NCBI GenBank assembly: GCA_949297365.1
Contig: CASFSL010000023.1
Span: 1 to 46,152, forward strand
Source: an uncultured Bacteroidales bacterium
GTDB lineage: Bacteria > Bacteroidota > Bacteroidia > Bacteroidales > UBA932
Length of the DNA: 46,152 nt
Direction of reading: 5' to 3'
A program made the translations under genes and the position numbers. Shown piece by piece: positions 1 through 46,152 of this stretch. The notes beneath the pieces are model-generated. The model saw only the letters and a program-made list of their open reading frames with translations, was not told where the DNA came from and did not search any database. The stretch's first letter is position 1, and each line of letters opens with the position of its first letter.

Positions 1-681
1 GGCGGTGAGCCGCTGCGCGTCGCCCGCAATGCCGAGCAACCGGACGGTTGCCATCCACTTGCCCGCATCGTCGCCCTCAGTTATCTTCGTAAAATGCAGT
101 TCCACCTCCGAGGGCGTACCGTGGGTACCCGTGGCGAAGTCAAGTGTCCCTGCCGCTCCGCTCAGCGTGCCCTCGATGCTCTCTATCCTGTCTGCAGCGT
201 CGCCCGCCGGCTCGATGACGAGGGTCAGCTGCCGCACCTGCTGATGCATCACAGCGGTCAGTTCGTAATCGGTGTCGGCTTCTATCTCTGCCTCCTGCAC
301 GGAAGTGAAGAGCCAGCCGGGGGCATTGTTGATGAACAAATCGGCGGCGTCTCCGTGGGCTTTGGCTACGGTGGCGATAGTGCCGCTGACGGTGATGTTT
401 TCAGGGGTATTATACGCCGCAAGTGTGTAGTTGCCGGGGGCAAAGAGGTAATCCGGCGCATGGGTCTCTCCGGTCTCTGTGCCTGCGTAGTCGCCCATCG
501 TCACTGTCCACTCCGCAGGGGTGTCCACGCCGTCGCCCCGGTCAGTCCAGTCGGCAGTGACGGTGATCTTGCCGTAGTCGGGGTGCGGCGTGTCGTGAAG
601 CTCGTCCTTCACGCAGGAGGTCGCGGCAAGCAGCAGGGCTGCCGCTAAAAGTGATGTCTTGTATATGCTGTTTGTCTTCAT
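1..681 (-). CDS. FimB/Mfa2-family fimbrial lipoprotein, 3' end outside window
   Basis: This gene reads leftwards from ATG at 681 and stays open to base 1, so only its first 227 codons are present. The N-terminus is a lipoprotein signal with a lipobox ending at Cys23 (ATSC), followed by V-K-D-E. The body has the look of Bacteroidales FimB/Mfa2 (DUF5119-like) anchors: a region like GKITVTADW, then DYLFAPGNYTL, NTPENITVSG, PGWLFTS and QQVRQLTLVIEP. Family members sit in the outer membrane and anchor or cap surface fimbriae. It follows the DUF3575 gene on the same strand, a usual arrangement in Bacteroidales fimbrial loci. The 132-base gap between the two holds a cloverleaf-like palindrome. The family call is by motif recall. 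Confidence 0.8.
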   Translation of the reverse strand, partial: MKTNSIYKTSLLAAALLLAATSCVKDELHDTPHPDYGKITVTADWTDRGDGVDTPAEWTVTMGDYAGTETGETHAPDYLFAPGNYTLAAYNTPENITVSGTIATVAKAHGDAADLFINNAPGWLFTSVQEAEIEADTDYELTAVMHQQVRQLTLVIEPAGDAADRIESIEGTLSGAAGTLDFATGTHGTPSEVELHFTKITEGDDAGKWMATVRLLGIAGDAQRLTA

Positions 682-698
682 CGTATATATTGTTTTAT

Positions 699-798
699 CG
701 TGCTTCCGGTCCGTGGCCGCCGGCGGTCCTCCCCACTCCGTGGGTCCCCTCCCTTTTCGGGAGCCAACGCCGCCCTGCGGCCACGACCGCTCCGCACG
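699..798. repeat. Cloverleaf-like palindromic intergenic element, copy A
   Basis: The gap between two fimbrial genes is almost wholly self-complementary. From outside in: CGTGC 699-703 with GCACG 794-798; GGTC 708-711 with GACC 785-788; GTGGCCG 713-719 with CGGCCAC 778-784; GGCGG 722-726 with CCGCC 770-774. Inside lie two hairpins, CCCAC/GTGGG (732-736, 740-744, loop TCC) and CTCCC/GGGAG (749-753, 759-763). The element at 10671-10776 has the same plan in the opposite orientation with a similar core but different arms. Confidence 0.6.
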
Positions 799-813
799 AC
801 ATCCATTAATCAA

Positions 814-1938
814 TCAAAATAATTTCCAAACCAATGTCACTCCGGCGTTAATCGGGCCGATCCAGTGTTTCGTCCCGTTGCCGCTGCGCACCCGCACTCC
901 GTCTATCACATCGTATCTCTCCGTATCGGCGTTCAGGTAGCCCAGTCCGAGGGTGAAGTCAAGTGCCAGTGCCTTGTTCAGCCGCAGCTGGTAGCCGCCG
1001 GTGATGCCGCCGCCCAGAAGGTCGCCCTGACGACCGGTGCCGGAGAACTTGTAGTTGAACTGTCCGGCCTTGAACATCGCGCCTACATACCAGGCTTTCT
1101 TCTCGCCCAGATACCAGCGCACCTCCGGCATTACTTCCCAGAGGGCATAGCGGCGGGCGTTGTCATTCCATGTCCACGAGGTCCACGAGCCGTTCACCAT
1201 AATGCCCACGGACGGACTGATGCGCCACTCGATGCCAAGGTCGGGTGTGAGCGTGGCCCAGCGCAGCAGGTTGGCCCGCAGGGAGAGGGTGTAGCTGTCA
1301 GCATCTCCGGCTTTCACGGCAGACAGGCGTTCCGCCTCTGCTTTCGCTTGCTCCGCCGCAAGGCTGTCGGCCTTAGCCTGCTCTGCGGCAAGACGGGCCT
1401 GTTCTTTCTCACGCGCTATGCGTTCCTGCTCCTGTTTCTGTTGTTCCAACTGTTGCTGCTTGGCCTGTTCCGCAGCCGCTCTTTCCTGTTCGGCACGCTC
1501 GGCGGCCAGCCTCGCTTCCTCTGCCTCGTCCTTGCCCGCAGGGATGACTATCCGCACGGTCACATAGTCGCCGCTGCCGGAATGGTTCTTCGTAATGAAG
1601 CACTCCTCGGTCAGTTTCTGTCGTACAATCAGTTCGGACTTCACGCGGTTGGAACGGACTCTCGACATGGCGAGATTTTCCGCCTCGTCCTGTCCTGCCG
1701 TGCTGTAACCGTCCACATAGAGCGGCAGCTTGCCGTCGAGGATATCCGTTCTGTGATTCCCGATACACTCCTCCAGTCGGACCAGCTCTGTGTCATTGCC
1801 GCTGTACGGGACATAAAACATATCCCTGTCGGAGACGAAGCGGAAGGTGTAGACCGTATCGCCCTTCTCCTGTGCCGACAGAGGCAGCAGGAATAAAGCG
1901 CAGATGGCGGTCGCTATGGTTCTCAAAGTCTTGCTCAT
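814..1938 (-). CDS. DUF3575 outer-membrane protein with OmpA-like region and coiled coil
   Basis: The 374-residue protein starts with a signal peptide (about residues 1-22, cut near LSAQ). Residues about 45-130 resemble an OmpA-like peptidoglycan-binding fold (YVDGYST, then AENLAMSRVRSNRVKS). Residues 136-207 are a long Ala/Gln/Glu/Lys-rich coiled coil. From about 214 to the terminal Phe it is a DUF3575 beta-barrel-like domain with alternating aromatic strands, ending in WKLF as many outer-membrane proteins do. In Bacteroidales, DUF3575 proteins often open fimbrial operons. Here the gene lies upstream of the FimB/Mfa2-like lipoprotein on the same strand. A role in fimbrial assembly or cell-wall anchoring is inferred from context. 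Confidence 0.8.
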   Translation of the reverse strand: MSKTLRTIATAICALFLLPLSAQEKGDTVYTFRFVSDRDMFYVPYSGNDTELVRLEECIGNHRTDILDGKLPLYVDGYSTAGQDEAENLAMSRVRSNRVKSELIVRQKLTEECFITKNHSGSGDYVTVRIVIPAGKDEAEEARLAAERAEQERAAAEQAKQQQLEQQKQEQERIAREKEQARLAAEQAKADSLAAEQAKAEAERLSAVKAGDADSYTLSLRANLLRWATLTPDLGIEWRISPSVGIMVNGSWTSWTWNDNARRYALWEVMPEVRWYLGEKKAWYVGAMFKAGQFNYKFSGTGRQGDLLGGGITGGYQLRLNKALALDFTLGLGYLNADTERYDVIDGVRVRSGNGTKHWIGPINAGVTLVWKLF

Positions 1939-2178
1939 ATATTCATATTTGGTTTATCGGTTTGCTGTTGGATACAAAAAGCCCCGGTGACATACAGGCA
2001 CGGCTTTGCCTTGCACTGTATGCAGCCGGGGGATATGAAGTATGCCCGCCTGCGCGTTGCTGCGTGGCGGTGAGGTCTGCGGGAGATGTAAATTTTCCGC
2101 TAAGTGTTTGTGGATTAAATGATTTGCAGTATCTTGACGCGCGAGCCCTATGTGTATGTGTGTGTTTACACGATTTTC

Positions 2179-2210
2179 CCGGATTTCCAAATATTTATTA
2201 AGAAATCCGG
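2179..2210. repeat. 9-bp perfect inverted repeat
   Basis: CCGGATTTC (2179-2187) is mirrored by GAAATCCGG (2202-2210) around a 14-base AT-rich spacer. It lies about 240 bases upstream of the DUF3575 start. It could be an operator for the fimbrial genes or a simple hairpin. No U-run follows to make it a terminator. Confidence 0.5.
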
Positions 2211-2513
2211 CTCCCTTCGCACTACACGCACTAACTATATGACCGACACCGCTCATCAAAGAAATTCTACTTTGGCCACAAAGCTACAAAAAATATCCGG
2301 ACAAACTCCGCCACGCCCCGATAAATTCCACAAACTCACCCATTCCCGTCCGCCTGAGCACACCAGCACCCAATCCAGAGCGGATAAAAACCGGATAAAG
2401 CGGATAAATCCCACACTCATTCATCAGATAGCCTCCATCCCGGACTCAGCCCACGGGAGACGTTGGAAATCCTGCCCTGCCGCCTCCACACCTTCATCAC
2501 ACGGCTGTGCCCA

Positions 2514-2765
2514 CAACGGCAGCGTTTTCCGCAATTCGGTGCCGTTGCGGAACAGGGGGAAGCGGCGAATGCAGCTCAGAACGCCTGTGGAGGCGGTATG
2601 CGCTTCCGGGCCTATCCACAACGGCAGCGTTTTCCGCAATTCTCTGCCGTTGCGGAACAGGGAGAAGCGGTGAATGCGGCTCAGAACGCTTGTAGCGGCG
2701 GTGTGCGTTTCCGGGACCTTCCACAACGGCAGCGTTTTCCGCAATTCTCTGCCGTTGCGGAAAAG
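2514..2765. repeat. 105-bp tandem repeat with palindromic core, about 2.4 copies
   Basis: Copies begin at 2514, 2619 and 2724, exactly 105 bases apart, and differ at roughly a tenth of positions. Each starts with CAACGGCAG and ends its core with TGCCGTTGCGGAA. In copy 2 two mutually exclusive hairpins are possible: CAACGGCAG 2619-2627 with CTGCCGTTG 2644-2652, or TTCCGCAA 2632-2639 with TTGCGGAA 2650-2657. They compete for bases 2650-2652. The period is 35 codons, so several frames stay open, but neither of the two frames compared shows clear protein-level constraint. Confidence 0.75.
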
Positions 2766-2814
2766 GGATATAGGGGGAGCAGGCCTTGGCAGGAAGTGGG
2801 AAGTGCGGCGGCGG

Positions 2815-3732
2815 TTATTTGATGCCGAAGGTGTCCTCGGGGCATGTACCGGTAGGCTCGATGTGGACCACTATATCGTAGACTTCGGGGATATTGTCCC
2901 GGATATTCTGCTCGATCTGGTTGGAGAGGGCGTGGGCCTGGTTGAGAGTCATCCCGCCGTCCGCCTCCACGTCGAGGGTAATCATATATTTGCCGCCGAT
3001 ACTGCGGGAGCGGACCCTGTGCGGATTGCTGACTCCGTCCACCTTGCTTATGGCATCGAATATCCTCTGATAGACAGACTCGTCCTTCACGCCATCCATA
3101 AGTTCCACGTTGGAGTCCATGAATATCCTGATGGCCGAGCGGATGATGAAAAGGCTCACCAGCAGGGCCGTAACCGAATCCAGCACAGGCATGTCGAGGA
3201 TGAACGAGAAGAACAGGCCTACAAGCACGCTCAGCGAGATAATCACGTCGTTGCGCATATTGACCCCGTTGGCCGTCAGCATGGATGAGCCGGTACGCTT
3301 TCCTACCCTGGTCTGATACAGCGAGAGCAGCAGCTTGCAGACTATCGATAAAACGGTCACATATATGGCCAGGGCTCCCGGCATCACTTTCTCATCATGT
3401 GAGAACAGATGCTCCACGGCGGAAATCAGCATCTCCGCTCCGGCGAAGAATATCAGCATCGACAGTATCTTGGTGGCTATCGACTCCGCCTTGGCATATC
3501 CGTAGACATACTTGCGGTTGGGACGGCGGCCCATGACCTTGGCCGCCACTATCATCACTATCGACACCGCCACGTCTGACGCTGAGTCGATACCGTCTCC
3601 CACCACAGCGGAACTGCCGCTTATCACACCTGTCACGATCTTGGCCACCGACAACAGACCGTTGCCTATGATGCTGACATACGATGCCGTCAGTATCTGC
3701 CTCTCCACCGTTTTATGGCTGTCCTTTCCCAT
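2815..3732 (-). CDS. Cation diffusion facilitator (CDF) metal exporter
   Basis: The 305-residue protein is a CDF antiporter that would export divalent metal from the cytoplasm. It has six predicted membrane segments and a C-terminal cytoplasmic metallochaperone-like domain. The TM2 pair D49-x3-D53 (DSASD) is present. At the TM5 site, where zinc CDFs have H-x3-D, this protein has N158-x3-D162 (NMRND), so the metal site would be D-D-N-D. An upstream in-frame ATG at 3822 exists, but a promoter-like pair on this strand (-7 TATATTTG at 3758-3751, TTGG 19 bases further up) supports the start at 3732. The neighbouring ABC importer genes also handle metals. The substrate cannot be named from the sequence. 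Confidence 0.9.
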   Translation of the reverse strand: MGKDSHKTVERQILTASYVSIIGNGLLSVAKIVTGVISGSSAVVGDGIDSASDVAVSIVMIVAAKVMGRRPNRKYVYGYAKAESIATKILSMLIFFAGAEMLISAVEHLFSHDEKVMPGALAIYVTVLSIVCKLLLSLYQTRVGKRTGSSMLTANGVNMRNDVIISLSVLVGLFFSFILDMPVLDSVTALLVSLFIIRSAIRIFMDSNVELMDGVKDESVYQRIFDAISKVDGVSNPHRVRSRSIGGKYMITLDVEADGGMTLNQAHALSNQIEQNIRDNIPEVYDIVVHIEPTGTCPEDTFGIK

Positions 3733-3750
3733 ATTCTGTTTCCAAGCCTG

Positions 3751-3781
3751 CAAATATACTCTACCTGCAGAACAAATCCAA
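3751..3781 (-). promoter_or_regulatory. Promoter of the CDF exporter gene
   Basis: Read on the minus strand, TTGG (3781-3778) is followed after 19 bases by TATATTTG (3758-3751), which matches the Bacteroidetes -33/-7 pattern. Transcription would begin near 3745, only about a dozen bases before the ATG at 3732. Confidence 0.6.
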
Positions 3782-3845
3782 GTCCCGGTTGTAATCTGCG
3801 CAAGTGCGCTCAAAAATCCCATTTCCGCGGATTATGAAATTATAT

Positions 3846-3876
3846 TTTGCGCAAATGCCATGCGTGGATATATTTG
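3846..3876 (+). promoter_or_regulatory. Consensus Bacteroidetes promoter of the substrate-binding lipoprotein gene
   Basis: TTTG (3846-3849) and TATATTTG (3869-3876) are separated by exactly 19 bases, a full match to the TTTG-N19-TAnnTTTG consensus. The expected transcription start near 3883 leaves a leader of only about 7-13 bases before ATG 3890 or 3896. Confidence 0.75.
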
Positions 3877-3895
3877 CAGACATATTAAAATGGAT

Positions 3896-5038
3896 ATGAA
3901 AAGAACGGCAATAAGGATATCGGCGGCGGTTGTGCTGGCCATGGTGCTTCTGTCTTGCGGAAGAGGCGGGAACGGAGCGACGGACGGAGAGAAAGCAGTG
4001 ATGCGGTATGCGCAGTACCTGAGCATCACCGGCTGCGACGGCTACTCAGTGGCCGAAATCACCAATCCCTGGGACACCGCCAGGATACTGCACCGATACA
4101 TCCTCGTACCTGAAAGCAGTCCCCTGCCGGCAGATCTGCCTCAAGGCACACTGATACGCACCCCTATCGACCACATCATCGTCTACTCTTCGGTACATGC
4201 CTCGATAATCGACGCGCTCGGAGAGACAGAGCGCATCACCGGAGTATGCGAGCCGGAGTACATGACCTGCAAGGCAGTACTCGACGGGGTGGCCGGAGGA
4301 CGCATCACCGACTGCGGCAGCTCAGTCTCCCCCAGCGTGGAGCGGATAGCCGATGCCGGCGGGCAGGTCATCATCGCCTCACCCTTTCAGAACAGCAACT
4401 ACGGAGCGGCCGGCAAGCTGGGGATTCCCATCATCGAGGCCGCCGACTACATGGAGAATCTGCCTCTTGGCCGGACCGAATGGATCAGGCTGTTCGGTCT
4501 GCTGCTCGGCTGTCCCGACAGGGCCGATTCCCTCTTCCTGGAGGCCGAGACCGAATACAACCGCATCAGGGATACCGTTTCAAGGCACATCGAGGATAAC
4601 GGCGGAGACTCACACCGTCCCACCCTGCTGGCCGAGCGCAAATACGGAGCCTCCTGGGACGTTCCCGGAGGAGGCAGCTACATGGCCCGCATGTACAGCG
4701 ATGCCGGGGCCGACTACATCTTCAGCGGCAATACCTCAGCCGCCAATGTCAATATGTCGTTCGAAAGCGTTCTCAGCAAGGGTTTCGACGCCGACATCTG
4801 GGTGCTCAAGTACTGGAGCCCGCAGCCTATGACATACGCATCTCTCGAAGCCGAATACCGGCTCTACTCAGAGTTCCGGGCTTTCAGGCAGCAGCACATA
4901 TTCGGGTGCAACACCTACTCTTCCACCTACTACGACGACATCGTGCTCCACCCGGCATGGATTCTGGAGGACCTGGCCGCCGTCTTCCATCCCGACCTCT
5001 TCCCAGGCCGTGAGCCTCGCTACTTCAAGCCCTTGTAA
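3896..5038 (+). CDS. ABC-importer substrate-binding lipoprotein (BtuF/FecB type)
   Basis: The 380-residue protein has a lipoprotein signal with Cys21 (MVLLSC) and then a type III periplasmic-binding fold of the vitamin B12/siderophore class: a segment like IIVYSSVHASIIDALG, a conserved stretch VERIADAGGQVIIAS, and a long linker helix before the C-terminal lobe (WDVPGGGSYMARM). It would capture a corrinoid, haem or siderophore and pass it to the permease encoded nearby. The start was set at 3896 (MKRTAIR); 3890, two codons upstream, is equally possible, and both sit just below a consensus promoter. It is convergent with, and overlaps by 19 bases, the ATPase gene of the same importer, an unusual split layout. 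The substrate is not determinable. Confidence 0.88.
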   Translation: MKRTAIRISAAVVLAMVLLSCGRGGNGATDGEKAVMRYAQYLSITGCDGYSVAEITNPWDTARILHRYILVPESSPLPADLPQGTLIRTPIDHIIVYSSVHASIIDALGETERITGVCEPEYMTCKAVLDGVAGGRITDCGSSVSPSVERIADAGGQVIIASPFQNSNYGAAGKLGIPIIEAADYMENLPLGRTEWIRLFGLLLGCPDRADSLFLEAETEYNRIRDTVSRHIEDNGGDSHRPTLLAERKYGASWDVPGGGSYMARMYSDAGADYIFSGNTSAANVNMSFESVLSKGFDADIWVLKYWSPQPMTYASLEAEYRLYSEFRAFRQQHIFGCNTYSSTYYDDIVLHPAWILEDLAAVFHPDLFPGREPRYFKPL

Positions 5039-6039
5039 TCGATAAGAAGCGACACCGCCTGCGAGATGCAGGAGACGGTGACGGATGTTGCCGAGCCAGG
5101 ATGAGAGACTTCCAGACAGGTCGGCGACAGACAGCGTACACAGGGGATGCCTTCTTTCGGAAGAACAGGGGTGAATCCGTTGCGGGCCAGGGCATTGGCA
5201 GTCCACCTGGCAGTGAGGCCGTCCCCGTCCACGCCTACTTCGGGACCGGACACACCTGTTGACAGCTGCCCCGACCGTACATCAAAGTTCATGCCGCGCT
5301 GACCGAAGAACGCTTTCAGGCTGCCGTCCAGCACCAGGTCCTCCGGAGAGCCGGAAACGACAGGCGCACCGCCGGCCGGCAATAGCAGCAACCGATCCGA
5401 GAATATCAGCGCATTGTCTATATCATGAGTCGAGAGCAGCACGGCCTTGTGCTGACGACGGGCCGTCTCATGCAGCAGCGACATGGTCTCGATACGGCTG
5501 GCCACATCCAGGAAGGCCGTCGGCTCATCCAGCACGATGACCGGACACTCCTGGGCGAGGGCTTTGGCTATCATCGTCCTCTGCCGCTCGCCGTCCGAAA
5601 GCTCCGAGACATAGCTGTCAGCCTTATGGGATATCCCGACAGAGTCCATCGCAGCCGAAACCACTGTCCTGTCCCTGTCTCCCAGATGTCCCAGGAATCC
5701 CGTATGGGGCTGCCGGCCTAGAGAGACCAGCTCGCGTACCGTGAGTCCCCCGGCATTGGTACGGTCCGTAAGCACCACTCCCACTGTCAGGGCAAACTCG
5801 TGCGGAGCATACTCCCGCACATCTTTTCCCAGCACGGACACCGAACCGCCCACAGGAGGCTGGAACCGGCACAGTGTTCTGATCAGCGTAGACTTACCGG
5901 CACCATTGAGTCCTATCAAAGAGGTCAGTTCTCCGAGATTAAGGGTAAAATCCACACACGGGTGGACGGTCTTCCAACGTCCCTTGCCCAGAGAGTAGCC
6001 TATGGCCAGATGCTGCGCGGATACTGCTGACTGCTCCAT
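5020..6039 (-). CDS. ABC-importer ATPase (FepC/BtuD type)
   Basis: This is the 339-residue nucleotide-binding subunit of a metal-chelate importer. Visible motifs are Walker A GLNGAGKST (43-51), signature LSDGE (147-151), Walker B with DEPTAFLD (171-178) and the switch His205 (STHD). The family is usually about 250-260 residues. The extra 80 or so C-terminal residues contain a Cys pair (IPCVRC) and match no domain I recognise. The gene starts one base after the stop of the FecCD permease gene, so the two are co-transcribed and probably translationally coupled. Its 3' end overlaps the convergent substrate-binding gene. Confidence 0.9.
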   Translation of the reverse strand: MEQSAVSAQHLAIGYSLGKGRWKTVHPCVDFTLNLGELTSLIGLNGAGKSTLIRTLCRFQPPVGGSVSVLGKDVREYAPHEFALTVGVVLTDRTNAGGLTVRELVSLGRQPHTGFLGHLGDRDRTVVSAAMDSVGISHKADSYVSELSDGERQRTMIAKALAQECPVIVLDEPTAFLDVASRIETMSLLHETARRQHKAVLLSTHDIDNALIFSDRLLLLPAGGAPVVSGSPEDLVLDGSLKAFFGQRGMNFDVRSGQLSTGVSGPEVGVDGDGLTARWTANALARNGFTPVLPKEGIPCVRCLSPTCLEVSHPGSATSVTVSCISQAVSLLIDYKGLK

Positions 6040-6040
6040 A

Positions 6041-7060
6041 TCAGTTGAAATATTGGATGTTCTTACGGTTGACTATGACATATATGATGACGGGCGCGCC
6101 GAACAGGGGAGTCACGGCGTTGAGCGGAAGCAATGTTCCGGTCCCGGGAATGACTGTAAGCATGTTGCAGACAAGGGCAATGCAGGCTCCCGAGAACATG
6201 GTCGCCGGCACCAGCACGCGGTGGTCGGAGGTACCGGTCAGCAGACGGGCGATATGCGGCACCGCCAGGCCGATGAAGGATATCGGGCCGCAGAATGCCG
6301 TCACCACGGCCGTCATCAGGCCGGTGCATATAAGCACGCTCATCCTGGCCGCCGTGATGTTGACGCCCAGATTGGCGGCATATTTTTCCCCGAGCAGCAG
6401 GGCATTGAGGGGCTTTACCAGCATGAACGAGAATACAAGGCCGGCCAGCGACACTGCAGCGAACAAGGGCAGCCTGGCCGGGGACACTGCCGAGAAGTCC
6501 CCCATGCCCCACATCACAAACTGCCTCACCTTGTCGGCAGATGCGTAGTAGTTCAGAATGGAGATGCAGGAAGACACCAGATAGCCGACCATGATACCTA
6601 TTATGAGCAGCATCACGCTGGAGGACACTTTTCTGGAAAAAAATACGATCACCGCCAGTATCATGCAGGCTCCGAGCATGGCTCCGGCCACCGTGGCCAA
6701 GTAACCTCCGAGAGAGCCGACAGTGCCCCCGAAGGCCAGCATCACCAGTGCGACACCCAGATTGGCACCGTCGCTTATGCCCAGGATGGAAGGACCGGCC
6801 AGCGGATTGCGGAAAAGGGTCTGGAGCAGCAGTCCGCTCACGGCCAGGGCGGCTCCGGCCAGCAGAGCCGTAATCATCTGCGGAAGCCTGGAGCCGGTAA
6901 GGATCACCGCCCAGGCCGGATTGCCGGCTTCCCCGCCCGTAAGTATTTTCCATACGGCCGACGGCGGCACCGGCACGGCACCGTAAAACAGATTGCCCGC
7001 AGCCAATACGGCCAGCAGAGGCAACAATATGGCATATATGCGGCGGCTACGGCTGGACAT
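6041..7060 (-). CDS. FecCD-family ABC-importer permease
   Basis: The 339-residue protein is almost entirely hydrophobic, with about ten membrane segments, and carries FecCD landmarks: LPQMITALLAGAALAVSG, FRNPLAGPSILGI with GANLGVA, and GPISFIGLAVPHIARLL near the C-terminus, where it contacts the ATPase. It forms the channel for a siderophore, haem or corrinoid. A longer frame opens at 7108, but ATG 7060 (MSSRSRRIYA) gives the expected cytoplasmic basic start and a 14-base overlap with the upstream gene. It lies in an operon with tmk, the DoxX-like gene and the ATPase. Confidence 0.92.
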   Translation of the reverse strand: MSSRSRRIYAILLPLLAVLAAGNLFYGAVPVPPSAVWKILTGGEAGNPAWAVILTGSRLPQMITALLAGAALAVSGLLLQTLFRNPLAGPSILGISDGANLGVALVMLAFGGTVGSLGGYLATVAGAMLGACMILAVIVFFSRKVSSSVMLLIIGIMVGYLVSSCISILNYYASADKVRQFVMWGMGDFSAVSPARLPLFAAVSLAGLVFSFMLVKPLNALLLGEKYAANLGVNITAARMSVLICTGLMTAVVTAFCGPISFIGLAVPHIARLLTGTSDHRVLVPATMFSGACIALVCNMLTVIPGTGTLLPLNAVTPLFGAPVIIYVIVNRKNIQYFN

Positions 7061-8315
7061 GGTGCTTCTTATTGCTGTAACGCTTACCGTAGACGATACC
7101 GCAGACATAGCGGAAAAGTATTATAATCAGAAATACTAAAAGTATGGACGACTCATAGAACAGTCTCTGGGCGATAGTACCGCGGGCTGTAAGTTCTTCC
7201 GAATCCATAGCGACGGTTCTGGCCACATCCTCTGGGCCGAAACGCCATCTGGACCATTTTCTGGCGACGATGCCGTCATCCATCAGCATTACTCCTCCGT
7301 TGGAGCGCACCATCGATATCAGGGTACGGTAGTCTCCTGTCACAAATGTCCGGGCCAGTCCCGGGAAATGCATGGCAATCGAATCCACCGCAGAGGACAC
7401 TACCGGCACCGCCACATAACAACCGGCACCGTAAACCTCCGCTGAGTCAACACACTCCGCCACTTTCTTCCAGTAACGTCCGTCCAGATCTTCCGGACGG
7501 AATGCGGAAAATATAAACACAGGGCTGTCCGAGTCCACTATATCCTCCGTAACCATGACTCCGTCTGAGTCTTCAAGCGTCATATCGAAAAGCAGATCCT
7601 CCTCATCACCCAGATATACAGTTTCCCGGTCTACATAAGTCCAGTCTGTTCCCGGAAGGCTGTCCAAAGAAAAATGCTTCCTGACACCGTCCTTTTCATA
7701 GACAAACACCGTCTCGAAGTTATCGGTATCCGTCAACTCATCCATCTTCATCGCAATATTGGTCCCTACTTTAAAGTTGCCGAATTCCAGCAACGGAATA
7801 TTGATATAGGAATACACCGTGCAGAACAGTGCAAGTGTACCATATGTGGCCAGAAACGCCCACTCGGCAGGCACAGGTGCGACCGGCTTGAATTTCTTAC
7901 GGAAAAGGAATATGGGGATAATGCACACCAGCAGGGCGACATTTTTCACAAAAGTCTGCCACATACTCAGATGTACGGCCTGCCCGAAACATCCGCACTC
8001 CTCTATCGCATCGTAAAGCGCCATGAAAAACGTAAGCACAGTAAAAAAAGCCGTCATTATAAGGCCGGCTGTCGAAGCCGCTCTCATCCTGACACACATA
8101 ATCACAGCTATGCCTATTAGAAACTCCAGAAGCGAAAGGGCCATTCCGAACGGCACTGAGCCGAAGGTCAGGAAACCCATATGCATGGTTCTAAGATACT
8201 CCTCGACTATAAGTCCGGTACCTACAGGATCCGTCAGCTTGAAAAATCCGGACAGGATAAATGTGACTCCAAAGACAAGACGGAGCAAGAACATCAAGAC
8301 TCTCAGGAACCTCAT
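7047..8315 (-). CDS. DoxX-like membrane protein, BT_3928 family
   Basis: The 422-residue protein has an N-terminal DoxX/MauE-type four-helix membrane domain (about residues 1-150) with the motif FGVTFILSGFFKLTDP and a Cys pair in EECGCFG. A periplasmic thioredoxin-like region of about 230 residues follows, and then a C-terminal membrane helix with a basic tail. This matches the Bacteroidetes BT_3928-type proteins. The family's biochemistry is poorly known; MauE-type relatives act in disulfide or redox chemistry at the membrane. Its ATG overlaps the tmk stop by four bases and its end overlaps the permease start, so it is a middle gene of the operon. The function within metal uptake is not clear. 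Confidence 0.75.
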   Translation of the reverse strand: MRFLRVLMFLLRLVFGVTFILSGFFKLTDPVGTGLIVEEYLRTMHMGFLTFGSVPFGMALSLLEFLIGIAVIMCVRMRAASTAGLIMTAFFTVLTFFMALYDAIEECGCFGQAVHLSMWQTFVKNVALLVCIIPIFLFRKKFKPVAPVPAEWAFLATYGTLALFCTVYSYINIPLLEFGNFKVGTNIAMKMDELTDTDNFETVFVYEKDGVRKHFSLDSLPGTDWTYVDRETVYLGDEEDLLFDMTLEDSDGVMVTEDIVDSDSPVFIFSAFRPEDLDGRYWKKVAECVDSAEVYGAGCYVAVPVVSSAVDSIAMHFPGLARTFVTGDYRTLISMVRSNGGVMLMDDGIVARKWSRWRFGPEDVARTVAMDSEELTARGTIAQRLFYESSILLVFLIIILFRYVCGIVYGKRYSNKKHHVQP

Positions 8316-8980
8316 AACACCTCCCTTATCTTTTCAAAGACCTCGTCCGCGGAGAGCATCTCCCCGCCCGGACCGGCACAGTCAATCCTGCGGAAGTCCG
8401 GATCCGACGCGCACAGACGCAGATAGACATCCCTCACCCTTTTCTGGAAAGCCATATCCGCCTCGTGAATATCCTCGGCCCCGTGCAGATACTCCCTGTC
8501 ACTGCCCTCCCTGACATTGGAGAGTCTTTCCCGCACGAACGAGACCGGCACATCCAAAAAGACATTCAAGTCAGGACGCGGAATGCCGTAGACACCATAT
8601 TCTGTATCCAGTATCCACCGCTGAAGTTCCAGAGAGCGGTCAGCATCATCTGTCTTGGCGCATTGGAAAGCTATATTGGAATACACATACCTGTCCAGCA
8701 GCACTGTCCGTCCCTCTTCCAGCCAACCGCATATCGTTGCGGAGGCATCCCTGCGGTCCTCGGCGAAGAGCAGGGCAACTATCATCGGATGCACCTGGTC
8801 TATCCGTCCGAACTCCCCGCGCAGGAAACGGGCAATCATATCGCCCACAACAGGAGCGTCAAAACGTGGAAAATGCAGGTATTCCGGACTGCGGCCGTCC
8901 CTGGATGCCAGATATTCCGACATCCGAGCCACCTGTGTGGACTTCCCCGAACCGTCAAGGCCCTCTATTACTATAAGCAT
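8312..8980 (-). CDS. tmk: Thymidylate kinase
   Basis: The 222-residue enzyme phosphorylates dTMP to dTDP in DNA precursor synthesis. The P-loop GLDGSGKST is at residues 7-15; the DR(Y) motif (LLDRYVYSNIAFQ) and a lid region rich in Arg (RERLSNVR) follow. The start is ATG 8980 (MLIVIEG). A longer frame from 9007 would begin inside the promoter at 9005-9034. It is the first gene of a four-gene minus-strand operon that runs into the DoxX-like gene by a 4-base overlap. Confidence 0.93.
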   Translation of the reverse strand: MLIVIEGLDGSGKSTQVARMSEYLASRDGRSPEYLHFPRFDAPVVGDMIARFLRGEFGRIDQVHPMIVALLFAEDRRDASATICGWLEEGRTVLLDRYVYSNIAFQCAKTDDADRSLELQRWILDTEYGVYGIPRPDLNVFLDVPVSFVRERLSNVREGSDREYLHGAEDIHEADMAFQKRVRDVYLRLCASDPDFRRIDCAGPGGEMLSADEVFEKIREVL

Positions 8981-9004
8981 GACTTCCTTTTTGATGATAC
9001 TTTG

Positions 9005-9034
9005 CAAAAATAGTCATTTATACCGATTGACAAA
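9005..9034 (-). promoter_or_regulatory. Promoter of the tmk operon
   Basis: On the minus strand TTTG (9034-9031) and TATTTTTG (9012-9005) are 18 bases apart. The predicted start near 8998 supports ATG 8980 for tmk. A divergent -7 box TATCTTTG (9058-9065) for the next gene lies just beyond. Confidence 0.65.
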
Positions 9035-9057
9035 CTTTTAGATTGGAGGAAAGTTTG

Positions 9058-9065
9058 TATCTTTG
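9058..9065 (+). promoter_or_regulatory. -7 promoter box of the AAA/nuclease gene
   Basis: TATCTTTG matches TAnnTTTG and lies 30 bases before the ATG at 9095. The -33 partner is weak (a CTTTTA stretch), so expression may be modest. Confidence 0.55.
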
Positions 9066-9094
9066 TATGTTAACGCCCAGATACTGTTGATGCC

Positions 9095-10660
9095 ATGGAC
9101 AACGACCGCAGATATTACCCGATAGGACTCCAGACATTCTCGGAGCTCCGAACGAGAAAGAACTACGTGTACATCGACAAGACCGAGTATGTCTACCGCA
9201 TGACGAACTCCGATGCCAAGTACATCTTTCTGAGCCGTCCCAGACGGTTCGGCAAGTCGCTGCTGGTCTCCACCCTGCACAGTTATTTCGAGGGACGGAG
9301 GGAACTGTTCAAGGGACTGGCTATCGAAGGACTGGAGAAGGACTGGACGGTGTTCCCGGTGCTGCACTTCGACATGAGCATGGCCAAGCACATGGAGAAA
9401 GAACAGCTGGAGACTATGATTGGCCTGCAGCTACTTGATTATGAGAATATCTATGGAAAATCTGCCGATGGAGCAGGGCTTAATGACAGACTCGCAGGAC
9501 TCATCAAACGTGCCTCACATCAGACCGGCCGGCAGGTAGTGGTGCTCATTGACGAATACGACGCCCCGCTGCTGGACGTAATGCACGAGGAGCGCGACCT
9601 GCCGATGCTGCGCCAAGTCATGCGCAATTTCTACAGCCCGCTCAAGGCCTGCGACCCCTGGCTGAGATTCGTCTTCCTGACAGGCATCACCAAGTTCTCG
9701 CAGTTGAGTATCTTCAGCGAGCTGAACAACATCAAGAATATCAGCATGGACACGGACTATGCCGCCGTCTGCGGTATAACAGAGGAGGAGATGCTCTCGC
9801 AGATGAGCGAGGACATAGACCTGATGGCGGACAGGATGGGGCTGAGCCGTGAAGAGTTGCTGAAAAAGTTGAAAGACTATTACGACGGATATCATTTCAC
9901 ATGGCCCTCGCCGGATATTTACAATCCCTACAGTCTGATGAACGCTTTCGCAGACAAGAAAATACGTTCCTACTGGTTCGGAAGCGGCACACCCACCTAT
10001 CTCCTTGAAATGCTCCGCAAATACCACGTGGCCCCGTCAGAAATCGGAGGTGCCTCCGTCCAGGCTTCCGCCTTCGATGCTCCGACAGAGAAGATGACGG
10101 AGATTACACCCCTGCTCTACCAGAGCGGATACGTCACCATCAAGAGTTACAGCGACAGACTGGGCCTTTTCAGCCTGGATATCCCGAACAAGGAGGTCAG
10201 GATAGGGCTCATGGAGAGCCTGCTGCCGAATTATCTGCACGGCACTCCTCCATCCGCCGCCACCAGCACCGTCGCATATCTGTTCGATGCCATGGACCGC
10301 AACGACATGGACGGAGCAATGAGCCTGCTGCAGAAATATCTCTCCACCATTCCTTATACCGGCAATACGGACTATGAGGGCCACTGGCAGCAGCTGCTCT
10401 ACGTCATATTCAGCCTGCTCGGATACTACGTGGACGTGGAGGTGCATACTCCCAGGGGCCGCGTGGACATGGTCGTGCGCACCACTTCCAAGCTCTATCT
10501 GATAGAACTGAAGCTAGACAGGAGCGCGGAGGCGGCCATGCAGCAGATTGACCTAAAGCAGTATCCGGAGCGGTTCGCCCTCTGCGGCCTGCCCGTAGTC
10601 AGGGTTGCAGTCAACTTCGACTCCGCCACACATACCATTAAAGATTGGATAATTTCTTAA
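9095..10660 (+). CDS. AAA-ATPase-like / PD-(D/E)XK nuclease-like protein (DUF1703 type)
   Basis: The 521-residue protein starts with the hallmark DxRYYPIGxQxFxxLR and a KTEYVYRM segment, then a P-loop-like RRFGKSLL near residues 50-57 and a Walker-B-like VVLIDEYDAPLLD. The C-terminal part has the PD-(D/E)XK nuclease pattern GRVDMVV followed by LIELKL, with the acidic, E-x-K arrangement. This two-domain family is present in many copies in Bacteroidales genomes. Its function is unproven, and suggestions include mobile-element or conflict functions. It stands alone between divergently transcribed tmk and purB and is followed by a long hairpin element. Confidence 0.85.
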   Translation: MDNDRRYYPIGLQTFSELRTRKNYVYIDKTEYVYRMTNSDAKYIFLSRPRRFGKSLLVSTLHSYFEGRRELFKGLAIEGLEKDWTVFPVLHFDMSMAKHMEKEQLETMIGLQLLDYENIYGKSADGAGLNDRLAGLIKRASHQTGRQVVVLIDEYDAPLLDVMHEERDLPMLRQVMRNFYSPLKACDPWLRFVFLTGITKFSQLSIFSELNNIKNISMDTDYAAVCGITEEEMLSQMSEDIDLMADRMGLSREELLKKLKDYYDGYHFTWPSPDIYNPYSLMNAFADKKIRSYWFGSGTPTYLLEMLRKYHVAPSEIGGASVQASAFDAPTEKMTEITPLLYQSGYVTIKSYSDRLGLFSLDIPNKEVRIGLMESLLPNYLHGTPPSAATSTVAYLFDAMDRNDMDGAMSLLQKYLSTIPYTGNTDYEGHWQQLLYVIFSLLGYYVDVEVHTPRGRVDMVVRTTSKLYLIELKLDRSAEAAMQQIDLKQYPERFALCGLPVVRVAVNFDSATHTIKDWIIS

Positions 10661-10670
10661 TGGTAACATT

Positions 10671-10776
10671 GGATAAATACAGCAACGAGAAAAGACTAGC
10701 CGCCCTCGGCTCTAGAGGGAGGGGCCCGCACCGGAGGTGTGGGAGGGCCCGGTCTTTTCGACTGCTGTATTTATCC
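10671..10776. repeat. Cloverleaf-like palindromic intergenic element, copy B
   Basis: Outer arms 10671-10696 and 10752-10776 are near-perfect inverted repeats (GGATAAATACAGCA and GAAAAGAC blocks, with small bulges). Inside are CCCTC/GAGGG (10703-10707, 10715-10719) and an eight-pair hairpin CCCGCACC/GGTGTGGG (10725-10732, 10736-10743, one G-T pair) with a 3-base loop. The plan matches copy A read on the other strand, where the loop is also TCC. It may also end transcription of the nuclease gene. Confidence 0.65.
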
Positions 10777-10807
10777 GACATAACAGACAATTTTAATATT
10801 GACAGAT

Positions 10808-12142
10808 ATGCTTACATCGATTTCACCCATTGACGGGAGGTACTACAGACAGGTAAGTGACCTCTCTTCCTATTATTCGGAATTTGCCCTGATCAGATAC
10901 AGGGTAAGAGTTGAGATAGAGTATTTCATAGCCCTGTGCGAGCTGCCCCTGCAGCAGTTGGAAGGGTTTGACAAGAGACTGTATGACTCCCTGAGGGCCG
11001 TCTACCAGGACATGACCGAGGAAGAGGCTGCCGAAGTGAAAGAGATAGAAAAGACCACCAACCACGATGTCAAGGCCGTGGAATACTATATAAAAAGAAA
11101 GTTTGACAGCCTGGGTATCAATCCCAGATTCAAGGAGTTCGTGCATTTCGGCCTGACATCTCAGGATATCAACAACACTGCCGTGCCCCTCAGTCTTATG
11201 GAGGGCATACAGGACGTGTACCTGCCTCAGCTTTACGAGGTGCTGAACATGCTGGACGGCATGGCTGAGGACTGGAAGGACATCCCTATGCTGGCCCACA
11301 CCCACGGCCAGCCTGCTTCCCCGACCAGACTGGGCAAGGAGATCGCCGTCTTCACGGCAAGACTGCGCGAACAGCAGAAGATGCTCCTGGCAGTACCGTT
11401 CTCGGCCAAGTTCGGCGGAGCCACCGGCAACTTCAACGCCCATTTCGCTGCCTATCCGGACATTGACTGGAATGCATTCGCCGAGGATTTCGTGGAAGAC
11501 AGACTGGGACTTAAACGCTCATATCCCACCACTCAGATAGAGCACTACGACAACACCGCCGCCCTTTTCGACGCCATCAAGCGCATCAACAACATCCTTG
11601 TGGACCTCTGCCGCGACATGTGGACCTACATCTCGATGGAGTACTTCAAGCAGAAGATCAAGGAAGGCGAGGTCGGCTCTTCCGCCATGCCCCACAAGGT
11701 CAATCCTATTGACTTTGAGAACGCCGAGGGCAATCTGCTCATGGCCAACGCAGTCTGCGAGTTCCTAGCATCCAAACTGCCCATATCGCGCCTGCAGCGG
11801 GATCTGACGGACTCCACCACGCTGCGCAATGTAGGCGTTCCCATCGCCCATACTATCATAGCCTTGAAATCCCTCCATAAGGGCCTAGGCAAACTGATAC
11901 TCAACAGGGATGCCATCGAGCGGGATCTCTCCGACAACTGGGAGGTCGTAGCCGAGGGCATCCAGACCATACTCCGCCGGGAGGGATATCCCAATCCCTA
12001 TGAGACTCTCAAAGCTCTGACCCGCACCGGGCAGGCAGTCTCCGACCGCACCATCAGGGACTTCATCGACTCCCTGAATATCGCCGAGTCGGTCAAGGAC
12101 GAGCTCCGCAGGCTCACCCCGTTCAACTACACCGGCAGATAG
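10808..12142 (+). CDS. purB: Adenylosuccinate lyase
   Basis: The 444-residue cytoplasmic enzyme cleaves adenylosuccinate to AMP and SAICAR to AICAR in purine synthesis. It begins LTSISPIDGRYY, has THGQPASPTRLGKE and the fumarase/aspartase superfamily signature SSAMPHKVNP (about residues 291-300). The length is typical of the larger proteobacterial-type PurB. ATG 10808 was chosen over a TTG three codons upstream because it gives the conserved N-terminus. The M64 peptidase gene follows after 17 bases and is probably co-transcribed. Confidence 0.96.
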   Translation: MLTSISPIDGRYYRQVSDLSSYYSEFALIRYRVRVEIEYFIALCELPLQQLEGFDKRLYDSLRAVYQDMTEEEAAEVKEIEKTTNHDVKAVEYYIKRKFDSLGINPRFKEFVHFGLTSQDINNTAVPLSLMEGIQDVYLPQLYEVLNMLDGMAEDWKDIPMLAHTHGQPASPTRLGKEIAVFTARLREQQKMLLAVPFSAKFGGATGNFNAHFAAYPDIDWNAFAEDFVEDRLGLKRSYPTTQIEHYDNTAALFDAIKRINNILVDLCRDMWTYISMEYFKQKIKEGEVGSSAMPHKVNPIDFENAEGNLLMANAVCEFLASKLPISRLQRDLTDSTTLRNVGVPIAHTIIALKSLHKGLGKLILNRDAIERDLSDNWEVVAEGIQTILRREGYPNPYETLKALTRTGQAVSDRTIRDFIDSLNIAESVKDELRRLTPFNYTGR

Positions 12143-12159
12143 GTATCCGGACATTTCTC

Positions 12160-13446
12160 ATGCACAAGAACAGTATTATGAGACACATCTTATTGACAAT
12201 AGCTGCAGCGGCAGTCCTGACTCTCCAGGCTGCCGTCAGTGCTGCTGGCCAGAGCCCGGACTACGACACATATTTTACCACTGACCGCCTACGCGTGGAC
12301 TTTATCCTGGCCGGAAACGCACAGACGCAGCACGTCTACCTGGCTGGTCTCAGGAAAGAATGTGCCTGGGCCGGCTCCCACACATCTCTCATCGACCCGT
12401 TCTGCTATGGTGAATACATGTTCGAGGCATGGGCCGGAGAGACACTAATCTACTCCAAAGGATTCTCCACCCTCTTCCAGGAGTGGAGAACCACATCAGA
12501 AGCCAGCAAAGTTTCAAAGGCTTATACGCAGGCAGTATGGATGCCCTTTCCCAAGGACGATGTACGCATAACCCTCTCAGAAAGGGTAAAAGCCACAGGG
12601 GAATTCCGCGAGATTTTCTCCTGCAGCGTAGACCCTGAAGACGCCCTCATCAACCGCGAGGCCGCCCCTGACTTTACAGTCACCCCCCTGCTCACATCCG
12701 GAGACATGGAACACAAAGTGGACCTGCTCTTCGTAGCCGAGGGCTACACAGCAGACCAGATGGACCAGTTCCACCGCGACTGCCGCAAGTTCATGGAGTA
12801 CCTCTTCTCTATGGAGCCATACAAGTCCCGCAAAAGTGACTTCAATGTCACCGCCGTGGACGTAGTATCCCCCGAGAAAGGCACTGACATCCCCAATCAG
12901 GATATCTGGAAGCACACCGCCCTCAACTCGCATTTCTACACCTTCTACATCGACCGCTATCTGACCGTCACCGACCACAAGTCCATAGCCGACAACGTGG
13001 CCGGCGCCCCGTTCGATGCTCTTTTCATCGTAGTTAATGAAGAAAAATACGGCGGCGGAGGCATTTACAACTCCTACGCCCTGGGTACTGCCGGAAACGA
13101 GCTGTCCTATCAGGTATTCATCCACGAGTTCGGTCACAGCTTCGCCGGCCTGGGAGACGAGTATTACACCTCGGAGGTGGCCTACGAGAGCTTCTACAAT
13201 CTCGGGACCGAGCCCTGGGAGCCCAACATCACCACTCTAGTGAACTTCGAAAGCAAGTGGAAAGACATGATCGACTCCGGCAAGTGGAGCGAGGAGCAGG
13301 TAGGTGTCTACGAGGGCGGCGGATACATGGCCAAGGGCGTCTACCGTCCCCGCGAAGACTGCCGCATGAACACCAACACCGCTCCCGACTTCTGCCCCGT
13401 ATGCCAGCGGGCCATCAGTCGGATGATAGACTACTACTGCAGATAA
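12160..13446 (+). CDS. M64 (IgA-type) metallopeptidase, secreted
   Basis: The 428-residue protein has a signal peptide ending near AAVSAAGQ and the zinc-peptidase motif HEFGHSFAGLGDEY, with His322, Glu323 and His326 in the HExxH core. A C-terminal Cys-rich segment (EDCRMNTN then FCPVCQRAI) is typical of the family. M64 peptidases are named for a Clostridium enzyme that cleaves IgA, but most Bacteroidetes members have unknown substrates. An internal ATG at 12178 (MRHILL) is an equally good start. The stop overlaps the ATG of the HAD gene by one base. Confidence 0.88.
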   Translation: MHKNSIMRHILLTIAAAAVLTLQAAVSAAGQSPDYDTYFTTDRLRVDFILAGNAQTQHVYLAGLRKECAWAGSHTSLIDPFCYGEYMFEAWAGETLIYSKGFSTLFQEWRTTSEASKVSKAYTQAVWMPFPKDDVRITLSERVKATGEFREIFSCSVDPEDALINREAAPDFTVTPLLTSGDMEHKVDLLFVAEGYTADQMDQFHRDCRKFMEYLFSMEPYKSRKSDFNVTAVDVVSPEKGTDIPNQDIWKHTALNSHFYTFYIDRYLTVTDHKSIADNVAGAPFDALFIVVNEEKYGGGGIYNSYALGTAGNELSYQVFIHEFGHSFAGLGDEYYTSEVAYESFYNLGTEPWEPNITTLVNFESKWKDMIDSGKWSEEQVGVYEGGGYMAKGVYRPREDCRMNTNTAPDFCPVCQRAISRMIDYYCR

Positions 13447-14198
13447 TGACCATAAGGCCGTACAGATACTACCTGATCGACCTGGACCGGACTCTCTGGG
13501 ACTTCGACAGCAACTCCGAGCACGCCATCGGTCTGCTCATCTCCCGCAATCCGGTGCTTTGCAGGGCGATACAGGAAAAAGAAGGGTGCGGGGAAGATTC
13601 CCTGCACCGTTTCTTTATGCGCTATGACAAGCTCAACCACCGCTTATGGGCCATGTACGAGCGTGGTGAGATGTCCAAGGAGGATCTGCGGTGGAAGAGG
13701 TTCTATGAGGCATTCCGCTGGTACGGAGTGGAAGACGAGGCCCTGGCACGGCAGTTCGGAGAGGATTATCTGGAACAGATGGTATGCGAGAACAGGCTTA
13801 TGCCAGGAGCCAGGGAAATGCTGGAGGCCATACGCTTGGCAGGAGGCAAGATGGCTATCCTCAGCAACGGATTCCGGGAGGTGCAGTACCGCAAGCTGCG
13901 CGGAGCCGGCATTGCGGAATATTTCTCGACAGTGGTGGTCTCGGAGGAGGCCGGCTGCCTGAAGCCCAGGCCGGGCATATTCGCTTACGCGGTGGAGACC
14001 CTGTCCGGCATAAAACGCACGGAAGGAGACAGATGGAGAGAAGCAAAAAGGGCCACCCTCATGATCGGAGATGACCCTGTAAACGATATTGAAGGAGCCC
14101 AGATATTCGGTATCGACCAGTTCTACTACAACCACAAAGGCCACAAGGCCATCTCCCACGCCACCTACGAGTCCCCCGACCTCACCCCTTTCCTATAG
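13446..14198 (+). CDS. HAD-family hydrolase (YjjG-like nucleotidase)
   Basis: The 250-residue protein has all four HAD motifs: D12-x-D14-R-T, a Ser/Thr in ILSNGF, Lys in GCLKPRPGIF and the acidic GDDPVNDIEGA. The cap domain sits between motifs 1 and 2 and contains DLRWKRF. This pattern matches YjjG/YfnB pyrimidine 5'-nucleotidases, which clear non-canonical nucleotides; substrate specificity is inferred. Its ATG overlaps the peptidase stop (TAATG). The 3' end overlaps the convergent S4-protein gene by six bases. Confidence 0.88.
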   Translation: MTIRPYRYYLIDLDRTLWDFDSNSEHAIGLLISRNPVLCRAIQEKEGCGEDSLHRFFMRYDKLNHRLWAMYERGEMSKEDLRWKRFYEAFRWYGVEDEALARQFGEDYLEQMVCENRLMPGAREMLEAIRLAGGKMAILSNGFREVQYRKLRGAGIAEYFSTVVVSEEAGCLKPRPGIFAYAVETLSGIKRTEGDRWREAKRATLMIGDDPVNDIEGAQIFGIDQFYYNHKGHKAISHATYESPDLTPFL

Positions 14199-14576
14199 CA
14201 GTTCGTCCATGAGGCGGTCGAGATCACGGCGCTCCTTCTTGGTAGGACGGCCCGTCCCGCGGTCACGCCTGATATAGACTGTCTCAAACGGGGCATTGAG
14301 TTTGTCCAGTTCCTCCTGAGGAGTGATATCTTCCGCAAACTCAGGTACCAGCTTCGCCCCCACCCGATTGCCTATCGGTACTATTATACGGTACTGAAAG
14401 TGTACGCTGCCCTTGCGCACGGTCACTGTATCGCCGGCCTTGACATCCCGGGAAGCCTTGGCCTCCGCACCGTTGACACTGACCTTGCCGCTGCGGCAGG
14501 CATCCGCAGCCTCGGTACGGGTCTTGTACACCCTTATCGACCATAAGAACTTATCTATTCTTACCTGCTCCTCCAT
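14193..14576 (-). CDS. S4-domain RNA-binding protein (Hsp15/HslR-like)
   Basis: The 127-residue protein has an N-terminal S4 fold (VRIDKFLWSIRVYKTRTEA, then GKVSVNG) followed by a basic C-terminal tail (RGTGRPTKKERRDLDRL). This matches the Hsp15 family, which binds free 50S subunits carrying nascent chains and helps recycle stalled ribosomes. It is two bases downstream of the mannose-6-phosphate isomerase gene and would be co-transcribed with it. Confidence 0.87.
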   Translation of the reverse strand: MEEQVRIDKFLWSIRVYKTRTEAADACRSGKVSVNGAEAKASRDVKAGDTVTVRKGSVHFQYRIIVPIGNRVGAKLVPEFAEDITPQEELDKLNAPFETVYIRRDRGTGRPTKKERRDLDRLMDELL

Positions 14577-14578
14577 AC

Positions 14579-15607
14579 CTACTCCTTTATATAATCATCC
14601 TTTTCCTCCTGCCTGCCTATATAGACTTCCATGACATGGGTTCCCGGCACAACAGGCGCGAGCATGAAGTCCGGCATGGCGGCCGGTATCAGCACCCACT
14701 CTCCCCGCAGCAGCGGATACCTCTCAGAGCCTTCGGATGGTGTCAGCAGCGCCTCGCCCTCCAGACAGGTATAGAGGATAAAACTCTCGTAACGGTCCGG
14801 CCATACCCGCAGCGGAGCCGTAAGAGCAAGCTCGTTGGCCGTGAAATATTTATTGGAGACAAGCTGCTTTGATGTTCCGCTCATGCCCGCCGGGACAAAC
14901 AATGAGCCGCTGTCATACTTGCGGTAATTGATGCAGCTCAGGGCCTGGTCCACATGCATCTGCCGGGCAGTGGCGGGGTTGTGCTCGCGGCCCCAGTCAT
15001 AGATACGGTAGGTCACATCCGAGAGCTGCTGTATCTCGGCTATCACCAGACCACCTCCGGCAGAGTGTACCGTCCCGGCTTCGATGAAGAAGAAGTCACC
15101 CTTGTGCGGAGTCACGACATTGAGCACCTCCTCAAGAGTGCCCTTGGCGCAGCGGTCCAGGAACTCAGGCACATCCATATCCTTGTTGAATCCCATATAT
15201 ATCCTGGCATCAGGGTCGGCCTCAAGGACGTACCAGGCCTCGTTCTTGCCATAAGAGTTGTGCCTGTCAAAGGCGGTATCGTCGTCCGGATGCACCTGGA
15301 CCGAAAGGCGGTCGTTGATGTCCAGCAACTTGACCAGTATCGGAAACTCGTCCCCGAAACGCTTGTAGTTGTCATCCCCGACTATCTCGTCCATATATGT
15401 CTCGATGACATCGAAGAGAGGGTTGCCGTCCAGCCAGCCTCCGGCTATCACCGAGCTGTCGTCCTCAAAGCCGGAAATCTCCCAGCTCTCTCCTATCACT
15501 TTCTCCGCGTCGAACGGTTTGTGGAACTGAGCCGCCAGACGGTGACCACCCCAGACCCTCTCTTTCGGCTGGGGTATGAATTTAAAGGGATATATTGCTT
15601 TCTTCAT
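14579..15607 (-). CDS. manA: Type I mannose-6-phosphate isomerase
   Basis: The 342-residue cupin enzyme interconverts mannose-6-phosphate and fructose-6-phosphate. Visible are PKERVWGG near the N-terminus, the zinc-ligand motif QVHPDD, a further ligand region KNEAWYVLE and GTVHSAGGG. The size matches the short bacterial class. Its ATG overlaps the CPBP protease stop by four bases. Confidence 0.9.
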   Translation of the reverse strand: MKKAIYPFKFIPQPKERVWGGHRLAAQFHKPFDAEKVIGESWEISGFEDDSSVIAGGWLDGNPLFDVIETYMDEIVGDDNYKRFGDEFPILVKLLDINDRLSVQVHPDDDTAFDRHNSYGKNEAWYVLEADPDARIYMGFNKDMDVPEFLDRCAKGTLEEVLNVVTPHKGDFFFIEAGTVHSAGGGLVIAEIQQLSDVTYRIYDWGREHNPATARQMHVDQALSCINYRKYDSGSLFVPAGMSGTSKQLVSNKYFTANELALTAPLRVWPDRYESFILYTCLEGEALLTPSEGSERYPLLRGEWVLIPAAMPDFMLAPVVPGTHVMEVYIGRQEEKDDYIKE

Positions 15608-16392
15608 ACTTGATTGTATTGTTTCCTAGGTAAATACTTATTTAGGGCCCATATACCGGCCACCGTCACGACAGCAGAGAGAGCCACTACCGGCCAATAC
15701 GCCCGGGCTCCGACCAACTGTTCCAGAGAGCCCATGGCGGCATCAGGTCCCATAAACGCCACGACCGCTATAGTCAGGGCGTTGTTGACAAAGTGCAGGA
15801 CCACCGGTGTCCAGTAGCTTTCTGTACGGGCGTATATCCATCCGAACAGACAGCCCATCGCGAAAGCCGGCACAGCCTGCCACGGATTGAGGTGAGCCAC
15901 CGCAAACAGCAGGGATGACCATGCCACCGCCTTCCACACCCGCATCCTTCTGAGCAGACCGGAGAGGATGACCCGGCGGAACAGCAGTTCCTCCAGCAGA
16001 GGCGCCGCCACGCACACCGTAACAGCACTGCCGATCAACTCAGCACCGTACATATTGCGGAGCATGTCATCGTACCATTGCGGAGTCTGCATCCACGATG
16101 TCGCCACTCCCAGCAGGACTACAAGCGACAGCTCCACCAGCACTGCCACGGGAAGCATCTGCCAGGCACCGGCCCTGCCGGATGCTTCCATTACGACAGT
16201 CGGTACGCCGCCGTCCCTGACCGCTCCGAGTCTGAAGATATATATCAAGGGAAAGACGTATGCCAGTGAGTACATCAACGGCATGGGGAGCATTCCCAGA
16301 AAAGAGACGGCCAGCTGCCCTATGACCAGCAGAAGCAGAATCAGGCAGGATTCCCACAGACTTGGGCCGGCATTCAAAAGATTTTTCATCAT
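15604..16392 (-). CDS. CPBP-family intramembrane protease
   Basis: The 262-residue membrane protein has about seven or eight hydrophobic segments and the CAAX/CPBP catalytic motifs: E134-E135 with Arg139 (EELLFRR), His167 (FAVAHLNP) and His200 with Asn203 (VLHFVNN). Family members cleave proteins within the membrane, and some confer immunity to bacteriocins, but the role here is unknown. A -7 box on this strand (TATATTTG, 16418-16411) lies just upstream. It heads an operon with manA and the S4 protein. Confidence 0.88.
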   Translation of the reverse strand: MMKNLLNAGPSLWESCLILLLLVIGQLAVSFLGMLPMPLMYSLAYVFPLIYIFRLGAVRDGGVPTVVMEASGRAGAWQMLPVAVLVELSLVVLLGVATSWMQTPQWYDDMLRNMYGAELIGSAVTVCVAAPLLEELLFRRVILSGLLRRMRVWKAVAWSSLLFAVAHLNPWQAVPAFAMGCLFGWIYARTESYWTPVVLHFVNNALTIAVVAFMGPDAAMGSLEQLVGARAYWPVVALSAVVTVAGIWALNKYLPRKQYNQV

Positions 16393-16410
16393 CGCCTCTC
16401 AAAATTTTTT

Positions 16411-16439
16411 CAAATATAGCGATATTAGTCCTAACTTTG
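16411..16439. promoter_or_regulatory. Overlapping divergent promoter boxes (CPBP / DivIC)
   Basis: A minus-strand TATATTTG (16418-16411) points to the CPBP gene and a plus-strand TAACTTTG (16432-16439) points to the DivIC-like gene. With only 13 bases between them, polymerases would compete for the site. Confidence 0.5.
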
Positions 16440-16446
16440 TACCATC

Positions 16447-16752
16447 ATGGAAGAAACATCTGTCAGCCCCTGGAAAAAGTTCGTCAAAGTCATCACGAAC
16501 AAATACACTATCGTAACCGTCATATTCGCGGTGATCGTTCTCTTTGTGGACCGCAACAATCTCATCCGCTGGGCCGGCGATTATCTGACCGCACTCCGTC
16601 AGGAAAAGGTCATAAGACAGTACAACCGGGACATACAGATGCTTGACGACAAGCTCGACGAGCTGACATCAGACAAAGACTCCCTGGAGAAATTCGCCAG
16701 GGAGCAGTACTATTTCCACAAAAAGGGAGAAGACGTGTTTATTGTCGATTGA
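16447..16752 (+). CDS. FtsB/DivIC-type septum formation protein
   Basis: The 101-residue protein has a short cytoplasmic N-terminus, one membrane segment (about residues 22-37), a coiled coil (about 48-85) and the short conserved tail EKFAREQYYFHKKGEDVF. This is the layout of FtsB/DivIC, which bridges the early and late divisome with FtsL and FtsQ. Its last 14 bases overlap the convergent pth gene. Confidence 0.87.
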   Translation: MEETSVSPWKKFVKVITNKYTIVTVIFAVIVLFVDRNNLIRWAGDYLTALRQEKVIRQYNRDIQMLDDKLDELTSDKDSLEKFAREQYYFHKKGEDVFIVD

Positions 16753-17302
16753 ACTGGGTCATGGTCCGCTCTATGCCGGCCAGACCGAATGACTTGACGG
16801 CCTCCACGGCCCTCTCCCGTATCTCGGGAAGCTGCTTCTCCTCCTCCTCGTCCCATTTGCCCAGGACGAAATCCACCTGCGGGCCGCGTCCCACGTGCGA
16901 GCCGATGCCCACACGCAGCCGGGGATAGTCCTGCGTTCCAAGCATCTCCGCTATGTTGGCCAGGCCGTTATGACCGCCGGCACTTCCGCCCTTACGCATA
17001 CGCATCGTCCCGAACGGCAGGTTCATGTCATCGGCTATCACAAGCAGATTCTCCACCGGGATGTTCTTCTTATCCAGCCAGTACGCAACGGCCTTGCCGC
17101 TCAGGTTCATATAGGTGGAGGGCTTGAGCAGGACAAATGCGCGTCCCTTGAGCCGGATCTCCGCCATATCCCCGTAACGTACTGTCGTAAAAAGAGTATT
17201 GGACGCCTGAGCCCAGGTGTCCAATACCGAAAATCCCATATTGTGGCGGGTACCTTCGTATTCGTACCCTATGTTTCCCAATCCGACTATGAGAAATGTC
17301 AT
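16739..17302 (-). CDS. pth: Peptidyl-tRNA hydrolase
   Basis: The 187-residue enzyme frees tRNA from peptidyl-tRNA that has dropped off the ribosome. Catalytic positions are visible: Asn10 (GLGN), His20 in EGTRHNMG, Asp92 in IADDMNLPFG and Asn112 in GGHNGL. It lies 11 bases downstream of rplY, a conserved pairing in Bacteroidetes and elsewhere. Confidence 0.95.
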   Translation of the reverse strand: MTFLIVGLGNIGYEYEGTRHNMGFSVLDTWAQASNTLFTTVRYGDMAEIRLKGRAFVLLKPSTYMNLSGKAVAYWLDKKNIPVENLLVIADDMNLPFGTMRMRKGGSAGGHNGLANIAEMLGTQDYPRLRVGIGSHVGRGPQVDFVLGKWDEEEEKQLPEIRERAVEAVKSFGLAGIERTMTQFNRQ

Positions 17303-17313
17303 GAGAGGGAATA

Positions 17314-17916
17314 TTACTGAGCGGGTGTAGCCTCGGCGGCAGCCTCTGTATCCTCGGCGGCAGCCATGGCGGCACGGGTGTGCTTAACTGTGCAGACACC
17401 AGTCGTCTTGGGGCTCACTATCTGAACACCTTCAAATGAAAGATCACCGGCTACAATCTGCTTGCCGAGCCTGAGGTTGGTGATGTCGATATCCAGCACA
17501 TCGGGTATCTGATCAGGCAGACCGCTTACTCTGAGCTTACGGGCCTCGATGAGGAGCTTACCGCCGGCCTTCACGCCTGCGCAGTTACCGAATATATTGA
17601 GAGGCACGTCGATGGACACAGGCTTGTCAGCGGAGATGGCCAGAAAATCCACGTGGATGGTGTTGTCTGTGACAGGGTGGAACTGAAGTTCGTGCATAAC
17701 TGCCAGATAGCTCTTACCGTCGATGTCAAGGTCAACGATGTAGCTGTTAGGTGTGTGTGTCAGAGCCTTGAGATCCCTTGCGTCAACCGAGAAGAGAACA
17801 TTCTCGATGCCGTTTCCGTAAAGTACGCAGGGCACATGACCCTCTCTTCTGATGCTCTTGATCGATGATTTACGGCCTTTCTCTCTTGCCGTACCGTGTA
17901 ATGTAATGTGTTTCAT
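17314..17916 (-). CDS. rplY: Ribosomal protein bL25 (Ctc type)
   Basis: The 200-residue protein binds 5S rRNA in the 50S subunit. It has the L25 N-terminal domain (REKGRKSSIKSIRREGHVPCVLYG) and the Ctc-type C-terminal beta domain, and ends in an Ala/Glu-rich tail. The start at 17916 (MKHITLHG) fits the family; the frame open to 18036 runs through the promoter. Its leader carries two tandem hairpins. Confidence 0.94.
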   Translation of the reverse strand: MKHITLHGTAREKGRKSSIKSIRREGHVPCVLYGNGIENVLFSVDARDLKALTHTPNSYIVDLDIDGKSYLAVMHELQFHPVTDNTIHVDFLAISADKPVSIDVPLNIFGNCAGVKAGGKLLIEARKLRVSGLPDQIPDVLDIDITNLRLGKQIVAGDLSFEGVQIVSPKTTGVCTVKHTRAAMAAAEDTEAAAEATPAQ

Positions 17917-17942
17917 GATGTTTGTTAAAAATGTGTTACTCA

Positions 17943-17989
17943 GTCCGGGCTTTCCGGACCCCATTGCACCAAAAAGGCTCAGCTTTTTG
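17943..17989 (-). promoter_or_regulatory. Two-hairpin leader of rplY
   Basis: Between the promoter and the L25 start the transcript can form CAAAAAG/CTTTTTG (17970-17976, 17983-17989, 6-base loop) and GTCCGG/CCGGAC (17943-17948, 17954-17959, 5-base loop). Ribosomal protein leaders are often autoregulatory, but this one is not a known motif to me. Confidence 0.45.
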
Positions 17990-17995
17990 AGTGCG

Positions 17996-18003
17996 CAAAA
18001 GTA
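17996..18003 (-). promoter_or_regulatory. -7 box of the rplY-pth operon
   Basis: TACTTTTG on the minus strand matches TAnnTTTG, with a TTGC 19 bases upstream as a partial -33 element. The transcript would begin near 17990, at the foot of the first leader hairpin. Confidence 0.6.
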
Positions 18004-18083
18004 GTCTTTTTTATTTAACTCAGCAATATTTGGCAAATATTTTGTATCTTAGGGGACTGAATTAACAACTAAAAACCCTTATT

Positions 18084-18644
18084 ATGGAAAAGAAATGGAG
18101 ATGCACCGTATGCGGTTATGTGCACACAGGAGACAATCCTCCTGAGAGATGCCCTCTTTGCAAGGCTCCCGCAAGCAAATTCGTAGAGATAAAGGAAGAG
18201 GCCGGCGAGATTTCGTGGGCCGACGGACATACACTTGGAGTAGCCAAAGGCTGTGACAAGGAGATCTGGGAAGGACTCCAGACTCACTTCGCCGGAGAAT
18301 GTTCCGAAGTAGGCATGTACATCGCCATGAGCCGTCAGGCCGACAGAGAAGGTTATCCCGAGATTGCCGAGGCTTACCGCCGCATCGCATACGAGGAGGC
18401 CGACCACGCCGCAAGATTCGCAGAACTCCTCGGAGAAGTGGTTTGGGACACCAAGACCAACCTCGAAAAGAGAATGCACGCAGAAGCCGATGCCTGCGCC
18501 GACAAGAAACGCATCGCCACCCGCGCCAAGGAACTCAACTACGACGCCATCCATGACACAGTTCACGAGATGTGCAAGGACGAGGCCCGTCACGGACAGG
18601 CATTCGAGGGACTCTACAGGAGATTCTTCGGGGAAAAGAAGTAA
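18084..18644 (+). CDS. Reverse rubrerythrin (NADH peroxidase type)
   Basis: The 186-residue protein has a rubredoxin-like FeS4 domain at the N-terminus (C7-x2-C10 and C23-x2-C26) followed by a ferritin-like di-iron domain with Glu/His ligand motifs ([27 protein letters not shown]). The domain order is reversed compared with classical rubrerythrin. Such enzymes reduce hydrogen peroxide in anaerobes. It is monocistronic; its stop abuts the end of the convergent clostripain-like gene with no spacer. Confidence 0.92.
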
Positions 18645-19904
18645 TTACTCGACCATCATTACCGCCTTATTCCAGGCGAGGGTCCTGTAATACTCATCGA
18701 GAACGGGATTTTCGGGATTCGGTATGTATGTACTGAGTCCCGAAAACTTTTTTATAGAGAACTGGGAATACCCGCCCAGCACAAACTCGTCGGTATTGTC
18801 CTTATATACCACCGCAGCATCAAGAGCATCTCTGAACACCTTATACATACGCTCCCGCCTCTCTGCGACCGCGCCGTCCACCGGCACACTGTCTCTGCCG
18901 GCCACAGCGCTGTCCGTCTCCGTCAGCTGTCCGACAAAGTCCCCCAGGTCATAGAACCAGTGACGGTCCATCCTGAAATACCCCTGCACAGAATCCATAT
19001 CCAGCTTCCGTATGAAGTCCCGCTCATAGGCAAAAACATCGCGGCACGCATCGGCAAGAGTTACCAGAGAACGGGTGTTCACCAAGGCAATAGTAGCTCC
19101 GTCATCCTCATAATGCTCCTTGTAGAGCCGGCAGGCATTCCTCAACCCTGCCTCTCCACGGAAGAGCTCTCCGACCACTTCCCTGTACGGAAAACCGTTG
19201 GCCAGAATCTCAGCAGCGGAGCCTATGAAATAGTCGCATTTGTTTCTGAGTTCGTACGCCACTTCCACACCGCCCATGAGACAGGCATCCATAAGGATGA
19301 ATGAATAATGCCCCGGCAAGGCTCTGACCAGATCCCTTATATCCATCTCGGCACCGTCATCAGTGCCGAAAGACTTGACCAAGTGCGCATAGGGATCCTC
19401 TACATGATACGGGGCCGCCGCGGCTCCGTCCTGGGAAGAGTATACCGGGTCGCTGTAATACCCTTCCGGAAGCCATCCGGTACCATGAGACCACAGCACC
19501 AGCCCGGTCTCATCAGACGGGAACAGCGTAGCGACATCTGAAAGAACCGTCCTCATCACTGAGTCAGAGCACGAGTTCCATTCCTCATAGACTCTGAGCG
19601 TCTCTTCCGTAACTGTTCCGAAACGGTCCTTGCTCAGACGCATCAGCCTCGGTTCTTCTCCGGCTATATCCGCATATACCAGCAATACATTTCCCGACCC
19701 GCCGTCAAAATAGGACGGCACCTCGCCCTGCTTCATATCCTCTATATTCTTTCTTGCAAAGGAGGCCAGATTATTGTCAGCCGCCATATATACCAGCACA
19801 GTCCGGTCCACATCCATGCTCATGCCGTCATACTCCATATTGCTGCATGAAACAGCCGGCAGCAGAACAGCCAACAGCACAATATATTTTAATACACTTC
19901 TCAT
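18645..19904 (-). CDS. Clostripain-like (C11) cysteine peptidase lipoprotein
   Basis: The 419-residue protein has a lipobox with Cys20 and the C11 fold. The catalytic pair is His140 in LWSHGTGW and Cys208 in MDACLMGG, each after a hydrophobic strand. An early VLVYMAADNNL is also typical. C11 peptidases cleave after Arg or Lys; in gut Bacteroidetes they are surface or periplasmic and some activate toxins. The substrate here is unknown. Confidence 0.9.
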   Translation of the reverse strand: MRSVLKYIVLLAVLLPAVSCSNMEYDGMSMDVDRTVLVYMAADNNLASFARKNIEDMKQGEVPSYFDGGSGNVLLVYADIAGEEPRLMRLSKDRFGTVTEETLRVYEEWNSCSDSVMRTVLSDVATLFPSDETGLVLWSHGTGWLPEGYYSDPVYSSQDGAAAAPYHVEDPYAHLVKSFGTDDGAEMDIRDLVRALPGHYSFILMDACLMGGVEVAYELRNKCDYFIGSAAEILANGFPYREVVGELFRGEAGLRNACRLYKEHYEDDGATIALVNTRSLVTLADACRDVFAYERDFIRKLDMDSVQGYFRMDRHWFYDLGDFVGQLTETDSAVAGRDSVPVDGAVAERRERMYKVFRDALDAAVVYKDNTDEFVLGGYSQFSIKKFSGLSTYIPNPENPVLDEYYRTLAWNKAVMMVE

Positions 19905-19923
19905 TCTTTTTCCTTTTATAAGA

Positions 19924-19951
19924 CAAATATAGAATTTATTTGTTATTTTTG
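19924..19951. promoter_or_regulatory. Divergent -7 boxes (clostripain-like / YtxH operon)
   Basis: TATATTTG on the minus strand (19931-19924) and TATTTTTG on the plus strand (19944-19951) face away from each other in the 68-base gap. No clear -33 elements are seen. Confidence 0.5.
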
Positions 19952-19972
19952 TACCTTATTAAAATCATCTTT

Positions 19973-20176
19973 ATGAAAGCAGACAGTTTATTCACATTTC
20001 TCGGCGGCGCACTCGTAGGAGCGGCCGTGGCCATTCTGTTCGCCCCCGAATCCGGAGACGAGACCCGCAGAAAGATCAAGGATTCCTTTGACAAGGAGTA
20101 CCAGAACCTCAAGGAGAAGATCAACCGCCTGAAAACGCCTGAGGACATGCCTGAACAGGCATCCGAGAACGAGTAA
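19973..20176 (+). CDS. YtxH-domain small envelope protein
   Basis: The 67-residue protein has one glycine-rich membrane segment (FLGGALVGAAVAILFAPESG) followed by a charged amphipathic tail (DETRRKIKDSFDKEYQNLKEK). The APxxGxxxR pattern after the membrane helix is the YtxH hallmark. It opens a three-gene unit with a holin-like protein and an 87-residue protein. YtxH proteins are linked to envelope stress, but no mechanism is known. The start was set at ATG 19973, below the -7 box. Confidence 0.82.
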   Translation: MKADSLFTFLGGALVGAAVAILFAPESGDETRRKIKDSFDKEYQNLKEKINRLKTPEDMPEQASENE

Positions 20177-20187
20177 TCCCGAACGGA

Positions 20188-20559
20188 ATGGAAGAGCAGA
20201 ACTCCAACCCGCTGGGAGATCTCTTCTCCTCGATCAAGCACTATGTAGACCTGAGGATTGACGAGATCAAACTGACACTGGCTGAGAATATGGCAAAGAT
20301 TCTCAGCCGGGTGATTTTTTTCCTGCTGCTGTTCATCCTCATCGGCATCGTCCTCGGGATCACGGCGGCAGCACTCAGTTCCTGGTTCGCAGTACTGGTC
20401 GGCAACAAGACCGCAGGACTGCTGATAACGGCAGGCCTGTTTATCATCGTCATCCTGTGTCTTTTTATTTTCAAGGACAGATTCCTGATAAACAGCACAC
20501 TCAGGATGTTTTTACGAATGTTTTTCGAAGACAGGAAAAATGGAAAAGGACAGGATTGA
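20188..20559 (+). CDS. Holin-X-like (Phage_holin_3_6 type) membrane protein
   Basis: The 123-residue protein has an amphipathic N-terminal helix (HYVDLRIDEIKLTLAE), two long membrane segments (about 42-65 and 78-98) and a charged tail. This matches the chromosomal 'phage holin family' proteins, which in Bacteroidetes are not part of prophages. Its neighbours support a housekeeping envelope function. It overlaps the next gene by 20 bases. Confidence 0.78.
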   Translation: MEEQNSNPLGDLFSSIKHYVDLRIDEIKLTLAENMAKILSRVIFFLLLFILIGIVLGITAAALSSWFAVLVGNKTAGLLITAGLFIIVILCLFIFKDRFLINSTLRMFLRMFFEDRKNGKGQD

Positions 20560-20803
20560 CTATCGTAACATAAGGACGCTGCAGGAGCTGCAGTACCACA
20601 GGCGGCTCCTGTCTTCCCGTATTGACCACCAGGAGATAATGGTCATGTATAAACTACGCTGTGTATGGGAGTTCATCTCGCCTTCCAACCTCTTCAACAT
20701 GGGCTGCAGGGCCATTGCCTCATACAGCCCGTCATTCAGTTTTTTATACCGGTCGGTGGAGTTTCTGAGAGGATTCATAAAGAGACGCAGGGTTTCGGAC
20801 TGA
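20540..20803 (+). CDS. Small conserved protein of the YtxH-holin unit
   Basis: The 87-residue product has a polar, helical N-terminal half (TLQELQYHRRLLSSRI) and a less polar C-terminal half ending in a basic RGFIKRRRVSD. I recognise no domain. The tight overlap with the holin-like gene and the spacing of 13 bases to trkA place it firmly in the operon. Confidence 0.65.
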   Translation: MEKDRIDYRNIRTLQELQYHRRLLSSRIDHQEIMVMYKLRCVWEFISPSNLFNMGCRAIASYSPSFSFLYRSVEFLRGFIKRRRVSD

Positions 20804-20816
20804 TAATATCCCGTAC

Positions 20817-22163
20817 ATGAGAATAATCGTCGCAGGAGCAGGAGAGATAGGCAGTCATCTGGCCAAGATGCTGAGCATGGAGTATCATGAGATAACCGTG
20901 ATCAGCCCTGACGAGGAGAGCCTTGAGAAAATCAGCGGAGAATCTGACATCATAACCGTCGAGGGCATATCCTCCTCCATTGAGACCCTCCAGAAAGCAG
21001 GGATAGAAAACGCGGATCTGTTCATAGCGGTCAATCCCGACTCTGAGCAGGACATCAACATCGTGTCGTCCATTCTGGCCAAGAAGCTTGGGGCAAAGAA
21101 AGTGACAGCCCGTATCAACAGCGAGGAATACCAGAAAAACGAGAACCGCATACTGTTCACGGACCTGGGCATCGACTCTCTGTTCTACCCAGAGAAGATT
21201 GCCGCTACCGAGATCGTGAACCTTCTGAAGCAGAACACGGCTTCCGAGTTCATGAACTACTCCCACGGCAAGCTGCAGCTGATCGTCTACAAGCTTGAAG
21301 AATGCTCTCCCATGGTGGACCGGACTGTGGCCGAACTGCGTGAGAGGACCCAGAACCTGTTCCGGTCCGTCGCCATATCCAGGGACAACAGGACCATCAT
21401 ACCCAAAAGCGCCACACGCTTCAAGGTCGGAGACATCGTATATCTGGTCTCCAAGAAGGAGGGGATGGAACAGGCCCTGTCGCTCTCGGGCAAGTCCAAG
21501 GTTTCCGTACGGAATCTGATGATACTGGGCGGCGGCCGCATCGGGGAGATGGTGGCCAGGGCCATGGAAAAGCAGGTGGAGAACATAAAACTGATAGACA
21601 TTGACCCCGAGAGATGCGTACACCTGTCAGAAGTGCTGGACAAGACCCTGGTCATCAACGGGGACGGACGCAACTCCGATCTTCTGCTGGAAGAGGGGAT
21701 AAAGGATATGGAAGCGTTCATCGCCGTCACAAGCAGTTCCGAGACCAACATCCTATCGTGTGTAGTAGCAAAGAGAATGGGCATATCCAAGGTCATCGCC
21801 GAAGTGGAGAACTTCGAGTACATAAAGCTGGCAGAGGAGATGGGCGTGGACTCAGTCATCAACAAGAAGCTGATCACAGCGGGCAAGATATTCCGCTTCA
21901 CCCTCTCCAACAAGGTGCGCTCCATCAAGGTCCTCAACGGTACCGACGCCGTTGTCCTGGAATTCATAGTAAATACAAACAGCAAGATAACCACAGGAAA
22001 ACTGAAAGACCTCCATTTCCCCGAGGAAGCCATAATAGGCGGTTTCGTCAGGGGTAATGAGAGCTTTATCGCTGACAGCGAGAGCACTATCCGGCCCTAC
22101 GACCAGGTAGTGGTATTCGCCAATCCTGAGGCTGTGGATAAAGTTGACAAATTCTTTTTATAA
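20817..22163 (+). CDS. trkA: Trk potassium uptake regulator TrkA
   Basis: The 448-residue peripheral protein binds NAD(H) and gates the TrkH/TrkG channel. It has two RCK_N/RCK_C repeats, with glycine motifs GAGEIGSHLA (from residue 7) and GGGRIGEMVA (about residue 238). A trkH gene is not in the window, so its partner is encoded elsewhere. It sits 17 bases upstream of aspA. Confidence 0.94.
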   Translation: MRIIVAGAGEIGSHLAKMLSMEYHEITVISPDEESLEKISGESDIITVEGISSSIETLQKAGIENADLFIAVNPDSEQDINIVSSILAKKLGAKKVTARINSEEYQKNENRILFTDLGIDSLFYPEKIAATEIVNLLKQNTASEFMNYSHGKLQLIVYKLEECSPMVDRTVAELRERTQNLFRSVAISRDNRTIIPKSATRFKVGDIVYLVSKKEGMEQALSLSGKSKVSVRNLMILGGGRIGEMVARAMEKQVENIKLIDIDPERCVHLSEVLDKTLVINGDGRNSDLLLEEGIKDMEAFIAVTSSSETNILSCVVAKRMGISKVIAEVENFEYIKLAEEMGVDSVINKKLITAGKIFRFTLSNKVRSIKVLNGTDAVVLEFIVNTNSKITTGKLKDLHFPEEAIIGGFVRGNESFIADSESTIRPYDQVVVFANPEAVDKVDKFFL

Positions 22164-22180
22164 ATTTTAAATATTTTAAA

Positions 22181-23626
22181 ATGATACAGTTTAAATTTCC
22201 CGTATCCGGCAAGACCAGAACAGAACACGACCTGCTCGGATACAAAGAAGTGCCCGAGGAGGCTCTCTTCGGCATCCAGACACTGAGGTGCATTGAGAAC
22301 TTCAATATCAGTAATTATCACCTCTGCGACTACCCTGAGTTCATCAAGGCTTTCGGTATCGTGAAGATGGCCGCCATCAAGGCCAACCACAAACTGGGCC
22401 TCGTATCCGATGAGGTATGCGACGCCGTAGTAAAGGCCTGCCAGGAGCTCATCGACGGCAAGCATCTGGAGTTCTTCCCCATCGACATGATGCAGGGAGG
22501 TGCCGGCACCAGCATGAACATGAATGCCAATGAGGTGATCGCCAACCGCGCCCTGGAGATCATGGGACATAAGAGAGGCGAGTATCAGTACTGCCACCCC
22601 AACGACCATGTCAACATGGCCCAGTCCACCAACGACGCTTATCCCAGCGCCATGCATCTCGGACTGTACTTCATCAACGAAAGCGTGCAGGCAAGCCTGA
22701 AAGAGCTCATCAAGGCCTTTGACGACAAGAAGAAAGCCTTTGCCAACATCATCAAGATGGGACGTACCCAGCTGCAGGACGCTGTGCCCATGACTCTCGG
22801 ACAGTCATTCGGTGCCTTCGCCGACGCCATGAAGCACGAGGCCGCAAGACTTCAGAGGGCCGCTGACGAGTTCCTCTACACCAACATGGGCGCCACCGCC
22901 ATCGGAACCGGAATCACAGCCGAGCCCGGCTACGCAAAATACTGCACCGAGTATCTCCGCGAGATATCCGGCCTGGACATCAAGCTCTCACGCAACCTGA
23001 TAGAGGCCACACACGACACATCCTGCATGGTAGCTTACTCTTCAGCCCTGAAATCCATCGCCATCAGACTGTCGAAGATATGCAACGACCTCAGACTTAT
23101 GTCCTCCGGCCCCCGCACCGGTATCGAGGAGATCAAACTGCCTCCCAAGCAGCCCGGTTCGTCCATTATGCCCGGTAAGGTCAATCCCGTCATCCCCGAG
23201 GTAGTCAACCAGATCTGCTTCAAGGTTATCGGCAATGACTTTGCAGTGACCATGGCTTCCGAGGCCGCACAGCTCGAGCTCAACGTGATGGAGCCCGTGA
23301 TGGTCGAGTCTCTCGTAGAGTCCGCCACATGGATGAGCCGTGCCTTCAGCACCCTCCGCATCGAATGTATCGAGGGCATCGAGGCCAACAGGAAGCACTG
23401 CGAAGAGCAGGTTAAGCACAGCATCGGCATCGTGACAGCTCTCAAGCCCTACATCGGATACTCCAACTGCACCGAGATCGCAAAGGAAGCACTGGAGAGC
23501 GGAAAGAGCGTCTACGACCTCGTTCTGGAACGCAACCTGCTGTCCAAAAAGCAGCTTGACGTGATACTCAATCCCAAGAACATGATTCATCCGAGCATGA
23601 TCGAGGAGATTCAGCCCAAAGAATAA
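22181..23626 (+). CDS. aspA: Aspartate ammonia-lyase
   Basis: The 481-residue enzyme converts aspartate to fumarate and ammonia, feeding fumarate respiration or nitrogen use. The start TRTEHDLLGYKEVPEEALFG, the motif MNMNANEVIANRALE and the superfamily loop GSSIMPGKVNP (about residues 326-336) are all present. The sequence suits aspartase better than fumarase C, which has a different N-terminal signature. A strong terminator follows. Confidence 0.93.
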   Translation: MIQFKFPVSGKTRTEHDLLGYKEVPEEALFGIQTLRCIENFNISNYHLCDYPEFIKAFGIVKMAAIKANHKLGLVSDEVCDAVVKACQELIDGKHLEFFPIDMMQGGAGTSMNMNANEVIANRALEIMGHKRGEYQYCHPNDHVNMAQSTNDAYPSAMHLGLYFINESVQASLKELIKAFDDKKKAFANIIKMGRTQLQDAVPMTLGQSFGAFADAMKHEAARLQRAADEFLYTNMGATAIGTGITAEPGYAKYCTEYLREISGLDIKLSRNLIEATHDTSCMVAYSSALKSIAIRLSKICNDLRLMSSGPRTGIEEIKLPPKQPGSSIMPGKVNPVIPEVVNQICFKVIGNDFAVTMASEAAQLELNVMEPVMVESLVESATWMSRAFSTLRIECIEGIEANRKHCEEQVKHSIGIVTALKPYIGYSNCTEIAKEALESGKSVYDLVLERNLLSKKQLDVILNPKNMIHPSMIEEIQPKE

Positions 23627-23650
23627 CGACTGATTCTAATATATACAGAG

Positions 23651-23678
23651 AAGTCCCGCCGCGACGGGACTTTTTTTA
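23651..23678. terminator. Rho-independent terminator after aspA
   Basis: AGTCCCG (23652-23658) pairs with CGGGACT (23665-23671) around a 6-base loop, followed on the plus strand by a run of seven T. Confidence 0.9.
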
Positions 23679-23686
23679 TTACACCA

Positions 23687-24649
23687 TTAATAAATAAGTT
23701 CAAAATTATCCACCCAGAACGTATTGCCCAGGCCGCCGTAAAAAGCCTCCCCGCAACTGGAGGACACCCATATTATAATATGTGTAGGCTCCTCGTCAGC
23801 CTCAGCCCAGCCATTCTCCTGTATGGGCACTATGTCACCTTTACTGTTCCGGCAGTAATAGACTATATCCTTGTTCTTGAGATCCATATCCGGCAAAAAA
23901 TCAGGCTCCGAGGAGATATCTCCGTACCTTATCGGAAGTGTCTCCCCGTTAATCCACTCCGGCTGGTCCTCGGTAAAGAGCTTGAAAGCCGTCCCTACCC
24001 TCTTGGCAATCACGTTGCCGTCCGCGTCTTCCGTCCTACGCTGCAGATACACCGCTATGAAAGCATAGTCGGCGCCTCCCAGTCTCTTCTTAGGCGAGAA
24101 GCCAGTGCTCCTGACGACAGGTTTGCCGACTTCCGCCTTGTAGTCATACCGGACAGCGGAAGGCCGTCCCGTAAACGGGATACCGCAGTCCATCTTGGAA
24201 TAAGCCCCCTTGGTGTCCCGGATAGGTTCATGGAAATACCCCGAAAGTATCGTTCCCTGCACCAGCACCTCCATATCTATGATGCCCAGCACCCTGACCT
24301 TCTCCATCACAACTGACAGCCTGGCGCAGTATCCGTCACCTCTGCGCTCCGGGAAGACAGAATTGCTGCCCTTGACGATACCCATTACGTTGGCCATGAT
24401 ATTGCACGGAGCGAACACATCCTCCTCTCTTTGGACAAAGGGTGTCTGTCCCGTTATAGTATCTCCCTCCGAAAGCTTGTATATGGTCTTTATGTTGCCG
24501 CCTATGATGCCGGACTCCTTGATCTGCATCACCCGCCAGTGATCAAACTTCCCCTTTTCATTAAAAAGAGAATCCGTATATGAAGATGCCTGTACCGGGA
24601 CCGAGACAAATAGAGGCAGAAGAAGTCCCAATATTCTAAATCTTTTCAT
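23687..24649 (-). CDS. PCMD-domain secreted protein
   Basis: The 320-residue protein has a signal peptide (LLLPLFVSVPVQASS) and the PCMD plan: GDGYCARLSVV, a segment LVQGTILSGYF, the motif GIPFTGRPSAVRYDYK and a C-terminal WVDNFELIY strand. PCMD means 'putative carbohydrate metabolism domain'; members are exported, and their role in glycan use is inferred from gene context in Bacteroidetes. No SusC/D genes are near. The start at 24649 (MKRFRIL) leaves out four upstream codons. Confidence 0.83.
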   Translation of the reverse strand: MKRFRILGLLLPLFVSVPVQASSYTDSLFNEKGKFDHWRVMQIKESGIIGGNIKTIYKLSEGDTITGQTPFVQREEDVFAPCNIMANVMGIVKGSNSVFPERRGDGYCARLSVVMEKVRVLGIIDMEVLVQGTILSGYFHEPIRDTKGAYSKMDCGIPFTGRPSAVRYDYKAEVGKPVVRSTGFSPKKRLGGADYAFIAVYLQRRTEDADGNVIAKRVGTAFKLFTEDQPEWINGETLPIRYGDISSEPDFLPDMDLKNKDIVYYCRNSKGDIVPIQENGWAEADEEPTHIIIWVSSSCGEAFYGGLGNTFWVDNFELIY

Positions 24650-24685
24650 ATTTTTGTACAAACTTTGACTGGCAAATTTAGAAAA

Positions 24686-26740
24686 ATGCGCTCATTCTGC
24701 ATCATATTTTTACTTTTACTGTCCTTGCAGACCGCCCTTGCGGTAAGGGCATACCCCTATCCGATACAGGTACGGCAGCCTGACGGGAGCACTATGACCA
24801 TATTGCTTCACGGAGACGAGTTCTTCCATTATGCCACGACCGCCGACGGAAGACACGTGCGAAAAGGAGCCGACGGCTTTTTCCGGGCCACGGGGACCGA
24901 TATCCCTGAGACTATGGCCATAAGCATACACAGAGAGAGAAATATCAGCAGGCTCAAGGCTTCCGGAGGTATACCGGTGCTGAGTACCGTTGTGACCGGA
25001 CAGATCAAGGCACTTGTGATTCCCGTCGAGTTTCCGGATGTCAAGTTCTCGGTACCTGACCCGCAGGCTCATTTCCACAATATGCTGAATACCCCCGGAT
25101 ACTCCGACAACGGAGCTACCGGCTCGGCCGTAGACTATTTCAAGGCCAACCTGCCTGAAAAGGACTTTGTGTTCGATGTCACAGCGCCTGTCACACTGAG
25201 CCGCTCATACGCCTACTACGGCGAGAATGACATAAGTACCCCTTCTGTCATCACATATGACGCCAAGATATCCGAAATGGTGGAAGAAGCCTGCTCACTC
25301 GTCAACGGTTCTGTAGATTTTTCCCAGTACGACAACGACAAGGACGGAAACGTAGATTATATCTTCCTGTACTTCGCCGGCTACAACGAGGCTGAAAGCG
25401 GGGACGAGAACGCCATCTGGCCCCAGACCTACAACATAAGTTCTTCCGGAATCAGGCTTGACGGAGTACGGCTGGGCCTGTTTGCCTGCTCATCAGAATT
25501 ATCCGGCAGCGACCTGGGCATGGAGGCGATTCCCTCCGGCATAGGGACATTCTGCCACGAGTTTTCCCATTTTCTGGGACTGGTGGACCTCTATGACACA
25601 GACCACGGAAGCGGAGGTATCAGCAAGTGCATGTGGGGCACACTCTCTATCATGGATGCAGGCAACTACAACAACTCCGGCAGAACTCCGCCCTACTTCT
25701 GCGCGATAGACCGGGAACTGGCCGGCTCGGCGAAATATATGGAAATAAAAACCGGAATGACCGTATCGCTAGAAGCCGTGAATCTCAACGGAACGGTCAT
25801 CAGAATCCCCACTGTCACCCCTGGAGAATACTACCTTATCGAGAACCGCCAGGAATCCGGCTGGGACTCCTACATAGGAGGCGCAGGCATGGTGGTTTAT
25901 CACATCGACAAATCGAGCAACATTGTGGACGGCATAACGGCAGCCGTAAGATGGAAAACAGGCTTGATAAACAACTATGCTCCGCATGAATGCGCCGACC
26001 TGGTGGAAGCCATGCCCGATGCGGGCTACATACAGCAGGTGTTCTTCCCGGGCCAGGCGGATATAAAGGAGTTCTCCGCAGCCGGAGATCCGGCATTCAT
26101 AGCGTGGAACGGCACTCCTGTCGGTATAAAGTTCACCAACATAGCCCTGAACAGCGGCATTGTCACATTTGATATTCTGGAGGACAATACGGAGATACTG
26201 CTTTCACCTATGAACTGTCATATCAAGGCCTTCCAGAACAAGGCCATAGCCGAGTGGGAATGCGGACGGCCCGGGACCTATCCGTGGAGCATTATATGGG
26301 AAAGAACCGATATACCGTCTACTATAGTCAGAGACACATCCTACGTCCGCCGGTATACATTCAGTCCTCTGGAGCCAAAGGCAGAATACAGATGCATGAT
26401 ATATCATATAGGAGAGCTCCGGAACGGAGACACCGTCGCACTGCGGTTCAGTACATCCGCACTCACCTCTCCTTACCCGTATATCGTTCTGGACAGAAGG
26501 TCATACAGAGCAGGCGACACTCTGGAACTGGCACTGAACAATCTCACCGAAGACCTTAGTTCCTGTACATGGTACGTCAACGGCAGCAGGACTGCCATGG
26601 ACCGCTATATTTTCAAAATTGCCGGCACTTACAAGATACAGGCCGTACTCGTATACGCCTCAGACGGCAGCAGCGAGTCGATTACCCGCACACTTAATGT
26701 AAAAGAAGCTGTTTTACCTGGAAATGATGAAGACTATTAA
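24686..26740 (+). CDS. M6-family secreted metalloprotease
   Basis: The 684-residue protein has a signal peptide (FLLLLSLQTALA), an N-terminal region RQPDGSTMTILLHGDEFFHY typical of M6 peptidases, and the zinc site HEFSHFLGLVDLYD (His291, Glu292, His295, Asp301). The C-terminal 200 residues look like a fibronectin-III or PKD-like module (SPYPYIVLDRRSYRAGDTLEL). Immune inhibitor A is in this family. ATG 24686 was chosen over 24665 because it begins the signal peptide. It overlaps the next lipoprotein gene by 17 bases. Confidence 0.9.
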   Translation: MRSFCIIFLLLLSLQTALAVRAYPYPIQVRQPDGSTMTILLHGDEFFHYATTADGRHVRKGADGFFRATGTDIPETMAISIHRERNISRLKASGGIPVLSTVVTGQIKALVIPVEFPDVKFSVPDPQAHFHNMLNTPGYSDNGATGSAVDYFKANLPEKDFVFDVTAPVTLSRSYAYYGENDISTPSVITYDAKISEMVEEACSLVNGSVDFSQYDNDKDGNVDYIFLYFAGYNEAESGDENAIWPQTYNISSSGIRLDGVRLGLFACSSELSGSDLGMEAIPSGIGTFCHEFSHFLGLVDLYDTDHGSGGISKCMWGTLSIMDAGNYNNSGRTPPYFCAIDRELAGSAKYMEIKTGMTVSLEAVNLNGTVIRIPTVTPGEYYLIENRQESGWDSYIGGAGMVVYHIDKSSNIVDGITAAVRWKTGLINNYAPHECADLVEAMPDAGYIQQVFFPGQADIKEFSAAGDPAFIAWNGTPVGIKFTNIALNSGIVTFDILEDNTEILLSPMNCHIKAFQNKAIAEWECGRPGTYPWSIIWERTDIPSTIVRDTSYVRRYTFSPLEPKAEYRCMIYHIGELRNGDTVALRFSTSALTSPYPYIVLDRRSYRAGDTLELALNNLTEDLSSCTWYVNGSRTAMDRYIFKIAGTYKIQAVLVYASDGSSESITRTLNVKEAVLPGNDEDY

Positions 26741-27155
26741 ACTTATACCCATATCACTCCTGCTCATCCTCTGCGCTGCGTCATGCAGGGAGAGAGCCAT
26801 TGAGATAGACTCTCTGGAGAAAGAACTGTTCCTCAGGGAAGAAGCAGAAGGCATATATAAGGACGGGAAAGCCCTGTTCCTTTTCAATCAGAAACTGCAC
26901 CAGAAAGCAGTAAACCCGAAACGTATCCAATACCGCATCCAGACTGACGAACAGGACACATGTCTCAATGTCATAATGGACGCCATACCGGAGACCGCCG
27001 GCGCGCATATCACCACATCGATAGACTTCAGGAGCCCCGGGGATCTCATATCCAGCATGAGCCATCTGGAATGCTCAAGGGTAAGCACGGACAAGATCTG
27101 GCTTTGGAATTCCGGAAGCCTGACAGGACTTATACTCAATAAATCAGGACTATAA
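26724..27155 (+). CDS. Small lipoprotein of unknown function
   Basis: The 143-residue protein has a lipobox with Cys21 (LCAASC) and a mostly polar body with a mixed alpha/beta composition. No domain is recognised. The 17-base overlap with the M6 protease gene suggests translational coupling, so it may partner or inhibit that enzyme (inference). Confidence 0.72.
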   Translation: MMKTIKLIPISLLLILCAASCRERAIEIDSLEKELFLREEAEGIYKDGKALFLFNQKLHQKAVNPKRIQYRIQTDEQDTCLNVIMDAIPETAGAHITTSIDFRSPGDLISSMSHLECSRVSTDKIWLWNSGSLTGLILNKSGL

Positions 27156-27162
27156 ACAAAAA

Positions 27163-27194
27163 GGACGGCCCGCAATCGGAACCGTCCCGTTTTC
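27163..27194. terminator. Terminator between the lipoprotein and H1-like genes
   Basis: GGACGG (27163-27168) and CCGTCC (27182-27187) form a 6-pair stem with a 13-base loop, followed by CGTTTT on the plus strand. It separates two convergent genes. Confidence 0.6.
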
Positions 27195-27212
27195 CGTTCA
27201 ATGCTGAGGGAA

Positions 27213-27386
27213 TTATTTTGAGAACTCAATAGAGGCTTTTCTGAAATCCTTCAGAAGCTTTGTCAGCTCAAGAGATGCCTTACGGGCACGTGTTCCGGCT
27301 GTCTTGTTACCTTTTTCGCACTGAGCTTCTGCATTCTTCTGGAAAGTCTCGATTTCCGCATTGATTTTTTCAATAAGTTCTTTCAT
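27213..27386 (-). CDS. Histone H1-like (Hc1-type) small protein
   Basis: The 57-residue product begins MKELIEKINAEIETF, continues with NAEAQCEKGNKTAGTRARKAS and ends in LLKDFRKASIEFSK. Many Lys and Arg residues and a helical N-terminus match the short Bacteroidetes 'histone H1' proteins, proposed DNA-binding or nucleoid proteins. A -7 box TATATTTG lies on this strand at 27421-27414. Unlike chlamydial Hc1 it lacks a long basic tail, so the DNA-binding role is uncertain. Confidence 0.83.
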   Translation of the reverse strand: MKELIEKINAEIETFQKNAEAQCEKGNKTAGTRARKASLELTKLLKDFRKASIEFSK

Positions 27387-27413
27387 ATTTTTGTTTATTT
27401 ATTTGATTTGGTT

Positions 27414-27461
27414 CAAATATAGCAATAATTTTCAAATCCTTAGCCAATTTTTATATTTTTG
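27414..27461. promoter_or_regulatory. Divergent -7 boxes (H1-like / MarC)
   Basis: Minus-strand TATATTTG (27421-27414) serves the H1-like gene and plus-strand TATTTTTG (27454-27461) serves marC. The latter has TTTC as a partial -33 box 20 bases upstream. Confidence 0.55.
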
Positions 27462-27489
27462 TGCTGTTTTATAGCGATATTTTTAAAAA

Positions 27490-28071
27490 ATGGACTTGAA
27501 TTTTAATTTCAAAGAGATATTCAGCGCCTTCATGGTCCTGTTCGCAGTGATAGACATAACAGGCTCCACCCCTGTCATCATAGGCCTCAAGGACAAAGGC
27601 CTTAAGGTAGAAGCCGGAAAAGCCGCGCTGCTCTCATCTGTCATATTCCTGCTGTTCCTCTTCCTCGGAGACGCCATACTGTCCCTTTTCGGCGTGGACA
27701 TCCAGTCATTCGCCGTGGCAGGCTCGATCATCATCCTCATACTGGCCTGCGAGATGGTTCTGGACATCGAGATATTCAAGTACCAGGGACCCGGCGGCTC
27801 CGCCACCGTCGTGCCCATCATATTCCCGCTCATAGCCGGAGCAGGAGCCCTTACCACCGTCCTCTCCCTGAGAGCCGAGTACCACGTCGAGAACATAATA
27901 GTGGCGATACTGCTCAACATGGTCATAGTCTATTTCGTACTCAGATACCTCAACATAGCCGAACGAATCCTCGGCAAGGGCGGGGTCTACATCCTCCGCA
28001 AGTTCTTCGGCATCATCCTCCTGGCCATCGCCGTCAAGCTCTTCACCGCCAACATCACCTCCCTTTTCTAA
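27490..28071 (+). CDS. MarC-family membrane protein
   Basis: The 193-residue protein has six membrane segments. The start FKEIFSAFMVLFAVIDITGSTPVI and the later VVPIIFPLIAGAGALTTVLSL are the two MarC half-repeats. MarC proteins were once thought to be antibiotic exporters; the function is unproven. It is the last chromosomal gene before the integrated element. Confidence 0.88.
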   Translation: MDLNFNFKEIFSAFMVLFAVIDITGSTPVIIGLKDKGLKVEAGKAALLSSVIFLLFLFLGDAILSLFGVDIQSFAVAGSIIILILACEMVLDIEIFKYQGPGGSATVVPIIFPLIAGAGALTTVLSLRAEYHVENIIVAILLNMVIVYFVLRYLNIAERILGKGGVYILRKFFGIILLAIAVKLFTANITSLF

Positions 28072-28559
28072 TGCCGGTCCGATATTCAGTCAACCATTCT
28101 CAAATATGATTTTGACTGGACACATGCCCTACATGGAGGACATGAAAAAAGGCACCCGAAAGTGCCTTAATCAACTTATTCCGGCCCTACAACTATCTGT
28201 AATGTCGTTTTAGAGTCTAATATTCTTCCTCGTTGAAACTTTCTAATAATTAACATAATTTATTATAAATCATTAATTTATATTTTAAAATTTGCTTACT
28301 TTTACAATTTTAGTCAGTTAATTTTCTTATCCATTCCCTTATATTCCTATACATCAAAGTCTTAATATAATCCTTTAAATTAAAATGTAACACTTTTATG
28401 TCGGCTGCACCCACCGATACAAGATTAAGTTAACACACTTGGAGATTTGATACACTTTCATTGCCACGCTGATTTCCGATTGCACATTTTCACGAGGATT
28501 TCCCCTTGGATATCTTTTCATTAGACTCCTTAATGATGCAGTGGGAAGGGGTGTTGTTA
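28072..28559. other. Gene-free left boundary of the element
   Basis: This stretch holds a CAGTCAA/TTGACTG inverted repeat (28088-28118), the left attachment repeat (28121-28237) and about 320 bases of AT-rich DNA with no credible gene. The AT-rich part could serve replication or excision, but no recognisable iteron or nick site is seen. Confidence 0.6.
28121..28237. other. attL: left direct repeat of the integrated element
   Basis: The sequence matches 38338-38462 with scattered differences and one length change. The identical 20-bp core TAATATTCTTCCTCGTTGAA lies at 28218-28237. If crossover was in the core, everything to its left is the original chromosome downstream of DUF2795, including a stranded terminator hairpin (AAGGCAC/GTGCCTT, 28149-28168). 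Confidence 0.85.
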
Positions 28560-29432
28560 TCACAACCTGCCATTGCAAGCGATAATGTCCGGCCACGCCA
28601 ACTTTTTCCGCCCCTTTGTAAAACGCAGCACAGCGGAAAGGTGATAGTAGAACATGGCTGTCAGAAATTCTTGGTCATATACCATATCTATATCCTGCAC
28701 CCTATTCACCTTACGGCAATAATCCTGTATCTCCGCATTGTTCTGATGCACCTCCAACCTATACAACCTTTTGGGATTTCCGTAGAATTCTTGAATATAG
28801 TACTTATGCGATACAGCCTCTATCTCCTTACCTTTATTATATACCTGCACCGTCAGCCCCTTGGACTTATCTTGCCTGGCTCTCGCTTGCTTTATCAGCA
28901 ATGAGGCCCCTTTCAAACGCTGCAAACTAGCAGAGTAAATCAACTTCAGATTATCTATCTCAACAGTCCTGTCCTTTATAGCCTTACCATTGATGATTGT
29001 AGTTATATCCTCACGATGCCACAGTCTCCTTACCAGCCGCACAATATCTGTTTTGATATCCATTGCCAAATCTATGGCTGTAAAGTTATGAAAAACCATA
29101 CCCATCTGCTCAGGAACAGCCAGTACCCTTCTCAATAATGGTGGATTATACAATACATAATTCTCCACTCTAAAAAACGCGAAGTTCCTCTCCTGATTAT
29201 CTCCATAGATACCGACTCCCACGGTCATTACTTTCCCGAGACTATCACCATTTTCCATCAAGACACCGTAAGCATATCTGAAATGATGACTGGTTTCCCG
29301 ACAGAATATATAATCACCATATTTCCTTCTCATTCCGGGATTTATCGCCATTAAATCCCCCAGCACCTCCGCACCAGCCTCGTAACACAACTTCAGTGCA
29401 TCTATTATAACAGAACCTGTCTCATGGGGCAT
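28560..29432 (-). CDS. Replication initiator / MOBT-like relaxase (Rep_trans type)
   Basis: The 290-residue protein shows the order of motifs seen in Rep_trans proteins: a D-x3-D segment (AIDLAMDIK, D121 and D125), a Y-x-K-x2-E motif (VQVYNKGKE, Y198 to E203) and a later RLEV (225-228). Plasmid Rep proteins of the pT181 kind and the relaxases Orf20 of Tn916 and NicK of ICEBs1 belong to this group. It could nick the element's origin for replication or transfer. It is shorter than usual (around 330-400), mainly at the N-terminus. The family call is by motif reading. Confidence 0.6.
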   Translation of the reverse strand: MPHETGSVIIDALKLCYEAGAEVLGDLMAINPGMRRKYGDYIFCRETSHHFRYAYGVLMENGDSLGKVMTVGVGIYGDNQERNFAFFRVENYVLYNPPLLRRVLAVPEQMGMVFHNFTAIDLAMDIKTDIVRLVRRLWHREDITTIINGKAIKDRTVEIDNLKLIYSASLQRLKGASLLIKQARARQDKSKGLTVQVYNKGKEIEAVSHKYYIQEFYGNPKRLYRLEVHQNNAEIQDYCRKVNRVQDIDMVYDQEFLTAMFYYHLSAVLRFTKGRKKLAWPDIIACNGRL

Positions 29433-29490
29433 TTGATTTGAAGTTTTTGCCCGTTATTTCCATAGAAATTAGCTAACCTAACTTCCCTTT

Positions 29491-29522
29491 CAAATATATA
29501 GTCGTTTTTTCGCAAAACCAAA
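29491..29522 (-). promoter_or_regulatory. Promoter of the Rep-like gene
   Basis: TTTG (29522-29519) and TATATTTG (29498-29491) on the minus strand are 20 bases apart. The gene's ATG is about 60 bases downstream. Confidence 0.6.
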
Positions 29523-29530
29523 CACATAAA

Positions 29531-29561
29531 GAAAAATCCGCCGGGACATTCCCGATGGATT
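29531..29561 (-). terminator. Terminator of the serine recombinase operon
   Basis: AATCC and CGGG blocks (29535-29545) pair with CCCG and GGATT (29551-29561) around a 5-base loop. Read on the minus strand, a T-rich stretch follows (TTTTTC). It insulates the Rep-like gene from the operon upstream. Confidence 0.75.
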
Positions 29562-29585
29562 GCAAACAAAGTCATACCCTATATA

Positions 29586-30236
29586 CTATAAGTATATCTT
29601 TAGTCGTTGAAGCGTGCCGATACTGGTGCCCGTTATTTTACTCACATTCCTCAACGAGATTCCTTTGCGGAGCAAGGTGATTTCCTTCGCGTACTGCTCG
29701 CGGTATGCGTTCTCGGATTTCCTGTATGTTGAGGGACGGCCCAACGGATGATTGTCCTTGTCCGCTTTCCTCTTGTTGAGGTATTCCGCGTACCCCATCG
29801 CCATGCGGCTCCTAATCATGCCGCGTTCCATCTGAGCTATTTCCAGCAGGAGGGTGCAGATGAGATGGCAGGTGGGATTAACCTCTCCTTTGGCGTTAAG
29901 TGTCTCAATGCCGTAGTTGGCCAGATAAAGACATACTTTCTTTTCGTTCAGCAGCTCTATGACCTTCAAGGCCTCCAATGTTGAACGCCCCAGCCGGGAT
30001 ATCTCCGTACACAGAATTTTGTCCACCCTGTTGGCCTCCACAAATTCAAGCATCTCCACTATCTCTTCCCTGTCCTCGTTCTTCTTCGCTCCGCTGACCT
30101 TGTTGGCGAAGATTCGGACAACATCCCAATTCCTACTCTTGGCGATGTCTGTCAGCGTAGCAACCTGATAATCGTAGTCCTGCTTCAATGTACTCACCCG
30201 GCACAGCAGACAAACCTTAACTGTCTCCATACCCAT
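29586..30236 (-). CDS. Small serine recombinase (resolvase/invertase type)
   Basis: The 216-residue protein has the resolvase catalytic fold: nucleophile Ser15 in CRVST, conserved Arg residues in EISRLGRSTLEAL, and the E helix around MERGMIRSRM. A C-terminal helix-turn-helix (ITLLRKGISLRNVSKITG) binds DNA. It could resolve replication dimers or invert a segment; no paired crossover sites were identified. The start at 30236 (MGMETVKV) follows the previous stop by four bases, while ATG 30230 is also possible. It is the last gene of a three-gene operon. Confidence 0.88.
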   Translation of the reverse strand: MGMETVKVCLLCRVSTLKQDYDYQVATLTDIAKSRNWDVVRIFANKVSGAKKNEDREEIVEMLEFVEANRVDKILCTEISRLGRSTLEALKVIELLNEKKVCLYLANYGIETLNAKGEVNPTCHLICTLLLEIAQMERGMIRSRMAMGYAEYLNKRKADKDNHPLGRPSTYRKSENAYREQYAKEITLLRKGISLRNVSKITGTSIGTLQRLKIYL

Positions 30237-30240
30237 TGTT

Positions 30241-30573
30241 CTAATATACCGCCACAATGTTCTCCCAGCGGAAACTACGCCAGTTTCCCTTCTCCACATC
30301 AAAATAGGCTGTGGTACAGTAAAATTCGCGGCTGTCACCGTTGCCGTTGATGTGCTTCCGTGCAAGTGATTTGTTGGTGGTGCCCCACGCCTCCCTCAAC
30401 TCTCCGTTTTTCTTCTGATACACGAAGTGGGCCACTCCGCCCCTCATCTGTCGCTTCAACGACTCCACCATCATGGCCTTTGCCCCAGCCATAAACTCGC
30501 TGTCGGTTCTCTTCGCGATGACTGCCATCCTTGTGATGGTTTGATTGTCGGTTGTGATAATCATTGTGCTCAT
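30241..30573 (-). CDS. SH3-like beta-barrel protein (DUF2693/WYL_2 type)
   Basis: The 110-residue protein has the DUF2693 pattern: GGVAHFVYQKKNGELREAWGT, a middle EFYCTTAYFDVEK and the ending GNWRSFRWENIVAV. Such proteins are common on Bacteroidetes conjugative and phage-like elements and have a small beta-barrel fold, with unknown ligand. ATG 30573 was chosen; the frame upstream overlaps the 89-residue gene. Confidence 0.8.
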   Translation of the reverse strand: MSTMIITTDNQTITRMAVIAKRTDSEFMAGAKAMMVESLKRQMRGGVAHFVYQKKNGELREAWGTTNKSLARKHINGNGDSREFYCTTAYFDVEKGNWRSFRWENIVAVY

Positions 30574-30604
30574 ATTCCTATGTTTAAATTGTTCATCCGT
30601 CTTA

Positions 30605-30874
30605 TTACGCAGCAAGGACGGCCATATACTCTTTGCGCTGTTCAGACACATTGATATTGTGTCCGCTGATGATGCTGCTTGTCTCCTCATATCGCAGCGT
30701 CCACAGACCGCGCAGTGCCCTTCTGACATCCTCATCATCAATGGTGTTTACGAGGCTGACGAAACTTCTCATGCCTGCCTTCGCACTGTCGTATCTCCAC
30801 TCATCGGCCATGCTCCAAAACCAATCAAAACTGTCTATCATTTTCAATGCTTTCTGTATCTTGTCCTGTGCCAT
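30605..30874 (-). CDS. Hypothetical protein of mobile-element type
   Basis: The 89-residue protein (MAQDKIQKALKMIDSFDWFW start, WTLRYEETSSIIS middle) has no domain I know. It is helical in composition. It heads the operon with the DUF2693 protein and the serine recombinase and is driven by a clear promoter at 30898-30929. Confidence 0.65.
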   Translation of the reverse strand: MAQDKIQKALKMIDSFDWFWSMADEWRYDSAKAGMRSFVSLVNTIDDEDVRRALRGLWTLRYEETSSIISGHNINVSEQRKEYMAVLAA

Positions 30875-30897
30875 ATCCTCTTTCTTTATTTGTATTG

Positions 30898-30929
30898 CAA
30901 AGATAATATTTATAGATTACTTATGCAAA
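30898..30929 (-). promoter_or_regulatory. Promoter of the recombinase operon
   Basis: TTTG (30929-30926), 20 bases, then TATCTTTG (30905-30898) on the minus strand. It is divergent from the regulator gene's promoter, so the Cro/CI-like regulator may bind the 127-base gap. Confidence 0.7.
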
Positions 30930-30970
30930 TTTTTGTAATACTATTTTATCTGTTTTTAATAATTTTAGAA

Positions 30971-30978
30971 TATATTTG
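30971..30978 (+). promoter_or_regulatory. -7 box of the regulator-methylase operon
   Basis: TATATTTG precedes the ATG at 31002 by 23 bases. A TCTG at 30949-30952 is a partial -33 element. Confidence 0.6.
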
Positions 30979-31001
30979 CATTACTTATAATTTAACTGTA
31001 T

Positions 31002-31310
31002 ATGGATGTACCTGAAAAGACTTATTTTGAGCAACATGCAGAGGAACTTCTGGGTAACGCAGGACTCAACAAGGCGAAATTCTCGGAGGCCATGGGGATT
31101 GCAAGACAGAATGTTTTGAAACTGTTTGAGACAAAGAATGTGCTGACACTCATTAAGGCAGCCGACATCCTCAAAGTACCCCTCTCCACCCTGATATATG
31201 GCAACCAATCCATAGATGGACACACAATAGATGGCTTTATAGATGTGGATGGGAAAATATTTAGAGTACGCAGCAAAAAGGACCTTGAAAATATCCTCTA
31301 CGCATTGTAA
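31002..31310 (+). CDS. Cro/CI-type helix-turn-helix regulator
   Basis: The 102-residue protein has an XRE-like helix-turn-helix (LNKAKFSEAMGIARQNVLKLFE, then LIKAADILKVPLSTLIYG) and a C-terminal small beta-hairpin region (IDVDGKIFRVRSKKDLENIL). This layout is common in Bacteroidetes mobile elements. It probably controls the divergent promoters at 30898-30978. The methylase gene follows two bases after its stop. Confidence 0.82.
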   Translation: MDVPEKTYFEQHAEELLGNAGLNKAKFSEAMGIARQNVLKLFETKNVLTLIKAADILKVPLSTLIYGNQSIDGHTIDGFIDVDGKIFRVRSKKDLENILYAL

Positions 31311-31312
31311 CC

Positions 31313-32173
31313 ATGAGTAAGAAGGTTGACAGCTATAAATATAATCCGTCACTATCTGTTGCTAAAAATGCCAAAAACAATGGTGTCAGTAAAGAAAACA
31401 TCCGCTATTATATTAAGACACGTAATATTAACAGGCGGCTTGAAGCTAAGATTAACATAGCTGAGGATATTCGCAAATTTATAAAAGTCCACCCGGATGC
31501 CGCAAAAACAGAGATAGCACGCTGCACAGGGTACAGTATCAACACTGTTAAAAAGTACTGGACTATTGTTGTCGGTAACGCCAATTTAGAACAATCAAAA
31601 ATTGGTGAAAAAATCGCCAAAAAAAGACTGCGAGAATATCACAACTTCTACGCCACTCACCCGAGCTGTATCTGCGACATTCTGAGGGTTGAGACATTCA
31701 ATCATTTTGTACTGGAACCGTTCTGCGGCATCGGAAGCATCTCAGAAGTACTGAAAGAATATGGGTACGAGGTTGAGAGCTATGACATCATTGACCGTGG
31801 TTACGGCAAGATTGGGGACTTCTTTGAAGTGGATTTTGAGGAGAACAGGTACGACATCCTTACCAATCCGCCATATACAGAAAATCTCACAGATATTATA
31901 AATCGGTGTATATCGCTGTGCCATAGCAAAGTGGCCCTGCTTATGCCGCTGCGGTATCTGTCAGGACTTGAAAGATTCAAAAGCATATATCAAATTCATC
32001 CTCCGGCAAGGGTCTATGTATATATGGAGCGTATCTGCATCGCACGAAACGCTGACTTTGAAAAATACAACGACCCGGGAGCCAACCGGGAAATTTATGC
32101 GTGGTATATATGGCAAAAAGACTATACCGGGGCCACGGAACTTCATTGGATACACAACGACAGGACAAGATAG
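31313..32173 (+). CDS. Orphan adenine-specific DNA methyltransferase with N-terminal HTH
   Basis: The 286-residue protein has methyltransferase motif I in EPFCGIGSISEV and the N6-adenine motif IV TNPPY. Before these lies a helix-turn-helix-like region (KTEIARCTGYSINTVKKYW). No restriction gene is adjacent, so it may act as a solitary methylase that marks the element, guards it from host restriction or controls replication. It is co-transcribed with the regulator. The target site is unknown. Confidence 0.75.
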   Translation: MSKKVDSYKYNPSLSVAKNAKNNGVSKENIRYYIKTRNINRRLEAKINIAEDIRKFIKVHPDAAKTEIARCTGYSINTVKKYWTIVVGNANLEQSKIGEKIAKKRLREYHNFYATHPSCICDILRVETFNHFVLEPFCGIGSISEVLKEYGYEVESYDIIDRGYGKIGDFFEVDFEENRYDILTNPPYTENLTDIINRCISLCHSKVALLMPLRYLSGLERFKSIYQIHPPARVYVYMERICIARNADFEKYNDPGANREIYAWYIWQKDYTGATELHWIHNDRTR

Positions 32174-32552
32174 TAGCTTTCGGCTGATTTAATTCTAATT
32201 TTGTAGGTCAATACCTCAAAATGAGTGCTCTCCGTTAACGGGAAATAACTATCTTTGCAGTGCCGGATTGTCCGGCATTACATACGGAAGTGTTTTCGTT
32301 ATGTCCTTTATAGAAAATGTGGTAGTTTTCAATGTGAGAGGACAGCGGACAGCACTCATTCTTGTGTAGGCTATGCGGTCAGGGTGTCTATTACCCTGCA
32401 ATACCTCATATCTATACGAGTGTGGGGTATTGGGTCTCGTTTATTCTCACAGGGTTCTACCACAACCTTCTATAAGGTAAACGGAATCGGCCTCACACTT
32501 TCTTTTTATGCAAACTCTTCCCCGGGGCCCGGAAGGCTTAAACTTCAATAAT
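32174..32552. other. Gene-free interval holding a structured RNA candidate
   Basis: The 379 bases between the methylase and the membrane operon have no credible gene. Nearly all of the middle part is taken up by inverted repeats (32220-32483), and a weak CTTCC/GGAAG hairpin (32516-32535) lies before the next ATG. Confidence 0.7.
32220..32490 (+). ncRNA. Candidate structured RNA with kissing loops, upstream of the membrane operon
   Basis: A -7 box TATCTTTG (32250-32257) would start a transcript near 32261. Hairpins in order: TGCCGGA/TCCGGCA (32261-32277); ACATA with CGGAA (32280-32289) against TTTTCG and TTATGT (32293-32304); GAAAA/TTTTC (32313-32330) with loop TGTGGTAG; CAGGGT/ACCCTG (32380-32398); CAATACC/GGTATTG, extended by wobble pairs (32399-32432); and CGTTTA/TAAACG (32438-32483). 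The TGTGGTAG loop is exactly complementary to CTACCACA (32457-32464), which itself lies in a small GGTT/AACC loop. A 15-base outer repeat (32220-32234, 32346-32360, one mismatch) encloses the first half. It could be a regulatory leader, an independent RNA, or a DNA origin. Confidence 0.5.
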
Positions 32553-33059
32553 ATGTGTAGAACATTGACAGCACGCGAGTTTATTCAGGAAACTCTAATG
32601 AAAGAATTTGCAGACATCGTGAACGGGGAAAAGGAGCACAATTACATTTCCTTCCTGCTCATTTCCTGCGGAATTGAATTTTTAGGGAAATGCATGGCTC
32701 CCGTTGGTACGGATTGGCATCGTAGAGCAAGTGAGCAATATTTTAAACAGGGGATATCCCTATTTCCTGACCCATATAAACAACAAGACATCGATGATGT
32801 ACTATACCATGGATTAAGATGTGGCATTTGCCATGCATTATTACCTAAAGATGAACTGATTGTATCATCAACTGAAGAACAAGATTTGAACAGCAACCCT
32901 ATTCGCTTGAACATCCGCACCCTTTTTGATGATTTCAAGAAAGCCTGCACGTCTTTGCTGGAAAATGAAAAGTATAATGCTAGACTTGAAGAAAATTTCA
33001 TTAGTATCTCAGACGGCTCTACGGGGAACACAAATTCATTAAAAGTAGAAAACGAATAG
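32553..33059 (+). CDS. Unknown protein with R-x4-H (HEPN-like) motif
   Basis: The 168-residue protein is largely helical by composition and matches no family I can name. Residues 89-94 read RCGICH, an Arg, four residues, then His, as in the catalytic R-x4-6-H motif of HEPN RNases, and it sits after a predicted helix (DIDDVLYHGL). The second position is Cys instead of the usual Asn, Asp or His. The start at 32553 (MCRTLTAREF) fits better than the upstream ATG at 32508, which lies in AT/GC-mixed leader sequence. Its stop is two bases before the zinc-ribbon gene. An RNase function is only a guess. Confidence 0.6.
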   Translation: MCRTLTAREFIQETLMKEFADIVNGEKEHNYISFLLISCGIEFLGKCMAPVGTDWHRRASEQYFKQGISLFPDPYKQQDIDDVLYHGLRCGICHALLPKDELIVSSTEEQDLNSNPIRLNIRTLFDDFKKACTSLLENEKYNARLEENFISISDGSTGNTNSLKVENE

Positions 33060-33061
33060 CT

Positions 33062-33781
33062 ATGGCCACAACTGTCACATCCAAATGTCCGCATTGCGGA
33101 GCCCAAATAGTCTTTGAGCCAAAGTCCAAAGCCACGATATGCAGGTATTGCTCATCAATGATTGCCATCAAAGAAGTAAAAGGCTCAGACGGCCCTTCAT
33201 TATCCGGGTTGCTTGGCAATTTCCAACTAAAAGAGATTATCCCCAAATATGAATATTGGGGAAGGTATGTACAATCACCTGAAACAGATGTTACTGGTAT
33301 TACGGGATACTTATGTATTTCTGATGAGGAGGTTATATTCAAACCAGACAAGCTTGACTTCTTGGAAAACGGGCTCCTCAAATCTATTGATGATACATAC
33401 ATACGGTTTGACGAGATATGCGGATACCGCTACAATACTTACTACTTTTCATTTGTGGCTCCAAAGACATATTACCATGTTATATGCACAGATGATGGTG
33501 AGACGAAAAAAGAGCATATAATCTTCATAGCGAGTCTGGCTAAAGAACGGAACAGCATATTCAACAATATTGAGTATTTCAGAAAACAGTTTTTCATCAG
33601 AAACGGCAAGGATGTACCGGAATTAACAGAAGGTGACATCCATGTGTCAGGAAACAATATAATTGATACACGGGGTGCAAAATATATTTATTTGGCCCAT
33701 AAAATAATTGTTAGCCGTATTATGATAGGGCTAATAGCTGCAATTATTCTCATATTAATTATAGTATTATTATCCGCATAG
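33062..33781 (+). CDS. Zinc-ribbon membrane protein
   Basis: The 239-residue protein starts with a zinc ribbon (C9-x2-C12 and C27-x2-C30, KCPHCG and CRYC), then a middle domain of about 150 residues with beta-rich stretches (GYLCISDEEVIFKPD, IRFDEICGYRYNTYYFSFV) that looks like a PH/GRAM-type fold, and ends in one membrane segment (about 216-237). It would be tail-anchored with the ribbon in the cytoplasm. In the Bacillus ydjFGHI operon an SPFH protein also travels with a zinc-ribbon protein. The GRAM call is inference. Confidence 0.7.
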   Translation: MATTVTSKCPHCGAQIVFEPKSKATICRYCSSMIAIKEVKGSDGPSLSGLLGNFQLKEIIPKYEYWGRYVQSPETDVTGITGYLCISDEEVIFKPDKLDFLENGLLKSIDDTYIRFDEICGYRYNTYYFSFVAPKTYYHVICTDDGETKKEHIIFIASLAKERNSIFNNIEYFRKQFFIRNGKDVPELTEGDIHVSGNNIIDTRGAKYIYLAHKIIVSRIMIGLIAAIILILIIVLLSA

Positions 33782-33783
33782 AT

Positions 33784-35163
33784 ATGGGACTCTTTTCAAA
33801 AGGCAAGACAGGCGGCATGATGAATGTCATCCGCTGCGACGAGAAGGAATACCTCGTCTGGAAATGGAGGCCCGAGGGTCAGGAGCTCGGTGCCAGCAAG
33901 AGAGAGAACGGCATCCGATACGGAAGCAGCCTGAGGGTAAAGGACGGAGAAGTCGCCATCCTCGTCTACACCACCAAGGAGAACGAGGACTGTCAGGAGG
34001 TCATAGTCGGCCCGCAGGACAAGATTATAAACACCGCGAATTTCCCCGTACTGGCCGACATCGTAGGGCTCGGCTACGGAGGAGACACGCCGTTTCAGGC
34101 CGAGGTCTATTTCATCAACCTGTCGGAGAATGTTCAGATTCTGTTCGGTGTCCCGTACTTTGATGTGTTTGACCCCCGTTTCCCTGATTTTCCCGTTCCT
34201 GTGGCGGTAAGGGGCACCATAACATTCAACATCTCCGACTACAGTGCATTCATCAAGAACAACAGGCTGATTAATTTTGAGATAAAGGACTTCAAGCAGC
34301 AGATTAGGAGTGCCGTGATGAAATACACGAAGAGCATCGTCATGAGCCTGCCTGCCTCACGCAACATCCCGGTAGTCCAGCTTGAAAGTCAGATACTTCA
34401 GGTTAACGATGCACTTGAATCGTATCTCAGGCCCAGGTTTGAGAAGGACTTCGGAGTATGCATGAAGGCACTTGACATTGAGGCCGTTGAAATCAACAAG
34501 GACAGCGAGACCTACAAAGAACTGAAGAGAGTGACCAAGGATATCGCGTCAGAGACCGTAATCGCTCAGTCCGATGTGAACATTCAGAACCTCCGGGACT
34601 CACAGCGCATCATGTCCGAGAACATGGAGGAGTCCCTGCGCATCCAGCGGGAGGAGGCCCAGCGTGCGCAGCGTCTCAAAACAGAGACATCGTACATCGG
34701 GGCCCATGCTCTGAACAGACAGGCGGATGTGATGCAGGCGGCAGCTGAATCCCTGGGCAAGATAGGAGGGACGATGGGAGACGGCTCCGGCAATGACGGA
34801 TTCAACCCGGCAGGTATGATGACGGGGATGATGATGGGAGGCGCAATCGGCAGTCAGATGGCCGGATACATGAACCAGATGGGGCAGAACCTGAATGCCT
34901 TTGCCCAACAGAATATGCAGGCTCCGCCTCCGACACCTAAGCCAGTCTCTTATTATGTACTGATAGACAATCAGCAGTCCGGCCCCTTTGACGAGAATGT
35001 ACTCAGACAGATGGCATCCTCAGGACAACTCTCAGAAGACACCTATGTATGGAAGCAGGGAATGGCGCAGTGGATGCAGGCCAGAGACACTGAACTCAAT
35101 AAGCTGTTTGCGTCCGTTCCGCCCGTGCCTCCTCCGTTTCCACCCATACCGCCAACCAAATGA
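33784..35163 (+). CDS. SPFH (YdjI/COG4260-like) protein with C-terminal GYF_2 domain
   Basis: The 459-residue protein starts MGLFSKGKTGGMM, then YLVWKWRPEGQELG and SSLRVKDGEVAILV, the opening of the COG4260 ('virion core protein') SPFH branch. FQAEVYFINLSENVQILFG and FPVPVAVRGTITF follow. Residues about 250-310 are a charged coiled coil, 320-375 is a Gly/Met-rich linker, and residues about 390-435 form a GYF_2 (DUF4339) domain (GPFDENVL, YVWKQGMAQWM) before a Pro-rich tail (PPVPPPFPPIPP). SPFH proteins scaffold membrane microdomains; GYF domains bind Pro-rich peptides, so the tail could bind its own or the neighbouring GYF_2 domain. It overlaps the next gene by ATGA. Confidence 0.85.
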   Translation: MGLFSKGKTGGMMNVIRCDEKEYLVWKWRPEGQELGASKRENGIRYGSSLRVKDGEVAILVYTTKENEDCQEVIVGPQDKIINTANFPVLADIVGLGYGGDTPFQAEVYFINLSENVQILFGVPYFDVFDPRFPDFPVPVAVRGTITFNISDYSAFIKNNRLINFEIKDFKQQIRSAVMKYTKSIVMSLPASRNIPVVQLESQILQVNDALESYLRPRFEKDFGVCMKALDIEAVEINKDSETYKELKRVTKDIASETVIAQSDVNIQNLRDSQRIMSENMEESLRIQREEAQRAQRLKTETSYIGAHALNRQADVMQAAAESLGKIGGTMGDGSGNDGFNPAGMMTGMMMGGAIGSQMAGYMNQMGQNLNAFAQQNMQAPPPTPKPVSYYVLIDNQQSGPFDENVLRQMASSGQLSEDTYVWKQGMAQWMQARDTELNKLFASVPPVPPPFPPIPPTK

Positions 35164-35525
35164 CACATGAAGCCATGAACAGTGATTTTTCTATTATTGA
35201 CAAACTTGTAGCTTTCGGCATAGAGGCGGCATCGGCAGACGGCATGGTATCCGGCATGAACAGGATGCTGTCCGACATGCAGGTTCCCGGCTCAATGGCC
35301 CGGAATCAATCGCCCGGCCATAACAGAGTGAACAGATTATGGTATGTGGCAACAGACGGCAGGCCCAACGGCCCTTTTGACGAGAAGGAGCTGCTGGCCT
35401 TTCTGCTTGACAGGAGAATCAACAAGGACACCCTTGCGTGGTCTGCGGGAATGCCGCAGTGGCAGCGCGTTGAGGACATTCCTGAGATTCTGAGACTATT
35501 AATGCTTTTACCTCCAGAGTTATGA
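35160..35525 (+). CDS. Free-standing GYF_2 (DUF4339) protein
   Basis: The 121-residue protein has a polar N-terminal stretch (DKLVAFGIEAASADGM) and a C-terminal GYF_2 domain at about residues 60-111 (LWYVATDGRPNGPFDEKEL, LAWSAGMPQW). This domain is clearly related to the one at the end of the SPFH protein. Start and stop overlap both neighbours by ATGA, so translation is coupled. It may compete for, or bridge, the Pro-rich tail of the SPFH protein (inference). Confidence 0.83.
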   Translation: MTHEAMNSDFSIIDKLVAFGIEAASADGMVSGMNRMLSDMQVPGSMARNQSPGHNRVNRLWYVATDGRPNGPFDEKELLAFLLDRRINKDTLAWSAGMPQWQRVEDIPEILRLLMLLPPEL

Positions 35526-35872
35526 AGATTCAGCCTATATTGACAGTTTTCTCCATTGCCATCTCCGCGCTTTTCGGATACATTGTGTATTCCATATGCG
35601 GTGACAGTTATGCGGACACGCAGCTTCTGACCATCCTGAGCGCGGCATCGGCCTTCCTGATATTGTTCAGCGGAATCGGATTGAAATACGGCAATCCGAA
35701 ATCCAACACCAACATAAAAGTCCTGTCCGCAGTATTCACCGTCATCTCATTCGTCGCAAGCCTCGTAATGTCCTTTGTGTCGGCAGGAGAGGCCGCGATA
35801 ATAATAGTCTCTGCCGCTATTGTACTCATCTATCTGCTCATCCTCTACTTAATACCCAAATCCGGCATATAG
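35522..35872 (+). CDS. Small four-helix membrane protein
   Basis: The 116-residue protein has four hydrophobic segments (about 4-25, 34-52, 63-88 and 91-112). No family is recognised. It ends the membrane operon and could be the partner that anchors the GYF_2 or SPFH protein. Confidence 0.7.
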   Translation: MKIQPILTVFSIAISALFGYIVYSICGDSYADTQLLTILSAASAFLILFSGIGLKYGNPKSNTNIKVLSAVFTVISFVASLVMSFVSAGEAAIIIVSAAIVLIYLLILYLIPKSGI

Positions 35873-35929
35873 AAACAAGACTATGGAAAGCATCCTGAAA
35901 ACCAGCCAGAGCCCCTGACTGGTTTTTAT

Positions 35930-36145
35930 TTACTGTTCAGTCAAGGCACTATCGTCGCGGTACTGTCCATCGCCATTTGTAGCTTTGGGGATTTTGCTCC
36001 AGTATCCGCCAGTCTCGGCCCGGAGGGCATCGCTGATATGCTTGCAGTGCTCCGGGGTTTTCTTCCGTCCCAGGAGAGATGCTGAAATCTTGTCGCGCAC
36101 CGCCTGCGGCACTTCGCGTGTCTTTCGCTTGTATTCTTTTTCCAT
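35930..36145 (-). CDS. NUMOD3-like small protein
   Basis: The 71-residue protein reads REVPQAVRDKISASLLGRKK followed by TPEHCKHISDALR, the repeated ISxSLxGRxxTPEHxxxIS pattern of NUMOD3 DNA-binding modules, which usually flank GIY-YIG or HNH homing nucleases. Here no nuclease domain is attached; a short tail ending GGYWSKIPKA follows. It is convergent with the membrane operon. Confidence 0.6.
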   Translation of the reverse strand: MEKEYKRKTREVPQAVRDKISASLLGRKKTPEHCKHISDALRAETGGYWSKIPKATNGDGQYRDDSALTEQ

Positions 36146-36659
36146 GATTTTAGTTTTTTCATAAATAGCTTAACAGGTTAGAAAGGCTATCCGATTTTGG
36201 TAATGCATTTACCAATTTTTGATAGTCCCATGTATCGGTAAAATCCTAATGACAGACAGTCCGCCTAATAAGCCTATCAGGTAGAGCCGAGCATTTCTAA
36301 GGAGGATAACAGATTACGAATTTACAATAACAGCCCGGAGGTCGGGATTCCCACACCAAACAGCTGTTTATGGCCATAAAATAATGACTGAACAAGGTAA
36401 AACAACCATATTACAGCACGACAACAGACCTACACATTCTTAATTATCAGTTAATTACATAGCAAACCTCTCATATTGGGATTCATTTTATTATCAAATA
36501 ATACTTAATGGCACTGACATAGATTTTGCGCTCAATTTCTTCTTGTTTTTTTAAATCCAACTTGATATATTTGCCATAAGTATGCTCACGCTACGAAGGT
36601 GGGCGCGGTCATTACCGCAAGAATAACCCTAAAAAAAGGGACGACAATCAACCGTTAAC
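36146..36659. other. Gene-free interval before the excisionase-like gene
   Basis: No gene is seen in these 514 bases. There is a promoter at 36543-36573, a short hairpin CCCT/AGGG near 36628-36641 and AT-rich DNA. The region could hold arm-type sites for the integrase and excisionase, but no repeats were clear enough to call. Confidence 0.55.
36543..36573 (+). promoter_or_regulatory. Promoter of the excisionase-like gene
   Basis: TTG (36543-36545), 20 bases, then TATATTTG (36566-36573). The ATG follows at 36660, leaving a leader of about 80 bases. Confidence 0.6.
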
Positions 36660-36926
36660 ATGACGGAAGATACTGTAAAAAACATTGTTGAGAGCATCAC
36701 CGCCAACATCATAAATGCCATGAACCTCAACAAGCCTGTTTATACGCGAAACGAGACTCTACAACTACTGGGACTTGACAGCAAGACACTGAAACGCTAC
36801 CAGGACGAGGGACTTATAGGATATTCGCAGCCGATAGACGGAGGTAAGGTGTTCTTCTCACGACAGGACATTGACGAATTCCTGAACAGGACACACCACG
36901 AAGCCTTTTACTTCAACGGATTGTAG
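36660..36926 (+). CDS. Helix-turn-helix (excisionase-like) protein
   Basis: The 88-residue protein has a winged-helix/MerR-like motif (YTRNETLQLLGLDSKTLKRYQDEGL, then GGKVFFSRQDIDEFL). This is the pattern of small Bacteroidetes excisionase-type proteins that steer integrases. Its 3' end overlaps the convergent integrase gene by 19 bases, so transcription of one would oppose the other. Confidence 0.78.
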   Translation: MTEDTVKNIVESITANIINAMNLNKPVYTRNETLQLLGLDSKTLKRYQDEGLIGYSQPIDGGKVFFSRQDIDEFLNRTHHEAFYFNGL

Positions 36927-38260
36927 TCCTCAAACTGTAACTTTCTCTCAACCTCCTCACTAAGCGTTTCCGGGAGAAACATGGCATAATTCTTCTCGGT
37001 CGCTGTAACAGAGCTATGGCCGAGAAGACGGGATACAAGATGCAAGGACATGTTAATCGGAGGGTTGAGGGCATACACTGCGAAAGTATGCCGTGCGACA
37101 TGCATGGTCAGATTAAAACCCTCAACTCCGATTTTCAAGCCTATAGCTCTAAGCGACTGCCCAATAGTCCTGTTCTTAGAGGCTATTTTCATTTTCAATT
37201 CCCGGTCACACTGTTCCTGATTGGATTTGTCCGAAAACTTAAAGTCCACTGGAAGTAAGTTGAATACAAAGCGAGGATTATAGCCTTTATCCTGCCACCT
37301 ATGCAATATCTGAATGGCAGCACTGTTAAGGTGTATCTCATGAAAGTTCTTGGCCTTGACCAGCATTTTCCTCATTGTTGAATTCGCGAAGTCAATGTGC
37401 GCCCATTCCAATGTCGCAATATCACTGACACGCAGACCACAAGCATGGAAAGCGAAGAGAAACATGTCCATTATCTCCCGGGTACGGTCATACTTGACCT
37501 CAGAGTACAACGCCACAAATCTTGCCATCTGCTCCCTGGTCAAATAATGCACGGAGCTTTCGTTATCCTCAACCTCCCCGGTATACGACCGTTGCTTTTT
37601 CTCAACATAGCCATTCCGGGAGACATTCAGCATATTAGTGTTCATAAGGCCATTCTGCACAGCATATTCTATAGCCTTAAACAGTGGAGTTAACTCCTTA
37701 TTCATCGTCTCATTGCCAATACTCTTCATTCGGCTGACTTTATAAGCATCCATCAACTCCACTGTTACTTCCGGCATAGGCAGGAAAGCCTCCTTCTTAA
37801 CATCTGCTATGTAGTTCTTAAACTTTTCTATATAAAGTCCATGATTGTAGTACGTGGAGTAACCGACCTTTCCCGTATCAAACCTCACTCGGTTATAGTC
37901 TACGGCATACTGAATAAAGTCAACTTTTTTCGGGTCTTTCTGTTCATCATTGAGGTTCCCGTCCAATAATCTTGACAACCGTTCCTTTGTTAATGGGCCT
38001 TCGTAGGCTTCAATTACCGATTCATAACTTCTTTTGATTACTGCCAATTTGTTATTCAGCCGATTCGCCTCTTTATGACCTACGATTTCTTGCTTATCGG
38101 AATCCCACTGTTCAGGCTTAACATAAACTCCTGTAGCACGGCATACCACATCTCTGTTTACTGAAAACATGATACTAATAGCAACCTCACCTTTTATGTT
38201 CGGTTTCCTATTTCTGATGACCAACCTACCTTTTGGTTTTAATCGTTTTACTCTGCCCAT
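36908..38260 (-). CDS. Tyrosine-type integrase of the element
   Basis: The 450-residue protein has an N-terminal arm-binding-like domain (VYVKPEQWDSDKQEI), a SAM-like core-binding domain (about 110-215) and the catalytic domain. Catalytic residues are Arg277 (CGLRVSD), a Lys near 302-304 (LVKAKN), His387 and Arg390 (HVARHTF), His415 (LLGHSSVTAT) and the nucleophile Tyr425. It is the Bacteroidetes phage_int_SAM_5/Arm_DNA-bind type. It lies beside attR, as expected for the gene that made the insertion. Confidence 0.93.
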   Translation of the reverse strand: MGRVKRLKPKGRLVIRNRKPNIKGEVAISIMFSVNRDVVCRATGVYVKPEQWDSDKQEIVGHKEANRLNNKLAVIKRSYESVIEAYEGPLTKERLSRLLDGNLNDEQKDPKKVDFIQYAVDYNRVRFDTGKVGYSTYYNHGLYIEKFKNYIADVKKEAFLPMPEVTVELMDAYKVSRMKSIGNETMNKELTPLFKAIEYAVQNGLMNTNMLNVSRNGYVEKKQRSYTGEVEDNESSVHYLTREQMARFVALYSEVKYDRTREIMDMFLFAFHACGLRVSDIATLEWAHIDFANSTMRKMLVKAKNFHEIHLNSAAIQILHRWQDKGYNPRFVFNLLPVDFKFSDKSNQEQCDRELKMKIASKNRTIGQSLRAIGLKIGVEGFNLTMHVARHTFAVYALNPPINMSLHLVSRLLGHSSVTATEKNYAMFLPETLSEEVERKLQFEDYNPLK

Positions 38261-38337
38261 ATACTATAAAACTTACTATGATTTTTAACGGGAATTATGG
38301 GCAAATATAGTCAGTTATTAGTCAACTTATTCTCCGG

Positions 38338-38462
38338 CACATGCCCTACAGTGCCTTCTGACGGGCATGAAAAAAGGCACCCGAAAGTGCCTTAGTCAAC
38401 TTATTTAGGCCCTACAGCCACCTGTAATGCCGTTTTAGGGATTAATATTCTTCCTCGTTGAA
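38338..38462. other. attR: right direct repeat overlapping the DUF2795 3' end
   Basis: This 125-base copy pairs with 28121-28237. The shared core is at 38443-38462 and encodes the last residues of DUF2795 (the stop is 38442-38444). To the left of the core the sequence belongs to the element and supplies a replacement terminator (38374-38393). Confidence 0.85.
38368..38393 (-). terminator. Terminator of DUF2795 carried by the element
   Basis: AAGGCAC (38374-38380) and GTGCCTT (38387-38393) form a 7-pair stem with a 6-base loop; on the minus strand it is followed by TTTTTTC. The same hairpin stands in attL. Confidence 0.88.
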
Positions 38463-38663
38463 GAAGAAGTCCTCCTTGCTGGGATAGTCGGGCCAGATCT
38501 CCTCTATGCTTTCGTAGACCTCACCGTCATCCTCAAGGTCTTCCAGATTCTCAATGACCTCCAGAGGGGCGCCTGAGCGGGTAGCGTAGTCTATCAGTTC
38601 GTCTTTGGTTGCGGGCCAGGGAGCGTCTTCGAGCTTCGAGGCCAATTCAAGTGTCCAATACAT
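38442..38663 (-). CDS. DUF2795 small acidic protein, integration target
   Basis: The 73-residue protein (MYWTLELASKLEDAPWPATK start, then ELIDYATRSGAPLEVIENL) has the short helical DUF2795 module. The acidic tail ends FFFNEEEY. It is of unknown function and is widely conserved in Bacteroidetes. Its last seven codons lie in the att core, so insertion leaves the protein unchanged. Stop codon is TAA here; the attL copy would give TAG. Confidence 0.85.
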   Translation of the reverse strand: MYWTLELASKLEDAPWPATKDELIDYATRSGAPLEVIENLEDLEDDGEVYESIEEIWPDYPSKEDFFFNEEEY

Positions 38664-38711
38664 AGTCTCAATGCATTTTTATTTTGGTCGGCAAAGATAT
38701 ACAAAAATCCT

Positions 38712-39242
38712 CTAGTCAATCCAAAAATCTTCCGAAATGTTATGCCGGTGACACTCCATGCGTCCCAGCGTGAACAGATAGTCCGACAAGCGGTTGAGGT
38801 AGCGCAGCACCGCCACCATATCGGGCCGGTCGTCTCCCAGTGCGACGCATGAACGCTCGCTCCTGCGGCAGATGCACCGCGCCACATGACAGTGGGCGGC
38901 ACTGACCGGACGCGACGGCAGCACAAAACTCTTCATGGGAGGCATCTCCCCGCTCATCCTGTCTATCTCCTTCTCCAGATTCTGGATTCCGTCTTCCGGG
39001 AACGGAGTCAGCCTGGGATTCTCCACATCGGAGGCGACATGGGCAGATGCCGTCATAAGCGCAGCCTGTATCTGTCTCAGTACCGCGTCCTCCGTCTCTA
39101 TATGGCAGCGCAGCAGGGCGATATACGATATCAGCTCGTCCAGATCCCCGTATGCGCAGACTCTCTCAGATGCCTTGGAGACCCGTCTACCCCCGACGAG
39201 GGATGTCTCACCGGCGTCTCCTGTCTTAGTGTAAATCTTCAT
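38712..39242 (-). CDS. PduO-type cobalamin adenosyltransferase
   Basis: The 176-residue enzyme adenosylates cob(I)alamin using ATP. The N-terminal MKIYTKTGDAGETSLVGG and the later helix motifs (YGDLDEL, CRRSERSC, YLNRLSDYLF) are characteristic. It lies seven bases downstream of the ABC ATPase gene. With a possible B12-type importer in the window, corrinoid use is plausible, but no other B12 gene is near. Confidence 0.92.
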   Translation of the reverse strand: MKIYTKTGDAGETSLVGGRRVSKASERVCAYGDLDELISYIALLRCHIETEDAVLRQIQAALMTASAHVASDVENPRLTPFPEDGIQNLEKEIDRMSGEMPPMKSFVLPSRPVSAAHCHVARCICRRSERSCVALGDDRPDMVAVLRYLNRLSDYLFTLGRMECHRHNISEDFWID

Positions 39243-39249
39243 ATCTGTC

Positions 39250-39948
39250 TTATTTTATATGTTCTGTATCAGACTCTATGCGGCCGTCCCTGAGACGTAT
39301 GACCCGATGGGCATAGGCGGCGATATCCTCCTCGTGGGTCACTACTATCACGGTATTGCCATTGCGGTATATCTGGTCGAAAAGCCTCATGATCTCTATG
39401 GATGTATGAGTGTCCAGGTTGCCAGTCGGCTCATCAGCCAGTATGATGGAGGGACTGTTGATCAGGGCCCTTGCAAGCGCAACTCTCTGCCTCTGACCGC
39501 CCGAGAGCTCGTTGGGCCTGTGGTCCATCCTGTCATCCAGCCCCACACTCCTCAACGCCTCTGCTGCCTTTTCCCGCCTTTCTCCGGCCGGGACTCCGGC
39601 ATAGACCATCGGCAAAGCGACATTCTCCAGAGCATTGTATCTCGGAAGCAGGTTGAAGGACTGGAAGACAAAGCCTATCTCCCTGTTTCTGACATCCGCC
39701 AGCTCACCATCGTCCATCTCGCTCACATCCGTCCCGTTCAGAATATACCGGCCGCTGTCCGGCGAATCCAGACAACCCAGAATATTCATCAACGTGGACT
39801 TGCCCGAACCGGACGGTCCCATGATGGCCACGTATTCGTTCCTGAAAACGGAGAGCGACACCCCGTCCAATGCCCTCACCTCCTGATTTCCGACCCGGTA
39901 TATCTTGAAGATGTCCTCGAGTCTGATAATCTCCTGTGCTTTCTCCAT
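39250..39948 (-). CDS. ABC-transporter ATPase (MacB/LolD type)
   Basis: The 232-residue protein has Walker [10 protein letters not shown] (44-52), Q-loop [10 protein letters not shown], signature LSGGQ (148-152) and Walker B with DEPTGNLD. It fits the MacB/LolD/FtsE subclass that works with FtsX-type permeases in lipoprotein release, efflux or division. An FtsX-type permease starts at 45809, but it is 6 kb away and on the other strand, so pairing is unproven. Confidence 0.88.
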
Positions 39949-40040
39949 GATGTATATATTTTGAAACCGGCATCTAAAGTAATAATTAATTGTCTGTTTC
40001 CAACATTTTCCTTAATATTGCGCCTCAATTTTTTACGATT

Positions 40041-40640
40041 ATGGCATTCAAGAAAATAGAAGAATACGATCCGCAGACCACACAGGAACTGGCCGCACAC
40101 TATAAGGAGATACTCCGCCTGCTAGGAGAAGATGCTGACAGAGAGGGACTTCTCAAGACTCCCGAGCGCGTGGCCAAGAGTATGCAGTTCCTGACCCAGG
40201 GCTACTATATGGACGGGGCCGAGATACTGCGCTCAGCCATGTTCAAGGAGGACTACCGGCAGATGGTGGTGGTCAAGGACATTGAGCTGTATTCCATGTG
40301 CGAGCATCATCTTCTGCCGTTCTACGGAAAGGCGCATGTGGCCTACATTCCCAACGGATATATCACAGGTCTGAGCAAAATAGCCAGGGTGGTGGAGTGC
40401 TATGCCCGCCGCCTGCAGGTCCAGGAGAGACTGACAGTGCAGATAAGGGACTGCATACAGGACACACTGCATCCTCTAGGAGTGGGAGTAGTAATCGAGG
40501 CCTCGCACATGTGTATGCAGATCAGGGGAGTACAGAAACAGAACTCCATCACCACCACATCGGCGTTCACCGGCGGCTTCCTCAAGGACGAGCGTACCCG
40601 CAGCGAATTCATGCGTCTGATAGGAGTTTCTCTACATTAG
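40041..40640 (+). CDS. folE: GTP cyclohydrolase I
   Basis: The 199-residue enzyme makes dihydroneopterin triphosphate from GTP at the start of folate synthesis. Zinc ligands are Cys87 and His90 (MCEHHLLPF) and Cys158 (SHMCMQIRG); TPERVAK and the C-terminal [10 protein letters not shown] complete the pattern. The start is set at ATG 40041 (MAFKKIEE). The last codons form the left arm of a perfect 20-bp palindrome running into the downstream region. Confidence 0.95.
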
Positions 40641-40661
40641 CAGAGAAACTCCTATCAGACG
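40614..40661. repeat. Perfect 20-bp inverted repeat across the folE stop codon
   Basis: Left arm 40614-40633 (codons 192-197 and part of 198) and right arm 40642-40661 are exact reverse complements around the 8-base ACATTAGC, which contains the stop. A G-T pair and one more A-T pair extend it to 22. No T-run follows. Confidence 0.95.
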
Positions 40662-40720
40662 TACAAGCCTAGGAATCAGCATCTCAATGAACCGACGGGT
40701 GCTTTATGGTTGACTGCTTG

Positions 40721-40768
40721 CCCCATCTACCAGGACCGGATTACATTGTTGCCTGTAATTTCATGGGG
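40721..40768. repeat. Nested inverted repeat downstream of folE
   Basis: CCCCAT (40721-40726) pairs with ATGGGG (40763-40768) and encloses ATTACA/TGTAAT (40740-40745, 40754-40759). It lies in the 223-base gap before the DUF2490 gene and may be a leader or operator structure. Confidence 0.45.
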
Positions 40769-40863
40769 TGAGTTTGCGGACAATCATACTTATTTTAATA
40801 CTATTGTAACAATTCTTTTGTGAAAATGTATCATATTTGCGCCGTCAATGAGTTGATACGGAT

Positions 40864-41655
40864 ATGAACAGACTCCGCACCGCCATCGCTGCCATCTTGG
40901 CCACTGTCACCGCATTCTGCGCTGCGGCCCAGGAACACATCTACGAAGTATCGGAAGAGATGAAGGACTCCGATTTCCAGCCCAGGGTGGACGTGGGCTT
41001 CGAGATTCCGCTGGCCGAGGACTTTTCATTCACCATCAACAACGAGCTGCGTTTCCGCGACAACTCCAAGCGGATAGACCGCAACTACCTTCAGGGATCT
41101 TTCTCATGGGAGACCTGCGACTACTTCAGCCTTGATGCCGGATACATCTTCCAGTCCATACTGAATATCGGAGACCTTGAGTACAAAAGGGAATGGCAGT
41201 ACCGTCACAGGGTGTTCCTGGACCTGAAGGCCGAGTTAGAGCTGGACGACTGGAAGCTATCCCTGACCGAACGTCCGCTGGTCAATCTCCGTCCCTGGGC
41301 AGACGGCATCCATGACCCGAAAGCCGAATGGCTCATCCGTTCCAAGATCAAGGCCGACTACGACATCCCGAAGACTGACCTCACTCCCTACGCTTTCTTC
41401 GAGCTGTCCAATACCCTCAACACGGTGGACTACGGCGGAGGCCCCTTCGTAGACCGCCTGCGTTTCTGTCTGGGCATGAAGTGGGATTTCTCCGACTTCT
41501 GCAACATGGAGCTTTACTACTACTTCGACATCAAGAATGCCCGCGATGTCAGCTACACACATAACGATCAAGAAGACTTATACCGCATCTACCTCAACAA
41601 GGAGCGGCAGTACGTCCACGTCCTCGGCCTCTCATTCAACTTCGGCTGGGACTAA
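40864..41655 (+). CDS. DUF2490 outer-membrane beta-barrel protein
   Basis: The 263-residue protein has a signal peptide (ILATVTAFCAAAQE) and alternating aromatic strands typical of a barrel, including NELRFRDNSKRIDRNYLQ and YIFQSILNIGDLEYKREWQYRHR. DUF2490 members are small outer-membrane barrels of unknown substrate. A near-consensus CATATTTG -7 box lies upstream, around 40837. Confidence 0.83.
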   Translation: MNRLRTAIAAILATVTAFCAAAQEHIYEVSEEMKDSDFQPRVDVGFEIPLAEDFSFTINNELRFRDNSKRIDRNYLQGSFSWETCDYFSLDAGYIFQSILNIGDLEYKREWQYRHRVFLDLKAELELDDWKLSLTERPLVNLRPWADGIHDPKAEWLIRSKIKADYDIPKTDLTPYAFFELSNTLNTVDYGGGPFVDRLRFCLGMKWDFSDFCNMELYYYFDIKNARDVSYTHNDQEDLYRIYLNKERQYVHVLGLSFNFGWD

Positions 41656-41719
41656 TCCGCACCTTACATTCCGGGATAGCGGATTTTTGCGTACATTAGG
41701 GGCGTAATTGTCTTTATTA

Positions 41720-42583
41720 ATGAAAATACGTCTTCTGATTACGGCAATACTGACTGCCATGGCTCTGAACTGCGCGGAGGCCTCCGTGCGGACATCTCCG
41801 CAGGATTCCCTCATCTACACCCGGACAATACAGGAGCTGCTGCCTTATGCCGGCCTGCCCGCCGGAGAACTGATGGTCAGGGCGGCCGGAATGTTCTACG
41901 GCACACCGTACAAAGGCGGTACGTTGGAAACAGTCCCTGAAGCACTGACCGTCAACCTGCACGAGACCGACTGCATCCTCCTCGTAGAGACCTGCACCGC
42001 CATGACCCTTCTCCTGAAAAATTGCACTGACGGAGGCACCCCCTCCTTCGAGGACTTCTGCGCCATGCTCCGCACCCTGCGCTACCGCGACGGCATCACG
42101 GACGGCTACCCCTCCCGCATGCACTACACCTCCGAATGGCTCCTGCAGGCCCAGGACAACGGATTTCTGAAGGAGGTAACAGCGGAACTCGGCGGCATAC
42201 CCCTGAACCAGGTATTCTCCTTCATGTCCTCCCATCGGGACAATTACCCAAGGCTGCGGGAGGATGACGGGGCTCTGGGACTCATACGCAGGGCCGAGGA
42301 ACGTCTGGACACCGCTGCCGCCTATTTCTACATTCCTTCTGAGAGAATCCCTGAGATAGAAGGCAATATCCTGAACGGAGACATCATCTGCTTTGTAAGC
42401 ACTGTCTCCGGACTGGACATCACCCATACGGGCATCGCCTGCCGTGAAGAGGACGGCAGCCTGCATTTCATCCACGCATCCATGAAGGAAGGGAAGGTGG
42501 TCCTGGAGACCCGCACCCTGGCGGAATATGCCCGCAGCGGCATCCGCTTAGCCCGCCTCAACGACATCAGTAAAAACAGATAA
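41720..42583 (+). CDS. DUF1460 (NlpC/P60-like) amidase
   Basis: The 287-residue secreted protein (signal LLITAILTAMALNCAEA) has a DUF1460 core with a Cys in ETDCILLVETC, a His in GLDITHTGIA and a second region SLHFIHASMKEG, giving a papain-like Cys/His centre. Members act on peptidoglycan peptides. ATG 41720 was preferred over 41708. It lies between a DUF2490 gene and an M16 protease gene, each with its own spacer. Confidence 0.85.
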   Translation: MKIRLLITAILTAMALNCAEASVRTSPQDSLIYTRTIQELLPYAGLPAGELMVRAAGMFYGTPYKGGTLETVPEALTVNLHETDCILLVETCTAMTLLLKNCTDGGTPSFEDFCAMLRTLRYRDGITDGYPSRMHYTSEWLLQAQDNGFLKEVTAELGGIPLNQVFSFMSSHRDNYPRLREDDGALGLIRRAEERLDTAAAYFYIPSERIPEIEGNILNGDIICFVSTVSGLDITHTGIACREEDGSLHFIHASMKEGKVVLETRTLAEYARSGIRLARLNDISKNR

Positions 42584-42622
42584 ATTTCAAGACCGGAGGC
42601 AAGTACCTTAAGGATATTTTGC

Positions 42623-42630
42623 TAACTTTG
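42623..42630 (+). promoter_or_regulatory. -7 box of the M16 protease gene
   Basis: TAACTTTG fits TAnnTTTG and lies 37 bases before ATG 42668; no good -33 element is seen. Confidence 0.55.
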
Positions 42631-42667
42631 TTTTCATACTGATTTATCCACAAAAACACTGACTGAT

Positions 42668-45571
42668 ATGAGAAAAGCCGCATTCATCGCGATTCTGATC
42701 GCACTGTTTACGTTCTCATCCTGCTCGCAATACAAGTACGAGCAGGTGGACGGAGACCCGACAAAGACGAGAATCTACACTCTTGACAACGGTCTGAAAG
42801 TGTACCTGAGCGTCAATGACGAAGAACCCAGAATCCAGACCTACATCGCCGTAAGAGTCGGCGGTAAGAACGACCCCGCCCAGACCACCGGACTGGCCCA
42901 CTATTTCGAGCACCTGATGTTCAAGGGCACCGAGCAGTTCGGTACATCCGACTACGCGGCCGAGAAGCCCATGCTGGACGAGATCGAGCGCCTCTTTGAG
43001 GTCTACAGAGTCACTACGGACGAGGACGAGCGCGCCGCCATCTACCGGACGATAGACTCCATCAGCTACGAGGCCTCCAAGCTGGCCATCCCCAACGAGT
43101 ACGACAAGCTCATGTCCATCATCGGAGCGTCCGGCACCAACGCCTTCACCTCCACGGACATGACCGTCTATGTCGAGGATATTCCCTCCAACCAGATAGA
43201 GAACTGGGCCATGATCGAGGCCGACCGCTTCAAGAACCCGGTCCTCAGGCTCTTCCACACTGAACTGGAGACCATCTACGAGGAGAAGAACATGTCGCTT
43301 ACCCAGGACTCCAGGAAAGTCTACGAGGCCATGAACGCCGCCCTGTTTCCCAACCATCCCTATGGCAAGCAGACCGTTCTCGGCACCCAGGAGCACCTGA
43401 AGAACCCCTCCATCACCAATGTCAAGAACTACCACAAGACCTACTACGTGCCCAACAACATGGCCATCTGTATGGCCGGTGACTTCGACCCGGACGAGGT
43501 AATCCGTATCATTGACAAGTATTTCGGCGACATGCAGCCCAATCCGGACCTGCCCAAGCTGGAGTTCGAGCCCGAGAAGCCCATCACCGAACCCATCGTC
43601 AAGGATGTCTACGGACTGGAGTCCGAGAGCATTTCCATCGGCTGGAGACTTCCCGCCTCCAAAGATCCGTCCAGTGATATTGCCAACATGGCCAGCTTCA
43701 TCCTCAACAACGGCTCGGCCGGACTTATTGACCTGGATCTGATACAGGAGCAGAAGATACTCTCCGGCTACGGTTACGCCAGCCTGCTCCCGGATTACGG
43801 CAGCTTCGAACTGTACGGCAAGCCCAAGGAAGGGCAGACTCTGGACGAGGTCAAGGACCTGCTGATGGCCGAAGTGGAGAAGTTGCGCAAGGGTGAGTTC
43901 GACGACGACCTCATCGAGGCGACTGTCAACAACCTCAAGCTGTCATACATGAACCAGCTTACCAGCAACGGTGCCAGAGCCATGATGGCTGTCAATTCCT
44001 TCATTGACGGAGAGGACTGGAAGACCGTAGTCACCATGCTTGACCGTATGGCTAAAGTCACCAAGCAGGACATCGTAGACTGGGCGAATAAGTACCTGAC
44101 TCCTGAAGGCTATGTTGCCATATACAAACGGACAGGGGAAGACAAGAACATCCAGAAGATATCCGCACCCGAGATTACGCCCATCGTAACCAACAGGGAC
44201 AAGCAGAGCGAGTTCCTGACCAGGGTCCAGAATACTCCAGTAAAGGAGATCGAGCCTGTGTTCGTGGACTATCAGAAAGAGATGTCCATACTTGATGCCG
44301 GCAAGGGCATCGACGTGCTCTACAAGCAGAACGACGTCAACGACCTGGCCTACGTCATGTACGTCTTCGACAAAGGCGTGAACAACGACCCTGCCCTGTC
44401 ACTGGCGTTCAATTATCTGAGTTACCTCGGCACTGCCGACATGAGTGCGGCTGACATCGCCAAGGAGATGTACAAGCTGGCATGTAATTTCTATATCTCC
44501 GCATCCACCGACCAGACCGTAGTCAACATCTCCGGACTGAGCGAGAATATCCCCGAGGCCATGGACATCGTAGAGAACCTTATCTACAATGCCGTTCCCG
44601 ACGAGGCCATCCTGGCCAATATCAAGAACGACATGATGCAGAGACGCCGCAACAGCAAGCTCAGCCAGGGCGGCTGCTTCGGAGCCCTCCAGACCTACAT
44701 GATGGTGGGCAAAGAGACCATCGACAGGATAACTCTCAGCAACAAGGAACTCACCGACCTTACTTCCGACGAGCTGCTGGCCAAGGTCCGCAACCTGATG
44801 GACAAGCATCATGAGATATTGTACTACGGCCCTCAGAGCAGCGCGGACATACTGGCGACCCTGTCAGAGCATCACCGCATAGCCGACAATCCGGAGCCAC
44901 TGAAGAAAGAAAGCCTGAAGTACCGTATGCCCGGTAAGACCGGCAAGGTATATCTGGCCGAATACGACGCCAACCAGCTGTACTACATCCAGTACTCCAA
45001 CCGCGGCGAGAAGTTCGACCTTGCGTCCGTACCGTCCGTCTCACTGTACAACGAGTACTTCGGAGGCGGCATGAACTCGATAGTCTTCCAGGAGATGCGC
45101 GAGGCAAGAGGTCTGGCCTACACCGCCCAGGCATTCCTGTCCACTCCATACGACCTTGAGATGCCATATATGTACATCGCATTCATCGCCACCCAGAACG
45201 ACAAGATGCAGCAGGCCATAGAGGCATTTGAGGATATCATCAACGACATGCCCGTCTCTCAGCCGGCATTTGACATCGCCAAGAAAGCCATCCTCTCACG
45301 CCTGAGGACCTACAGGGTCACCGGTGACGGTGTGCTCTGGGACTACCGCAGCACCCGCGAGCTTGGCCTGACCGAACCGACCGAGAAGCTGATGTTCGAG
45401 AAGATTCAGACTATGACGCTGGACGACGTAATCGCCACCCAGCAGCAGTGGGTCAAGGACCGCACCTACGACTTTGCCATCCTGGGCAGAACCAAGGATC
45501 TGGACATCAAGTACCTGAAGACCCTTGGAGATGTAGAGTACGTATCCTCTGAGGAAATGTTCGGATACTAA
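42668..45571 (+). CDS. M16 (insulinase/pitrilysin-type) metalloprotease lipoprotein
   Basis: The 967-residue protein has a lipobox (FSSC, Cys19) and two full M16 repeats. The first has the inverted zinc motif H78-x-x-E81-H82 (AHYFEHLMF) and downstream Glu residues in IYEEKNM. The second half (from about residue 530) lacks HxxEH, as is usual for the inactive partner half, and contains FGGGMNSIVFQEMREARGLAY. It would sit in the periplasm or outer membrane and digest peptides. It is followed by a strong hairpin terminator. Confidence 0.92.
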   Translation: MRKAAFIAILIALFTFSSCSQYKYEQVDGDPTKTRIYTLDNGLKVYLSVNDEEPRIQTYIAVRVGGKNDPAQTTGLAHYFEHLMFKGTEQFGTSDYAAEKPMLDEIERLFEVYRVTTDEDERAAIYRTIDSISYEASKLAIPNEYDKLMSIIGASGTNAFTSTDMTVYVEDIPSNQIENWAMIEADRFKNPVLRLFHTELETIYEEKNMSLTQDSRKVYEAMNAALFPNHPYGKQTVLGTQEHLKNPSITNVKNYHKTYYVPNNMAICMAGDFDPDEVIRIIDKYFGDMQPNPDLPKLEFEPEKPITEPIVKDVYGLESESISIGWRLPASKDPSSDIANMASFILNNGSAGLIDLDLIQEQKILSGYGYASLLPDYGSFELYGKPKEGQTLDEVKDLLMAEVEKLRKGEFDDDLIEATVNNLKLSYMNQLTSNGARAMMAVNSFIDGEDWKTVVTMLDRMAKVTKQDIVDWANKYLTPEGYVAIYKRTGEDKNIQKISAPEITPIVTNRDKQSEFLTRVQNTPVKEIEPVFVDYQKEMSILDAGKGIDVLYKQNDVNDLAYVMYVFDKGVNNDPALSLAFNYLSYLGTADMSAADIAKEMYKLACNFYISASTDQTVVNISGLSENIPEAMDIVENLIYNAVPDEAILANIKNDMMQRRRNSKLSQGGCFGALQTYMMVGKETIDRITLSNKELTDLTSDELLAKVRNLMDKHHEILYYGPQSSADILATLSEHHRIADNPEPLKKESLKYRMPGKTGKVYLAEYDANQLYYIQYSNRGEKFDLASVPSVSLYNEYFGGGMNSIVFQEMREARGLAYTAQAFLSTPYDLEMPYMYIAFIATQNDKMQQAIEAFEDIINDMPVSQPAFDIAKKAILSRLRTYRVTGDGVLWDYRSTRELGLTEPTEKLMFEKIQTMTLDDVIATQQQWVKDRTYDFAILGRTKDLDIKYLKTLGDVEYVSSEEMFGY

Positions 45572-45614
45572 CACACACCGCGCCCATAGAGGGCGAAGTC
45601 AAAATTCACATCCT

Positions 45615-45658
45615 AAAGGGGTTGTTTCAAAACTTTCATTTTGACACAGCCCCTTTTT
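45615..45658 (+). terminator. Terminator after the M16 protease
   Basis: AAAGGGG (45615-45621) pairs with CCCCTTT (45650-45656). Inside, a TCAAAA/TTTTGA stem with flanking pairs continues the helix, and five T follow. Confidence 0.85.
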
Positions 45659-45681
45659 ACATGCTTCAAACCAATGTCCAT

Positions 45682-45706
45682 TTTTCATACAGCCATTGTA
45701 TGAAAA
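45682..45706. repeat. 10-bp perfect inverted repeat upstream of the permease gene
   Basis: TTTTCATACA (45682-45691) and TGTATGAAAA (45697-45706) surround GCCAT. It lies about 100 bases before the permease start and may be an operator. Confidence 0.6.
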
Positions 45707-45808
45707 TCACACAGAACCGAATCTCGCTCAACGATATAAGTTATTAATAATCATTCAGATAATCTCACAGGCACGATTATTGATTAACGGTATGGCAAAC
45801 ACACTACT

Positions 45809-46152
45809 ATGCTAAGACTTATTCTCAGAAATCTAGGTCATACCCTCAGAAGACACCCTCTCCCGGCGGCCATCAACCTCGCCGGTCTGGTCGTGGCCCT
45901 CACCGCATTCATCATCATCATGTCCCATGTGGAGTACGAGACCACCTTCGACCGTTCCTACCCTACCTCCGGGAGGATTTTCAGGGTGGACTGCCCCGGG
46001 AACGACGAGACTTTCCGCAGTATCCTGCCCAACGCTTTCGCCCGGGACGTCATCAACTCCTCGGCCCACATCGAGGCCGGAACGATGCTCATGCCCTACT
46101 TGGGCAAGCTGCCGTTCTACATCGACGATGCTGCCGGTGAACCGCACGGATA
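45809..46152 (+). CDS. FtsX/MacB-type ABC permease, 5' part only
   Basis: The gene opens at 45809 and runs off the window after about 114 codons. The product starts MLRLILRNLGHTLRRHPL, then a membrane segment (AAINLAGLVVALTAFIIIM) and the MacB_PCD periplasmic start (EYETTFDRSYPTSGRIFRVD). Such permeases export or sense antimicrobial or lipid substrates with MacB/LolD-type ATPases. The HSVEYETSFDRFY-type region is the Bacteroidetes subtype. Confidence 0.88.
   Translation, partial: MLRLILRNLGHTLRRHPLPAAINLAGLVVALTAFIIIMSHVEYETTFDRSYPTSGRIFRVDCPGNDETFRSILPNAFARDVINSSAHIEAGTMLMPYLGKLPFYIDDAAGEPHG

Follow-up and report, generated by a model that had tools for sequence, protein, structure and literature searches.

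The operon and its integrative element

The window, by which we mean the whole 46,152-nucleotide stretch of DNA that was analyzed, harbors five open reading frames tightly packed on the forward strand over 32553–35872, with 2-base gaps between genes A and B and between B and C, and 4-base overlaps between C and D and between D and E (Table 1). The compact arrangement of 2-base gaps and ATGA overlaps reported in the initial annotation is thus borne out by the coordinates. The listed reading frame of gene A begins in frame further upstream, at 32508. Taken together, the data support an SPFH/zinc-ribbon/GYF_2 operon that is associated with the membrane and carried by an integrative element.

Table 1. 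Features of the integrative element and of the five-gene operon that it carries
Feature	Position	Strand	Remarks
Left direct repeat of element	28138..28237	.	100 nt, 89% identical to 38363-38462
Serine recombinase (resolvase/invertase)	29586..30365	-	PF00239 5.5e-28; phrog_125 7.8e-31
Cro/C1-like HTH regulator	31002..31310	+	Weak HTH matches only: Pfam E 0.07, PHROG E 0.0009
Phage-type DNA methyltransferase-like protein, NPPY motif	31313..32173	+	phrog_799 1.8e-45; motif by eye
Gene A: HEPN-like (by motif), invariant R89-x4-H94	32553..33059	+	168 aa, without Pfam family
Gene B: N-terminal zinc ribbon, unassigned middle, C-terminal membrane anchor	33062..33781	+	239 aa
Gene C: SPFH (Band_7_1), helical and Met/Gly-rich region, Pro-rich linker, GYF_2, Pro-rich tail	33784..35163	+	459 aa
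Gene D: N-terminal region and GYF_2; related to C-terminal part of C	35160..35525	+	121 aa
Gene E: small, four hydrophobic (membrane) segments	35522..35872	+	116 aa
88-aa HTH (excisionase-like) protein	36660..36926	+	ORF; HTH/excisionase-like assignment by eye only
Tyrosine integrase, arm-binding and SAM-like domains	36908..38260	-	PF00589 9.5e-16, PF17293 2.2e-9, PF13102 2.4e-6
Right direct repeat	38363..38462	.	Overlaps 3' end of 73-aa gene 38442-38663 (-)

The element is a 10.2-kb tyrosine-recombinase integrative element, and the five-gene operon is its main cargo. The three features by which such an element was judged are all present: an integrase, repeats at both ends, and an empty site, the last in a congener (G015) that has one copy of the repeat and no element. 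The proposed location on an integrative element stands, the neighboring gene being methylase-like. No Rfam family was found within 27500–39000.

The close family is patchily distributed: of 393 genomes in the order, 6 have it, and a further count gave 2 of 395, with the host genome included. The idea that the operon is commonly phage-borne was rejected, as no relative of A, B or C was confirmed when viral contigs were scanned for sequence patterns; the sole match for C in the phage collection was an unannotated scaffold, flagged UNVERIFIED, carrying a Z-type gene and C. Full-length C on plasmids was likewise rejected (seven records matched, none covering 80%).

Proteins of the operon

The predicted fusion of an SPFH domain to GYF_2 in C, and the second GYF_2 protein, D, both gave Pfam matches above the curated cut-offs. 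In C, Band_7_1 spans residues 40–242 (E 6.6e-21; 75.4 bits against a cut-off of 24) and GYF_2 spans residues 390–435 (E 1e-18; 67.3 bits against 25.8), while the GYF_2 domain of D covers residues 61–109 (E 1.2e-16; 60.6 bits against the same cut-off). Gene E matches no Pfam family, and its four hydrophobic segments agree with its description as a four-helix membrane protein. A weak SLATT-type PADLOC match to E was also seen (E 0.0028).

Gene B had been described as a tail-anchored zinc-ribbon protein. The anchor is upheld by a predicted C-terminal helix (residues 203–238, with pLDDT of about 97 over the last ~19 residues); the zinc ribbon is present as two CxxC pairs within residues 8–34, with a sub-threshold Pfam match (best E 0.0031). 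A PH-like domain was considered by eye for the middle of B, where the structure model is of low confidence. Beyond the zinc ribbon, no relatives of B were found in viral contigs, plasmids or 148 related genomes.

Within the order, 26 other genomes contain relatives of gene A. The alignment comprises the window sequence and 23 of the 26 other matches (L133, L137 and L138 fall outside it), and R89 and H94, the R-x4-H pair noted earlier, are unchanged in all 24 sequences. This spacing fits the R-x4-6-H pattern taken as the HEPN motif. A Pfam search of the 24 members, HEPN families included, gave no match of note, no sequence relative was found in the PDB, and a single-sequence structure model was unusable (pLDDT 38.8). 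Several A homologues have neighbors that, judged by eye, resemble housekeeping genes.

A recurring gene core

From 316 relatives of C, 80 loci were sampled and surveyed. A zinc-ribbon gene of the T or Z type lies nearby in 77 of them. By profiles built from the surveyed loci themselves, D was found in 63/80 and E in 59/80, and both accompany C in 55/80, an arrangement that is not due to chance. The core that recurs consists of C, D and E, in most cases joined by a zinc-ribbon gene. In one locus (L108) the D region even lies within the same reading frame as C. The expectation that all five genes stay together failed for A and B, but holds for the C-D-E core: searching the 80 C loci with the A profile, and 20 widened A loci with the profiles of C, D, E, T and Z, gave no match either way, so that the five genes as a conserved unit were rejected. 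This window is the only place in the searched material where A and B are found alongside C, and the link between A and the scaffold is therefore purely one of operon position.

The association of GYF_2 with a Pro-rich tail, from which self-assembly had been proposed, is conserved in the family. A Pro-rich motif lies within the last 30 residues in 81 of 86 C proteins and ahead of GYF_2 in 79 of 86, a recurring pattern that suggests self-assembly of C.

T lies upstream of C in 49 loci; in six of these the two are separated by an unlabelled gene of 150 aa or more. A membrane segment is present in T at all six of these loci, as against 22 of the other 43 (Fisher p 0.03). A second T-C-D-E locus (L150) exists in the host genome itself, and no recombinase was noticed there by eye. 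Recent duplication as the source of this second copy was rejected: the window C is 58% identical to it and is placed elsewhere in a quick tree, in which the position of the window C is weakly supported.

Accessory genes and linkage to defense

Accessory genes around C (n = 65, leaving out genes shorter than 120 aa and loci L037 and L040, which are near-identical to L036) were compared with a control set of 65 distal genes with a length of 150 aa or more, taken as the first 65 of a shuffled 85 drawn from 140. Among the best 25 of 36 Pfam families, the accessory set contains PDDEXK_4 (3/65), LEM-3 GIY-YIG (2/65), DUF2971 (2/65) and DUF4062 (1/65); in PADLOC it contains PDC-S26 (3/65), PD-T4-3 (2/65) and PDC-S31 (2/65). 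All seven PADLOC members belong to the run of same-strand genes that includes C: the PDC-S26 homologues in L048, L053 and L068, the PDC-S31 homologues in L061 and L066, and the two PD-T4-3 members, which probably correspond to the GIY-YIG genes in L050 and L091. Only two of the seven, those of L053 and L066, are situated between T and C; that of L061 is found several genes downstream. The five window proteins match none of these three models.

Single control genes also match defense models (REase_I, mads, a kinase-type PD-T4-6 and others), so overall match rates do not separate the accessory from the distal set. The control set yielded no nuclease family and no PADLOC family with more than one member; as its families were listed for 25 of 93 (Pfam) and 25 of 45 (PADLOC), with single-member families, REase_I and mads among them, only partly covered, the contrast between the two sets is suggestive only. 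Many C loci contain no nuclease, and some contain envelope-type genes such as DUF6175. In another congener (G012), two defense genes, for a KAP ATPase and RloB, lie 7–9 kb from the same attachment site; for that island neither the far end nor an integrase was located, and further RloB genes are present elsewhere in G012 and at three other sites in G014.

Some linkage of the family to an element and to defense-like genes thus exists, and homologues are not restricted to core genomes free of both. As the accessory genes include nucleases resembling anti-virus defense genes, a role of the operon in stress or virus defense, read from gene content, is plausible.

Proposed mechanism and alternatives

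The operon may be a mobile version of a module that is widespread but patchily distributed, namely an SPFH-GYF_2 scaffold anchored to the membrane and fitted with exchangeable accessory proteins; we give this reading about even odds. The SPFH domains of C would oligomerize on the inner face of the membrane, where four-helix E and tail-anchored zinc-ribbon B would hold the assembly. The GYF_2 domains of C and D could bind the Pro-rich segments flanking C's own GYF_2, cross-linking C into a larger array. Accessory proteins, exchanged between loci, would dock on the array or be under its control. The likeliest accessory protein of this element is A, which is HEPN-like by motif and may act on RNA once membrane or phage stress disturbs the array. 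A bolder and rather unlikely extension is a modular conflict platform, spread by mobile elements, in which the membrane array and a zinc-ribbon adaptor would sense membrane damage and unleash a swappable effector (PD-(D/E)XK, GIY-YIG, DUF2971 or HEPN-like).

The SPFH complex might instead simply stabilize membrane regions as a PspA-independent envelope-stress scaffold without a role in defense, the nearby nucleases being bystanders of accessory genome regions. We rate this as less likely than not. In its favor, many loci consist of T-C-D-E alone, DUF6175 and other secreted-looking genes occur in some operons, the distal control genes likewise match defense models, and YdjI, YdjG and YdjH of Bacillus subtilis are described in the available part of the source as a membrane stress network (PMC8581546). 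It fits less well with the patchy distribution, the carriage by a mobile element, and the unrelated genes tightly inserted between T and C, one of them a PDDEXK_4 nuclease. Somewhat unlikely, in our view, is that A acts independently, as an RNase-type toxin or accessory gene that shares only a promoter with B–E, which would work alone. No relatives of B–E were found within ~1.5 kb of A homologues in the 26 other genomes, and the widened A loci agree, but the A-B gap is just 2 bases and accessory genes recur around C at other loci. The operon could also act for the element's own benefit, anchoring or protecting it, for instance, or shutting out rival elements. That it is the main cargo and adjoins a methylase-like gene and recombinases speaks for this improbable reading, against which stands the T-C-D-E locus elsewhere in the same genome, with no recombinase noticed by eye.

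SPFH proteins are ancient membrane organizers, whose bacterial roles are, to our knowledge, poorly understood. A patchy, mobile SPFH-GYF_2 module with nucleases among its accessory genes would tie membrane scaffolding to phage defense, and would offer a compact test system for the sensing of membrane damage by SPFH arrays. Literature searches whose scope left out preprints and most subscription papers returned nothing joining SPFH, GYF, zinc ribbon and PspA, or SPFH, anti-phage and defense island; among the matches listed for SPFH with GYF, DUF4339, TerB or HEPN, no title resembled an operon of this kind.

Comparison with known systems

The closest solved relative of the GYF region of C is PDB chain 7z3c, from the Myxococcus gliding protein GltJ/AglX (E 7.6e-6), and the NCBIfam GltJ model matches C residues 371–449 (3.3e-6). 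The likeness is confined to the GYF region, and at 26.5 bits falls far under the GltJ cut-off of 450 bits. GltJ also carries a zinc ribbon. A Bacteroides SPFH gene beside pgeF/obgE (L160) likewise has a zinc-ribbon gene nearby; unlike the operon described here, it has other neighbors, is not part of a T-C-D-E operon, and its product is 27% identical over 71% of C.

The likeness to Bacillus ydjFGHI that had been pointed out holds for the pairing of an SPFH protein with a zinc-ribbon protein but is loose overall. As in B. subtilis pspA-ydjGHI, the SPFH protein is co-encoded with zinc-ribbon and membrane proteins, and in the accessible parts of two B. subtilis studies membrane partners recruit the SPFH protein (PMC8581546; PMC11237479). 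In contrast to that system as the same parts describe it, C has GYF_2 where the B. subtilis SPFH protein has a C-terminal zinc ribbon, B has one zinc ribbon rather than the two of YdjG, and D and E have no described counterpart. PspA_IM30 gave no match in the host genome, which is 95% complete so that a miss is possible (the control search was positive in 9 of 14 known genomes), and none of the five proteins has a Pfam match to the TPM domain of YdjH. Neither mark of pspA-ydjGHI membership, PspA or a TPM-domain YdjH with a two-zinc-ribbon YdjG, was thus found. A bridge between the two systems is provided by L006, in which SPFH is followed by zinc ribbons replacing GYF_2.

The Operon and Its Mobile Element

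The five-gene operon A–E is genuine: it is a variant SPFH-GYF_2 membrane module, and a mobile one. An ORF listing confirmed the positions of all five genes in the initial annotation; A-B and B-C are separated by 2-base gaps, while C-D and D-E overlap by 4 bases. In Pfam searches, protein C matches Band_7_1 (SPFH; E-value 6.6e-21) and GYF_2 (1e-18), and D matches GYF_2 (1.2e-16). The zinc-ribbon match of B is sub-threshold (0.0031), and this protein carries a membrane helix at its C-terminal end. Protein E contains four hydrophobic stretches and fits no Pfam family. The gap of about 380 bp upstream of A has no Rfam match; it holds a long leader and, near 32252, TATCTTTG, which is Bacteroidetes -7-like by consensus.

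The proposal that the operon lies on an integrative element is borne out by an integrase, a flanking 100-nt direct repeat (89% identity, enclosing 10.2 kb) and the contiguous site in congener G015, where a single repeat copy is present and the flanks are joined without the element. In 1-kb windows, GC content is 0.40–0.45 at 28–34 kb and 36–38 kb and 0.50–0.61 across most other sequence; over the bulk of C, D and E it is 0.50–0.53. The 290-aa protein is unmatched in Pfam, PADLOC and NCBIfam, its PHROG matches all being insignificant, and the methyltransferase-like protein has no Pfam methylase match above cut-off.

Features of the mobile element and its attachment site
Feature	Position	Remarks
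Left repeat	28138-28237	100 nt
290-aa protein	28560-29432	
Serine recombinase		
Likely HTH regulator		
Phage-type methyltransferase-like gene	31313-32173	NPPY motif; phage family phrog_799
Gap upstream of A	32174-32552	
A	32553-33059 (+)	R-x4-H (R89, H94)
B	33062-33781 (+)	Zinc ribbon, membrane anchor
C	33784-35163 (+)	SPFH, GYF_2
D	35160-35525 (+)	GYF_2
E	35522-35872 (+)	Membrane protein
Small HTH-like protein		
Tyrosine integrase		
Right repeat	38363-38462	Overlaps 3′ end of 73-aa gene
73-aa gene	38442-38663	
Recurrent integration site	38363-38663	

Elements of this genus recurrently integrate at the 3′ end of the small 73-aa gene, a site that is empty in G015. An integrase (37% identity) adjoins it in congener G010 (L184), and a DUF1016-like nuclease, recognized by eye, does so in G014 (L185). 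In G012 (L186), RloB (E-value 7.0e-44) and a KAP NTPase (2.8e-41) are found 7–9 kb from the site, near which Qat-, RloA- and Dnd-like genes are also present by eye; the far end of this island and an integrase were not located. The site is not always occupied, because a MarC-like gene in G003 and arginine-biosynthesis-like genes in G002 (both by eye) come directly after it. More than one element therefore uses the site, and at least one congener has defence genes alongside it. RloB also occurs away from the site, once more in G012 and three times in G014.

Core Genes and Their Distribution

The C-D-E core is widespread but patchy. Close relatives of C (E-value <= 1e-60) occur in 2 of 395 genomes sampled from the phylum and 6 of 393 sampled from the order, the host genome being counted in both, a patchy distribution. 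At E-value <= 0.001, C matches 32 of 148 relatives, many through distant SPFH or GYF_2 proteins only. A scan of genome contigs gave 316 confirmed stretches, the best 80 of which, three near-identical (L036, L037, L040), come from Bacteroidota, Bacillota, Actinomycetota, one Spirochaetota and one labelled Pseudomonadota, with some unplaced. In these best 80, labelled with profiles built from the same loci, C is accompanied by one of two zinc-ribbon gene types, T or Z, in 77, by D in 63 and by E in 59; D and E co-occur in 55, and 50 of these also have T. By eye, T has a TerB-like segment at its start plus a zinc ribbon. Z, labelled in 21 of the 80 and mostly with two zinc ribbons, is found without D or E in Bacillota and Gardnerella, with D and without E in Olsenella and Collinsella, and with both in a spirochaete and two weakly labelled Prevotella loci. 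The window lacks both T and Z; B occupies this position and is recognized by neither profile. Elsewhere, the host genome harbors another T-C-D-E locus, whose C is 58% identical to that of the window.

In L108, C and D form a single ORF. L006 (L159) is a natural domain swap: its SPFH protein, of the same family, carries zinc ribbons at the end where others have GYF_2, and six CxxC motifs are encoded by the D gene.

Proline-rich segments are ligands of GYF domains. In 81 of 86 C proteins the final 30 residues include a proline-rich motif located after GYF_2, and in 79 of the 86 one stands ahead of that domain. Since GYF domains bind such segments, we infer that C and D would be expected to bind the C tails.

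The five genes do not form a conserved unit; all five together were seen in this element and nowhere else. None of the 80 C loci gives a match to the A profile, and the C, D, E, T and Z profiles match none of 20 widened A loci (285 kb, some ending at a contig edge). Among 393 genomes sampled from the order, 26 besides the host's contain a relative of A, and several of these relatives are adjoined by housekeeping-like genes (by eye). R-x4-H, E42, G45, L70, Y75 and D127 are unchanged across 24 aligned sequences (3 of 27 matches were left out). On its motif A could be a HEPN member, an identity for which Pfam, PDB and a structure model gave no confirmation.

Accessory Genes and a Possible Defence Role

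The most interesting reading, and in our view an unlikely one, is defence via a swappable effector. Of 49 loci in which T precedes C, six have a gene without a profile label, 150 aa or longer, between the two; the T protein of each of these six includes a membrane segment, versus 22 of the 43 others (Fisher p 0.03). The inserted genes encode a PDDEXK_4 nuclease (L053), a DUF2971 protein (L066) and four proteins without a Pfam family above cut-off, two of them nuclease-like by eye. In 65 accessory genes, each from the same-strand run that includes C, Pfam recognized PDDEXK_4 (three), LEM-3 GIY-YIG (two), DUF2971 (two), DUF4062 (one) and the envelope-like DUF6175 and DUF6591 (two each). PADLOC matched PDC-S26 (three), PD-T4-3 (two) and PDC-S31 (L061 and L066). 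Every PADLOC family found in a control set of 65 distal genes has just one member there, but these single matches include REase_I, mads and PD-T4-6, among others. Because control genes also match defence models, the proposed defence role, although favored by the recurrent nuclease and PADLOC matches, is suggestive and not established.

The GIY-YIG genes (L050:5500-6222 and L091:3056-3757) are close relatives (4e-100) that lie to different sides of the core in their respective genomes. Another C-family locus (L155, genome G253) lies among Schlafen/AlbA-, DUF262- and DUF4238-like genes (by eye), possibly a defence island.

Relation to Known Systems

The nearest described system is pspA-ydjGHI. 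One account describes recruitment of the SPFH protein YdjI and PspA by the membrane proteins YdjG and YdjH (PMC8581546), and another places a C-terminal zinc ribbon on the SPFH protein and two in YdjG (PMC11237479). The likeness to ydjFGHI drawn initially does not extend to membership: a search of the host genome for PspA_IM30 gave no match, and the operon is not a member of pspA-ydjGHI. What stands is the analogy, by which the operon could plausibly work in a similar way.
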